A stretch of DNA of 37,924 nt from an uncultured Bacteroidia bacterium (GTDB lineage Bacteria > Bacteroidota > Bacteroidia > Bacteroidales > F082). The stretch spans positions 1 to 37,924 of the forward strand of contig CACXUM010000028.1 of the NCBI GenBank assembly GCA_902770835.1. The letters are read 5' to 3'. Below are positions 1 to 37,924 of the stretch, piece by piece. The translations under genes and the position numbers were made by a program. Positions within the stretch are counted from its first letter, which is position 1. The number at the start of each line of letters is the position of its first letter. The notes below the pieces were generated by a model. That model did no database searches. It worked only from the letters and a program-made list of their open reading frames with translations, and was not told the DNA's origin.

Positions 1-279
1 CCTTTGGTGCGGCAGGTGATGAACGGGAAGGAGACCGCATTTGAGAGTGCCGTGTCGGTCATCGAGGCGGCCTATCCGGGCTTGCAGGCGATGATTGCCG
101 AACAATTCCCCGATCTGAACGAAACCGACGCCAAGGTGTGTCTGCTTTCGTGCAGCGGCCTCTCCAACACTGAAATGGGCGACCTGCTCGGTTTGAGCGT
201 CTATTCCATCAACAAAAGCCGCAGCGAATTGCGCAAAAAGATTGGTTTCGAGCCTGACGAATTGAAGAACCGCTTGTAA
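1..279 (+). CDS. LuxR-type HTH regulator, C-terminal fragment
   Basis: Only the last ~92 codons are in the window. The reading frame is open to base 1, so the true start lies upstream and the TTG at position 4 is not a credible start. The tail reads as a GerE/LuxR-like helix-turn-helix: a DAKVCLLSCSGLSNTEMGDL helix pair followed by the recognition-helix region GLSVYSINKSRSELRKKIG. In Bacteroidota such domains commonly end long proteins with a signal peptide, TPRs, a membrane segment and a coiled coil, which act as membrane-anchored one-component regulators; whether this one does cannot be seen here. The HTH is slightly unusual in having SINKSRSEL where canonical LuxR proteins have TV..H...I..KL. 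The next gene is the outer-membrane barrel at 445, which has its own promoter. Confidence 0.7.
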   Translation, partial: PLVRQVMNGKETAFESAVSVIEAAYPGLQAMIAEQFPDLNETDAKVCLLSCSGLSNTEMGDLLGLSVYSINKSRSELRKKIGFEPDELKNRL

Positions 280-368
280 TTTCACTTCTTTATCTTATTG
301 TGTTTTAGTTGTTTGCAAATCAATCTCAAAGAAAGATTTGTAAGCCGCCAAATCAAAATTGTAAACCC

Positions 369-399
369 GTTGACAGGTCATCGGCTTGGGCTACTTTTG
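369..399 (+). promoter_or_regulatory. Bacteroidetes-type promoter for the barrel gene at 445
   Basis: A GTTG at 369-372 and TACTTTTG at 392-399 are separated by 19 bases, matching the -33/-7 (TTTG, TAnnTTTG) pattern. The predicted start near 406 gives a leader of about 40 bases. Confidence 0.6.
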
Positions 400-444
400 C
401 CACAAAATCAACAATTAAACAGTTAAACAATCAACAATTCAACA

Positions 445-2760
445 ATGAAACACATTCCAACCTTAACACTTATGCTAATGCTTTCAATGGCAGGCATAGC
501 CCAGACCCACACGTTGAGCGGTACGGTTTGCGACGAACAAGGAACTTTGCCCTACGCCACCGTTATGGTGTGGCAAGGTAACGACACTTTGAAAGCCACT
601 TACGGCATCACCAACAAGCAAGGCGACTTCGCCCTACACGGCCTCAAAGAAGGCCAATACAAAGGCTTGGTGAAATTCACCGGCTTTGAGCACCTGTCTT
701 TCTCGGTCAATCTCGACAAAGACGTGCGTCTTGACACGCTGCGCCTCAAGCCCGATGTGAAAATGCTGAATGAGGTGCAAGTAACCGCCTCAAAGGTCTT
801 TGAGGACAAGTTCGACAAACTGAAAATGAACATCAGCGAACTGAAATTGCCGCCTGCGGCCACTTACATCGATGCCTTGCGCGAAATCCCCGGCTCGTTC
901 TACAAGGTGAGCGAAAACACGCTGACCGTCCTGAACAAGCCCGTGCTCGTGCTGCTCAACGGCAGGCCGCTTCGCGTTTCGTTCAGCCAAATCACCGATA
1001 TGCTGCAAGGCGAAAAGGCCGAGGACATCGCCGAGGTGGAAATTATGTACGAAACCCCGCCACGCTTCGCGGGCGATTGGGATGGCCCTGTGGTGAACAT
1101 CATCACGAAGAAGAACTTGGCCACGGGTTTCTACGGCAGCGTTTCAGGCGACCTGCAACTGCGCAAACGCCTCGGCGTGAGGTCGTCGCTCAATCTCAAC
1201 TTCAGAACCTTGAAAACCAACACCTATCTGTATCTGTCGCAAAACTACAATCCGAGGGAGTATGCCTATCGCTATTGGCAGTATCGAGAGGGTGGCGACA
1301 CGCTGATGCGGCGCGAGGCAAGCCATACCAATAATATGAACTCTTATTATTTGAACACGGGCACAGGCATCCAGTTTGACGACAACAACTCATTGGACAT
1401 CAACTTCTCGGGAGACCTCGATTTCGACCACGACAACATCGATGAGCATATCCTCGACCGTGGAACGGCCATCCATTCCACCGACACGGCGCGGAACGAC
1501 TCGCGTTCTTATTGGGGCGACATCTATTACAAGCACAACTTCAAAGACCCCAAGCATTACATCACCGTGGATGCCAACTTGAGCCGCAACCTCAATGAGT
1601 CGGGCAACCTGCGCCAATACAACTATTTGCTTGATTCGGTGACTTACAACCGTGATGCTTCGCCCTATTCCGGTTGGCTTTTCTCGACCCGCGCCGACTA
1701 TACCCATGAATGGGATAAAATCCGAATCCAATCTGGTCTCTCTTACAACTATTCCGATTTGGAAAATGATTTCAGTTATGAAAATCTCATTGACGGCGTA
1801 TGGCAACCTGACTCTTTGGTAACCAACGATTTCAATTACAAGGAGAACTCCTTCATGGGCTATTTCATTTTTGACCATCAGGTGAGCGAGAAATTCAGTT
1901 ATGCCGTCACGCTTACCGACTCGTATGTGCGCACTTTGGGCATTTCGGAAACCACAGGAATCAAGACGCCGTACAACTACAACGTCTTTCGTCCGTCGCT
2001 TTCCTTGCGATTCAAACCTCATGAGGACCATTACTTTACCCTCACCTACAGTCGCAACTATGGGAAGCCCAATTTCACCTACCTGAATCCCTTCCGCAAG
2101 TATGAGAGTCCTGTCTATTATGTGGAGGGCAATCCGAATTTGAAACATTCCATACAAAACGGCATCACATTCAAATACCGCTATCGTTATTGGTTGAACT
2201 TTGCTGTTTCGTATGGTCATAATGCGAACTATGTGCTACAGGTGCCGCAATTGGATGCTGACGGAGCCATCATCGGCTACACTTACGGCAATTTCGGCAA
2301 GAAAGACGAATTGTTGTTCATTCTGAATATGTCGAAAAGGTTCTTCGACAACCGGTTGAACATAGGTTTATTTGGTCAGGCGAAATATGAGAATTACAAC
2401 AGCAGCGATGCCCTCGACTATGTGCTCTTCAAGAAATACGATGTGGAATTGGGCGGCTATGCTTTGTATTCTTCTTCGTATCTCAGTGGCTATGCCAAGA
2501 CACAAGGTCATCCCAAAATTGGCTTGGACCTTTCGGCGAGGTTCTTAGACGGCAACCTGCAAACCACCCTCAGCGTGAACGATGTGTTCAACACCGATCT
2601 CAATAACTGTGAGAGTCTGTTGAATGGTGTCGTCTCAAAGAGTGACAACATTATCGATGCGCGTTATATCCGCTTTTCCGTGCGCTACAGTTTCAATCGC
2701 AAGAACCTGAAGCGTTTCGAGAACCATCAGGGGAGCAATGCGGATAGCGGTAGGTTGTGA
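445..2760 (+). CDS. TonB-dependent-receptor-like outer-membrane beta-barrel protein
   Basis: The 771-residue product begins with a signal peptide (cleavage near GIAQ, residue ~20). Residues ~22-105 form a carboxypeptidase-regulatory-like Ig-type domain (LSGTVCDEQGTLPYATVMVW). A plug-like segment follows (~108-215, with LNEVQVTASK and VLVLLNGRPL), then a long barrel rich in aromatic alternating strands to the end. This architecture is that of the OMP_b-brl_3 (PF14905) family, relatives of TonB-dependent receptors; substrate unknown. The last strand (YIRFSVRYSFN) is followed by a ~20-residue basic/polar tail, and that tail is the part overlapping the convergent rsmA gene. The ATG at 445 is chosen because the signal peptide starts there; the frame opened at 309 is a different one. 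No SusD-like partner is adjacent, so glycan import is not implied. Confidence 0.85.
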   Translation: MKHIPTLTLMLMLSMAGIAQTHTLSGTVCDEQGTLPYATVMVWQGNDTLKATYGITNKQGDFALHGLKEGQYKGLVKFTGFEHLSFSVNLDKDVRLDTLRLKPDVKMLNEVQVTASKVFEDKFDKLKMNISELKLPPAATYIDALREIPGSFYKVSENTLTVLNKPVLVLLNGRPLRVSFSQITDMLQGEKAEDIAEVEIMYETPPRFAGDWDGPVVNIITKKNLATGFYGSVSGDLQLRKRLGVRSSLNLNFRTLKTNTYLYLSQNYNPREYAYRYWQYREGGDTLMRREASHTNNMNSYYLNTGTGIQFDDNNSLDINFSGDLDFDHDNIDEHILDRGTAIHSTDTARNDSRSYWGDIYYKHNFKDPKHYITVDANLSRNLNESGNLRQYNYLLDSVTYNRDASPYSGWLFSTRADYTHEWDKIRIQSGLSYNYSDLENDFSYENLIDGVWQPDSLVTNDFNYKENSFMGYFIFDHQVSEKFSYAVTLTDSYVRTLGISETTGIKTPYNYNVFRPSLSLRFKPHEDHYFTLTYSRNYGKPNFTYLNPFRKYESPVYYVEGNPNLKHSIQNGITFKYRYRYWLNFAVSYGHNANYVLQVPQLDADGAIIGYTYGNFGKKDELLFILNMSKRFFDNRLNIGLFGQAKYENYNSSDALDYVLFKKYDVELGGYALYSSSYLSGYAKTQGHPKIGLDLSARFLDGNLQTTLSVNDVFNTDLNNCESLLNGVVSKSDNIIDARYIRFSVRYSFNRKNLKRFENHQGSNADSGRL

Positions 2761-3526
2761 TTTGGCCCCCAATCAGATTCGTCAAATCAATAAATTCCTG
2801 CACCGATAGCTGCTCTGGTCGCTTGTTGAAGACCTCTTTTTCGATGATTTCGGGCCTGAGCATCGGGCGCAGCGAGTTGCGCATGGTTTTGCGGCGCTGG
2901 TTGAAAGCCTGTTTCACAATGCTCACAAACAGTTTCTCGTCGCAGCCCAAATCGGTGACCGCATTGCGCCGCATCTTGATGACCGCCGACTTCACCTTCG
3001 GCGGTGGGTTGAAGACATTTTCATGTACGGTGAAAAGATACTCAATGTCGTACCAAGCCTGCATTAATACGCTCAGGATGCCGTAGGTCTTGCTGCCTTC
3101 CTTGGCGGCCATTCTTTCTGCCATCTCCTTCTGCACCATACCCACAACTTCAACGACTTGTTCTTTGTATTTCAGCACTTGGAAGAAAATCTGGCTACTG
3201 ATGTTGTAGGGGAAATTCCCGATGACGGCCATGTTTTGTTTCCCGAACTGGATGAGGTCGGTGCGGAGAAAATCGCCCTCAATCAGCCGCTCGCCAAGCA
3301 TGGGGAAATGTTTCTCCAAATAGGCGATGGACTCCTTATCGATTTCGATGACATGGAACTTGTCGAGGACGCTTTGCACCAAATATTGGGTCAAAACGCC
3401 CGTGCCGGCACCTACCTCAATAACACTTTCCACATCGGGCGACAACTGCTCCACAATGCGTTGGGCGATATTTTGGTCAATCAAAAAATGCTGGCCTAAG
3501 GCTTTCTTGGGTCTAACATCATACAT
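2693..3526 (-). CDS. rsmA: 16S rRNA dimethyladenosine transferase RsmA/KsgA
   Basis: It dimethylates the two adjacent adenosines in the 3'-terminal helix of 16S rRNA using S-adenosylmethionine during late 30S assembly. The N-terminus KKALGQHFLIDQNIAQRIV is the classic KsgA opening. The SAM-binding motif I is VIEVGAGTGVLT, and the catalytic NxPY-type motif is GNFPYNISSQIFF. The C-terminal helical domain carries FNQRRKTMRNSL. At 277 aa it is slightly long: the family usually ends near the FIDLTNLI stretch, and the last ~20 residues here are encoded inside the 3' end of the convergent barrel gene (68-base overlap). The start at 3526 (MYDVRPKK) gives the normal family N-terminus. Confidence 0.95.
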   Translation of the reverse strand: MYDVRPKKALGQHFLIDQNIAQRIVEQLSPDVESVIEVGAGTGVLTQYLVQSVLDKFHVIEIDKESIAYLEKHFPMLGERLIEGDFLRTDLIQFGKQNMAVIGNFPYNISSQIFFQVLKYKEQVVEVVGMVQKEMAERMAAKEGSKTYGILSVLMQAWYDIEYLFTVHENVFNPPPKVKSAVIKMRRNAVTDLGCDEKLFVSIVKQAFNQRRKTMRNSLRPMLRPEIIEKEVFNKRPEQLSVQEFIDLTNLIGGQITTYRYPHCSPDGSRNASGSCD

Positions 3527-3542
3527 TGTCGTTCATTTATTT

Positions 3543-3709
3543 AACTACAGATTTGACAGATTTTACCGATTCATTTCCGAAAATTGTGGGTCGCAAGCTC
3601 CTGATTTTACAGATAGATTATTTGCTGATGGCAGGAATCTGTACCAATTGGCACTTGTGCCTCTGAATTTCATTGTCGGAAATCTGTTTCATCTGTGTAA
3701 TCCGTAGTT
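3543..3709. repeat. Interspersed imperfect inverted-repeat element (ACAGATTT type)
   Basis: The left arm (3543-3571, starting AACTACAGATTTGACAGATT) and right arm (3680-3709, ending ATCTGTGTAATCCGTAGTT) are imperfect reverse complements, with about three quarters of positions pairing. Further short copies of the CAGATT/AATCTG word lie inside (for example ACAGATAGATT and GGAATCTGTACC). It fills the gap between two minus-strand genes. Elements built from ACAGATT/CGGATT words are seen as dispersed repeats in several bacterial genomes; calling this one dispersed is inference because only one copy lies in the window. Confidence 0.55.
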
Positions 3710-3711
3710 TA

Positions 3712-5559
3712 TTACAATTTTCTGTAGTTCTTTTTCGCCTGCCCCGTATAAATGCTCGTTGGGTATTCGTCAATCAGTTTCTCGTAATGTTGCTTGGCCA
3801 ATTCCTTGTTTTTCAAATGGCTTTGCTCAATTAATGCGGCGTGCATCAGGGCGGCATCGGCCATGTAGCTGTCGGGATATTGCTCCACGATTTGCAAATA
3901 CAACTGTTCGGCGGTCTCAAACTCCTTTCGCTTTTCGGCAATCTCACCTTTGCGGAACAGCGCATGTGGCTTGCTGACCTCGTTTCCGTTAGCGATAATC
4001 ACGTCAAGCATGGCAATGGCTTCGTCTTCTCGCTGCTGGTAAATCCTATAATCAACACGAGCCAAACGGTTGAGTTCCATGCCAGTAGAGTCCACTTCAA
4101 GATTGTCCTTGATGACCAACGAGAGCGTCATGGCATCGTTGGCGATGAGCTTGGAGGTGGCGGCTTTCAGCACCTTCAACTGGCTCTCGGCCCACTCGTA
4201 TTCGCCGATGAAATAGCGCAATTGGGCGTTCTTGAAACGGGCTTCGTGGCCAAGCGGCTCTTCCTTCATGCTCTTGTCGACCTGACTATATAACAAGGTG
4301 GCTTCCCAAACTTCGTCTTCGTGCAGATAAATGTCGGCCAATTTCAGTTTGAGTTCGGCCTTATCTTGCTTGCCCCCAACTTGTTCCACCGTTTTCGTCA
4401 GCAAAGAAACAGCCTCGTCCGTCTGGTTGAGTTGATAGGCCATGATGTCAGCCTGAATCAAGGTGAGTCTTGTCAAGTCGTTGGAATTGATGTCGTTATA
4501 GGCATCGTTAATGCGCTTCGACAAACGCTCGTATGCTTTCGTATCAGTGTTGTTCTCTGCCTTCAGCCTCAAATAGTCGGCCTTAATGGTTCCCGTCAAT
4601 GCTTGCCCATAAAACGGACCGCTTTTGCCCTTATCCAAAATATAGTCATAGCCTTGCTTGGCAATGTCGAATTGCTTGTTGTTCAGGCAAATGCCAGCCA
4701 AATTGTTGATTTGGGCGTCTTGGTCGTGGGTCTTGCGGTCGATGCTTTGGCATTGGGCGAGGGCAATGTCGTAATCCTCCTGTTGCAGGGCAAACCAAAC
4801 CAAAAGTTGGGCATACTCCAAATTGTCAGGTTTGTCTTGTGTTTGCCGCAGCAGGGCAATGCGCAACTCGTCCGAAATGCTGTTGTTCACATCGTAGAAC
4901 ATCATGGTTTGCAGGCGGTTACGGATATTGTTGTATTGAGCGGGATGGGCTTCCAACTCCAAAAAATAGTACCTGAACGCCTCTTGATAGTTGGCCGATG
5001 ACTGGTTGAGGTAGGCTTGGTCCATGTAGAAGGTTTCCTTGCCGTCCAAAAGGGTGTTTCCTTTCTCCAAAACACTCATAGCCAAATCGTTAAGTCCCTG
5101 ATTTTGGAAAGCATAACTGATGCTGCGAATGATGCCGGCATTGGCAGGCAAGTCTTTCATGATTTCGTTGAACTGCCTTTTGGCCTTGTCGGACTTGCCT
5201 TGCAAAGTGTAGACATAAACGAGGTCGGCAACGGCTTTGTAATAAGTCGGGTTTTTCTTCGCCATCGACTTGAGTTCTTTCTCAGCCCTGTCGTAGTCCT
5301 TCAAATTAATCAGACATTCGATAAGTTGTTGGAAATAACCCGTTTGTCCCGATTTTTCATAGAGTTTCGCGTAAAGGTCGCGGGCTTTTTCGTAGTCTTG
5401 CTCGCGGTAATATTGTGTGGCCAATTGGTCATCAATCTGAATCTGCTCCTTCTGCCGCGCATCGAGTTTCTTCCCCTTGGGCGGCATGTCAACTTGCCCG
5501 CTCACCGAAAGGACGAAGGCGACATTAATCAAAAAGACCAAAATCCAGCGGTGTTTCAT
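3712..5559 (-). CDS. Exported tetratricopeptide-repeat protein
   Basis: The 615-residue protein has an N-terminal signal sequence (MKHRWILVFLINVAFVLSVS, cleavage likely after VSG) and is almost wholly alpha-helical repeat. TPR-like units are visible from ~45 onward (QLATQYYREQDYEKARDLYA) and again at the C-terminus (GEIAEKRKEFETAEQLYLQI, residues ~530-615). A probable periplasmic scaffold or cell-envelope assembly role is inferred from export plus TPRs; no catalytic motif is seen. It starts 6 bases after the stop of the small lipoprotein gene at 5566-6081, so the two form one transcript. Proteins of this type are common in Bacteroidota, and I cannot assign this one a specific pathway. Confidence 0.75.
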   Translation of the reverse strand: MKHRWILVFLINVAFVLSVSGQVDMPPKGKKLDARQKEQIQIDDQLATQYYREQDYEKARDLYAKLYEKSGQTGYFQQLIECLINLKDYDRAEKELKSMAKKNPTYYKAVADLVYVYTLQGKSDKAKRQFNEIMKDLPANAGIIRSISYAFQNQGLNDLAMSVLEKGNTLLDGKETFYMDQAYLNQSSANYQEAFRYYFLELEAHPAQYNNIRNRLQTMMFYDVNNSISDELRIALLRQTQDKPDNLEYAQLLVWFALQQEDYDIALAQCQSIDRKTHDQDAQINNLAGICLNNKQFDIAKQGYDYILDKGKSGPFYGQALTGTIKADYLRLKAENNTDTKAYERLSKRINDAYNDINSNDLTRLTLIQADIMAYQLNQTDEAVSLLTKTVEQVGGKQDKAELKLKLADIYLHEDEVWEATLLYSQVDKSMKEEPLGHEARFKNAQLRYFIGEYEWAESQLKVLKAATSKLIANDAMTLSLVIKDNLEVDSTGMELNRLARVDYRIYQQREDEAIAMLDVIIANGNEVSKPHALFRKGEIAEKRKEFETAEQLYLQIVEQYPDSYMADAALMHAALIEQSHLKNKELAKQHYEKLIDEYPTSIYTGQAKKNYRKL

Positions 5560-5565
5560 GGCAGG

Positions 5566-6081
5566 TTATTTTTGTTTTTTCAGGGCTTTAAGGTTCTCTT
5601 GGCAAGTGCCGAAACGGTCTTGGAAATAGCGTACTTGGTTGCCTAACCTTTCCACATATTTCGCTTCGTCGTCGATATAAACCGTTATTAATGAATCGGA
5701 TGGATAATGGATTTCGGCATCGGCACGGAGGCGGTCGAGTTGGCGCAGGGTGGAGTCCATCTCGGCCTGCATCGCAGGTTTGGTGATGCGGAATTGCTCA
5801 ATGTAGGCCTGCACAAGTCGCAAAGTCTCAAATGATTTGTCCACTTGTTCGGGGCTTTGGAATTGCAGCATCGAGTCGCAGACCCTAAAATCCTTTTGAA
5901 GGATTACAAACTCCTTGTTTTCAATACTTTGTAAAGTTTTCGCGTCGGCTTGCACCTGCTTTATTAGGTCGTCAATCCTCTCGATATTGGTCTTGGGTGC
6001 ATTGTGGCAGCCGCCCAAGGCCAAAACTATGGCCACCAAGCCGCCAACGAGCATCGTTTTTGTCAAAAATCTCAGATTCAT
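5566..6081 (-). CDS. Small lipoprotein of unknown function
   Basis: The 171-residue product starts MNLRFLTKTMLVGGLVAIVL and carries a lipobox ALGGC with Cys at ~25, so it should be lipidated and envelope-anchored. The mature part is charged and helical with heptad-like spacing (IDDLIKQVQADAKTLQSIEN), suggesting a coiled coil. A recognisable enzymatic motif is absent. It is the first gene of a two-gene unit with the TPR protein 6 bases downstream, which suggests the two act together at the envelope. Its promoter abuts the rpmA terminator. Not recognised beyond lipoprotein. Confidence 0.65.
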   Translation of the reverse strand: MNLRFLTKTMLVGGLVAIVLALGGCHNAPKTNIERIDDLIKQVQADAKTLQSIENKEFVILQKDFRVCDSMLQFQSPEQVDKSFETLRLVQAYIEQFRITKPAMQAEMDSTLRQLDRLRADAEIHYPSDSLITVYIDDEAKYVERLGNQVRYFQDRFGTCQENLKALKKQK

Positions 6082-6107
6082 GGAATCGGTTGTTGTTGAT
6101 TAGAGTG

Positions 6108-6137
6108 CAAAAATACAAAAATCCCGACTATCGCAAT
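6108..6137 (-). promoter_or_regulatory. Promoter of the lipoprotein-TPR operon
   Basis: On the minus strand TATTTTTG occupies 6115-6108 and an ATTG -33 word lies at 6137-6134 with 18 bases between them. It lies in and beside the hairpin that ends the upstream rplU-rpmA unit, so terminator and promoter overlap. Confidence 0.5.
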
Positions 6138-6150
6138 GATGGCCGGGATT
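6112..6150 (-). terminator. Rho-independent terminator of rplU-rpmA
   Basis: The arms AATCCCG (6120-6126) and CGGGATT (6144-6150) form a stem with a 17-base loop. Read on the minus strand, the stem is followed by TTTTGTATTTTTG. It lies 20 bases past the rpmA stop. Confidence 0.6.
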
Positions 6151-6170
6151 AGTTTTATGTTGCGAAATGC

Positions 6171-6443
6171 TTATTCGGTGACTTGACCTTCGACGGGGAG
6201 GATGGAGACGAAAGACTTGCCTTCTCTCTTCTTCCTGAACTCGACGATGCCATCACATAAAGCATATAACGTGTGGTCTCTGCCCATGCCGACATTCTTG
6301 CCGGGATAGTGCTTCGTGCCGCGCTGACGCACGATGATGTTGCCAGCAATGGCGGCTTGTCCACCGAAAAGTTTCACTCCGAGTCGCTTACTCGCTGACT
6401 CACGACCGTTCTCAGAACTACCTACACCTTTTTTGTGTGCCAT
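6171..6443 (-). CDS. rpmA: 50S ribosomal protein L27
   Basis: The 90-residue protein has the complete L27 signature, with an N-terminal [16 protein letters not shown] tail followed by [20 protein letters not shown] and the GRDHTLYAL strand. L27's flexible N-terminus reaches the peptidyl-transferase centre of the large subunit. There is no Firmicutes-type cleaved N-terminal extension: the protein begins directly with MAHKKG. It follows rplU by 23 bases on the same strand, the near-universal L21-L27 order, and is closed by the hairpin at 6120-6150. Confidence 0.98.
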
Positions 6444-6466
6444 ATCTCTTTAGTTTTTTCGGGTTT

Positions 6467-6778
6467 TTATTCAGTGATGTTCTCAATTTGAATCTGGCTC
6501 AGATACTGACGGTGACCGTTAGACTTCTGATAGCCTTTTCTTCTCTTCTTCTTGAAAACGATGATCTTGTTGCCCTTGCAGTGCTGCAACACAGTGGCTT
6601 CGACATTGGCGCCGGCTACCGTCGGGGCTCCCACTTTCGTCGAACCTTCGTTTCCGATTAATAATACCTTGTCGAAAGAAACCTTGCTTCCTTCTTCTTC
6701 GTGCAGTCTGTTGACGAAAATCTGTTGTCCCTTCGTCACTTTGAACTGTTGTCCTGCGATTTCTACTATTGCGTACAT
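6467..6778 (-). CDS. rplU: 50S ribosomal protein L21
   Basis: The 103-residue product starts MYAIVEIAGQQFKVTKGQQI, the standard L21 N-terminus; the longer frame to 6847 adds 23 residues that are not part of the family and run through the promoter. The C-terminal signature KGNKIIVFKKKRRKGYQKSN-GHRQ is complete and contacts 23S rRNA. It is first in the rplU-rpmA operon. Its leader of roughly 40 bases from the TATTTTTG box at 6827-6834 has no obvious Shine-Dalgarno, as is usual in this phylum. Confidence 0.97.
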   Translation of the reverse strand: MYAIVEIAGQQFKVTKGQQIFVNRLHEEEGSKVSFDKVLLIGNEGSTKVGAPTVAGANVEATVLQHCKGNKIIVFKKKRRKGYQKSNGHRQYLSQIQIENITE

Positions 6779-6826
6779 TTCTCGATATCTTTTAATTAGA
6801 TACTGACTCTCTATTTTTTCGGACTG

Positions 6827-6856
6827 CAAAAATACAACTTTTTTCAATCGGTCAAG
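6827..6856 (-). promoter_or_regulatory. rplU-rpmA promoter; and the 6779-7072 intergenic
   Basis: TATTTTTG on the minus strand at 6834-6827 is preceded by a CTTG-like -33 word at 6856-6853, 18 bases away. The rest of the roughly 290-base AT-rich intergenic holds only the divergent ECF sigma promoter; no further gene or hairpin was found. Confidence 0.55.
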
Positions 6857-6999
6857 ATTTTCTTTTCGTTTTTCTCAACTTTTTTCTTCACTTTCTGGAT
6901 TTTTAAAACATATATTTTTCATTATCAGCATTTTGCAATATCTTCAAAATCGTCCGAATTGGATTCTAAACACCTCTACCCCACCCGTTTTTCAATACT

Positions 7000-7033
7000 T
7001 TTGGACGGCGTTTTACAAAATTGCGTACCTTTG
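7000..7033 (+). promoter_or_regulatory. Promoter of the ECF sigma operon
   Basis: TTTG at 7000-7003 and TACCTTTG at 7026-7033 are separated by 22 bases, a housekeeping-type Bacteroidetes promoter. A predicted transcript start near 7040 leaves 33 bases before the ATG at 7073. Confidence 0.55.
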
Positions 7034-7072
7034 CCGTCGGTTTTGTCCGCCGCATTAATGACATTAATTGCA

Positions 7073-7615
7073 ATGAACGAAAGCGAACTGAGCATTTTGG
7101 TCGAAAAGATGAAGGCTGGCGACAGGGAATCGTTCAACCAGATTTTCCGCCGCTACTACACGCCTTTGGTGCGCTTTTGCATCCGTTTTGTCGGCGACCA
7201 AGACGAAGCCGCCGAAATCGTTCAGGACCTGTTCGTCAAGTTGTGGACGGGCCGCCAAAAACTGTCCATTTCCTCCTCGCTCGATTCCTACCTGATGAGT
7301 GCGGTGCGCAATTCGGCGCTCACCTATATTAATAAAGAGCGTGCCCACGCCGAAGCCCACTTGCGGATTTACAGCAACGAAACAGACGAAGCCGACCCTT
7401 CGGAAACGCTGCAATCCAACAATTTGGAATCGTCCTACCAAAAAATCCTGTCCGACATGCCCCCGAAACGCCGCGAAGTATTCCTCGCCAGCCGTTTCGA
7501 CGGACTAAAATACGCCGAAATCGCAACGAAATTGGGTCTTTCGCAAAAGACCGTTGAAGCCCACATGAGCGCGGCCATCAAGCAACTCAGGGAAGGGCTA
7601 AAGGATTATATTTGA
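7073..7615 (+). CDS. ECF-family RNA polymerase sigma factor
   Basis: The 180-residue protein begins MNESELSILVEKMKAGDRES. An open frame exists back to 6959, but it crosses the promoter, and ATG 7058 is a possible alternative start. Region 2 shows FNQIFRRYYTPLVRFCIRFV and the -10-binding DEAAEIVQDLFVKLW helix. Region 4 shows PKRREVFLASRFDGLKYAEI followed by the HTH KLGLSQKTVEAHMSAAIKQL. This is the sigma-70 ECF type expanded in Bacteroidetes. It is followed 87 bases later by a FecR-type anti-sigma factor, which presumably sequesters it at the inner membrane until an outer-membrane signal arrives. Unlike most such pairs, no SusC/FecA-type transducer gene is adjacent. Confidence 0.93.
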   Translation: MNESELSILVEKMKAGDRESFNQIFRRYYTPLVRFCIRFVGDQDEAAEIVQDLFVKLWTGRQKLSISSSLDSYLMSAVRNSALTYINKERAHAEAHLRIYSNETDEADPSETLQSNNLESSYQKILSDMPPKRREVFLASRFDGLKYAEIATKLGLSQKTVEAHMSAAIKQLREGLKDYI

Positions 7616-7702
7616 GTGACTTAAGAAAAACTTCAAAATATTTCAAAAAAGACTAAGGGTAAAAGAGAAGTTGTTAGTCTTATTGATGTAAACGAAATAA
7701 GA

Positions 7703-8707
7703 ATGAACTCGGTAAGCGAAAAATATGATGCATTAATCAAGAGTTACCTCAACGGGCAATGCTCTCAGGAGGAGGCTCTTGAACTGCTTTCGTGGATAGC
7801 CGAGTCGGACGAAAACCGAACTTATTTCGAGTCGTTCAAGGAAGTTTGGCATCTCACCGATTTCGCCCTGCCTGAAGTTTTGGATGTGGACGCTGCACTT
7901 GATGCGGTCAACACCAAGATTGAGGCTTTGGAGAAGGAAACCAATGTGGTACAGATGCCGTGGTTGCGCAGGAATTACAAGTATGTTTCGGGCATTGCGG
8001 CTTCTGTCGTGGTGGCCTTGTTCATGGGCTTCCTCGTAACGCGGTCGAACCCAACGGTCACTTTGGCCTCCAACGATTGGGATTCCGAAACGGCCTACAC
8101 GCTTCCCGACGGCACTTCGATTACCTTCAACGGCGTTTCGGAAATCAGCCACCCGAAGCATTTCGCCAAGGGAGAGCGTGCCATTAATTTCGAAGGCAAG
8201 GCCTATTTCGATGTCGTGAAAGACGAGAGCAAGCCCTTCGTGATCCATTGCGGCAGCATGGATGTTGAGGTGTTGGGCACTTCATTCCTTTTGGACGCCG
8301 ACAAAAACGACAATCATTACTTGCTTGACCTTTACACAGGCAAGGTGCGCATGACCGCTTTCGACCAGAAAGGCCGCGAGTTGTCGCAAATTGAAATCAA
8401 TCCGGGCGAGCGCGGAGTGCTGAATGTTACCGAAGGCACATTGAAAGCGATGACCTATCCCGAAGTGAAGGAAGAAGAACTGCTGAACGACCGCGTTCTT
8501 GACTTCAACAACGTCAGCCTTTCGACGATTGTAGAGACTTTGGAATACATCTACCAAGTCAAGATTGACCTTGACGAATCATGCGCTTCCAAGAAACTCA
8601 CTGCCCGTTTCACCGACGAAGATTCCGTTGATGAGGTGATTGAAACCATCGCTGCCGTGTTCGACTTCACAGTGACCAAGTCGGACGGGGTTTATAGGAT
8701 TCGCTGA
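7703..8707 (+). CDS. FecR-type anti-sigma factor with DUF4974-like domain
   Basis: The 334-residue protein has a cytoplasmic N-terminal helical domain (1-90; includes LSWIAESDENRTYFESFKEV) that in this family binds the sigma factor. A single membrane span follows at ~93-112 (YVSGIAASVVVALFMGFLV). The periplasmic FecR domain spans ~130-225 (DGTSITFNGVSEISH, FDVVKDESKPFVIH). A C-terminal STN/DUF4974-like domain spans ~265-334 (LDFNNVSLSTIVETLEYIYQ), which normally contacts the plug extension of a TonB-dependent transducer. The upstream neighbour is the cognate ECF sigma factor. The downstream gene overlaps the stop codon by one base (TGATG), so the third gene is translationally coupled and likely part of the same regulatory circuit. 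Confidence 0.92.
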   Translation: MNSVSEKYDALIKSYLNGQCSQEEALELLSWIAESDENRTYFESFKEVWHLTDFALPEVLDVDAALDAVNTKIEALEKETNVVQMPWLRRNYKYVSGIAASVVVALFMGFLVTRSNPTVTLASNDWDSETAYTLPDGTSITFNGVSEISHPKHFAKGERAINFEGKAYFDVVKDESKPFVIHCGSMDVEVLGTSFLLDADKNDNHYLLDLYTGKVRMTAFDQKGRELSQIEINPGERGVLNVTEGTLKAMTYPEVKEEELLNDRVLDFNNVSLSTIVETLEYIYQVKIDLDESCASKKLTARFTDEDSVDEVIETIAAVFDFTVTKSDGVYRIR

Positions 8708-9108
8708 TGACCCACTACCCCATAAAAATACTGATGGCCTTCGGCTGCACCTTCGAGCCGGAGGGCGACGAGTTCTTCGAGTGGCTGATGCGCAACGGCT
8801 ATCCCGAATTGGGCGCACTGAGCCGCACCATTCAGGGCGACACCAAGGCCAAAGACTGGCTCATGGAGCACAATTTCCCACAACTTGCCGCCATCGACAG
8901 CGTCATCGACAAGGAAGAAAAAGCCGAGCAATGGCTCCTGAAAAACCATTTTGAGGTCAATTTGGCCTTCGCAAAAGCCGTCAATCGTGACGATGAAGCC
9001 ACGGATTGGCTGGAGAAAAACCAACTTCAGGTTTTCATTGTTCTTGCCGACAAGATTCGCAAATATTTGGATGACAAATACTTAGACTACCACAAAATCC
9101 ATTTTTAA
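8707..9108 (+). CDS. Small protein of four exact 25-residue WL repeats, coupled to fecR
   Basis: I do not recognise the family. The 133 residues contain Trp-Leu pairs at residues 26, 51, 76 and 101, spaced exactly 25 apart. Each is followed three residues after the Leu by Asn (His at 55, with Asn next to it) and preceded in the last three units by (E/T)KA or DEA. The consensus unit is roughly A-x-x-W-L-x-x-N, then a hydrophobic helix, then an acidic/lysine linker, which suggests a small helical-repeat solenoid. There is no signal peptide or membrane segment, so it should be cytoplasmic. The start ATG shares one base with the fecR stop, pointing to translational coupling and a role near the ECF/FecR switch (inference). 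The gene ends before a new promoter at 9124-9157. Confidence 0.75.
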   Translation: MTHYPIKILMAFGCTFEPEGDEFFEWLMRNGYPELGALSRTIQGDTKAKDWLMEHNFPQLAAIDSVIDKEEKAEQWLLKNHFEVNLAFAKAVNRDDEATDWLEKNQLQVFIVLADKIRKYLDDKYLDYHKIHF

Positions 9109-9123
9109 ATTGTAGCGAAATTT

Positions 9124-9157
9124 TTTGTCCGACATAAGAGAAAAAATCCTAACTTTG
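9124..9157 (+). promoter_or_regulatory. Promoter of the 9198-11256 unit
   Basis: TTTG at 9124-9127 and TAACTTTG at 9150-9157 are spaced by 22 bases. The leader to the ATG at 9198 is AT-rich and about 35 bases long. Confidence 0.6.
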
Positions 9158-9197
9158 CGGCCAAACAAACAGCAAATAATTAGAAAATCATACTAAA

Positions 9198-9839
9198 ATG
9201 AAAAAAGGATTATCCATCGTCATCAACATCGCACTGTTTGCCATCATCGTGCTTTTGGCAGTGCAAGTCGTCAAGAGCATCCAGGCTCCCATCAAGTTCA
9301 ACCATGAGCAGAAAACTCGTGAAACCAAAGTCGTTGAACGCCTTATCGACATTCGCAATGCCGAGGTGCTTTACAAAAACGCCACCAGTCTGTACACGAA
9401 CAGCTTTGACACCTTGATTAGATTCTGCCAAACGGCTGAAATTCCGATCGTGAAAATCGTTCCCGACCCGACCGACACCACCTTCACCCGCACCATCAAC
9501 GACACCATCGGTTTCGTGAAAGTGATGGACTCCCTCAGAGCTGGCCGCGACAATTTCAACATCAACGACATCAAATGGGTGCCGTTCAGCCAACCGCAAC
9601 AGCAATTCGAGCTTGAGGCCGGTACCATCCTGCGTAACGGTATCAACATCCCCGTCTTCGAGGCTCGCACGCCTTACGAGGTCTATCTGGCCACGCCGGG
9701 TGCCGCTTTCAGCGAAAAGGAATGGAACCAGCGTCGCGACAATGCCAAGGCCGAAAAGGAAAGCATCAACCGCTATGCCGGTATGAAGGTCGGCTCAATG
9801 GACGAAGCCACTACCGACGGCAACTGGGAGAAACTCTAA
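9198..9839 (+). CDS. Membrane-anchored protein of unknown function
   Basis: The 213-residue product begins with two lysines and a hydrophobic stretch (residues ~5-25, LSIVINIALFAIIVLLAVQV) with no cleavage or lipidation motif, so it is probably an uncleaved signal anchor with the rest in the periplasm. Residues ~35-75 look like a helix with pilin-like topology (EQKTRETKVVERLIDIRNAE). The remaining part is mixed with acidic/threonine loops. No catalytic motif was seen. It stands first in a unit with DUF3822 (11-base gap) and rsmD. The pairing may reflect promoter sharing rather than function. Confidence 0.65.
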   Translation: MKKGLSIVINIALFAIIVLLAVQVVKSIQAPIKFNHEQKTRETKVVERLIDIRNAEVLYKNATSLYTNSFDTLIRFCQTAEIPIVKIVPDPTDTTFTRTINDTIGFVKVMDSLRAGRDNFNINDIKWVPFSQPQQQFELEAGTILRNGINIPVFEARTPYEVYLATPGAAFSEKEWNQRRDNAKAEKESINRYAGMKVGSMDEATTDGNWEKL

Positions 9840-9850
9840 ACGCATGATGA

Positions 9851-10699
9851 ATGACGGCGTCATTGAATCCCCATATCTCCCAATTTGGCGAGAAGTTTGA
9901 TGCCGGGAAGTCATCGCAATACAGAATGGCCATCCAATTTGCGTTGGATGGTCTTTCTTTTGCCCTTCTCGACACCCAATCTCAGGCTCTTGTCGGCTTT
10001 GAGTGCTACTTGTCGGACTCTCAGATGGATGGCGACGACTTGTTCCGCACCTTGGAACAGGCAATGGAAGCCAAAGGCTTGAACAACAATGCTTTACAAT
10101 CTGTGAGTTGTGTGGTCGACAACCGTTTTTGCACCCTCGTTCCCGTGCCTTTGTTCAACGAAGCCGAAAAAAAGCAATATCTCGATTTCGCTTTCAATGT
10201 TCCAGAAGATTTTGTCATTCTTTCGGAATTGTTGGTTTCGGCGCAATGCCGCAATGCCTTCGCTTTCCCGAAAGTCTTGCATGACAAGGTGCTGGCCAGG
10301 TGGAAAGAGGCCAAAATCACCCATTCGAGCAGCGTATTCATCGAAAGCCTGATGCAAAAACGGATAAACCAAGGGGTGTTCGTCAATGTCAGGAACTACG
10401 ATTTCGACATGGTCATTTTGGAAAACGGCAAGTTGCGCTTTTTCAACAACTTCAAGTTCAAGACGAAAGAAGATTTCGTTTATTTCCTGCTGTTTGCGAT
10501 GGAGCAAAACGGCCTTTCGGGACAAGACATGCCTGTCAGTTTTACGGGACTCATTCTTCCTTCATCAAAAATCATCGACCTTTGCAGACGCTATCTCAAG
10601 GTGGTACGGTTCGTGGAACAACCGGAATTCAAGGACGGCAAGGGTTTGAATGGAGTCCCGTTTCAGTATTATTATATTCATTATCAAGTGTTAAGATGA
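9851..10699 (+). CDS. DUF3822 family protein
   Basis: The 282-residue soluble protein (no signal peptide) resembles the DUF3822 family, which is restricted to Bacteroidota and usually sits directly upstream of rsmD, as here. The N-terminus has YRMAIQFALDGLSFALLDTQ and a later strand-rich part FDMVILENGKLRFFNNFKFK. This pattern recalls actin-like ATPase folds, but I cannot see a complete phosphate-binding motif. The function is unknown. Its stop codon overlaps the rsmD start by four bases (ATGA), so the two are translationally coupled. Confidence 0.75.
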   Translation: MTASLNPHISQFGEKFDAGKSSQYRMAIQFALDGLSFALLDTQSQALVGFECYLSDSQMDGDDLFRTLEQAMEAKGLNNNALQSVSCVVDNRFCTLVPVPLFNEAEKKQYLDFAFNVPEDFVILSELLVSAQCRNAFAFPKVLHDKVLARWKEAKITHSSSVFIESLMQKRINQGVFVNVRNYDFDMVILENGKLRFFNNFKFKTKEDFVYFLLFAMEQNGLSGQDMPVSFTGLILPSSKIIDLCRRYLKVVRFVEQPEFKDGKGLNGVPFQYYYIHYQVLR

Positions 10700-11256
10700 G
10701 GATTATCAGAGGAAGATATCAACGGCGGCAAATCATGGCTCCGACCAACCTGCCCGTGCGTCCCACCACCGACATGGCCAAGGAAAGCCTGTTCAACATC
10801 ATTGAAAACCATTTCGACTTTGAGGAAACCGAAGCCGTGGATTTGTTTGCCGGAACGGGCAACATTTCCTACGAATTGGTCTCAAGAGGTTGCCCCAAGG
10901 TCGTGGCCGTCGACCAAGACTTTGGTTGCGTGAAGTTCATTCGCGAGACAGCCAACAAACTCAATATGAAGGAGCTGCTTGTCGTCCGCTCCGATGTTTT
11001 CCGTTTTTTGGACAAGCACACGATGCAGTACGACCTCATCTTCGCCGACCCGCCTTACGACTGCGAACATTACAACGAATTGGTCAACCTCATTTTTGAG
11101 CGGAACCTGTTGCGCGAAGGCGGCATGTTCGTGCTCGAACACGATAAGTATCAGCACTTTGAGGAGCATCCGCACTTCATGGAGCAAAGGCATTACGGAA
11201 AGGTGAATTTCAGTTTCTTTGCCCAAACCATTGAGGAAGAAGAATCGGAAGAATAA
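10696..11256 (+). CDS. rsmD: 16S rRNA (guanine(966)-N(2))-methyltransferase RsmD
   Basis: The 186-residue protein starts MRIIRGRYQRRQIMAPTNLP, the typical RsmD N-terminus; the longer open frame beginning at 10300 is out of frame with DUF3822 and is not the gene. The family's PTTDMAKESLFNII segment is followed by the SAM-binding motif DLFAGTGNISYELVSRG and the catalytic DPPY motif (FADPPYDCEHYNEL). The enzyme methylates the N2 of a guanine in the 16S rRNA decoding region. The C-terminus EEEESEE is an acidic tail. The gene overlaps the upstream DUF3822 stop by ATGA, and an inverted-repeat element follows its stop. Confidence 0.95.
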   Translation: MRIIRGRYQRRQIMAPTNLPVRPTTDMAKESLFNIIENHFDFEETEAVDLFAGTGNISYELVSRGCPKVVAVDQDFGCVKFIRETANKLNMKELLVVRSDVFRFLDKHTMQYDLIFADPPYDCEHYNELVNLIFERNLLREGGMFVLEHDKYQHFEEHPHFMEQRHYGKVNFSFFAQTIEEEESEE

Positions 11257-11265
11257 CGATTATCG

Positions 11266-11352
11266 CACGCAGAAATCGCAGAACTATGGGAAGCGCAATG
11301 CGACGCTAAATTTGCCTCCGGCAGGTTCTGCGGATTCAGCGTATTCTGCGTG
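11266..11352. repeat. Interspersed inverted-repeat element (CACGCAGAA type)
   Basis: The left arm CACGCAGAAATCGCAGAA (11266-11283) pairs imperfectly with the right arm at 11326-11352, which reads TTCTGCGG...ATTCTGCGTG. The interior includes a short inner repeat GCGCAATGCGACGC. It lies between the convergent rsmD and acyltransferase genes. It has no T-run and resembles a dispersed palindromic unit rather than a simple terminator; single copy in the window. Confidence 0.55.
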
Positions 11353-11368
11353 AAAAACTGCATGAAAA

Positions 11369-13156
11369 TCAAATATACCCAAAGCGTTTCCTGACGATAT
11401 CCTTCTCTTCGTCGCTGCTGTCGCGGAAAAGCGGCATCACCTCGTCTTCGGGGAAGTCGGTGAAGGTGAGGAAAAGCAGGCTGTCGAGCGTGTCGTTGAA
11501 ATTGGGGTCGACATTGAAACAGAGGAACTTGGCGTTCAATTTCAGGTATTTCTTATATAAGGTCGGCAGGCGGTATTCGCCATTGCTCAGACGGAGCAGG
11601 AACTTGTCGAATTTTTCCACACCGCCCATGTTGTGTTTCATCAAGGCTTCGGAATCCACCTTGAGGAAATCGGGGACGAAGGGCGTTTTTGGCGTCACTT
11701 TGTCCTTCAATTCGTCCTCAATGGCATGGTTTTCGGCCACAAACTGGGCAATCAGGCTCAGGTAGAACTTCGGATACCATGCGCTAATGCTCACAGGACC
11801 AATGAAATGGTTGATTTGAGGATAGCGCACCACCACATCCGAAAGGCCGCGCAACAGAAGCATCATCGGCAGCACCTCTTTTTGGTAGTCAAGGGTGACA
11901 AAAGAACGCCCCAACTCAATCGTATGGCTCAACTTATCCGAAAACGATTCATCAATATTCACCAAAGTGCTGACATAGAAGCCTTTAATTCCCATTTTGG
12001 GAACAATCTCACTGCCGATGCCAAGGCGATAACATCCCGCTATCTTCTGCTTGACATTGTCCCAAAGGAACATCTGCTTGAAATACTTGTCAAATTCGTC
12101 TTGGTCGAGGCTCTTGCCTGTGCCTTCTCCGATGGCGCGGAAGGCTTCCTCGCGCAATCGTGCAATCTCGTGCATGATGTTCGGAATGTCCTCATAATCG
12201 GCCAAATAGCAATCAAAATTCACGGTCGAATAGAGGAAAGACTTCTCACGAATGGACTCCAATTCGGCCAACATGAGCGATAAGTCAGTCGGCGCATCGA
12301 TTTTGTCCTGTTTCACTTCCTTTTTCTCCACCGCTTTGGCCGGAATATTGGCTTCAAGCGCGTAGGAACGGCTGCGCAGATAGGCCGCCAATTCCTTGGG
12401 ATTCTCGTATTGCGCCACCTCAGAAGGCAGAATCGGCTTGCCGATTTGCAGGTTGAAGCAGGTGTCGTGTTTATTGATCAATTCCTTGGTCAGTCGGGCG
12501 GTGCCCAACATGTTATGAATCTTGTCGACCTTATAGAACAACTTCGAGTTGCGTCCTTCCCAAAACACGGGAATGACCGGCACACCCGCGTTCTTGATGA
12601 TGCGAGCGATGGAAGTGCTCCAAGGCAAGTCTTCAGGGTAGTCGTGCCCGTGATAACGCGACACTTCGCCCGCCGGAAAGACGCCCAAACCATTGCCCGC
12701 CGCAATATGCTGGATGGCACCTTTGATGCCGCCCACGCTACTCTTCCATTCGGGATTTTTCTCGAAAGGATTGACGGCGAAGAAACACTCCTTGAGGTTG
12801 GGAATATGCGACAAAATGAAGTTGGCCATCACCTTGAAATCGGGGCGCACCTTGGCGATGGCACTCAGGAGCATCACGCCCTCGATGCCGCCGAAGGGAT
12901 GGTTGCTGACCAACACAAAACCACCTTCCTTGGGAATGTTTTCCAACTGCTCTGGAGCTACATCGATGGTGATGTTCATGTTTTCCAACAAATGGTCGGC
13001 AAACTCACGCCCCTGATAATCAGCGGCTCCATCGAACAAACGGTTGATTTTGCCCAAACGAAGAAATCCGTAGGCCATCCCCGCCACGCAAGTGCCGAAG
13101 ATGCCTTTCAGCCCCAAGGCATTCTTCAAATCCGAATTGGTAACTACTTTTCGCAT
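11369..13156 (-). CDS. Bifunctional PlsC-GNAT acyltransferase (aminolipid synthase, OlsF-like)
   Basis: The 595-residue protein has an N-terminal glycerolipid O-acyltransferase domain (~55-260). It carries the acyltransferase motif NHPFGGIEG (Asn85-His86) and FPAGE (~160-164), with the later motif VPVIPVFWEGRNSK. A second, GNAT/hemolysin-like domain (~285-500) contains DCYLADYEDIPNIMHEIARL, FRAIGEGTGKSLD and AGCYRLG. This order (PlsC first, OlsB-like second) is that of OlsF-type fusions, in which the C-terminal part N-acylates an amino acid and the N-terminal part O-acylates the product, giving ornithine- or glycine-type aminolipids; in Bacteroides the two activities are known as separate glycine-lipid genes. 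The substrate here is not readable from sequence. The ATG at 13156 is used; the open frame to 13195 starts with a less typical leader. Confidence 0.85.
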   Translation of the reverse strand: MRKVVTNSDLKNALGLKGIFGTCVAGMAYGFLRLGKINRLFDGAADYQGREFADHLLENMNITIDVAPEQLENIPKEGGFVLVSNHPFGGIEGVMLLSAIAKVRPDFKVMANFILSHIPNLKECFFAVNPFEKNPEWKSSVGGIKGAIQHIAAGNGLGVFPAGEVSRYHGHDYPEDLPWSTSIARIIKNAGVPVIPVFWEGRNSKLFYKVDKIHNMLGTARLTKELINKHDTCFNLQIGKPILPSEVAQYENPKELAAYLRSRSYALEANIPAKAVEKKEVKQDKIDAPTDLSLMLAELESIREKSFLYSTVNFDCYLADYEDIPNIMHEIARLREEAFRAIGEGTGKSLDQDEFDKYFKQMFLWDNVKQKIAGCYRLGIGSEIVPKMGIKGFYVSTLVNIDESFSDKLSHTIELGRSFVTLDYQKEVLPMMLLLRGLSDVVVRYPQINHFIGPVSISAWYPKFYLSLIAQFVAENHAIEDELKDKVTPKTPFVPDFLKVDSEALMKHNMGGVEKFDKFLLRLSNGEYRLPTLYKKYLKLNAKFLCFNVDPNFNDTLDSLLFLTFTDFPEDEVMPLFRDSSDEEKDIVRKRFGYI

Positions 13157-13192
13157 GGTTAAAAAGCCCGTCGAATCATAGGTTAGAAATGG

Positions 13193-13200
13193 CAAAGATA
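13193..13200 (-). promoter_or_regulatory. -7 element for the acyltransferase gene
   Basis: TATCTTTG on the minus strand lies ~37 bases before the ATG at 13156. No good -33 word is seen at 19-22 bases, so the call rests on the -7 element and position only. Confidence 0.4.
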
Positions 13201-13232
13201 CGGATTTTATCTTTCAAAGAGTTTTTTTTGAT

Positions 13233-13240
13233 TATTTTTG
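13233..13240 (+). promoter_or_regulatory. -7 element directly before the rluE-like gene
   Basis: TATTTTTG at 13233-13240 predicts a transcript start only ~7-10 bases before the TTG start codon at 13254, so the mRNA would have almost no leader. A -33 element is not evident. Confidence 0.35.
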
Positions 13241-13253
13241 CAATCTCTTTGCA

Positions 13254-13808
13254 TTGAAAACCGTGGTCATCTTATTCAATAAACCTTACGGCGTGCTCAG
13301 CCAATTCACCCCCGAAGCCGGACATCGGGCATTAGATGAATTCGGTTTCCCCGCAGGTGTGTATGCCGCCGGTCGCCTTGACCACGACAGCGAGGGTGCC
13401 TTGCTCCTCACCGACGAGGGAAAACTCATCAAAAAACTGCTTGACCCGAAATATGAGCATCCGCGAACTTATTTGGCACAAGTAGATGGGAAAATCACGC
13501 AAGAGGCTGTCAATCAATTGAAAAGGGGCATAACCATCAAAGGCTATCGCACCAAACCCTGCCAAGCAAAAATCGTAAGCCCACCCGAAAACCTTTGGGA
13601 GCGCGTGCCGCCCATCCGCTTCCGCGCCAACATCCCAACCAGTTGGGTCAACCTCACCCTCATCGAGGGCAAGAACCGCCAAGTGCGCCACATGACTGCC
13701 GCCGTCGGATTTCCCACTTTGCGCTTAATTCGCATCCAAATTGGGAATATTCCGCTTGGAGATTTGCAGCCGGGCGAATGGCGCATTGTGAACGAGCGAG
13801 TGATTTGA
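13254..13808 (+). CDS. rRNA large subunit pseudouridine synthase (RluE/RluB-type)
   Basis: The 184-residue enzyme starts at TTG 13254 (or GTG 13263; no ATG is available before the conserved ILFNKPYGVLSQF). The catalytic motif is AAGRLDHDSEGALLLTDEG with the pseudouridylating Asp. LIEGKNRQVRHMTAAVGFPT and LRLIRIQIGN are the two C-terminal signatures. It lacks the N-terminal S4 domain of RsuA/RluB and is therefore closest to RluE, which modifies 23S rRNA. The site cannot be read from sequence, so no gene symbol is given. Its promoter element is very close to the start, suggesting a leaderless or near-leaderless mRNA. Confidence 0.88.
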   Translation: MKTVVILFNKPYGVLSQFTPEAGHRALDEFGFPAGVYAAGRLDHDSEGALLLTDEGKLIKKLLDPKYEHPRTYLAQVDGKITQEAVNQLKRGITIKGYRTKPCQAKIVSPPENLWERVPPIRFRANIPTSWVNLTLIEGKNRQVRHMTAAVGFPTLRLIRIQIGNIPLGDLQPGEWRIVNERVI

Positions 13809-13856
13809 AGTCCCCCTACCCCCTATTGCCGCTTTTTTTCAAATAATATCGGAAGT

Positions 13857-13890
13857 TTTTCCCAACCTACCGATTTCTTTCCTATTTTTG
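13857..13890 (+). promoter_or_regulatory. Promoter of the C69 dipeptidase gene
   Basis: TTTT at 13857-13860 and TATTTTTG at 13883-13890 are separated by 22 bases. The leader to the ATG at 13932 is ~35 bases. Confidence 0.5.
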
Positions 13891-13931
13891 GACTTTCAAA
13901 TTAGGAAATCAATCTACAAATCTAATTTATT

Positions 13932-15533
13932 ATGTTCAAAATCAAAACTTTACTCTTATCAGGTCTTTTGCTCATCGGCTTGAATACGATGGCTCAGGAC
14001 GAAAACGAAAGGCTCGTTGGCGCCAACTGCACGAGCATCATGGTGGGCAAGAAAGCCTCCACTGATGGCTCAGTCATCACCTCGCACACCTGCGACGGCC
14101 GCTACCGCACTTGGATGCGCTGGGAACCCGCCGCCGACCACGAAAAAGGCGAGATGTACAAGGTCTACAAAGGCACCATGCACACCGAAGACCCCTTCGA
14201 CAACCGCAAAGTGGAATTAGCCGGCGAAATCCCGCAGGTGGAACACACTTACGCCTACCTCAACACTGCTTATCCGTGCCTCAACGAGAAACAATTGGCC
14301 ATAGGCGAGACAACTTTCTCAGGGCCAGACACATTGGTCAACAAAAAAGGAATGTTTATGATTGAGGAACTGGAGCGCGTGGCCCTGATGCGCTGCGACA
14401 ATGCCCGCGACGCCATCAAGCTCATCGGCCAATTAGTGAAAGATTACGGCTATGGCGACGGCGGCGAGTGCATCACCATTGCCGACAAAAACGAGGTGTG
14501 GCAAATGGAAATCCTTGGCGAAGGCCCCGACAAAATCGGTGGCGTTTGGGCTGCCAAACGCATCCCTGACGATGAAGTAGGCGTTTCGGCCAACATCGCG
14601 CGCATCGGCAAATTAGAGCGCAAGAGCAAGGATTTCTACTGCTCCGACAACTGTGAGGCTGTGGCCAAGAAATACGGCCTTTGGGACGGCAAGGGCGACT
14701 TCATCTTCTGGAAGGCTTTCCGCGCCGAATATGGTGGCGGCAAGAACTACAGCGACCGTGAGTTTTTCATCCTCAGCCAATTGGCCCCCTCATTGAACCT
14801 CAACCGCGATATGCCAGAATTGCCTTTCTCGGTGAAACCAGACGAAAACGTCGATGTGCGCAAGGTGATGGAACTTTTCCGCAGCACTTACGAAGGCACC
14901 GATATGGACATGACGCGCAACGTGAAGATGGTCAGCAAGAAACGCACCGACGACGGCGTAGTTGAAGACACCATCATCAGCCCCGTGGCCAACCCATGGG
15001 TGGGTAGCGCGATGATGAACACCATTAATTACTTGGCTCCCGGCACCATCAACTTCCAACGCACCGTGGCCGTGGCATGGAGCAGCTACCACCACATCAT
15101 CCAGTGCCGTAGTTGGATGCCCGACGAAATCGGTGCCATCTGCTGGATGGCTTGCGACAACCCTGGCCAAAGTCCGCGCATCCCGATTTTCTCTGGCTCG
15201 ACCATCGTGCCCGACGGCTTCGACAAATGCGGCCAACTGCGTTATCGCGACGAGGCTTGGATTTGGCACTACCGCAAGGCCAACAAACTCGCCACCGTGC
15301 AATGGGGCCGCTGCAAAAAGACCTTGATGGACAATGCCAACCGCTTCGAACAGAAGGCTTTTGATGAGATTCCCGCCATCGAAAACAAGGCCAAAGCGCT
15401 CATCGCCGACGGCAAAGGCAAGGAAGCCACCGAAATCCTCAACCAATACACTTCCGACTTCGCCGCCTCCACGCGCCAAGCATGGAAAGAGATGGAAAAC
15501 AAGTTCTGGTACTGGTTCAGTTTCGGATTCTAA
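13932..15533 (+). CDS. Secreted C69 family dipeptidase
   Basis: The 533-residue protein has a signal peptide (MFKIKTLLLSGLLLIGLNTM, cleavage near AQ). The conserved C69/U34 opening GANCTSIMVGKKASTDGSVI has Cys33 as the predicted N-terminal nucleophile, which in this family becomes active after processing of the preceding residues. Further blocks are DSEGALL-free but typical: GYGDGGECITIADKNEVWQM, GVWAAKRIPDDEVGVSANIA and VAVAWSSYHHIIQCRSWMP. The enzyme would hydrolyse short peptides in the periplasm or at the surface, feeding amino-acid fermentation. It stands alone with its own promoter and ends 10 bases before a strong hairpin. Assignment is confident at family level; substrate preference is not readable. 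Confidence 0.93.
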   Translation: MFKIKTLLLSGLLLIGLNTMAQDENERLVGANCTSIMVGKKASTDGSVITSHTCDGRYRTWMRWEPAADHEKGEMYKVYKGTMHTEDPFDNRKVELAGEIPQVEHTYAYLNTAYPCLNEKQLAIGETTFSGPDTLVNKKGMFMIEELERVALMRCDNARDAIKLIGQLVKDYGYGDGGECITIADKNEVWQMEILGEGPDKIGGVWAAKRIPDDEVGVSANIARIGKLERKSKDFYCSDNCEAVAKKYGLWDGKGDFIFWKAFRAEYGGGKNYSDREFFILSQLAPSLNLNRDMPELPFSVKPDENVDVRKVMELFRSTYEGTDMDMTRNVKMVSKKRTDDGVVEDTIISPVANPWVGSAMMNTINYLAPGTINFQRTVAVAWSSYHHIIQCRSWMPDEIGAICWMACDNPGQSPRIPIFSGSTIVPDGFDKCGQLRYRDEAWIWHYRKANKLATVQWGRCKKTLMDNANRFEQKAFDEIPAIENKAKALIADGKGKEATEILNQYTSDFAASTRQAWKEMENKFWYWFSFGF

Positions 15534-15543
15534 TTCACCCCTT

Positions 15544-15585
15544 AAACCAAAAAAAGGAGAGCGTTTGCCCTCCTTTTTTTGGTTT
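15544..15585. terminator. Bidirectional terminator between dipeptidase and BACON genes
   Basis: The arms at 15544-15559 (AAACCAAAAAAAGGAG) and 15570-15585 are perfect 16-base reverse complements around a 10-base loop. The A/T-rich outer stem supplies a T-tract in both directions, serving the convergent genes. Confidence 0.85.
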
Positions 15586-15592
15586 TACCGCC

Positions 15593-17251
15593 TTATTGGT
15601 GCTGGTTGACCGTTATTTCCACCAATTTCCCCGATGCGGCTTTCAATTGAATGTACCCTATTCGGGGACGGGTACTCATCATGGCATCGACCGTCAATTT
15701 AATGTCCCCATTGCCAAAACCCGCAGTCGGGTCACAATGCATCCACATTACATCGGTCAATGCTGACCAACTTTGGTTGGAATTCACATGAATAATGAAC
15801 ACGCCACCTTCGGGACCAACCTCTATTTCGGTGACATCAGTTTCCAGAAGGTCGGGCTTGCCTTCTTGGGCCACGACCATTTCCGCCAGCACTTGCCCGT
15901 TATGCAAAGCCTTGATGAACCCGTAGCGCGGCGTTTCGGAAGAATTGTTGTCAAATATGGGATAAATCATAGCATCGCCTTGTGTCGGATAGTTGGGAAG
16001 ATTGGAAACCCACGAAGAGGCCTGCAACGACCATAAAGTGTTGGAAGTCAACTCAACGGCTGTGGTGCCACCTGCATAGGCCACAAACAAGGTATCCATT
16101 GCAAACGAAGCCCAAACAGGCTCATCGCCAGCCTCTTGCGTCACTTCAATGCGACAACTCAAGCCCTCCGAATCGACAGCAAAAACCACGTCACGAGGTT
16201 CAGAAATGTTGTTGGGTGCGGCAGTCAGCGTGAGTGTAGCATTGCCCGTTCCCATTGTTTCAGACAGCGACAGCCAATCAACGCCCATTTCGATTTTCCA
16301 TTCCGTATCACAAGCAATAGTGAGCGTTTGCTCGCCACCTTCTTTCCCAAAACTGAACGATTGCGGCGAAACCTCCAAGAAATGCGGGTCGGGAGTGGCT
16401 TCCTGACGCACCGTCACGATGGCTTTCATTTCCGTAGACGAAACCAGCACAACCCACGCCTCTCGCGGCTCAAAGTTGGGGTTCTCGGCAGCCGTCACCA
16501 TGATTTCGGCATCGCCTTCGCCTTGAATCTTGTCCAAAGCCACCCAATCAGCAGTGGCAGAGGCCGTCCAAGCGCCATCACACGACACTGTAATAGGTTT
16601 CGACTCGCCTCCACAAACCATTTCGAGAAGGTCGGGGGTGGCAGAAATGGTAAATTGTGGATCTGGGTATTGGGTCACATGCAAAGTCATGTGGTTTTCC
16701 CCATTGCCGAAAACCACATCGGCTTCGCGCGAAGTCGACAATTCGTCCACAACGGGCGCAATGGTCAAAGTGACCGTAGCATTGCCTTCGCCTTCCATTG
16801 GCGTACAAATCGCCCAATCAGGCAATTGCGATACTGCCCAATTGATATTGGACGTGACCGACACATTGAACTCGCCACCAGCGTCACCACAATCGATGGA
16901 TGTAGGCGAAAGGGTCAGAAATGTTCCAAACCCTTGGTTGACCGTCAGGATGGCGGAGTTGTCCTTCGTCGAAGCCTTGACCTCTCCCGAGCGGCTTCCC
17001 GACGTGTTGTTGGGTTGGGCAGTTAGCGTCAATGTGGCATTACCCGTTCCCGACATGGGAGAAACAGCCAACCATTCAGGCGTGGCATCGATGGTCCACT
17101 CGCCATTCGATTTCACCTCTACTTCAAAACTTCCGCCTTGAGCCTCAATCTCTTGGGTATCTTTGCCAAAAGAAACCTCAACCGGCTTGCGGCAGCCCAC
17201 AAGTAGGCACGCAACGGCGGCAACAAACATTAAGCATTTCAGTTTTTTCAT
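15593..17251 (-). CDS. Lipoprotein with six tandem BACON-type domains
   Basis: The 552-residue product starts MKKLKCLMFVAAVACLLVGC (ATG at 17251; the frame's earlier start is a TTG) with a lipobox LLVGC. The rest is six repeats of ~85-92 residues, each with the BACON pattern: a GG(E/S)F-like strand, SN..W.(I/V), DW(L/V), G.G(N/D)ATLTLT and a terminal TV.Q. Examples are NGEWTIDATPEWL in repeat 1, NINWAVSQLPDWAIC in repeat 2 and DTEWKIEMGVDWLSL in repeat 4. Repeats 5 and 6 are more divergent. BACON domains are surface-exposed Ig-like modules, often linked to mucin or glycan binding in gut Bacteroidales. No catalytic domain follows, so a binding or spacer role is inferred. It does not share an operon with polysaccharide-utilisation genes. 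Confidence 0.88.
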   Translation of the reverse strand: MKKLKCLMFVAAVACLLVGCRKPVEVSFGKDTQEIEAQGGSFEVEVKSNGEWTIDATPEWLAVSPMSGTGNATLTLTAQPNNTSGSRSGEVKASTKDNSAILTVNQGFGTFLTLSPTSIDCGDAGGEFNVSVTSNINWAVSQLPDWAICTPMEGEGNATVTLTIAPVVDELSTSREADVVFGNGENHMTLHVTQYPDPQFTISATPDLLEMVCGGESKPITVSCDGAWTASATADWVALDKIQGEGDAEIMVTAAENPNFEPREAWVVLVSSTEMKAIVTVRQEATPDPHFLEVSPQSFSFGKEGGEQTLTIACDTEWKIEMGVDWLSLSETMGTGNATLTLTAAPNNISEPRDVVFAVDSEGLSCRIEVTQEAGDEPVWASFAMDTLFVAYAGGTTAVELTSNTLWSLQASSWVSNLPNYPTQGDAMIYPIFDNNSSETPRYGFIKALHNGQVLAEMVVAQEGKPDLLETDVTEIEVGPEGGVFIIHVNSNQSWSALTDVMWMHCDPTAGFGNGDIKLTVDAMMSTRPRIGYIQLKAASGKLVEITVNQHQ

Positions 17252-17320
17252 ATCAAACAATTTAATGGATTCATTTCATTTAACAACGAGAGTTTTGAGG
17301 AGTTAGTATAGGTAAAAGAA

Positions 17321-17349
17321 AAAAAGGTGCGTCTGCGCGACGCACCTTT
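17321..17349 (-). terminator. Terminator of the ppiD-like gene
   Basis: AAAGGTGCGTC (17323-17333) pairs perfectly with GACGCACCTTT (17339-17349) over a 5-base loop. On the minus strand the stem is followed by a T-run (the plus-strand A-run before 17326). It lies ~34 bases past the stop of the gene ending at 17383. Confidence 0.85.
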
Positions 17350-17382
17350 CCATTCAAACATGAAAAACAAAGATTACTACTT

Positions 17383-19509
17383 TTAAAAAATCTCAGTTCT
17401 ATTGTCCTTAATCTTGGCTTGGTTTTTCAAGGCGGAGTAGACATTGCCGCTCATAACCTTGTTGGTGAACTGGCTGGTCTTTTCCCTGATAATATCGCTG
17501 TAGTCGGTGGTAGCAGCAGGCTGGCTGAACTTCACGTTCTTGATGATGAACGCGCTGCTGTTGCCCGCGATGGGTCCCACTTCCTCGCCTTCCTTCATAC
17601 CGAGGAGAGTGCCGATGATGTCGGCCTCAACGCCGAAGTTGCTCAACACGCGCGACTCGATGTTGATATCGGAAACCGAAGTCGATTCAGCACCGAGTTC
17701 GCTGACCATGCGATTCACATCGTTGCCGCAAGCCTTCATCTTATCGACAGCCATTTGACCTTTCTTCTTATTGAGAATCTGATACTTGGATTGTTCGGCA
17801 ACCACTTCCAGCGGAGCATAGCCCTCGTGGACAATGCCCGTCAAGGCAGCCACCACCAGCATATTGTCAAGTTCAAAAATCTTCTCAGAAACATCACCCT
17901 TTTTGGTCTTTTCATCAAAAGCCCAACGGACAATCTCACGAGGATTGTCGATACCGGCAATCTGATAGGTCGACTTGTTCATTCTCGGCATGGAGCGCTT
18001 GGTCAAGCCTTGCTCCTCGATGGCCGTATTGAACTTTTCGTATGACCTGTTTTCAGTGACAAACTTGTTAGCCTCGGCATAAATCGACTGATAGGTCTTA
18101 GTGCTGGGGATGATTTCGTGCGACATATAGGCCAAACGCACCTTGGGCTGAGGCTCGGTCTTGTCGGTCACCTTGATGATGTGATAGCCGAACATGGTTT
18201 CCACAATGCCCATCGAACCAACAGGATTGTTCACCACATATTCATTGAATTGCGGCACCATCATGCCATCGGTGAACCAGTCGAGGTCGCCGCCCTTGTC
18301 TTTCGAGCCTGGGTCTGTTGAGTTGGCCATGGCCAATTCAGCAAACAATTCGTCATTGTTCTTGACAGCGTTCAGTTGGGCAAGCAATGCATTGGCCTTG
18401 GCCTCGGCATCTTCCTTGCTGATGGTGTCTTGACTGTTGTAAGCACCCTTGAAACTAATCAAGATGTGGCTGGCTTTCAGCGAGTCGGGGCGATTTTGCA
18501 TATCAACGATACGCACCATATTGAAGGATTCGCCATCTTCGTAAGGACCATAGACATAGCCCACGCCATTGCCGTTGTCGAAAATGGCATTCTCAATCTG
18601 CTGAGGAACATTCTTTCTCGACACCCAAGCGCTGTCATAACGCTTGTCGGAATTGGCGTTGACGAAATTGGCCACATTGTCGGTAGCCTCAAAATCGCGT
18701 CTCAAGTCCTGCACATACTTCAAGGCATCCTGACGGTCCTGCAAAGAAGGCTTAATCTCAAACACCACATACTCAATGTCGCGGCGCTCGTCGGTCTCAT
18801 AGCGGAACTTGTTCTCTTCATAGAAAGCCTTGTTGTCGGCATCGGTAACCACCACCGTCGAATCGGGAATGGTGGAGTAGCGCAAGGCAATCACATCAGC
18901 CGAAGCCTTCATGTTCTTGTTCTGATAGTATTTTTCGGCCAAGGCGGTGGGGAGGAAATAAGAAGCCTTCACCAAATTGTCGAACTTGGTTTCCAAGCGG
19001 TTTTCCTTCACGGCTTTCTCGAAGTCAATCCAACGGTCGTAATATTCGGCCGGAAGTTGGTCGAGGTTCTGTAGGTAGTTCAGCACATTTTCCTTGCTGA
19101 AGTTGCCGTCAGCGTCGGTAAAACTCTGCACAATCCACTGGTGCGGGTGTTCGCCTGTCATTTGGTCGTAGAGTTCCTCGGAAGTGATGCCGATGCCCGA
19201 AGCCTCGTATTCCTTGGTCATAATGTTGTTCTTAATCATCTCTTCCAGCGTGCTGTTGTAGATGCTGTAAGTCTCGGCTGAAGAGAGGTTGTTGGTGTTC
19301 GTCTGCGACCTTCTGTTATTAAGGTTCTTTTCCTTCTGCAGTTCATAGTCCCTGACGGAGATTTTTTCGCCATCGACAACTGCCACAACGGGCCCCGTGT
19401 TTCTTCCCTGACTTTGGAAAAGGTCTTGCAAGACAAACGCTAACAATGCGATACCAATGATTGCGATTAACAATCCGGAACGTCTTCTGATTTTTTCAAT
19501 TGCTGCCAT
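17383..19509 (-). CDS. Membrane-anchored PpiD/SurA-type peptidylprolyl isomerase
   Basis: The 708-residue protein has an N-terminal anchor (SGLLIAIIGIALLAFVLQDL, ~12-30) and a large SurA_N-like chaperone region (~35-340). A parvulin-type rotamase domain follows (~345-460), with ASHILISFKG near its start and GGDLDWFTDGMMVPQFNEYV, then GYHIIKVTDKTEPQPKVRLA near its end. A further C-terminal chaperone part follows to 708. This is the PpiD architecture: an inner-membrane periplasmic chaperone for proteins leaving the Sec translocon. In Bacteroidota the gene is often followed or preceded by the CNNM protein, LptC and a TPR protein, exactly as here. Its promoter TAAATTTG lies at 19553-19560; a hairpin ends it. 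Confidence 0.9.
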   Translation of the reverse strand: MAAIEKIRRRSGLLIAIIGIALLAFVLQDLFQSQGRNTGPVVAVVDGEKISVRDYELQKEKNLNNRRSQTNTNNLSSAETYSIYNSTLEEMIKNNIMTKEYEASGIGITSEELYDQMTGEHPHQWIVQSFTDADGNFSKENVLNYLQNLDQLPAEYYDRWIDFEKAVKENRLETKFDNLVKASYFLPTALAEKYYQNKNMKASADVIALRYSTIPDSTVVVTDADNKAFYEENKFRYETDERRDIEYVVFEIKPSLQDRQDALKYVQDLRRDFEATDNVANFVNANSDKRYDSAWVSRKNVPQQIENAIFDNGNGVGYVYGPYEDGESFNMVRIVDMQNRPDSLKASHILISFKGAYNSQDTISKEDAEAKANALLAQLNAVKNNDELFAELAMANSTDPGSKDKGGDLDWFTDGMMVPQFNEYVVNNPVGSMGIVETMFGYHIIKVTDKTEPQPKVRLAYMSHEIIPSTKTYQSIYAEANKFVTENRSYEKFNTAIEEQGLTKRSMPRMNKSTYQIAGIDNPREIVRWAFDEKTKKGDVSEKIFELDNMLVVAALTGIVHEGYAPLEVVAEQSKYQILNKKKGQMAVDKMKACGNDVNRMVSELGAESTSVSDINIESRVLSNFGVEADIIGTLLGMKEGEEVGPIAGNSSAFIIKNVKFSQPAATTDYSDIIREKTSQFTNKVMSGNVYSALKNQAKIKDNRTEIF

Positions 19510-19552
19510 AATTCTTTTATCTATTTACTATTAAACTTCAATTTTGAGCGTG

Positions 19553-19560
19553 CAAATTTA
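19553..19560 (-). promoter_or_regulatory. -7 element for the ppiD-like gene
   Basis: TAAATTTG on the minus strand lies 44 bases before the ATG at 19509. A TTTT -33 word at 19586-19583 would be 22 bases upstream, weaker than consensus. Confidence 0.4.
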
Positions 19561-19655
19561 GTAAAGATTTCAACTCGCGGGGAAAATTGTTTCATTTTTA
19601 TTTTTCACACTACCCCATTTTATGTTTTCAAAATGATTTATTGACTGATTGTCAA

Positions 19656-20942
19656 TTATTTATTTATGATTTTCAATTCCACTTCATCCAATTTCATGTG
19701 TGATGCTTTCAGTATTTTGACCCTATATTTGCCGATGGTGAGCTCCTCGCCTTGCTCGGGAATGCTCTCGCAATAGTGCAGCACCATGCCGGCAAGGGTC
19801 TCATAATCATCGCTCACAGGCAAGTCGAGCTTGTAGGTATCGTTCAGATAATCAATCTCCAAGCGGGCGGAAAAAACGAAAGTGTTGTCGTCAACCGTTT
19901 TTTCCACTTCGTCCTCCACATCGTATTCGTCGTCGATTTCGCCAAAAATCTCCTCCACAACATCCTCCATCGTCACAATGCCCGCCGTGCCGCCAAACTC
20001 ATCCACGACAGCAGCCACACCCTGCCGTTTCTGGATGAAATGCTTCAACAAGCGGTCGGCGGTGTAGGTTTCGGGAAAAAAGTCGATGCGACGCACAAGG
20101 TCTTTCATCGTCACGTTGCGGTGTTCGGCCATCACACGCACCACATCATTCAGGTGGACATAGCCCACAATATCATCGATGCTTTCGCCGATTACAATCA
20201 GCTTGGAATGTTTGGTTTCCTCGAAACGGGCTTTCACGGTATCGATGTCGTCGGACAATTTCACTGACTCAATCTCATTGCGCGGACCCATGCACTCGCG
20301 GAGTTTCACCGAGCGAAACTCCATCACATTCTGGAACAACTGGATTTCCTGCTGCATGTCCTCATCGGCCTCGGGCGTGTCGGCATATTCGGCGATGAAA
20401 TCGTTCAGGTCGACCGTGCTGAACTTGTATTCCTCGCTGTCCACTTTCAGGCGCAGCATATAACGAATAATGAACTCCGAAATGCCCGTGTAGATTAGGA
20501 TTAAGGGATAGAGCAGGCAATAGCAAAGGAAGGTCGGGAAGGCGAAAAACGACAGGATGGCATTGGGATTAATTCGAAACAGCATCTTGGGCAAAAACTC
20601 GCCGACCAACAGCACAAGCAAGGTGGAAAGGATGGTTTTCACCAACAAAATCATAAAGTCGTTGTTGAGCGAAATGGCCTGTAGCCAATGCACGACAGGC
20701 GCATCGAGCAACTGCGACATGCTCATGCCATAAACGATGAGCGCGATGTTGTTGCCCAACAATAGCGATGTGATGAATCGCGACTGGTTCTTGAAGAACA
20801 AGCCGATAAGTTTGGCCGAAAACGTGTTTTTGGTCAACTCCACCTCAAGTTGCAGACGATTAATGCTATTGAAGGCAATCTCCAGACCCGAGCAGAGCGC
20901 GGAGAAAAACAAGGTGACGACAACGATAATCCAACTGTTCAT
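19656..20942 (-). CDS. CNNM/CBS-domain transporter-like protein (hemolysin family)
   Basis: The 428-residue protein has an N-terminal CNNM/DUF21 membrane domain (~1-165; opening with MNSWIIVVVTLFFSALCSGL and containing SRFITSLLLGNNIALIVYGM). Two CBS domains follow (~205-325; ESIDDIVGYVHLNDVVRVM and VVDEFGGTAGIVTMEDVVEE). A C-terminal CorC/HlyC transporter-associated domain spans ~345-428 (FVFSARLEIDYLNDTYKLDL). Relatives are implicated in Mg2+/Co2+ efflux or homeostasis; the old hemolysin name is historical. Its start lies 3 bases beyond the lptC stop at 20946, so it is co-transcribed with lptC and the upstream TPR gene. It is followed by its own stop and the ppiD promoter, so ppiD is likely a separate unit. 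Confidence 0.9.
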   Translation of the reverse strand: MNSWIIVVVTLFFSALCSGLEIAFNSINRLQLEVELTKNTFSAKLIGLFFKNQSRFITSLLLGNNIALIVYGMSMSQLLDAPVVHWLQAISLNNDFMILLVKTILSTLLVLLVGEFLPKMLFRINPNAILSFFAFPTFLCYCLLYPLILIYTGISEFIIRYMLRLKVDSEEYKFSTVDLNDFIAEYADTPEADEDMQQEIQLFQNVMEFRSVKLRECMGPRNEIESVKLSDDIDTVKARFEETKHSKLIVIGESIDDIVGYVHLNDVVRVMAEHRNVTMKDLVRRIDFFPETYTADRLLKHFIQKRQGVAAVVDEFGGTAGIVTMEDVVEEIFGEIDDEYDVEDEVEKTVDDNTFVFSARLEIDYLNDTYKLDLPVSDDYETLAGMVLHYCESIPEQGEELTIGKYRVKILKASHMKLDEVELKIINK

Positions 20943-20945
20943 GGC

Positions 20946-21506
20946 TCAATTCTCCTCGTCAACATCCAGCAACGCGCTACCCGAATACATCGTATATTCT
21001 GAAAAATCCTCCTTGGCCACAAGACTATCAGCCTCGATTTGCTTGTCGGGCGTGACAATCTTCACATGCGAGCGGGTGTAAATCATCTTCTTGTCCTGAT
21101 ACCAGAAAAGTTTGTCGGAGTACATTGTTTCGCTGCTGCCGAAATTCTGTACAACCACATTGCCTTGGGCCTCAATCAGGCGTGACTTGCCGAAACTCTT
21201 GCCGTAGTCGGCGTGGAGTTCGGTGGTTTTTTGTCCCTTGTCGTACATGATGACCTCGAAGCCAAGCGGAAACTCCATGATGTCGTCCTCCGTTTCCATG
21301 CGCACCATACGGGGCGTATGGAGTTCAAGGCTAATGATGCCAGAATCGCTGCGATAGAAAACCACGCTATCTGCAACGATGCCCGACAGCGTGTCGTCCG
21401 ACCCCATTTCCATGACAATGGCATCGGGGTTTGAACACGAAAACAACATCACAGCCACAAAGGCTGTGATGTTGATTGTCAATCCTATTTTAATCAGGTG
21501 CTTCAA
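20946..21506 (-). CDS. lptC: LPS export ABC transporter periplasmic protein LptC
   Basis: The 186-residue product starts MKHLIKIGLTINITAFVAVM and has a FSC lipobox near residue 24, so it is anchored as a lipoprotein rather than by the simple membrane helix of the E. coli form; this is common in Bacteroidota. The beta-jellyroll core is recognisable as LptC: SDSGIISLELHTPRMVRMET, AQGNVVVQNFGSSETMYSDK and YTRSHVKIVTPDKQIEADSL. It bridges LPS from the LptBFG inner-membrane complex to LptA. The start codon directly abuts the TPR gene's stop (21507) and the CNNM gene follows at once: a tight three-gene operon. Confidence 0.9.
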   Translation of the reverse strand: MKHLIKIGLTINITAFVAVMLFSCSNPDAIVMEMGSDDTLSGIVADSVVFYRSDSGIISLELHTPRMVRMETEDDIMEFPLGFEVIMYDKGQKTTELHADYGKSFGKSRLIEAQGNVVVQNFGSSETMYSDKLFWYQDKKMIYTRSHVKIVTPDKQIEADSLVAKEDFSEYTMYSGSALLDVDEEN

Positions 21507-22958
21507 TTATTTCTTGGCTCTGATGGTGGTCGTTTCGCCAATCCAGCCACCCACTTGGAAACTCTGTCCTTCGTTGTAGTCGTTGAAGAAGATGGTCTCC
21601 ATCGACGGGAAGGCGGCGGTGTAGGCGCGAATCAGGCCGTTGGCTTTCTCCGAGCACGAGGGGTCAATCGCCTTGGCCTTGTTGCACTTGTCGACAGCAG
21701 CCCAATACACAGCCTTGCTTTCGATTTCGCCGCTGAACTGCTTGGCGCTTTCGGCGTAAAGCATGGCGATGAGGAGGTAAGGCTCGCCGTTGGTGGGGTC
21801 AACTTGGGCGGATCTTCTGAAGATGTCGCGGGCGCGTGAGAGGCTGCCCATGTTCTGGTAGCACATGCCCAAGTTGCGGTAGGCACGGTATCTGCGGTCG
21901 TTGTTCTCCGTCTTGGTGGCCTGCTCAAAGAAGGTGGCGGCATCGCTCCATTTCTTGTCCTTGAAGAACTTGATACCCAAGCTGTAGGAAGCCTCGGGGC
22001 TGGGTTCCAGCTCGTTCAGCCTGACAGCGGCATCGAGGAAGAGCTTCGATTCAGTACAGTCCTTCTTATCGAGGATGGTGGTGATACGCTTCAGCAGCAC
22101 CACATCGTCGGGCGTTTCGGCCATCTTCGCGCTGAACACCTTAATCAGGTCTTCGCACGAAGCGTAAGGCTGGAAGAGGTTGTCCAAGTTGCTCTTCGTA
22201 CCCTTGTTGTTGTTGATCGACTTTTCGTTCTTCTCAATCTGCTTGTCGAAGCCCGTCACAGCCTCGGTGTCGCCCGAAGTCTCAGCATCGGCCTTGGCTT
22301 CCTCAAGTTGCGTCACGCTCTCGGCCAGCACCTGAATGTTGTCGTCAAGCACCTCGGAAAGTTCCTGATACACATTGATGACGGTCATTTTCTCGGCCTT
22401 TTCGTTGTTCACCATGTCGATGGTGGCCTTGAAGTAGGCATCAAGATAAGCACCTTGCAACTGCGAGGGGTCGAGGGCAACGGCATCCTTCAGCACATTG
22501 TAAGCCTCTTCGTAACGGTTCTTGTTGTAGGTATAGATGAGCAAGCCCTTGCGACCCATGATGTTGGCCACTTGCGAAGTACCAGTCTTGGGGTCGACGG
22601 AGAAATATTTGGCACGCGCATCCATCAACATGCAGAGCGTGTCGATGTAGGCATCCTTATCCTTCGGGTTGGTGCGGATGAAGTATTCCATGATCTTCTC
22701 GCCGTTGGTGTAGACATACTGGCTGGCACGCGGGCAGTTCAGGAAAACCTCCCTCCATGCATTCACCATCTCGATACTGATGGATTCGGGGGCGTATTTG
22801 ACGGCCTCCCACTGCTTGAAGTACTCGCGATAGGTGGACAGGTTGGTGACGCAGGCCACGCTGTCGGCACCATACTTCGACTCCTTTGCCTCTTGGGCTG
22901 AAACGCTCATTGCCATTCCAAACATGAGGGCAATCAGCACAAATCTTTTAGTTTTCAT
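21507..22958 (-). CDS. Exported TPR protein upstream of lptC
   Basis: The 483-residue protein has a signal peptide (MKTKRFVLIALMFGMAMSVS, cleavage near AQ). Helical repeats run through the chain, most clearly the C-terminal TPR block (PEASYSLGIKFFKDKKWSDA and RYRAYRNLGMCYQNMGSLSR, residues ~325-420). The middle part is a charged coiled coil (LEEAKADAETSGDTEAVTGF). It is first in the tight unit with lptC and the CNNM protein. The same neighbour order is recalled from other Bacteroidales genomes, where the TPR protein's function is also unknown. An envelope scaffold role linked to LPS export is inferred. Confidence 0.78.
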   Translation of the reverse strand: MKTKRFVLIALMFGMAMSVSAQEAKESKYGADSVACVTNLSTYREYFKQWEAVKYAPESISIEMVNAWREVFLNCPRASQYVYTNGEKIMEYFIRTNPKDKDAYIDTLCMLMDARAKYFSVDPKTGTSQVANIMGRKGLLIYTYNKNRYEEAYNVLKDAVALDPSQLQGAYLDAYFKATIDMVNNEKAEKMTVINVYQELSEVLDDNIQVLAESVTQLEEAKADAETSGDTEAVTGFDKQIEKNEKSINNNKGTKSNLDNLFQPYASCEDLIKVFSAKMAETPDDVVLLKRITTILDKKDCTESKLFLDAAVRLNELEPSPEASYSLGIKFFKDKKWSDAATFFEQATKTENNDRRYRAYRNLGMCYQNMGSLSRARDIFRRSAQVDPTNGEPYLLIAMLYAESAKQFSGEIESKAVYWAAVDKCNKAKAIDPSCSEKANGLIRAYTAAFPSMETIFFNDYNEGQSFQVGGWIGETTTIRAKK

Positions 22959-23032
22959 TTCGATCTTATTTTAATTGTTTGACTTGTTATTCCTTATTCA
23001 AATATCGTTCCAAAACAGACGGTTTTGCGAAA

Positions 23033-24319
23033 TCATCTGTATTTCCGTTTCATGAACCAATGCTCGAACACTGAAACGCCCACATCGGCCCTGATGTAAC
23101 GCTCCTGAATCAGGCCGGCCATGCGGGTACCATATTGGCCTAACTCTATAGCCAAATTGACCTTAGAGAGGGTCTTGGGCAAAGGCAACGACATGCCCGC
23201 CGTCACGCCTACCTTATTAATATTATATCCGTTCAGGTTGAGATAGCCTTGCTCATAGAAACCACCGAAACGATAGGTCACGCGGGTGAAATAGTTGGAA
23301 ATGGACGAATGGCGCGGCACGAACTCACCTCCCACCGACACTTTCCACGAATTCTGCAAAGGTTCAGTGACACCTTCGCGAGCAAACTTCGACCATTGCG
23401 TCCAGTTGAAGTCGATGCCCACGCCCCAACGGTCGCCCTTCTGCAAGGCGATGCCTCCGCCAAAACCTTGAGGCATGGTGATTTTTGTCCTGTTCGTCGA
23501 ATTGAAGACGGTATCGATAGTATATTCAATCTCAGTATCCGCATCCTCCTCGATGGAACGGACAAACAGCGTCTGCACTCCGCTCAACTTGACACTCTGC
23601 GTATAGGTAAGACCTACGCTCAGGTGCAGGTCGTCATTAATCTGCGTGTCGTAAAGCAGGCCATAGTCGAACATGAAGGACTTCACCATCAAATCGACAC
23701 TGCGACGCGAGCCAATCATGTATAACGAATCTGGGAAATAAAGCGTGGTTTCGGTTTTGGTGTTGCCAAACACAAAATAACCGTTGGCACCAATGGAGAG
23801 ATGCTTGCCCAACTTGAAGGCAGTGCCCACAAAGGCTTGGTTCAGGCCACCAGTACCCTTGAAACGGTTGGTGTAGTTGCCCACTTCGGGTTGGCTACCA
23901 TTCACAAGCATGGTATAGCCCGTGGCGCTATAAGGTTGCGCACCAAGTGCCAATTTCCACCAAGGCGTCAGGCCAAAGGCCATCGAAACATAGTCGAAAG
24001 AGGCATTGGCCGACCGTTCAGAAAGGTTGGAAGTGCTGAACATGGACGATTTGAAGTAGATACTGGCATCGAAGAGAAAAGCCAGCGAGTCGATTTTGGC
24101 ATAGGTTGCCGGATTCTCGACATTAATCATACCCAAACCAAACATGGCATTAGCCACGCCACCCATGCCTTTCAGCCTGACATTCATCGATTTGTCTCTC
24201 ACCTGCCCCACCCCAAATAAGGAATAAGGCGAATCAACATCGGCTTGGGCGAATACATCTACACCCAATCCAACAAACAAAGTGACCACAAGTATGTTTC
24301 TCAACAATATCGTTCTCAT
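23033..24319 (-). CDS. Outer-membrane beta-barrel protein, unknown substrate
   Basis: The 428-residue protein has a signal peptide (MRTILLRNILVVTLFVGLGV, cleavage near FAQA). The ATG at 24319 is used; the earlier start in this frame is a TTG. The mature part has the features of a small porin-like barrel: DVDSPYSLFGVGQVRDKSMN opening, alternating amphipathic strands (SIGANGYFVFGNTKTETTLY) and a terminal strand ending HWFMKRKYR. It resembles FadL/PorV-like Bacteroidota membrane proteins but lacks enough signature to name. It precedes the TPR-lptC-CNNM genes by 74 bases on the same strand and may be co-transcribed with them. In related genomes the gene upstream is coaX; here the tRNA-Phe gene lies there instead. 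Confidence 0.75.
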   Translation of the reverse strand: MRTILLRNILVVTLFVGLGVDVFAQADVDSPYSLFGVGQVRDKSMNVRLKGMGGVANAMFGLGMINVENPATYAKIDSLAFLFDASIYFKSSMFSTSNLSERSANASFDYVSMAFGLTPWWKLALGAQPYSATGYTMLVNGSQPEVGNYTNRFKGTGGLNQAFVGTAFKLGKHLSIGANGYFVFGNTKTETTLYFPDSLYMIGSRRSVDLMVKSFMFDYGLLYDTQINDDLHLSVGLTYTQSVKLSGVQTLFVRSIEEDADTEIEYTIDTVFNSTNRTKITMPQGFGGGIALQKGDRWGVGIDFNWTQWSKFAREGVTEPLQNSWKVSVGGEFVPRHSSISNYFTRVTYRFGGFYEQGYLNLNGYNINKVGVTAGMSLPLPKTLSKVNLAIELGQYGTRMAGLIQERYIRADVGVSVFEHWFMKRKYR

Positions 24320-24514
24320 AACCAATGTAATCTGAGTTACCCCATTGTCTCACTTTTGGAGCGAGAAAACGGTTTACGGCCTGCAAATATCCGATTTTTT
24401 AACTCCATGAGCAAGTTTTTATTGCTTTATTTGAAAGTGGAATTTCATATTTTGTTGATTTTCAGCACAAAATATTTTCAAAGGCAAAAAAATCATACTT
24501 TTTTCATTTTTTTT

Positions 24515-24545
24515 CTTGCGGATTCAGAAAAATGTCGTACTTTTG
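24515..24545 (+). promoter_or_regulatory. tRNA-Phe promoter
   Basis: CTTG at 24515-24518 and TACTTTTG at 24538-24545 are spaced by 19 bases. The transcript would start ~10 bases before the tRNA. Confidence 0.65.
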
Positions 24546-24561
24546 CAGGCGCAAAAACGGA

Positions 24562-24637
<76 letters not shown>

Positions 24638-24642
24638 AAACA

Positions 24643-24676
24643 AAGCAAGCCTGATGATGTTGGGCTTGCTTTTTTC
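24643..24676 (+). terminator. tRNA-Phe terminator
   Basis: AAGCAAGCC (24643-24651) pairs with GGCTTGCTT (24663-24671), followed by TTTTT. It begins 6 bases after the tRNA. Confidence 0.85.
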
Positions 24677-24722
24677 GTTTCTATTCAGCCAAGTGATTTG
24701 ACCGACAATTAGGCAATAAAAC

Positions 24723-24753
24723 AAAAAGCACCTCCCAGAGAGAGATGCTTTTT
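24723..24753 (-). terminator. Terminator of the peptide-lipoprotein unit
   Basis: AAAAAGCACCTC pairs with GAGATGCTTTTT with one mismatch. On the minus strand it is followed by TGTTTTATTG. It lies 22 bases past the lipoprotein stop and faces the tRNA terminator. Confidence 0.7.
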
Positions 24754-24774
24754 AATGTGATTGAAACAATTAAG

Positions 24775-25821
24775 TTAGTTTTCTTGCCAATTATTGACCA
24801 ACTCGGTTATGCTACCGATATTGAAGGTCTTAATCTTAGCAGGCTCCATCGCATAGGCGCGATTCTCATTTGCATACTTGTCGATGGTAATTTTCTTCAC
24901 CGTTTCGTCCGAATTATCATAGACATAGACATCAAGATAGAAACCATAAGCAAGAGCACCTGGGCGCAAACCAACCATCATTGATCTCGCATCCACATTG
25001 TTCAAACCGACACCATGACCAATGTTATTAAGTGATGTGAAGTCGTAAGTAAGTTCCTTGCCACCACCAAGAGCTGAATAACCGAGACCGTCACCCTCAT
25101 GGCTGATAACATACTCATTCCACTTGATAGCATACTGTTCATCATTTCCGGCTTTAAGATAAGTCATCAACTCAGAAAGTTTTTCTTGATTAATCTTGTT
25201 GGGCTTCAGGGTTACTTCACCACAGAGATTGAAGTGATTGTCTCTCACCACAATCTTTTGAACATACCTCGATTTACCATTCTTGGGAGCACATGTCATT
25301 TGGAATTTGGCTACACCAAAAATGATTTTGAAGTAATAGTAATTCTGTTGATAAGTGGTATAAGCCGCTTGCGGGATAGAAATATCCTGCAATCCATAAC
25401 TATAACCATCATCAGAGAAAGAGCGAACAAATTGGACTGGATCCAATACAAACTTCTGGTAAACACCATCAAAAGTATCGGCAGCCATTTCAGCAGGATA
25501 GAAGGCATAATAACCGGGGGCATATCCGATATCTTCACCCTGGTTGACAAAGTTGGCTGTGTTGGCACCTGCATTTTCGACTTGGAAAACGGCCGATCTT
25601 CCCTTATGGAAATTGAAAACCTTGATTTGGTCTTCTTCGTCCCAAATGGTCAGATATGTTACAGGGTCGATGTAGGCTCTATCATCGTCAATACTGACGG
25701 CTTCGACAGCACCATGAGTAGCACCAAAAGAATTGGCACTTTCTTCTTTTTTCTTGCATGAGGTGGCCACCAATGCGACCAAACCCATCATGCAAACACC
25801 ATAGAGAATCTTCTTTTTCAT
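24775..25821 (-). CDS. Surface lipoprotein of unknown function, downstream of a short peptide gene
   Basis: The 348-residue product starts MKKKILYGVCMMGLVALVAT with lipobox VATSC (Cys22) and a KKKEES tether, the pattern of an outer-membrane lipoprotein. The mature part is predicted beta-rich, with NFHKGRSAVFQVENAGANTA, GYAPGYYAFYPAEMAADTF and a central aromatic QQNYYYFKIIFGVAKFQMT. This recalls fimbrillin-like (Mfa/FimA-type) lipoproteins of Bacteroidales, where similar phrases about crossing the 'Y-A-F-Y-P' strand occur, but I cannot confirm the family. The C-terminus (KIKTFNIGSITELVNNWQEN) could be the donor strand or anchor part. It follows a 43-codon gene by 44 bases, shares its promoter at 26083-26117, and ends at the hairpin 24723-24753. 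It is somewhat more AT-rich than flanking core genes by eye. Confidence 0.7.
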   Translation of the reverse strand: MKKKILYGVCMMGLVALVATSCKKKEESANSFGATHGAVEAVSIDDDRAYIDPVTYLTIWDEEDQIKVFNFHKGRSAVFQVENAGANTANFVNQGEDIGYAPGYYAFYPAEMAADTFDGVYQKFVLDPVQFVRSFSDDGYSYGLQDISIPQAAYTTYQQNYYYFKIIFGVAKFQMTCAPKNGKSRYVQKIVVRDNHFNLCGEVTLKPNKINQEKLSELMTYLKAGNDEQYAIKWNEYVISHEGDGLGYSALGGGKELTYDFTSLNNIGHGVGLNNVDARSMMVGLRPGALAYGFYLDVYVYDNSDETVKKITIDKYANENRAYAMEPAKIKTFNIGSITELVNNWQEN

Positions 25822-25865
25822 AGTTTCAATTTGTAAAACTGATTAAAATTAGTAAATTAGAAACC

Positions 25866-25997
25866 TTAAGGATTAAGACCACCACCTTGACCACCTTGGT
25901 TGCTAGGACCAGGCAACTCGGGTGACGACATCAGCACCATAGAGGCTTGCATTTCAATCATTTCTGCCACGGGGGCTTCATAGTTCATCTTTTTCAT
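25866..25997 (-). CDS. 43-residue Gly/Pro-tailed peptide, candidate modified-peptide precursor
   Basis: This gene is below normal length cut-offs. The ATG at 25997 opens 43 codons ending at TAA 25866. The N-terminal part MKKMNYEAPVAEMIEMQASM is charged and Met-rich, resembling the short 'MKK-x-Y-E-A-P' peptides frequent in Bacteroidales; the tail reads PSNQGGQGGGLNP. There is no lipobox or clear signal peptide. Leader-like helix plus short Gly/Pro/Asn/Ser/Gln tail is the shape of a ribosomally made, modified peptide (inference). It has its own promoter ~80 bases upstream, lies just after a same-strand PqqD/kinase/nucleotidyltransferase cluster, and is followed by the 348-aa lipoprotein. Codons are sensible throughout and the frame is closed by good spacing, but expression is not shown. 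Confidence 0.7.
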   Translation of the reverse strand: MKKMNYEAPVAEMIEMQASMVLMSSPELPGPSNQGGQGGGLNP

Positions 25998-26082
25998 TTT
26001 TGTAAATTTTTAAGTTAGACTTTTGTTTATTAATTGTTAGTTGTTTTGTTCAATCCAATACTTCTTCTTGAAATTGACGCTG

Positions 26083-26117
26083 CAAAAATAATACTTTTTT
26101 CATTAATGCAACACAAA
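26083..26117 (-). promoter_or_regulatory. Promoter of the peptide-lipoprotein unit
   Basis: TATTTTTG on the minus strand occupies 26090-26083, with TTTG at 26117-26114, 23 bases upstream. It is located in the gap between the nucleotidyltransferase stop and the peptide gene, giving a leader of ~80 bases. Confidence 0.55.
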
Positions 26118-26156
26118 AAATGCAATTTTTTTGAATTTTTTTCATGGGAAGCATTT

Positions 26157-27266
26157 TTATTCATGGCCAAAGTTCTTGGAGAATCCCCGCTTCAGCGAGG
26201 CTCGCAACTCATGGAAAGCCGCGCCGGGAAACACTTTAGCAAGGTGGAAAAACTCAACGAAGATTCCGAGGAAGGCATGTAGTTTATGCCACAGGCGGCG
26301 TTTGGGCTTGCGGCGCAGAAAACCTCGGTCGCGGTTGAAGTTGCCCTCCTCCATGATGCGGCGATAAAGCCGCATGGCGGTGGAGGCACTCGCCGCTGTA
26401 TAGAATGGCATCTCATTCTCAGGTAGGCCAAGACACTGCACCATCAAGTAGCCGAAGGCCTGCCAAGGCTTCATAATGTGCATGTCTTTGAAGTAACGGC
26501 GGAGCGTGTCGTGGTCGAGTTGGTCGCGGTAGGCATGGAGCGTGATGGCCACATCTGCAATCTGTTTCCAGCCCACACCTGTACTCAGGAAATGGTGCCA
26601 CGCATGGAAGAAGGTGAAGAACACCATGAATTCCTTTGAGGGAATGGTGAGCGGGAAGCCTTCATAGTCAATCTTTTGGGTATGTTCGTGCAAGCCTTCA
26701 CGCTCGATGGCGGCATACACCTCGCGCTCTTTGCGGTCGGTTATCTCCGCACTGACGCGATGCACTTCCAAGGCGTAGTTGCCAAACTCGAGATTGTAGT
26801 GCTTGTAGTCGTCACCTTCGTTGCCCCAATTGTAGGCCGAAGGCAAGCCCTTGCGCACGCCCTCGCAAGCACGGCGGAAGTTGTCGATGCCCACATACAG
26901 GTCGATGTCGCCAAACTGGCGCAGGTTAGGATTGGGATAGAGCAATGCCAAAGAGAAGCCCTTGAGCACTACCGGTTCCACATCGGAGTCGCGCAAGGCC
27001 TTCACCGACATTTGCAGGATTTGCTTCAGTTGGAGTTGCGACACCAGATTGGAGCGCATTTGCGTCTTCATCATGCCAAGCATTTCCTGTGAAGGCTTGT
27101 TGCTGCCCGTCATCAGCGAGGCCGTGCCGCACACCAAGACGTTGGTGGCATGGTATTGGGCCAGCCGTAGCACCGCCTTCCAGTCGATTTCCTCATCGAT
27201 GGCAACGGGGGTTCCCCACAGGGCAGCCCGCATCAGGGCGAAATATTGTTTCTCTGTCGTTGACAT
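26157..27266 (-). CDS. Nucleotidyltransferase family protein (PF14907-like)
   Basis: The 369-residue protein has the NTP_transf_5-type core: VVLKGFSLALLYPNPNLRQF followed by GDIDLYV (residues ~99-124), with Lys102 and the Asp120/Asp122 metal-binding pair. The downstream helical part contains FHAWHHFLSTGVGWKQIADV, also typical of the family, where a conserved H..W motif follows. The C-terminal ~60 residues are strongly basic (RDRGFLRRKPKRRLWHKLHA). Such enzymes occur beside HprK-like kinases in lasso-peptide and related clusters, where they are thought to extend phosphorylated tails with nucleotides. It is the last gene of the kinase-peptidase-RRE unit; 76 bases separate it from the RRE gene and contain a short palindrome. 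No signal peptide; cytoplasmic. Confidence 0.85.
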   Translation of the reverse strand: MSTTEKQYFALMRAALWGTPVAIDEEIDWKAVLRLAQYHATNVLVCGTASLMTGSNKPSQEMLGMMKTQMRSNLVSQLQLKQILQMSVKALRDSDVEPVVLKGFSLALLYPNPNLRQFGDIDLYVGIDNFRRACEGVRKGLPSAYNWGNEGDDYKHYNLEFGNYALEVHRVSAEITDRKEREVYAAIEREGLHEHTQKIDYEGFPLTIPSKEFMVFFTFFHAWHHFLSTGVGWKQIADVAITLHAYRDQLDHDTLRRYFKDMHIMKPWQAFGYLMVQCLGLPENEMPFYTAASASTAMRLYRRIMEEGNFNRDRGFLRRKPKRRLWHKLHAFLGIFVEFFHLAKVFPGAAFHELRASLKRGFSKNFGHE

Positions 27267-27323
27267 TGCGTTTTTCCTACACCTTATTAATTAATAGTTA
27301 CCTACATTCCCAAACAATGCGAT

Positions 27324-27341
27324 CGACGCTTGGAAGCGTCG
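27324..27341. repeat. Short palindrome between RRE and nucleotidyltransferase genes
   Basis: CGACGC (27324-27329) and GCGTCG (27336-27341) flank TTGGAA, and the pairing can extend to 8 bases with a 2-base core. It sits in the only sizeable gap of the operon, without a T-run, so it is more likely a REP-like or mRNA-stability hairpin than a terminator. Confidence 0.45.
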
Positions 27342-27342
27342 G

Positions 27343-27612
27343 CTACTCCTCGACAATTTTTGCCTCTTTCCACGATTGCAACAGTTGATCCACATCCTTT
27401 TCGGCCACCTCGCGGGTGATGTCGTAATTGTCAATCAGGAGTTGCACAAGCATTTTGGCATCAAAGTCCTTGTCTTCCACCTGTTTCCAAAGGAAGGCGG
27501 CGGTGCCGTTCATCGAAATCATACGGTTGAAATTGACCGTTTCTATGCCTTCGGCGACGAGGATGTACTCCTGACCCAAAGTGCGCAATGTGTAGCCTTT
27601 CGAAATTCTCAT
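27343..27612 (-). CDS. PqqD-like RiPP recognition element protein
   Basis: The 89-residue product is a stand-alone PqqD-like winged-helix domain: N-terminal beta hairpin (YTLRTLGQEYILVAEG), the FNRMISMNGTAAFLWKQVED strand-helix block that in PqqD relatives includes the N.TA..W pattern, and a C-terminal helix VDQLLQSWKEAKIVEE. In RiPP systems such a domain binds the leader of a precursor peptide and delivers it to modifying enzymes. Its partner kinase, peptidase and nucleotidyltransferase are adjacent. It follows the peptidase gene by 14 bases. The nearest precursor candidate is the 43-codon gene at 25866-25997. Confidence 0.88.
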   Translation of the reverse strand: MRISKGYTLRTLGQEYILVAEGIETVNFNRMISMNGTAAFLWKQVEDKDFDAKMLVQLLIDNYDITREVAEKDVDQLLQSWKEAKIVEE

Positions 27613-27626
27613 AATTAATTGTCTTT

Positions 27627-28082
27627 CTATTTCTTCATTAATTTATTCCATTTCCTATGCAGTTTCAGAAGATACCTCCTCATCGGCAGGCTATGCCGCC
27701 AAAGCCACGCCTTTCCCAACTTGCGGCATCGGCCATCGGGCTTAATCACCTCCAAGGCCGTGGCCAACACTTCCTCCCGTTTCACCCGTTCATTGCCTTT
27801 CAGGTTGCCATCGCCCATCAATACCAAGGTCGAACCTTCAACGGCATACACTCGATGCAAAATCATGTGATTGCCATACTTCACCAACACCACATCACCT
27901 ACTCCAACATGGTCTTCCTTGCGCAGCATCACCCTATCTTCACCACCTCTAATAAAAGGCAACATACTGATTCCCTGAGGAATGATTGGAACCCTATTGC
28001 CTTTGCTCAGGCGTTCTACCAACTTCTGGTCGAGGGCTTCCATTGCTTCGTTCACTGCGATACTGTTTTGTAGCAAAGCCAT
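27627..28082 (-). CDS. S24/S26-type peptidase (signal-peptidase-like)
   Basis: The 151-residue protein has the LexA/signal-peptidase-like core: PIIPQGISMLPFIRGGEDRV with Ser39 in the G-x-SM-x-P motif, GDVVLVKYGNHMILHRVYAV with His76 in the LHRV position, and a final GDGN turn. A Ser-His pair is like the eukaryal/archaeal SipW branch of S26 rather than the Ser-Lys bacterial type. There is no membrane segment in the N-terminal part, so it seems soluble or peripheral; the C-terminus is very basic (RRYLLKLHRKWNKLMKK). It may process the companion peptide (inference). Its start overlaps the end of the kinase gene by 31 bases, implying coupling. Confidence 0.82.
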   Translation of the reverse strand: MALLQNSIAVNEAMEALDQKLVERLSKGNRVPIIPQGISMLPFIRGGEDRVMLRKEDHVGVGDVVLVKYGNHMILHRVYAVEGSTLVLMGDGNLKGNERVKREEVLATALEVIKPDGRCRKLGKAWLWRHSLPMRRYLLKLHRKWNKLMKK

Positions 28083-28918
28083 GCAGCCTCAGCGTTGGGC
28101 AGGCAATCGAGCGAATAGCACGGCACCGAACTGACGATTTTCTCGTTGGTGGCATGGAAGCCATTCGCCATCGACTTGATGAAGCGATAGCCTGAGAACG
28201 AAACATAAATCGAGGCGTATGCCTCAACCATCGACTGCCGCCTGATGGCGTTCTTCTTGGCCTGATGGAGGTCGACGATGGCCCCGACGGGGACATCAAG
28301 GTTGCGATAGCACGGTGTCTTGCCGCTCCACGGCGTACCGTAGACGCGCGTCACGCCATCCACCACACGAAGCGCGGGGTTGTCGTCGTTCAGCAAGGAG
28401 CAACCACCTATATTATTAATCCACAGTTGGCTGTGCGTACTCTTGCCTGTGCCACTCTTGCCGAGGAAGAGATAGCCCTTGCCGTCTTTCATCGTGACGG
28501 AGGCGTGCATGAGAAGCGTATCAAGGCAGGCTGTAGAAAGGGCGAACATCAGCATCAAAACCGTATTGACAGAGAACCTGCTACTGCCGAGGACGCGGAA
28601 CTGCGCCTTGGAAAAAGCCTTGTCGGTGAGCAAATACACCCTTGCAGGCGCATCCATATCGGGAGCAGCTTCCATCAACCATTGCCCGTCCAACTCATAC
28701 AACTCGATGCGAGGCTGATCCTTGGCTATGCAACTTGCCGTAACGAGTTGTTTCCCTGACATATCAGGCATCTTCTCCACCAACTCAGCAACAAAAACTA
28801 TCGTGCCTGAATCCTCAGAAAGGAAAGGCTCGTAATGCGCCAACTCCGACCATTCCGCTGCGTTGTCGGGCATCTCAACAGCAAACTTAAAGCCCGCTAC
28901 TTCATATACTTTTCTCAT
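28052..28918 (-). CDS. HprK-like serine kinase
   Basis: The 288-residue protein uses the ATG at 28918 (MRKVYEVAGFKF); the upstream open frame to 28948 runs into the promoter. It has an HPr kinase/phosphorylase-like P-loop GKSGTGKST (153-161), preceded by the conserved LLMHASVTM with His138. NDDNPAL with the Asp178-Asp179 pair and GTPWSGK follow. It lacks the N-terminal HprK domain and is closer to the kinases of lasso-peptide clusters that phosphorylate the C-terminal Ser of precursor peptides. There is no PTS HPr context. It is first in the unit with peptidase, RRE protein and nucleotidyltransferase. Its promoter is interleaved with that of lnt. Confidence 0.85.
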   Translation of the reverse strand: MRKVYEVAGFKFAVEMPDNAAEWSELAHYEPFLSEDSGTIVFVAELVEKMPDMSGKQLVTASCIAKDQPRIELYELDGQWLMEAAPDMDAPARVYLLTDKAFSKAQFRVLGSSRFSVNTVLMLMFALSTACLDTLLMHASVTMKDGKGYLFLGKSGTGKSTHSQLWINNIGGCSLLNDDNPALRVVDGVTRVYGTPWSGKTPCYRNLDVPVGAIVDLHQAKKNAIRRQSMVEAYASIYVSFSGYRFIKSMANGFHATNEKIVSSVPCYSLDCLPNAEAAWLCYKTVSQ

Positions 28919-28928
28919 TGGATAAAAA

Positions 28929-28963
28929 TTTGTGCAAAGATAGGACAAATAATCGTAACTTTG
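28929..28963 (+). promoter_or_regulatory. lnt promoter
   Basis: TTTG at 28929-28932 and TAACTTTG at 28956-28963 are spaced by 23 bases. The predicted leader to ATG 28984 is ~14 bases. Confidence 0.55.
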
Positions 28964-28968
28964 CCAAA
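28935..28968 (-). promoter_or_regulatory. Promoter of the kinase-peptidase-RRE-nucleotidyltransferase operon
   Basis: TATCTTTG on the minus strand is at 28942-28935 and TTTG at 28968-28965, 22 bases apart. It interlocks with the plus-strand lnt promoter: each -33 lies outside the other's -7. Confidence 0.6.
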
Positions 28969-28983
28969 TTTTTGGAAATTCTT

Positions 28984-30624
28984 ATGAAGAACAAAGAAAA
29001 AAACTCACCTGCACCCTCATCCATGAGAGGGGTTCTATTGGCCGCTTTGAGTGGCGGCTTGCTTACCGCTGCATGGCCCACTTGGGGCATCGCTCCGTTG
29101 GTATTCATCGGGTTCGTCCCGCTTCTTTTGATTGAAGGGCGCATTGCCCAAGGCGAAAAGGGCAAACTGTTCTGGCTCTCGTTTCTCGCTTTCCTTGTCT
29201 GGAACGTGGCCACCACTTGGTGGGTTTGGAACGCCACGCCAGCCGCCATCGCCGCATGGGTGCTGAACGCGCTCTTCATGTCCATCGTTTTCAATGTGTT
29301 CCATCTCACAAAGAAAAAGGTGTGCAACAACCCGTGGGGCAATCTCTTCCTTATCCCCTATTGGCTCGCCTTCGAATACCTCACCTACCTTTGGGCAGCC
29401 AAATGGCCTTGGCTCAATTTGGGCAATGTCTTCTCCTTGCGAGTGGAATGGGTGCAGTGGTACGAATACACTGGCGTGGTCGGTGGAACGCTTTGGGTGC
29501 TATTGGTCAACATTTTGATTGTCAACATTATCCAATTCTTCAAAGCGAAAGAGACGAAACCGATATTCATCAGCATCGGCCTTGAGGCGGTGATTCTTCT
29601 ACTGCCCATCCTCCTCAGTACATCGATGTACAAGCATTACGAAGAGCAAGGCACCGACACTGAAGTCATCGTCGTGCAGCAGAACTGCGACCCTTGGAAC
29701 GAGCAATTCGACCATCAATTTGACGCCCAAGTCATACAAAACAACATTAATCTGTCGCTGCCCTTGGTGACACCCAAAACGCGCTTCATCGTCAGCAGCG
29801 AATCAGCCATTCAGGAAGGCATTTGGCTGCATGAGCTGGATCAATCCGATGCACTCAATACTTTGCATGACTATGTGAAACGCTTTCCACAACTGGCTTT
29901 CGTCATCGGCGGAACCACATACGAATGGGTGCCAAGAGGCATGGAAGACGATTTTCCAGCCCGGCAAATTGATGGCACCAACCACTATTATTATTGCCAT
30001 AACTCTGCACTGCTCATCGACACGACTAACCTGCAACTGCACAACAAGTCGCAACTCACACCCGGTGTGGAGGCCATTCCCGAGTGGATGGGGTTTTTGA
30101 AGAACTACAGCATCACCATGGGCATTGCTCGAGGCACACTCAAGACCGACCCTGAGTCTAAAACCCTAAACTTCAATGGCCACAAGATTGGCGTACCCAT
30201 CTGCTATGAATCGGCTTTTGGCGAATATGTCAGCACTTTCTGCAAAAAAGGAGCCGACCTGCTTTTTGTCATCACCAACGATGGCTGGTGGGGCGACACT
30301 CCTGGCTACCGACAGCATTTCGAGTTCTCGAAACTGCGAGCCATCGAAAACCGTCGCTGTGTGGCCCGCTCGGCCAACACAGGTCGCTCCGGGTTCTTCA
30401 ACCAGCGCGGCGACGTGCTTCAACAAACCCAATACTGGGTGCCTGATGCCATCAAGGCCACGCTGAAAGCCAACACGAAAATCACCTTCTATGCCAAACA
30501 CGGCGACTACTTGAGCCGCATTGCGGTTTATCTTACTTTTGTGCTGCTCATCACCCTGATAGCCAAAATATTGTTGGGTCTTGGCAAAAGCAAGAAAACC
30601 TCTTCACGCAAGAAAAAGAAATGA
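28984..30624 (+). CDS. lnt: Apolipoprotein N-acyltransferase
   Basis: The 546-residue membrane enzyme N-acylates the diacylglyceryl-cysteine of lipoproteins, completing their maturation at the inner membrane. An N-terminal multi-helix membrane domain (~15-215; GLLTAAWPTWGIAPLVFIGF) is followed by a nitrilase-type catalytic domain (~215-500) with the expected triad: Glu273 in SSESAIQEG, Lys355 in HNKSQLTP and Cys407 in PICYESAFGE. A final membrane helix (~510-530) precedes a basic tail. The ATG at 28984 is selected because it follows the promoter closely and opens the family N-terminus; the frame's earlier start lies upstream of it. The stop overlaps the dus start (ATGA). Confidence 0.93.
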   Translation: MKNKEKNSPAPSSMRGVLLAALSGGLLTAAWPTWGIAPLVFIGFVPLLLIEGRIAQGEKGKLFWLSFLAFLVWNVATTWWVWNATPAAIAAWVLNALFMSIVFNVFHLTKKKVCNNPWGNLFLIPYWLAFEYLTYLWAAKWPWLNLGNVFSLRVEWVQWYEYTGVVGGTLWVLLVNILIVNIIQFFKAKETKPIFISIGLEAVILLLPILLSTSMYKHYEEQGTDTEVIVVQQNCDPWNEQFDHQFDAQVIQNNINLSLPLVTPKTRFIVSSESAIQEGIWLHELDQSDALNTLHDYVKRFPQLAFVIGGTTYEWVPRGMEDDFPARQIDGTNHYYYCHNSALLIDTTNLQLHNKSQLTPGVEAIPEWMGFLKNYSITMGIARGTLKTDPESKTLNFNGHKIGVPICYESAFGEYVSTFCKKGADLLFVITNDGWWGDTPGYRQHFEFSKLRAIENRRCVARSANTGRSGFFNQRGDVLQQTQYWVPDAIKATLKANTKITFYAKHGDYLSRIAVYLTFVLLITLIAKILLGLGKSKKTSSRKKKK

Positions 30625-31613
30625 GCGGCACTGATTGTCATCTTTCTTTAGGCCCTTTCCAATGCATCACCGATGCGCCGTTTCGCAACGTGTTTAAGCG
30701 GCATTTTGGCGGCATCGACAAGTTCTATACGCCATTTTTCACGGGAATACACAAAGAAGAGCACGCCAAAAACCTGCAAGGCGAGGAAATTGACCCGAAA
30801 TTCAATGATGTTGAAACTTTGACACCACAAATCCTCAGCACCGATGCTGAGGAAATTTTGCGCTTCGCCAAACAATGCAAACAATTGGGCTACAAGGAAA
30901 TCAACCTTAACATGGGTTGTCCGTTTCCGAGGGTGGCCAACAAGAAACGCGGCTGCGGCCTGTTGCCTTACCCTGACATGGTGGAAGCGATGCTTGAGCG
31001 CATTTTCGAGCAAATCGACATTGATTTCAGTGTGAAATGCCGCCTCGGTTATTTCAGCCCCGATGAGATTGAGGCCATTATCCCGATTTTCAACAAGTTT
31101 CCTCTTAGTGAATTGATTATCCATCCGCGCATTGGGAAACAATTATACAAAGGCGAGGCCGATGTGGAGCGGTTCAAAAGCCTTATACCTTATATTAATG
31201 CGCCTTTGGTTTATAATGGGGACATTTTTTCTGTCGAAAGTTTTGGACGTATCCATGTGGCCACGCAGCCCGTGAACCGTTTTATGTTGGGGCGAGGATT
31301 GCTGACTAATCCGTTTTTGGCGGAGGAGATTCGGGGAGGCGCATGGAATGCGCCGGAACGGACGGAACGGCTGCACGTTTACATCATTGACCTTTATGAG
31401 GACAGACTGCGCCATGCAGGGGGAAGCCCAAAGGTTTTGGGCAGGATGAAGGAACTATGGTCTTATCTGATGTATTCTTTTGAAGAGCCACAAGTAGTTT
31501 GGCGGAAAATCAAGAAGATTAATGCGCTAAAGGAATATGAAACCACCGTAGAATATATCTTTATGAACATTCTACTTTCTTCGAAGGAATCAAATTCAAA
31601 AGATTCCTCATAA
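30621..31613 (+). CDS. tRNA-dihydrouridine synthase family protein
   Basis: The 330-residue enzyme reduces uridine in tRNA with FMN. It begins LSLGPFQCITDAPFRNVFKR and has the catalytic Cys100 in NLNMGCPFPRVANKKRGCG, then VKCRLGYFSPDE and the later YNGDIFS and RGLLTNPFLAEEI flavin- and phosphate-binding motifs. The KKRGCGLL block with a basic insert is different from the DusB 'GAGAAL' form and places it in a Bacteroidota-typical subgroup. It is coupled to lnt by the 4-base ATGA overlap. Its last 53 bases overlap the convergent glycosyltransferase gene. Confidence 0.9.
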   Translation: MSGTDCHLSLGPFQCITDAPFRNVFKRHFGGIDKFYTPFFTGIHKEEHAKNLQGEEIDPKFNDVETLTPQILSTDAEEILRFAKQCKQLGYKEINLNMGCPFPRVANKKRGCGLLPYPDMVEAMLERIFEQIDIDFSVKCRLGYFSPDEIEAIIPIFNKFPLSELIIHPRIGKQLYKGEADVERFKSLIPYINAPLVYNGDIFSVESFGRIHVATQPVNRFMLGRGLLTNPFLAEEIRGGAWNAPERTERLHVYIIDLYEDRLRHAGGSPKVLGRMKELWSYLMYSFEEPQVVWRKIKKINALKEYETTVEYIFMNILLSSKESNSKDSS

Positions 31614-32613
31614 TCCTTCCCGATAACCGACTGGAATACTTTTCTGTATATTGCTGTCTGACATATTGATAGCGAGAATAGGTCTGGTCTTTTCTACAGA
31701 AAAAATAAACCACTCTATCATGTTTGTTGCTCAAGTAAGTTATATTGGGAATGACATCAAGAAAATCCTTAGTTTCTTTTTGGACATAGTTAAGCATCGT
31801 TTCATCCATCTCAACTCTTGAAATCCATCGAAAAACCCTCTTCACCCAAAACAGATAATAATCATAGATTCCATCGATGTTTTTGTATTTGTCCTGTCTG
31901 ACACGGTTTCTCAAACTATGAAACCAGCCTACATAACCTACAATCTTATCTTGGTCTTTGCTTGTAGTGATAGAGTTTTCCCTATTTCTGTAATAATAAG
32001 TGACAGAATTAACTACATAATATCTCCTTTCAACACATGCCAAATCAAATGAAAAAATAGAATCCTCGTAAACTTTTCCAACTTCAAACAACAGCTGATT
32101 ATCAGAAAGGAATCTTTTTCTGAATAACTTGTTACAAGCCGACACAGGAATATCACCTTTCATCCCTTTTCGAGCTTTTAACCCATTATAATGGTATTCT
32201 CCATCTGAACAAGAAACAATTGAATCCTTACCATCCCTTTCATAATGTCCTACAACAAAATCATACCGTTTAAGGTCAAGAGGTTGCGTCAATTTTTCAA
32301 TACAGTCGTCTGAAATCCAGTCATCACTATCAAGGAAATAAACATAGTCACCGCAAGCGGCATCAATACCCGTATTCCTTGCTGCTGAAAGACCTTGGTT
32401 ATGTGTATGAGGCAAAACCTTGAAATCGATGGAGCCATTATAATCCTTTATGAGTTGTTCAGCAACTTCTATACTATTATCAGTACCACAATCATCAACA
32501 AGAATACATTCAATTTCTCCCTTATATGATTGTCGCATTACTGATTGCAAACACTCTTCAATGTATGGTTCCACATTATAAACCGGGATGATTATTGATA
32601 CTTTTGGAAGCAT
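31561..32613 (-). CDS. GT2-family glycosyltransferase, AT-rich
   Basis: The 350-residue protein has a GT-A fold: SIIIPVYNVEPYIEECLQSV at the start, ILVDDCGTDNS, GLSAARNTGIDAACGDYVYF and the metal-binding LDSDDW (~residues 95-101). The C-terminal part is helical and rich in Lys/Tyr. It should transfer a sugar to a surface polysaccharide or lipid carrier. Base composition is clearly more AT-rich than the flanking core genes (long runs of TTT and AAA codons), a sign of transfer. It is a single gene, not part of a polysaccharide cluster. The 3' end overlaps dus by 53 bases, tail to tail. A TATCTTTG -7 element lies 27 bases before the start. Confidence 0.9.
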   Translation of the reverse strand: MLPKVSIIIPVYNVEPYIEECLQSVMRQSYKGEIECILVDDCGTDNSIEVAEQLIKDYNGSIDFKVLPHTHNQGLSAARNTGIDAACGDYVYFLDSDDWISDDCIEKLTQPLDLKRYDFVVGHYERDGKDSIVSCSDGEYHYNGLKARKGMKGDIPVSACNKLFRKRFLSDNQLLFEVGKVYEDSIFSFDLACVERRYYVVNSVTYYYRNRENSITTSKDQDKIVGYVGWFHSLRNRVRQDKYKNIDGIYDYYLFWVKRVFRWISRVEMDETMLNYVQKETKDFLDVIPNITYLSNKHDRVVYFFCRKDQTYSRYQYVRQQYTEKYSSRLSGRIMRNLLNLIPSKKVECS

Positions 32614-32866
32614 ATTATATGATTCTTTGAATTATGCGGCAAAGATAACACTTTCCCTGTAATAAATGTATTTTAAAATACATAAACAATGAATAGAAAC
32701 ATTATATTCATATCATTTTAGTATTTTTATATACTATAGTTTGACACTTTTTAGTATTTATAAAACTATAGTTTTGACAATATTTAGTGAATAGAAACAT
32801 TATTTTCATTGAAATAATGTAGATTCAAATATTATTCGTACCTTTGCGGCGAAAATCTAAAACGCC
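32614..32866. promoter_or_regulatory. Divergent control region with palindromes and direct repeats
   Basis: This AT-rich gap has a minus-strand TATCTTTG (32647-32640) for the glycosyltransferase and a plus-strand TACCTTTG (32839-32846) for the ATPase. Between them lie an 18-base perfect palindrome (32666-32683, ATGTATTTTAAAATACAT) and a direct repeat TGAATAGAAACATTAT(A/T)TTCAT at 32690-32711 and 32788-32809. A second pair, ACTATAGTTTGACA.. at 32733 and ACTATAGTTTTGACA.. at 32765, is 32 bases apart. A palindrome AAAACTATAGTTTT (32762-32775) and the hairpin CATTATTT...AAATAATG (32799-32820) complete it. No ORF was seen. Operators for a dimeric regulator are the likely reading. Confidence 0.6.
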
Positions 32867-34075
32867 ATGAAAGAATTGGAAGGCTTGGAAGAAATCATGC
32901 GAAGCCATCGCAACAGATTGGCCGCCGTGGGAACAAATTTCCACAGGAACCTCTATTACCACATCGACTGGGACGACCGCCTGATTGGCATCAATGGGCC
33001 GCGCGGCTGCGGCAAGACCACCCTGCTGCTGCAACGCATCAAAGAAAACTTCGGCGACACGGGGCAAGCACTCTATATTTCGTTGGACAACCTCTGGTTT
33101 GCCTCGAACAGCCTGATTGACCTCATGGACTACCACTACACGCACGGTGGAACGCACCTTTTCATCGACGAGGTACATCATCATCCCTATTGGCAAACCC
33201 TGCTGAAGAACATCTACGACGACTATCCACAAATGAACGTCGTCTATACAGGCTCGTCGATGCTGAGGATGGACCACAAGCAAGGTGACCTTTCGAGGCG
33301 ACAGTTAGTGTATCACCTACCTGGTCTGTCGTTTCGCGAATATCTTGAATTTGAGGGACTTTACCGATGCGAACCGTTGGAATTGGAAGACATTTTGAAG
33401 AACCACGTCCGAATTGCCAACGACGTTTGTGCGAAAATCAAGGTGCTGCCCGCATTTGAGAAATATTTGAAGCAAGGCTACTACCCCTTCTACAAGGAAG
33501 TGAAAAAAGGCTATGACATGCGCTTGCAACAGGTTATCAATCAAGTGATTGGAAACGACTATCCAGCCATTGATGAGGTGTCGATGTCAACCATTCGAAA
33601 GACCAAGAAAATGCTGATGCTTTTGGCGGAAAAGGTTCCTCAAACGCCCGTGATGAGCGAACTTTACGCCGAGTTGGACACCGACCGCAACCAAGGCCTG
33701 AAAATGATGCACGCTTTGGAGCGCGGCGGCTTGCTCGGGCTGCTCTCAAGCGAGGCAAAAAGTTTCAAAGGGTTGGCACGCCCCGACAAGATTTTCCTGA
33801 ACAACCCCAACCTGATGTATGCGCTGGTGTCAAAGCCAGAAATCGGGACGGTGAGGGAGACTTTCTTCTTCAACCAACTCAGTCAAACACAGACTGTTAC
33901 CTTCCCGAAAAAAGGCGACTTCCTCGTGAACAAGACCTACCTCTTCGAGGTGGGGGGCAAAAACAAGAGTTTTGACCAAATCAAGGACATTGAAAACAGT
34001 TTTTTGGCGATGGACGGTATCGAGGTCGGGCATCACAACAGGATTCCACTTTGGGTGTTTGGGATGATGTATTAA
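32867..34075 (+). CDS. AAA-family ATPase (AAA_14-like)
   Basis: The 402-residue protein has Walker A NGPRGCGKTTLLLQ (~44-57) and Walker B HLFIDEVHHHPYW (~98-110), with a sensor-like VYTGSSML and LPGLSFREYLEFEG, features of the AAA_14/DUF4143 ATPases that are multi-copy in Bacteroidota genomes. The C-terminal part ends YLFEVGGKNKSFDQIKDIEN, a degenerate nuclease-like strand-helix found in the family. The biological role of these ATPases is not established. Base composition resembles core genes. It is expressed divergently from the glycosyltransferase through a repeat-rich control region. Confidence 0.88.
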   Translation: MKELEGLEEIMRSHRNRLAAVGTNFHRNLYYHIDWDDRLIGINGPRGCGKTTLLLQRIKENFGDTGQALYISLDNLWFASNSLIDLMDYHYTHGGTHLFIDEVHHHPYWQTLLKNIYDDYPQMNVVYTGSSMLRMDHKQGDLSRRQLVYHLPGLSFREYLEFEGLYRCEPLELEDILKNHVRIANDVCAKIKVLPAFEKYLKQGYYPFYKEVKKGYDMRLQQVINQVIGNDYPAIDEVSMSTIRKTKKMLMLLAEKVPQTPVMSELYAELDTDRNQGLKMMHALERGGLLGLLSSEAKSFKGLARPDKIFLNNPNLMYALVSKPEIGTVRETFFFNQLSQTQTVTFPKKGDFLVNKTYLFEVGGKNKSFDQIKDIENSFLAMDGIEVGHHNRIPLWVFGMMY

Positions 34076-34078
34076 TCG

Positions 34079-34109
34079 AAAAAAGCCTCCCTTACGAGAG
34101 GCTTTTTTT
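34079..34109. terminator. Bidirectional terminator between ATPase and rocD
   Basis: AAAAAAGCCTC (34079-34089) and GAGGCTTTTTT (34098-34108) form an 11-base stem over an 8-base loop with T-runs on both strands, between convergent genes. Confidence 0.85.
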
Positions 34110-34125
34110 CATTCATCCGTCAAAA

Positions 34126-35358
34126 TCATTCAAACGAAGCAATTGCCTTCTTAATGATTTCGATGGCTTCGCGGAGCTCGGCCTCGGTGATGACCAAGGG
34201 CGGAGCGAAGCGGATGATGTGCTGGTGGGTGGGCTTGGCCAACAGGCCGAGGTCACGCATCTTGAGGCACACATCCCAGGCTTCCTTGCCATCCTTGGGT
34301 TTGATAATCACGGCATTGAGCAAACCTTTACCACGGACTTTCTCAATCATCGGACTCTTAATCTTGCCGATTTCCTCGCGGAAAATCTTACCGAGACGCT
34401 CGGCGTTCTCCATCAGGTGCTCTTCCTTGATGACCTCAAGGGCGGCGATGGAAACGCGGGCAGCAATCGGGTTGCCGCCGAAAGTGGAGCCATGCTCACC
34501 GGGCTTGATGTTCAGCATGATGTCGTCGTCGGCCAAGACGCAGGAGACCGGCACCACACCGCCACCGAGGGCCTTGCCCAAGATGAGGATGTCTGGGCGC
34601 ACGCCTTCGTGGTCGCAAGCCAGCATCTTACCCGTGCGGGCGATACCACACTGCACTTCGTCCGCCATGAACAGCACATTGTGCTTCTTGCAGATGTCGT
34701 AGCACTTCTTCAGATAGCCTTCGTCCGGCACATACACGCCGGCCTCGCCTTGGATGGGTTCAAGCAGGAAACCAGCAATTTCGTTGCCTTCTTTCTCAAG
34801 CACTTTCTCAAGAGCATCGGGGTCGTTGTAAGGAATACGAATGAATCCGGGAGTCATGGGGCCGTAGTTGGCATAGCTCTCGGGGTCGTTACTCATCGTG
34901 ATGATGGTGATGGTGCGGCCGTGGAAGTTGCCTTCGCAGCAGACGATCTTCACCTTGTCGTTCGGGATACCCTTCTTGACGACACCCCAACGGCGGGCGA
35001 GCTTTAGGCCCGTTTCGTCGGCTTCGGCGCCCGAGTTCATGGGCAACACTTTGTCGTAGCCGAAGTATTCGGTCACATATTTTTCCCACACGCCGAGTGC
35101 GTCGTTATAGAAAGCACGACTGCTAAGAGTGAGGCGCTCGGCCTGGTCGGTCAAGGCCTTCAGGATTTTCGGGTGGCAATGGCCTTGGTTGACAGCGGAA
35201 TAGGCCGACAGGAAGTCGAAATACTCTTTTCCTTCGACGTCCCACACCTTGGCGCCCTTACCTTTGGCGAGGACGACTGGCAGCGGGTGATAATTGTGGG
35301 CCCCGTACTTGGCTTCGAGGTCCATAGCTTGTTGCGATGATGTGATTTTCTCGATCAT
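34126..35358 (-). CDS. rocD: Ornithine aminotransferase
   Basis: The 410-residue PLP enzyme converts ornithine and 2-oxoglutarate to glutamate-5-semialdehyde and glutamate, linking arginine degradation to proline and glutamate. The ornithine aminotransferase signature is complete: [20 protein letters not shown] near the N-terminus, [42 protein letters not shown] and the Schiff-base lysine in [13 protein letters not shown], with [10 protein letters not shown] near the C-terminal part. The length is normal. It has its own promoter (35408-35439) and a terminator, so it is monocistronic. Confidence 0.95.
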
Positions 35359-35407
35359 GATTTGTTATTTAAGGATTTGATATTTAAAAATTCAAGATTA
35401 CGGGGTG

Positions 35408-35439
35408 CAAAGGTAATGTTTTTTTCAACCCTTTTCAAT
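35408..35439 (-). promoter_or_regulatory. rocD promoter
   Basis: TACCTTTG on the minus strand is at 35415-35408 and ATTG at 35439-35436, 20 bases apart; it overlaps the last codons of the upstream TPR gene. Confidence 0.65.
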
Positions 35440-36864
35440 TTTAACCTGATTTTTCCGAACAATTTTACGTGCCAACAACAAAACCAAGGTCGCGATGACC
35501 AATGAGAGCAGCCCGAAAAAGGCTAAACGGTATTGGTTGCGCTGGGATTTTAGCATTTCCAACTCGTTATTTTGGGCTTCATAGCGTTGGAGAAGGTCTT
35601 CGGCGTCATACCTTAGCGTTCGGTTTTGCTCATATACATCCGAATTTTCTCGAATCAGAGCCTCATTATCATCCTCAAAGCCTTCAATGATAGCGTAAAG
35701 GTCGTCGAAACGGCCCAATCGGGCATAATCCATGGCCAAGTGTTTGTTCAACAGATGCCGCATGACGGTAATGCCCGAAGCCTTTTCAAGTTCGACATAT
35801 TGCTCATAATATTGAAGCGACTTAACTGCCTGACCTATTTGCGAATAGAGTTGTACCAATCCAGCACAAGCCTCCATCTGACCATACTGGAAATTCTTTT
35901 CCTCAGCCCAATGCAACGCCTCAAGGTATTTTGCGATGGCAGCAGCATGGTCGCCGCGAAGTGCCAATACATCCGCGATGCCCACCAATGCCGAAGCCTT
36001 GTCATAATTGACCAAAACGACGGTTTCAGGACTTGGCATGGGCATCCCCGAATAATCAATGGCTTTCCGAAGATGAAACAAAGCCGAATCGAAATTGATG
36101 ATACTGCTTTCATAGATGGAGCCTAAGTTCTTGTGTGCAAGGAACAAACGATAGTTGTCTTCGATGGCCTCAAACTGCGGAATCAGTTTCCAATACATTC
36201 GCCTTGCCTCCTCGGGCTGTCCCTTCTCGAAAAGAAGCGTGGCCAAATTGGTTTCCACTCGCAACACCATAACCTCATCATTGAGTCGTTGGAACTGCCT
36301 GAGTGACATCCGATAATAATCTGTGGCGGCCTCCAGCTCGTTGCGTTTGTAGCAAATCATACCCAAATTGGCGTTCACATAGGCGCACGCGGAAGTGTCG
36401 TTGATTTGTTGCGCCAAAGCCAAAGCACGCTCATACACAGGAAACGCCGTATCAATACTACCCAAGTTCAACTCGTAAAAAGCGATATTCCAAAGCGACT
36501 CGAAGGCATTATTGGTGTCGTCAAGTGCCATGAACCGGTGATACGCCTGCCAAAGATATTGTTTGGCCAAATCGAGGTCGCCGTGATAGCAATACTGAAT
36601 TCCCAAGACATAGTGGGACTTTGCTTCCAAATCGGCAAGACCCTGATTTTGTGCTTCTTTTATGGCTTTTTCACCCCAATTAATGCAATCATCGAAGGAG
36701 ATTTCGTAAAACTCCCAAGTCAGTTCTATCATGGTCAACACCTTGTCGCGGCCTTCTTGGGTAGGCAAGATGTTTTCGAGGCTGTCCACAATGCGGGTTT
36801 CCTCTTGCGCCACCATTGTTGATGCAAAACAAAAGAAAACCAATATATTAAACAGCCGTTTCAT
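35425..36864 (-). CDS. Exported TPR protein with C-terminal membrane helix
   Basis: The 479-residue protein has a signal peptide (MKRLFNILVFFCFASTMVAQ), TPR-like repeats over most of its length (for example YCYHGDLDLAKQYLWQAYHR and YKRNELEAATDYYRMSLRQF), a coiled coil at ~410-445 (EDLLQRYEAQNNELEMLKSQ) and one membrane helix (~448-470, LAFFGLLSLVIATLVLLLAR). It then ends after a basic stretch (KIVRKNQVKIEKG). This is the sensor half of the TPR/coil/TM regulators whose cytoplasmic part would be a histidine kinase or LuxR HTH; no output domain follows and none is found in other frames just downstream. It overlaps the MBL gene by four bases (ATGA), so the two are coupled. Confidence 0.82.
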   Translation of the reverse strand: MKRLFNILVFFCFASTMVAQEETRIVDSLENILPTQEGRDKVLTMIELTWEFYEISFDDCINWGEKAIKEAQNQGLADLEAKSHYVLGIQYCYHGDLDLAKQYLWQAYHRFMALDDTNNAFESLWNIAFYELNLGSIDTAFPVYERALALAQQINDTSACAYVNANLGMICYKRNELEAATDYYRMSLRQFQRLNDEVMVLRVETNLATLLFEKGQPEEARRMYWKLIPQFEAIEDNYRLFLAHKNLGSIYESSIINFDSALFHLRKAIDYSGMPMPSPETVVLVNYDKASALVGIADVLALRGDHAAAIAKYLEALHWAEEKNFQYGQMEACAGLVQLYSQIGQAVKSLQYYEQYVELEKASGITVMRHLLNKHLAMDYARLGRFDDLYAIIEGFEDDNEALIRENSDVYEQNRTLRYDAEDLLQRYEAQNNELEMLKSQRNQYRLAFFGLLSLVIATLVLLLARKIVRKNQVKIEKG

Positions 36865-37502
36865 CCAAGGAACATGTTGTAGCGTTGCTCGTCGAATATG
36901 GTGGTGCTTTCGCCATGGCCTGAGAAGACTTCCGTGTCGTCGGGCAGGCGGAAAAGCCGCTCTTTTATGCTTTCGATCAGTTGCCTGAAGTCGCCGCCCG
37001 CGAGGTCGGTGCGCCCGATGCTGCGATTGAAAAGCGCATCGCCAGTGAAGACCCAGCCCTCGATTTCGGCATAAAGACTGACGCTGCCTCGGGCATGACC
37101 CGGCGTGTAAATCACCTCCAAAGTGCTCTCCCCCACTTTGATGATTTCGTTGTCTTTCAGGTCAATGTCGGGCAACGGAAACTCGCCATCAGGAGAAAGG
37201 CCGAGCCACGCGCCGTGACGTTTGGCTTGAATGAAGTCAGGCTTTGCGTCGGGATGCGCCGCCACTGGGATGCCATAACGCTTTTTCACGGCCTCATTGC
37301 CGATGATATGATCCACGTGGCCATGCGTGTTGATGGCCATCAGCGGCTTCAGTTGGTGGCTGTCGATGAAACCGAACAGGCGGTCTTCCTCGCCTTTGTT
37401 GGAGCAGCCCGGGTCGATGATGACACATTCCTTGGTGTCGTCGTAAAGGATGTAAGTGTTTTCCGAAAATGGATTGAAGATGAATTGTTCGAGTTTAAGC
37501 AT
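36861..37502 (-). CDS. MBL-fold metallo-hydrolase (glyoxalase II-like)
   Basis: The 213-residue protein has the metallo-beta-lactamase-fold metal sites: HGHVDH (60-65), the GHARGS strand with its His, GDALFNRSIGRTD with the bridging Asp, and a final FSGHGESTTI His. It resembles the YcbL/hydroxyacylglutathione-hydrolase-like group, too short for the C-terminal glyoxalase II helical domain. The substrate is unknown. It is first in a two-gene unit with the TPR protein. The start ATG at 37502 follows the promoter closely. Confidence 0.88.
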   Translation of the reverse strand: MLKLEQFIFNPFSENTYILYDDTKECVIIDPGCSNKGEEDRLFGFIDSHQLKPLMAINTHGHVDHIIGNEAVKKRYGIPVAAHPDAKPDFIQAKRHGAWLGLSPDGEFPLPDIDLKDNEIIKVGESTLEVIYTPGHARGSVSLYAEIEGWVFTGDALFNRSIGRTDLAGGDFRQLIESIKERLFRLPDDTEVFSGHGESTTIFDEQRYNMFLG

Positions 37503-37519
37503 ATTACAAGAATTTCGGG

Positions 37520-37552
37520 CAAAGATAAGGATTTTTCCTCAGTATTCAGAAA
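37520..37552 (-). promoter_or_regulatory. Promoter of the MBL-TPR unit
   Basis: TATCTTTG on the minus strand is at 37527-37520 with TTTC at 37552-37549, 21 bases apart. The predicted leader is ~11 bases. Confidence 0.55.
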
Positions 37553-37565
37553 TTGCCTATCTTTG
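37533..37565 (+). promoter_or_regulatory. Promoter of the PD40-like surface protein gene
   Basis: TTTT at 37533-37536 and TATCTTTG at 37558-37565 are spaced by 21 bases, divergent from and overlapping the MBL promoter. Confidence 0.5.
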
Positions 37566-37583
37566 TACGCTAATTTTGATTTG

Positions 37584-37924
37584 ATGCCCTCGAAAAAGAA
37601 ATACAAGCTCCTGTTTTTGCTGCTCATGGCCTTGATGCCGATGGCTCATGCCCAGTTCTACAACGGCATGAACATGCCTTTCGGGAAGAATCGTGTGCAG
37701 TACGGCGACTTCCATTGGTCGTACTACATGAACGACAACTTCGACGTGTATTTTTACCAAGGCGGCAACGACCTCGCCAAATATGCGCAGGCCTACGCCA
37801 AAGAGCAGATTCCGCAACTCGAAACCCGCCTCAACAGTCGCTTCGGGAAGAAAATACAGTTCATCGTGTTCAACAGCAAGGGCGACTTCAAGCAAAGCAA
37901 CATCAACCTTGAGGAAGAGGAAAA
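37584..37924 (+). CDS. PD40-domain surface protein, N-terminal part
   Basis: Only the first ~113 codons are inside the window. The start ATG at 37584 is followed by a signal peptide (MPSKKKYKLLFLLLMALMPM, cleavage near AQ) and the FGKNRVQYGDFHWSYYMND block. That opening is typical of long Bacteroidota PD40/TolB-like surface proteins, whose WD40-type beta propeller comes later in the chain; the propeller is not visible here. The ~60-110 segment (YAKEQIPQLETRLNSRFGKK and QFIVFNSKGDFKQSN) is a peptidase-MA-like fold described for the same family. Function unknown; surface exposure inferred. Confidence 0.75.
   Translation, partial: MPSKKKYKLLFLLLMALMPMAHAQFYNGMNMPFGKNRVQYGDFHWSYYMNDNFDVYFYQGGNDLAKYAQAYAKEQIPQLETRLNSRFGKKIQFIVFNSKGDFKQSNINLEEEE

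Follow-up and report, generated by a model that had tools for sequence, protein, structure and literature searches.

What do an HprK-like kinase, a protease, a stand-alone RiPP recognition element (RRE) and a nucleotidyltransferase, encoded side by side in an uncultured Bacteroidales bacterium, act on, and is the short open reading frame between them and a lipoprotein gene their substrate? The window (the whole stretch of DNA analysed, 37,924 nucleotides) carries the enzyme cassette, the peptide and the lipoprotein on one strand at the positions given in Table 1, as the original prediction, made from the letters of the window alone, had described. The kinase and protease genes overlap by 31 bp. 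Two other readings of the locus were rejected, namely an RNA feature, as the RNA feature search gave only a tRNA (24562–24634), and a defence system, for which the best PADLOC match reached just E 0.084.

Table 1. Features of the locus in window coordinates, with the basis of each putative assignment.
Feature	Position	Strand	Length	Basis
HprK-like kinase (LppK-like)	28052..28918	-	288 aa	weak profile matches, alignment, synteny
Ser/His/Asp protease, archaeal-type signal-peptidase-like (LppS-like)	27627..28082	-	151 aa	weak profile matches, invariant triad
RRE, stand-alone PqqD-type (LppB-like)	27343..27612	-	89 aa	PF05402, E 6e-16
PF14907 nucleotidyltransferase (LppN-like)	26157..27266	-	369 aa	PF14907, E 4e-37
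-7 box TAttTTTG (promoter of peptide and lipoprotein)	26083..26090	-		TAnnTTTG count over 31 loci
Precursor peptide	25866..25997	-	43 aa	synteny, leader conservation
Lipoprotein paired with the peptide	24775..25821	-	348 aa	lipobox ...ATSC

The cassette recurs beyond chance, with the four enzyme genes in identical order in 31/31 syntenic relatives and the peptide in the same gap in 30/30 of those whose contig reaches it (L034, whose contig stops before the gap, is left out of the peptide count). The kinase has the P-loop (residues 153–161) and the Asp178/Asp179 pair ascribed to it, both aspartates being invariant in 17/17 aligned rows including that of the window, and its profile matches are weak, with ScmC (TIGR04249, E 4e-6), HprK_rel_A (TIGR04352, E 5e-5) and PEPCK all below cut-off. 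For the proposed S24/S26 Ser-His peptidase the catalytic residues stood, with Ser39, His76 and Asp91 invariant in 28/28 rows (28 of 37 loci had an assignable protease ORF), but the Pfam S24 match was just E 0.004, below cut-off; in NCBIfam the top match, archaeal-type signal peptidase I (TIGR02228, E 2e-4), likewise fell short of its threshold. Both the stand-alone PqqD-type RRE and the PF14907-type nucleotidyltransferase were recovered by Pfam as expected (Table 1). The nucleotidyltransferase retains G119-D120-x-D122 in 95% or more of 34 rows. The kinase is predicted to phosphorylate the precursor core and the protease to be the leader peptidase.

The 43-aa peptide, hidden among these genes, is a real gene. 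A short gene recurring beside such cassettes had been proposed as the check on it, and one with a conserved leader was present at every testable syntenic cassette. The peptide itself matches no Pfam or NCBIfam family. Across cassette-linked peptides the YxAP leader is constant and the tail variable; in the window the leader reads YEAP (Tyr6 and Pro9), the leader/core border is predicted near residues 22–23, Ser24/Ser25 lie 18–19 residues past Tyr6, and the variable tail is rich in Gly and Pro. A promoter of their own for peptide and lipoprotein was borne out by a Bacteroidetes-type -7 box, TAnnTTTG, 73–97 bp 5' of the peptide start in 31/31 loci including the window; when the 250 bp upstream are shuffled base by base, 12% of the shuffles contain one anywhere. 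We infer that peptide and lipoprotein are co-transcribed. An ORF directly 5' of the lipoprotein and after the promoter box could also be a regulatory upstream ORF, a translation leader of the lipoprotein, with the target of the enzymes elsewhere. This is highly improbable, however, as what is conserved is a motif at the amino-acid level that matches ligands known for RREs, the presence of the peptide is tied more tightly to that of the enzymes than to that of the lipoprotein genus-wide, and in four loci (L287, L295, L298 and L299) a YxxP peptide adjoins the enzymes.

Could the product be a lasso peptide, with the cyclase and B2 protease encoded elsewhere in the genome? The best PDB sequence match of the RRE alignment is a lasso B1 protein (TfuB1, 6jx3, E 5e-4), and according to the available part of PMC8498205 an HprK-like kinase and a putative nucleotidyltransferase are tailoring enzymes of paeninodin/pseudomycoidin-type lasso peptides (phosphorylated or glycosylated), which also share a discrete RRE and a [Y/W]xxP leader with the window system. 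The [Y/W]xxP leader and discrete RRE, used as a lasso criterion, are both present in the window. Lasso systems need B2 and a C cyclase, however, and the absence of B2 noted in the original prediction extends across the genus: PF13471 was found in 0/99 genomes, several of them incomplete (control search positive in 2/14), and the place of B2 is taken by the signal-peptidase-like protease. Visual inspection of the ORFs of the window showed no macrolactam cyclase. A lasso peptide, extremely improbable in our view, was ruled out on the absence of B2 from the genus genomes.

A precedent for the enzyme set exists in the linear polyphosphorylated peptides (LPP), described from the lpp cluster of Paenibacillus alginolyticus by Popov et al. 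2026 (PMC13381572). In the available part of that paper, the LPP core set consists of an HprK-like kinase, an archaeal-type SpI-like protease, a stand-alone RRE, an NTP transferase and an exporter; LppK, LppS and LppB act on LppA; each cluster has one to three precursors, with the leader consensus YxxPxVLxHQxIxFETxxS followed by a variable C terminus; and LPPs are stated to be restricted to Bacillota. The claim of a non-lasso modified-peptide system is supported in part; its enzyme set is not new. Common to the window and LPP are an SpI-like leader peptidase with a Ser/His/Asp triad (in the window with TIGR02228 below cut-off), a discrete RRE with an HprK-like kinase and an NTP transferase, found together in all 31 syntenic relatives, and a precursor whose YxxP leader is conserved and whose C terminus varies. 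A macrolactam cyclase lies outside the core set of both, and the serine of LppA is 18 residues past Tyr by our count, compared with 18–20 in the Bacteroidales peptides. The two differ in that the window system belongs to Bacteroidota and LPP to Bacillota, the HQxIxFET of the LPP leader is missing from the Bacteroidales leader, the MsbA-like exporter, an LPP core gene, is absent from the window cassette, Bacteroidales carriers have many dispersed precursors per genome rather than one to three per cluster, and lipoproteins adjoin the Bacteroidales precursors, unlike in LPP.

Plasmid pNP243 of Butyrivibrio fibrisolvens (NZ_CP146964.1, Bacillota) shares the kinase, a 57-aa YxxP peptide, PqqD, the S24/S26 peptidase and the nucleotidyltransferase, with ABC transporter genes in the region too, but differs in its Cys-rich core, the glycosyltransferases in the region and the lack of an annotated neighbouring lipoprotein. 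No earlier description of a Bacteroidota version of LPP was found in the literature searched, which covered few subscription journals or preprints and no supplements. What is new here is one cassette with many dispersed precursors, mostly beside a surface lipoprotein.

Leader-type peptides were detected in 34/99 genus genomes, all of which (34/34) carry the RRE, and in 0/62 genomes of the genus that lack it. Carrier genomes have 1–8 peptides each, scattered across the genome, and in most of them extra precursors lie away from the cassette, mostly just 5' of the gene for a modular surface lipoprotein. A lipoprotein gene comes next after 57/61 evaluable dispersed peptides, compared with 27/270 other genes under the same rule (20/195 under a stricter rule). 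The proposed link between cassette and neighbouring peptide stands in part: the adjacent peptide is a substrate candidate, but numerous dispersed peptides seem to be served by the cassette as well. A serine at Tyr+18 to +20 occurs in 64/64 dispersed peptides and 18/31 cassette-linked peptides; as the other 13/31 lack it, not every peptide can share this phosphosite.

At the same site all six genes are missing from several non-carriers; two (G077 and G097) have the lipoprotein there without enzymes or peptide. On the Lnt tree, enzymes and peptide were gained or lost jointly, with at least two changes; the tree is compatible with either loss or original absence of the cassette in non-carriers. 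In a prospective test among genomes of the order, ten were peptide-positive and kinase-negative by a narrow profile; a broader profile finds the kinase in six of these at E 1e-42 or better and in 0/10 peptide-negative genomes at that level, and four peptide-positive genomes have no strong kinase match even by the broader profile. At wider kinase loci found with narrow profiles, the nucleotidyltransferase was present in 17/80, and 13/80 had a peptide close to the kinase, 10 of the 13 being of the syntenic type. The broad leader profile (A7) has some circularity, as 9/13 kinase-carrying matches had supplied training rows; among other kinase carriers it matched 4/12, compared with 10/226 non-carriers. 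The peptide matches of G341 and G210 fall within long frames and could be spurious. In Bacteroidota the kinase profile matched at least 589 related stretches (stretches, not genomes) of a one-genome-per-species collection.

The window lipoprotein is fast-evolving (mean amino-acid distance 0.68 vs 0.21 for Lnt), and its N-terminal region weakly matches 4k4k (E 0.0025), a cell-adhesion protein of known structure. Adhesin or fimbrillin identity was rejected, the match being weak and Pfam and NCBIfam giving nothing over cut-off; one dispersed-copy lipoprotein had no PDB match. Several lipoproteins are large and modular, with Cleaved_Adhesin, fn3, beta-helix or InlB-like repeats in 4/8 of those scanned. 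The 4k4k match and the close pairing of peptide and lipoprotein genes are what would be expected if the peptide were a structural piece of a lipoprotein assembly (e.g. a strand or anchor of a fimbria-like structure), phosphorylation being merely a processing tag, but the Gly-rich, variable tails make this unlikely.

Tail and lipoprotein co-vary among dispersed pairs with r 0.75, which partly reflects co-inherited orthologous pairs. At the cassette the same comparison gives a weak r of 0.23, equal to that of tail and RRE (0.23), hence co-variation is no proof of contact; the cassette-linked leader co-varies with the RRE (0.59), the lipoprotein (0.57) and the kinase (0.43). A family lipoprotein occurs in the RRE-less genomes G020, G077 and G097, and the lipoprotein can thus exist independently of the peptide. 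This, together with the size and modularity of several lipoproteins (repeat or adhesin domains in half of those scanned), which to our knowledge is unlike known immunity proteins, and the failure to find a dedicated exporter in the window's own genome, argues against a small antimicrobial or signalling RiPP with the adjacent lipoprotein as immunity protein or receptor. Such a role is quite improbable, even though fast-evolving, co-varying tails and lipoproteins, lipoprotein pairing in most dispersed copies and a patchy distribution would all fit it. The mature peptide most likely works with or on the lipoprotein, and may be displayed on it as the original prediction proposed; what the sequences show is gene pairing and co-variation.

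No exporter was found in the window cassette, and ABC matches in its own genome (86% complete) are just 25% identical; no ABC orthologue of the exporters found in cassettes from other genera was detected there. In other Bacteroidales, an exporter is present in L191 (Pfam) and exporter-like ORFs in further loci. On a plasmid of Phocaeicola massiliensis the genes for peptide, lipoprotein, RRE, transferase, an exporter-like protein, kinase and protease follow one another, and L284 likewise has the whole unit in one row.

The locus is probably the hub at which an LPP-like RiPP system processes its precursors, trans action and lipoprotein partnership included. From the gene set, leader motif, dispersed-peptide serine, co-occurrence and lipoprotein pairing seen in these genomes, we infer its chemistry, trans action, cleavage site, export route and biological role as follows. 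The RRE would grip the Y-x-x-P leader of short precursors and present them to the kinase and protease; the HprK-like kinase would place phosphate on a core serine 18–20 residues past Tyr, the signal-peptidase-like protease would cut the leader off just before a conserved (C/M)-x-S, and the PF14907 transferase may attach a further group to the phosphate. Acting in trans, the hub would serve the adjacent precursor and precursors elsewhere in the genome, and the mature phosphopeptide would most likely reach the cell surface. In some rumen and gut Bacteroidales the enzyme set appears to modify several short peptides. Genome-wide surface peptide tagging, in which 1 to ~18 precursors per genome, mostly expressed together with a modular surface lipoprotein dedicated to them, are phosphorylated and perhaps glycosylated by a single LPP-like hub and the phosphopeptide then partners, caps or covalently decorates the lipoprotein, is proposed more tentatively, the chances being somewhat against it.

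If the LPP-like reading is true, this type of RiPP extends from Bacillota to Bacteroidota, and a set of Bacteroidales genes of ~35–70 codons that lack annotation would be accounted for. The pairing of precursors with surface lipoproteins is a functional lead without counterpart in the available part of the 2026 LPP paper (PMC13381572), and the role of phosphorylated RiPPs would become testable in gut bacteria.

The 43-aa peptide encoded beside the cassette is a gene. It had originally been predicted as part of a run of six genes, and all six were confirmed on the minus strand at the positions tabulated below. Family searches matched the RRE to PqqD (E 6e-16) and the nucleotidyltransferase (NTase) to PF14907 (E 4e-37), both above cut-off, and the kinase weakly to ScmC, HprK-related kinase A and PEPCK; no family above cut-off was found for the peptide or the lipoprotein. 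The kinase residues had been correctly identified, with D178 and D179 invariant in 17/17 aligned rows, window included. For the predicted S24/S26 peptidase, the S24 match was weak and the best match was to an archaeal-type signal peptidase I.

Coordinates of features in the window
Feature	Position	Strand	Description
Cassette enzymes	26157-28918	-	HprK-like kinase, signal-peptidase-like protease, stand-alone RRE, PF14907 NTase
Peptide	25866-25997	-	43 aa
Lipoprotein	24775-25821	-	348 aa
tRNA gene	24562-24634		between lipoprotein and outer-membrane gene
Lipoprotein	15593-17260		555 aa, several similar ~85-residue repeats; presumably BACON-like
Presumed sigma-factor-like gene, then FecR-like gene	6959-8707		

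The RRE is present in 37 of the 99 genomes of the genus, and lnt, kinase, protease, RRE and NTase occur in the same order in 31 relatives (L034–L064). The lipoprotein comes next in 30 of these (the L034 contig ends first) and the outer-membrane gene follows in 25, not being shown in L034, L038, L042, L046, L053 and L063. Recurrence of a short gene beside the cassette, the check originally proposed, was borne out by a 37–49 aa ORF in the gap in 30/31, the 31st contig ending earlier. M1, K2, Tyr6, Ala8, Pro9 and Glu12 were invariant in an alignment of 32 peptides, 31 cassette-linked (in the gap before the cassette’s lipoprotein) plus the second peptide of the window’s own genome, and columns turned variable from about 20 residues past the Tyr. 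A TAnnTTTG box lies 73–97 bp upstream of the peptide in 31/31, and occurs in 12% of shuffled 250-bp stretches. One locus (L040, genome G061) has a single cassette-linked peptide followed by two tandem lipoprotein copies. A second cassette order (NTase, kinase, protease, RRE) was seen in L065 (G003) and L066 (G047), where no adjacent peptide was recognised; in L066 a family lipoprotein lies upstream of the NTase.

Twelve stretches around the outer-membrane gene were read in genomes lacking the syntenic cassette. In five of them (G004, G028, G066, G087 and G069) the distance between lnt and the outer-membrane gene is at most about 460 bp, and no member of the six-gene set was found at this site; a different gene separates the two in G048, G085 and G072, the lipoprotein stands there with neither enzymes nor peptide in G077 and G097, and unrelated genes occupy the site in G047, whose cassette is elsewhere. 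The G020 contig was too short for site comparison. In an Lnt tree of 41 rows, G077 was nested among carriers on a well-supported branch, and G004/G028/G066 fell in an unresolved fork within the carrier clade; this gives at least two changes in cassette presence, gains and losses not being told apart. The lipoprotein family also occurs without an RRE in G020, G077 and G097, and with only a weak RRE in G050. Site comparison, tree and lipoprotein survey together indicate that enzymes and peptide come or go jointly, and that the lipoprotein also occurs by itself. A sequence that by eye closely resembles the window tRNA is present in the empty gap of L080, which suggests that the cassette is located next to a tRNA.

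With profile A1, built from these peptides, 34 of the 99 genomes of the genus had matching places, 99 in all, of which 31 are cassette-linked and 68 dispersed elsewhere in the genome. All 34 genomes carry an RRE, and A1 found no peptide in the 62 RRE-less genomes. Three further genomes (G044, G046, G050) have an RRE but no peptide match; their RREs are 27–31% identical and in another gene arrangement; at these loci (L067, L068, L069) only a kinase-like gene follows the RRE. Among 46 genomes with an outer-membrane marker at least 60% identical to the window’s, the peptide occurred in 33/33 carriers versus 0/13 non-carriers (Fisher 1e-11), an association which partly describes the clade, as the training peptides of A1 came from carriers and the counts are not corrected for kinship. 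Of the dispersed places, 64 were read (all except G083:C42, G007:C1, G003:C128 and G003:C57), and a same-strand lipoprotein follows in 57, within 75 bp in 50 and at 168–393 bp in 7. Three others lie at contig ends and four lack a lipoprotein by the search pattern, including L124, so counted because its lipobox is unusual. Under a single rule, a lipoprotein follows 57/61 evaluable peptides versus 27/270 other genes in the same regions. The window’s own genome has one second peptide–lipoprotein pair, on contig C15.

The window lipoprotein family diverges fast, with a mean amino acid distance of 0.68 over 30 loci compared with 0.21 for Lnt, 0.34 for the kinase and 0.36 for the RRE. Its profile also matches the N-terminal ~200 residues of lipoproteins beside dispersed peptides. 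C-terminal domains above cut-off (InlB-like repeat, Cleaved_Adhesin, beta-helix, fn3) were present in four of eight lipoproteins scanned, and none in the others. Co-variation between peptide tails and lipoproteins was strong across 57 dispersed pairs, with r 0.75 and 0.71 after allowing for leader distance, and weak across 30 cassette pairs, with r 0.23; such values can arise without contact when whole pairs are inherited together.

Beyond the genus, a search of genome contigs with the kinase profile gave at least 589 related stretches, of which 80 loci were kept, all labelled as Bacteroidales, Bacteroidia or subgroups except ‘bacterium P3’. Protease and RRE both occur in the fetched stretch at 71/80 (70 nearby on the kinase strand), and narrow profiles placed the NTase at 17/80 and the peptide at 13/80, 10 of these 13 being syntenic. 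An ABC exporter (Pfam) is the next gene in L191; L196 and L209 have a similar ORF in this place, and so do several order-level loci, where the resemblance is one of length and N terminus only. In L284, L287, L295, L298 and L299, YxxP peptides are encoded among or next to the enzyme genes, with a lipoprotein-like ORF following in L284. A Phocaeicola massiliensis plasmid (OY725995.1) encodes on one strand a 38-aa peptide (YEAP, GNWTD end), a lipoprotein of about 1077 aa, RRE, NTase, a 540-aa exporter-like protein, kinase and protease. Prevotella sp. oral taxon 299 has kinase, protease and RRE, with a single weak peptide match elsewhere (E 0.04), and Butyrivibrio fibrisolvens pNP243 (Bacillota) has a kinase, a 57-aa YxxP peptide, PqqD, S24/S26 peptidase, ABC genes and NTase.

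Among 247 order genomes, 21 had the kinase; the narrow peptide profile A5 matched seven, six of them kinase carriers (p 1e-6; 2e-4 without two matches in long frames). The broad leader profile A7 matched 23, including 13 kinase carriers, nine of which had contributed training rows. The other ten A7 genomes, apparent exceptions without a kinase by the first profile, and ten no-match genomes were re-searched with a broader kinase profile, giving kinases at E 1e-42 or better in 6/10 versus 0/10 (p 0.005); weak matches occurred in G178 (E 2.5e-10) and control G100 (E 1.2e-9), and this profile found none in G335, G263 or G330. The six recovered stretches included an RRE in five and a protease match in four. 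A7 matched 13 peptides in G153 and 18 in G208, where those read (L264, L270, L272, L274–L279) have Trp/acidic ends such as SLWGDDE and SDWSDFE, several without a following lipoprotein in the stretch read.

Linear polyphosphorylated peptides (LPP) offer a precedent. As described there, kinase LppK adds phosphates to core Ser3, leader cleavage in vitro by the SpI-like protease LppS (S29, H68, D93) requires the RRE LppB, efficient binding needs YxxP, and deletion of lppN had no visible effect (PMC13381572). By our count on that article, Ser3 lies 18 residues past the YxxP Tyr; dispersed peptides have a Ser at 18–20 in 64/64 (+19 in 61), a core Cys at +17 in 55/64 and a Trp within five residues of the C terminus in 51/64. 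Cassette-linked cores all have at least one Ser and none of 31 has Cys, with Ser at Tyr+18 to +20 in 18/31; the other 13, such as the ...NKDFMQG type, are perhaps a specialised or non-phosphorylated class. From the LPP precedent and these Ser and Cys positions, the RRE is predicted to bind the precursor through YxxP, the Ser near +19 would be phosphorylated in the dispersed class and the leader would be cleaved near +16/+17. The NTase may add a further group, for which pseudomycoidin is a precedent (PMC8498205). A search of the window’s own genome yielded no cassette exporter.

The LPP article states a restriction to Bacillota, and ‘Bacteroid’ does not occur in its main text (PMC13381572); our literature search, covering few subscription journals and preprints, found no Bacteroidota version described. 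The window system has most defining features of LPP and is likely to work in the same way, but the exporter is missing from its cassette and its peptides show the leader consensus only in part, hence we file it as an LPP-like variant rather than an LPP member.
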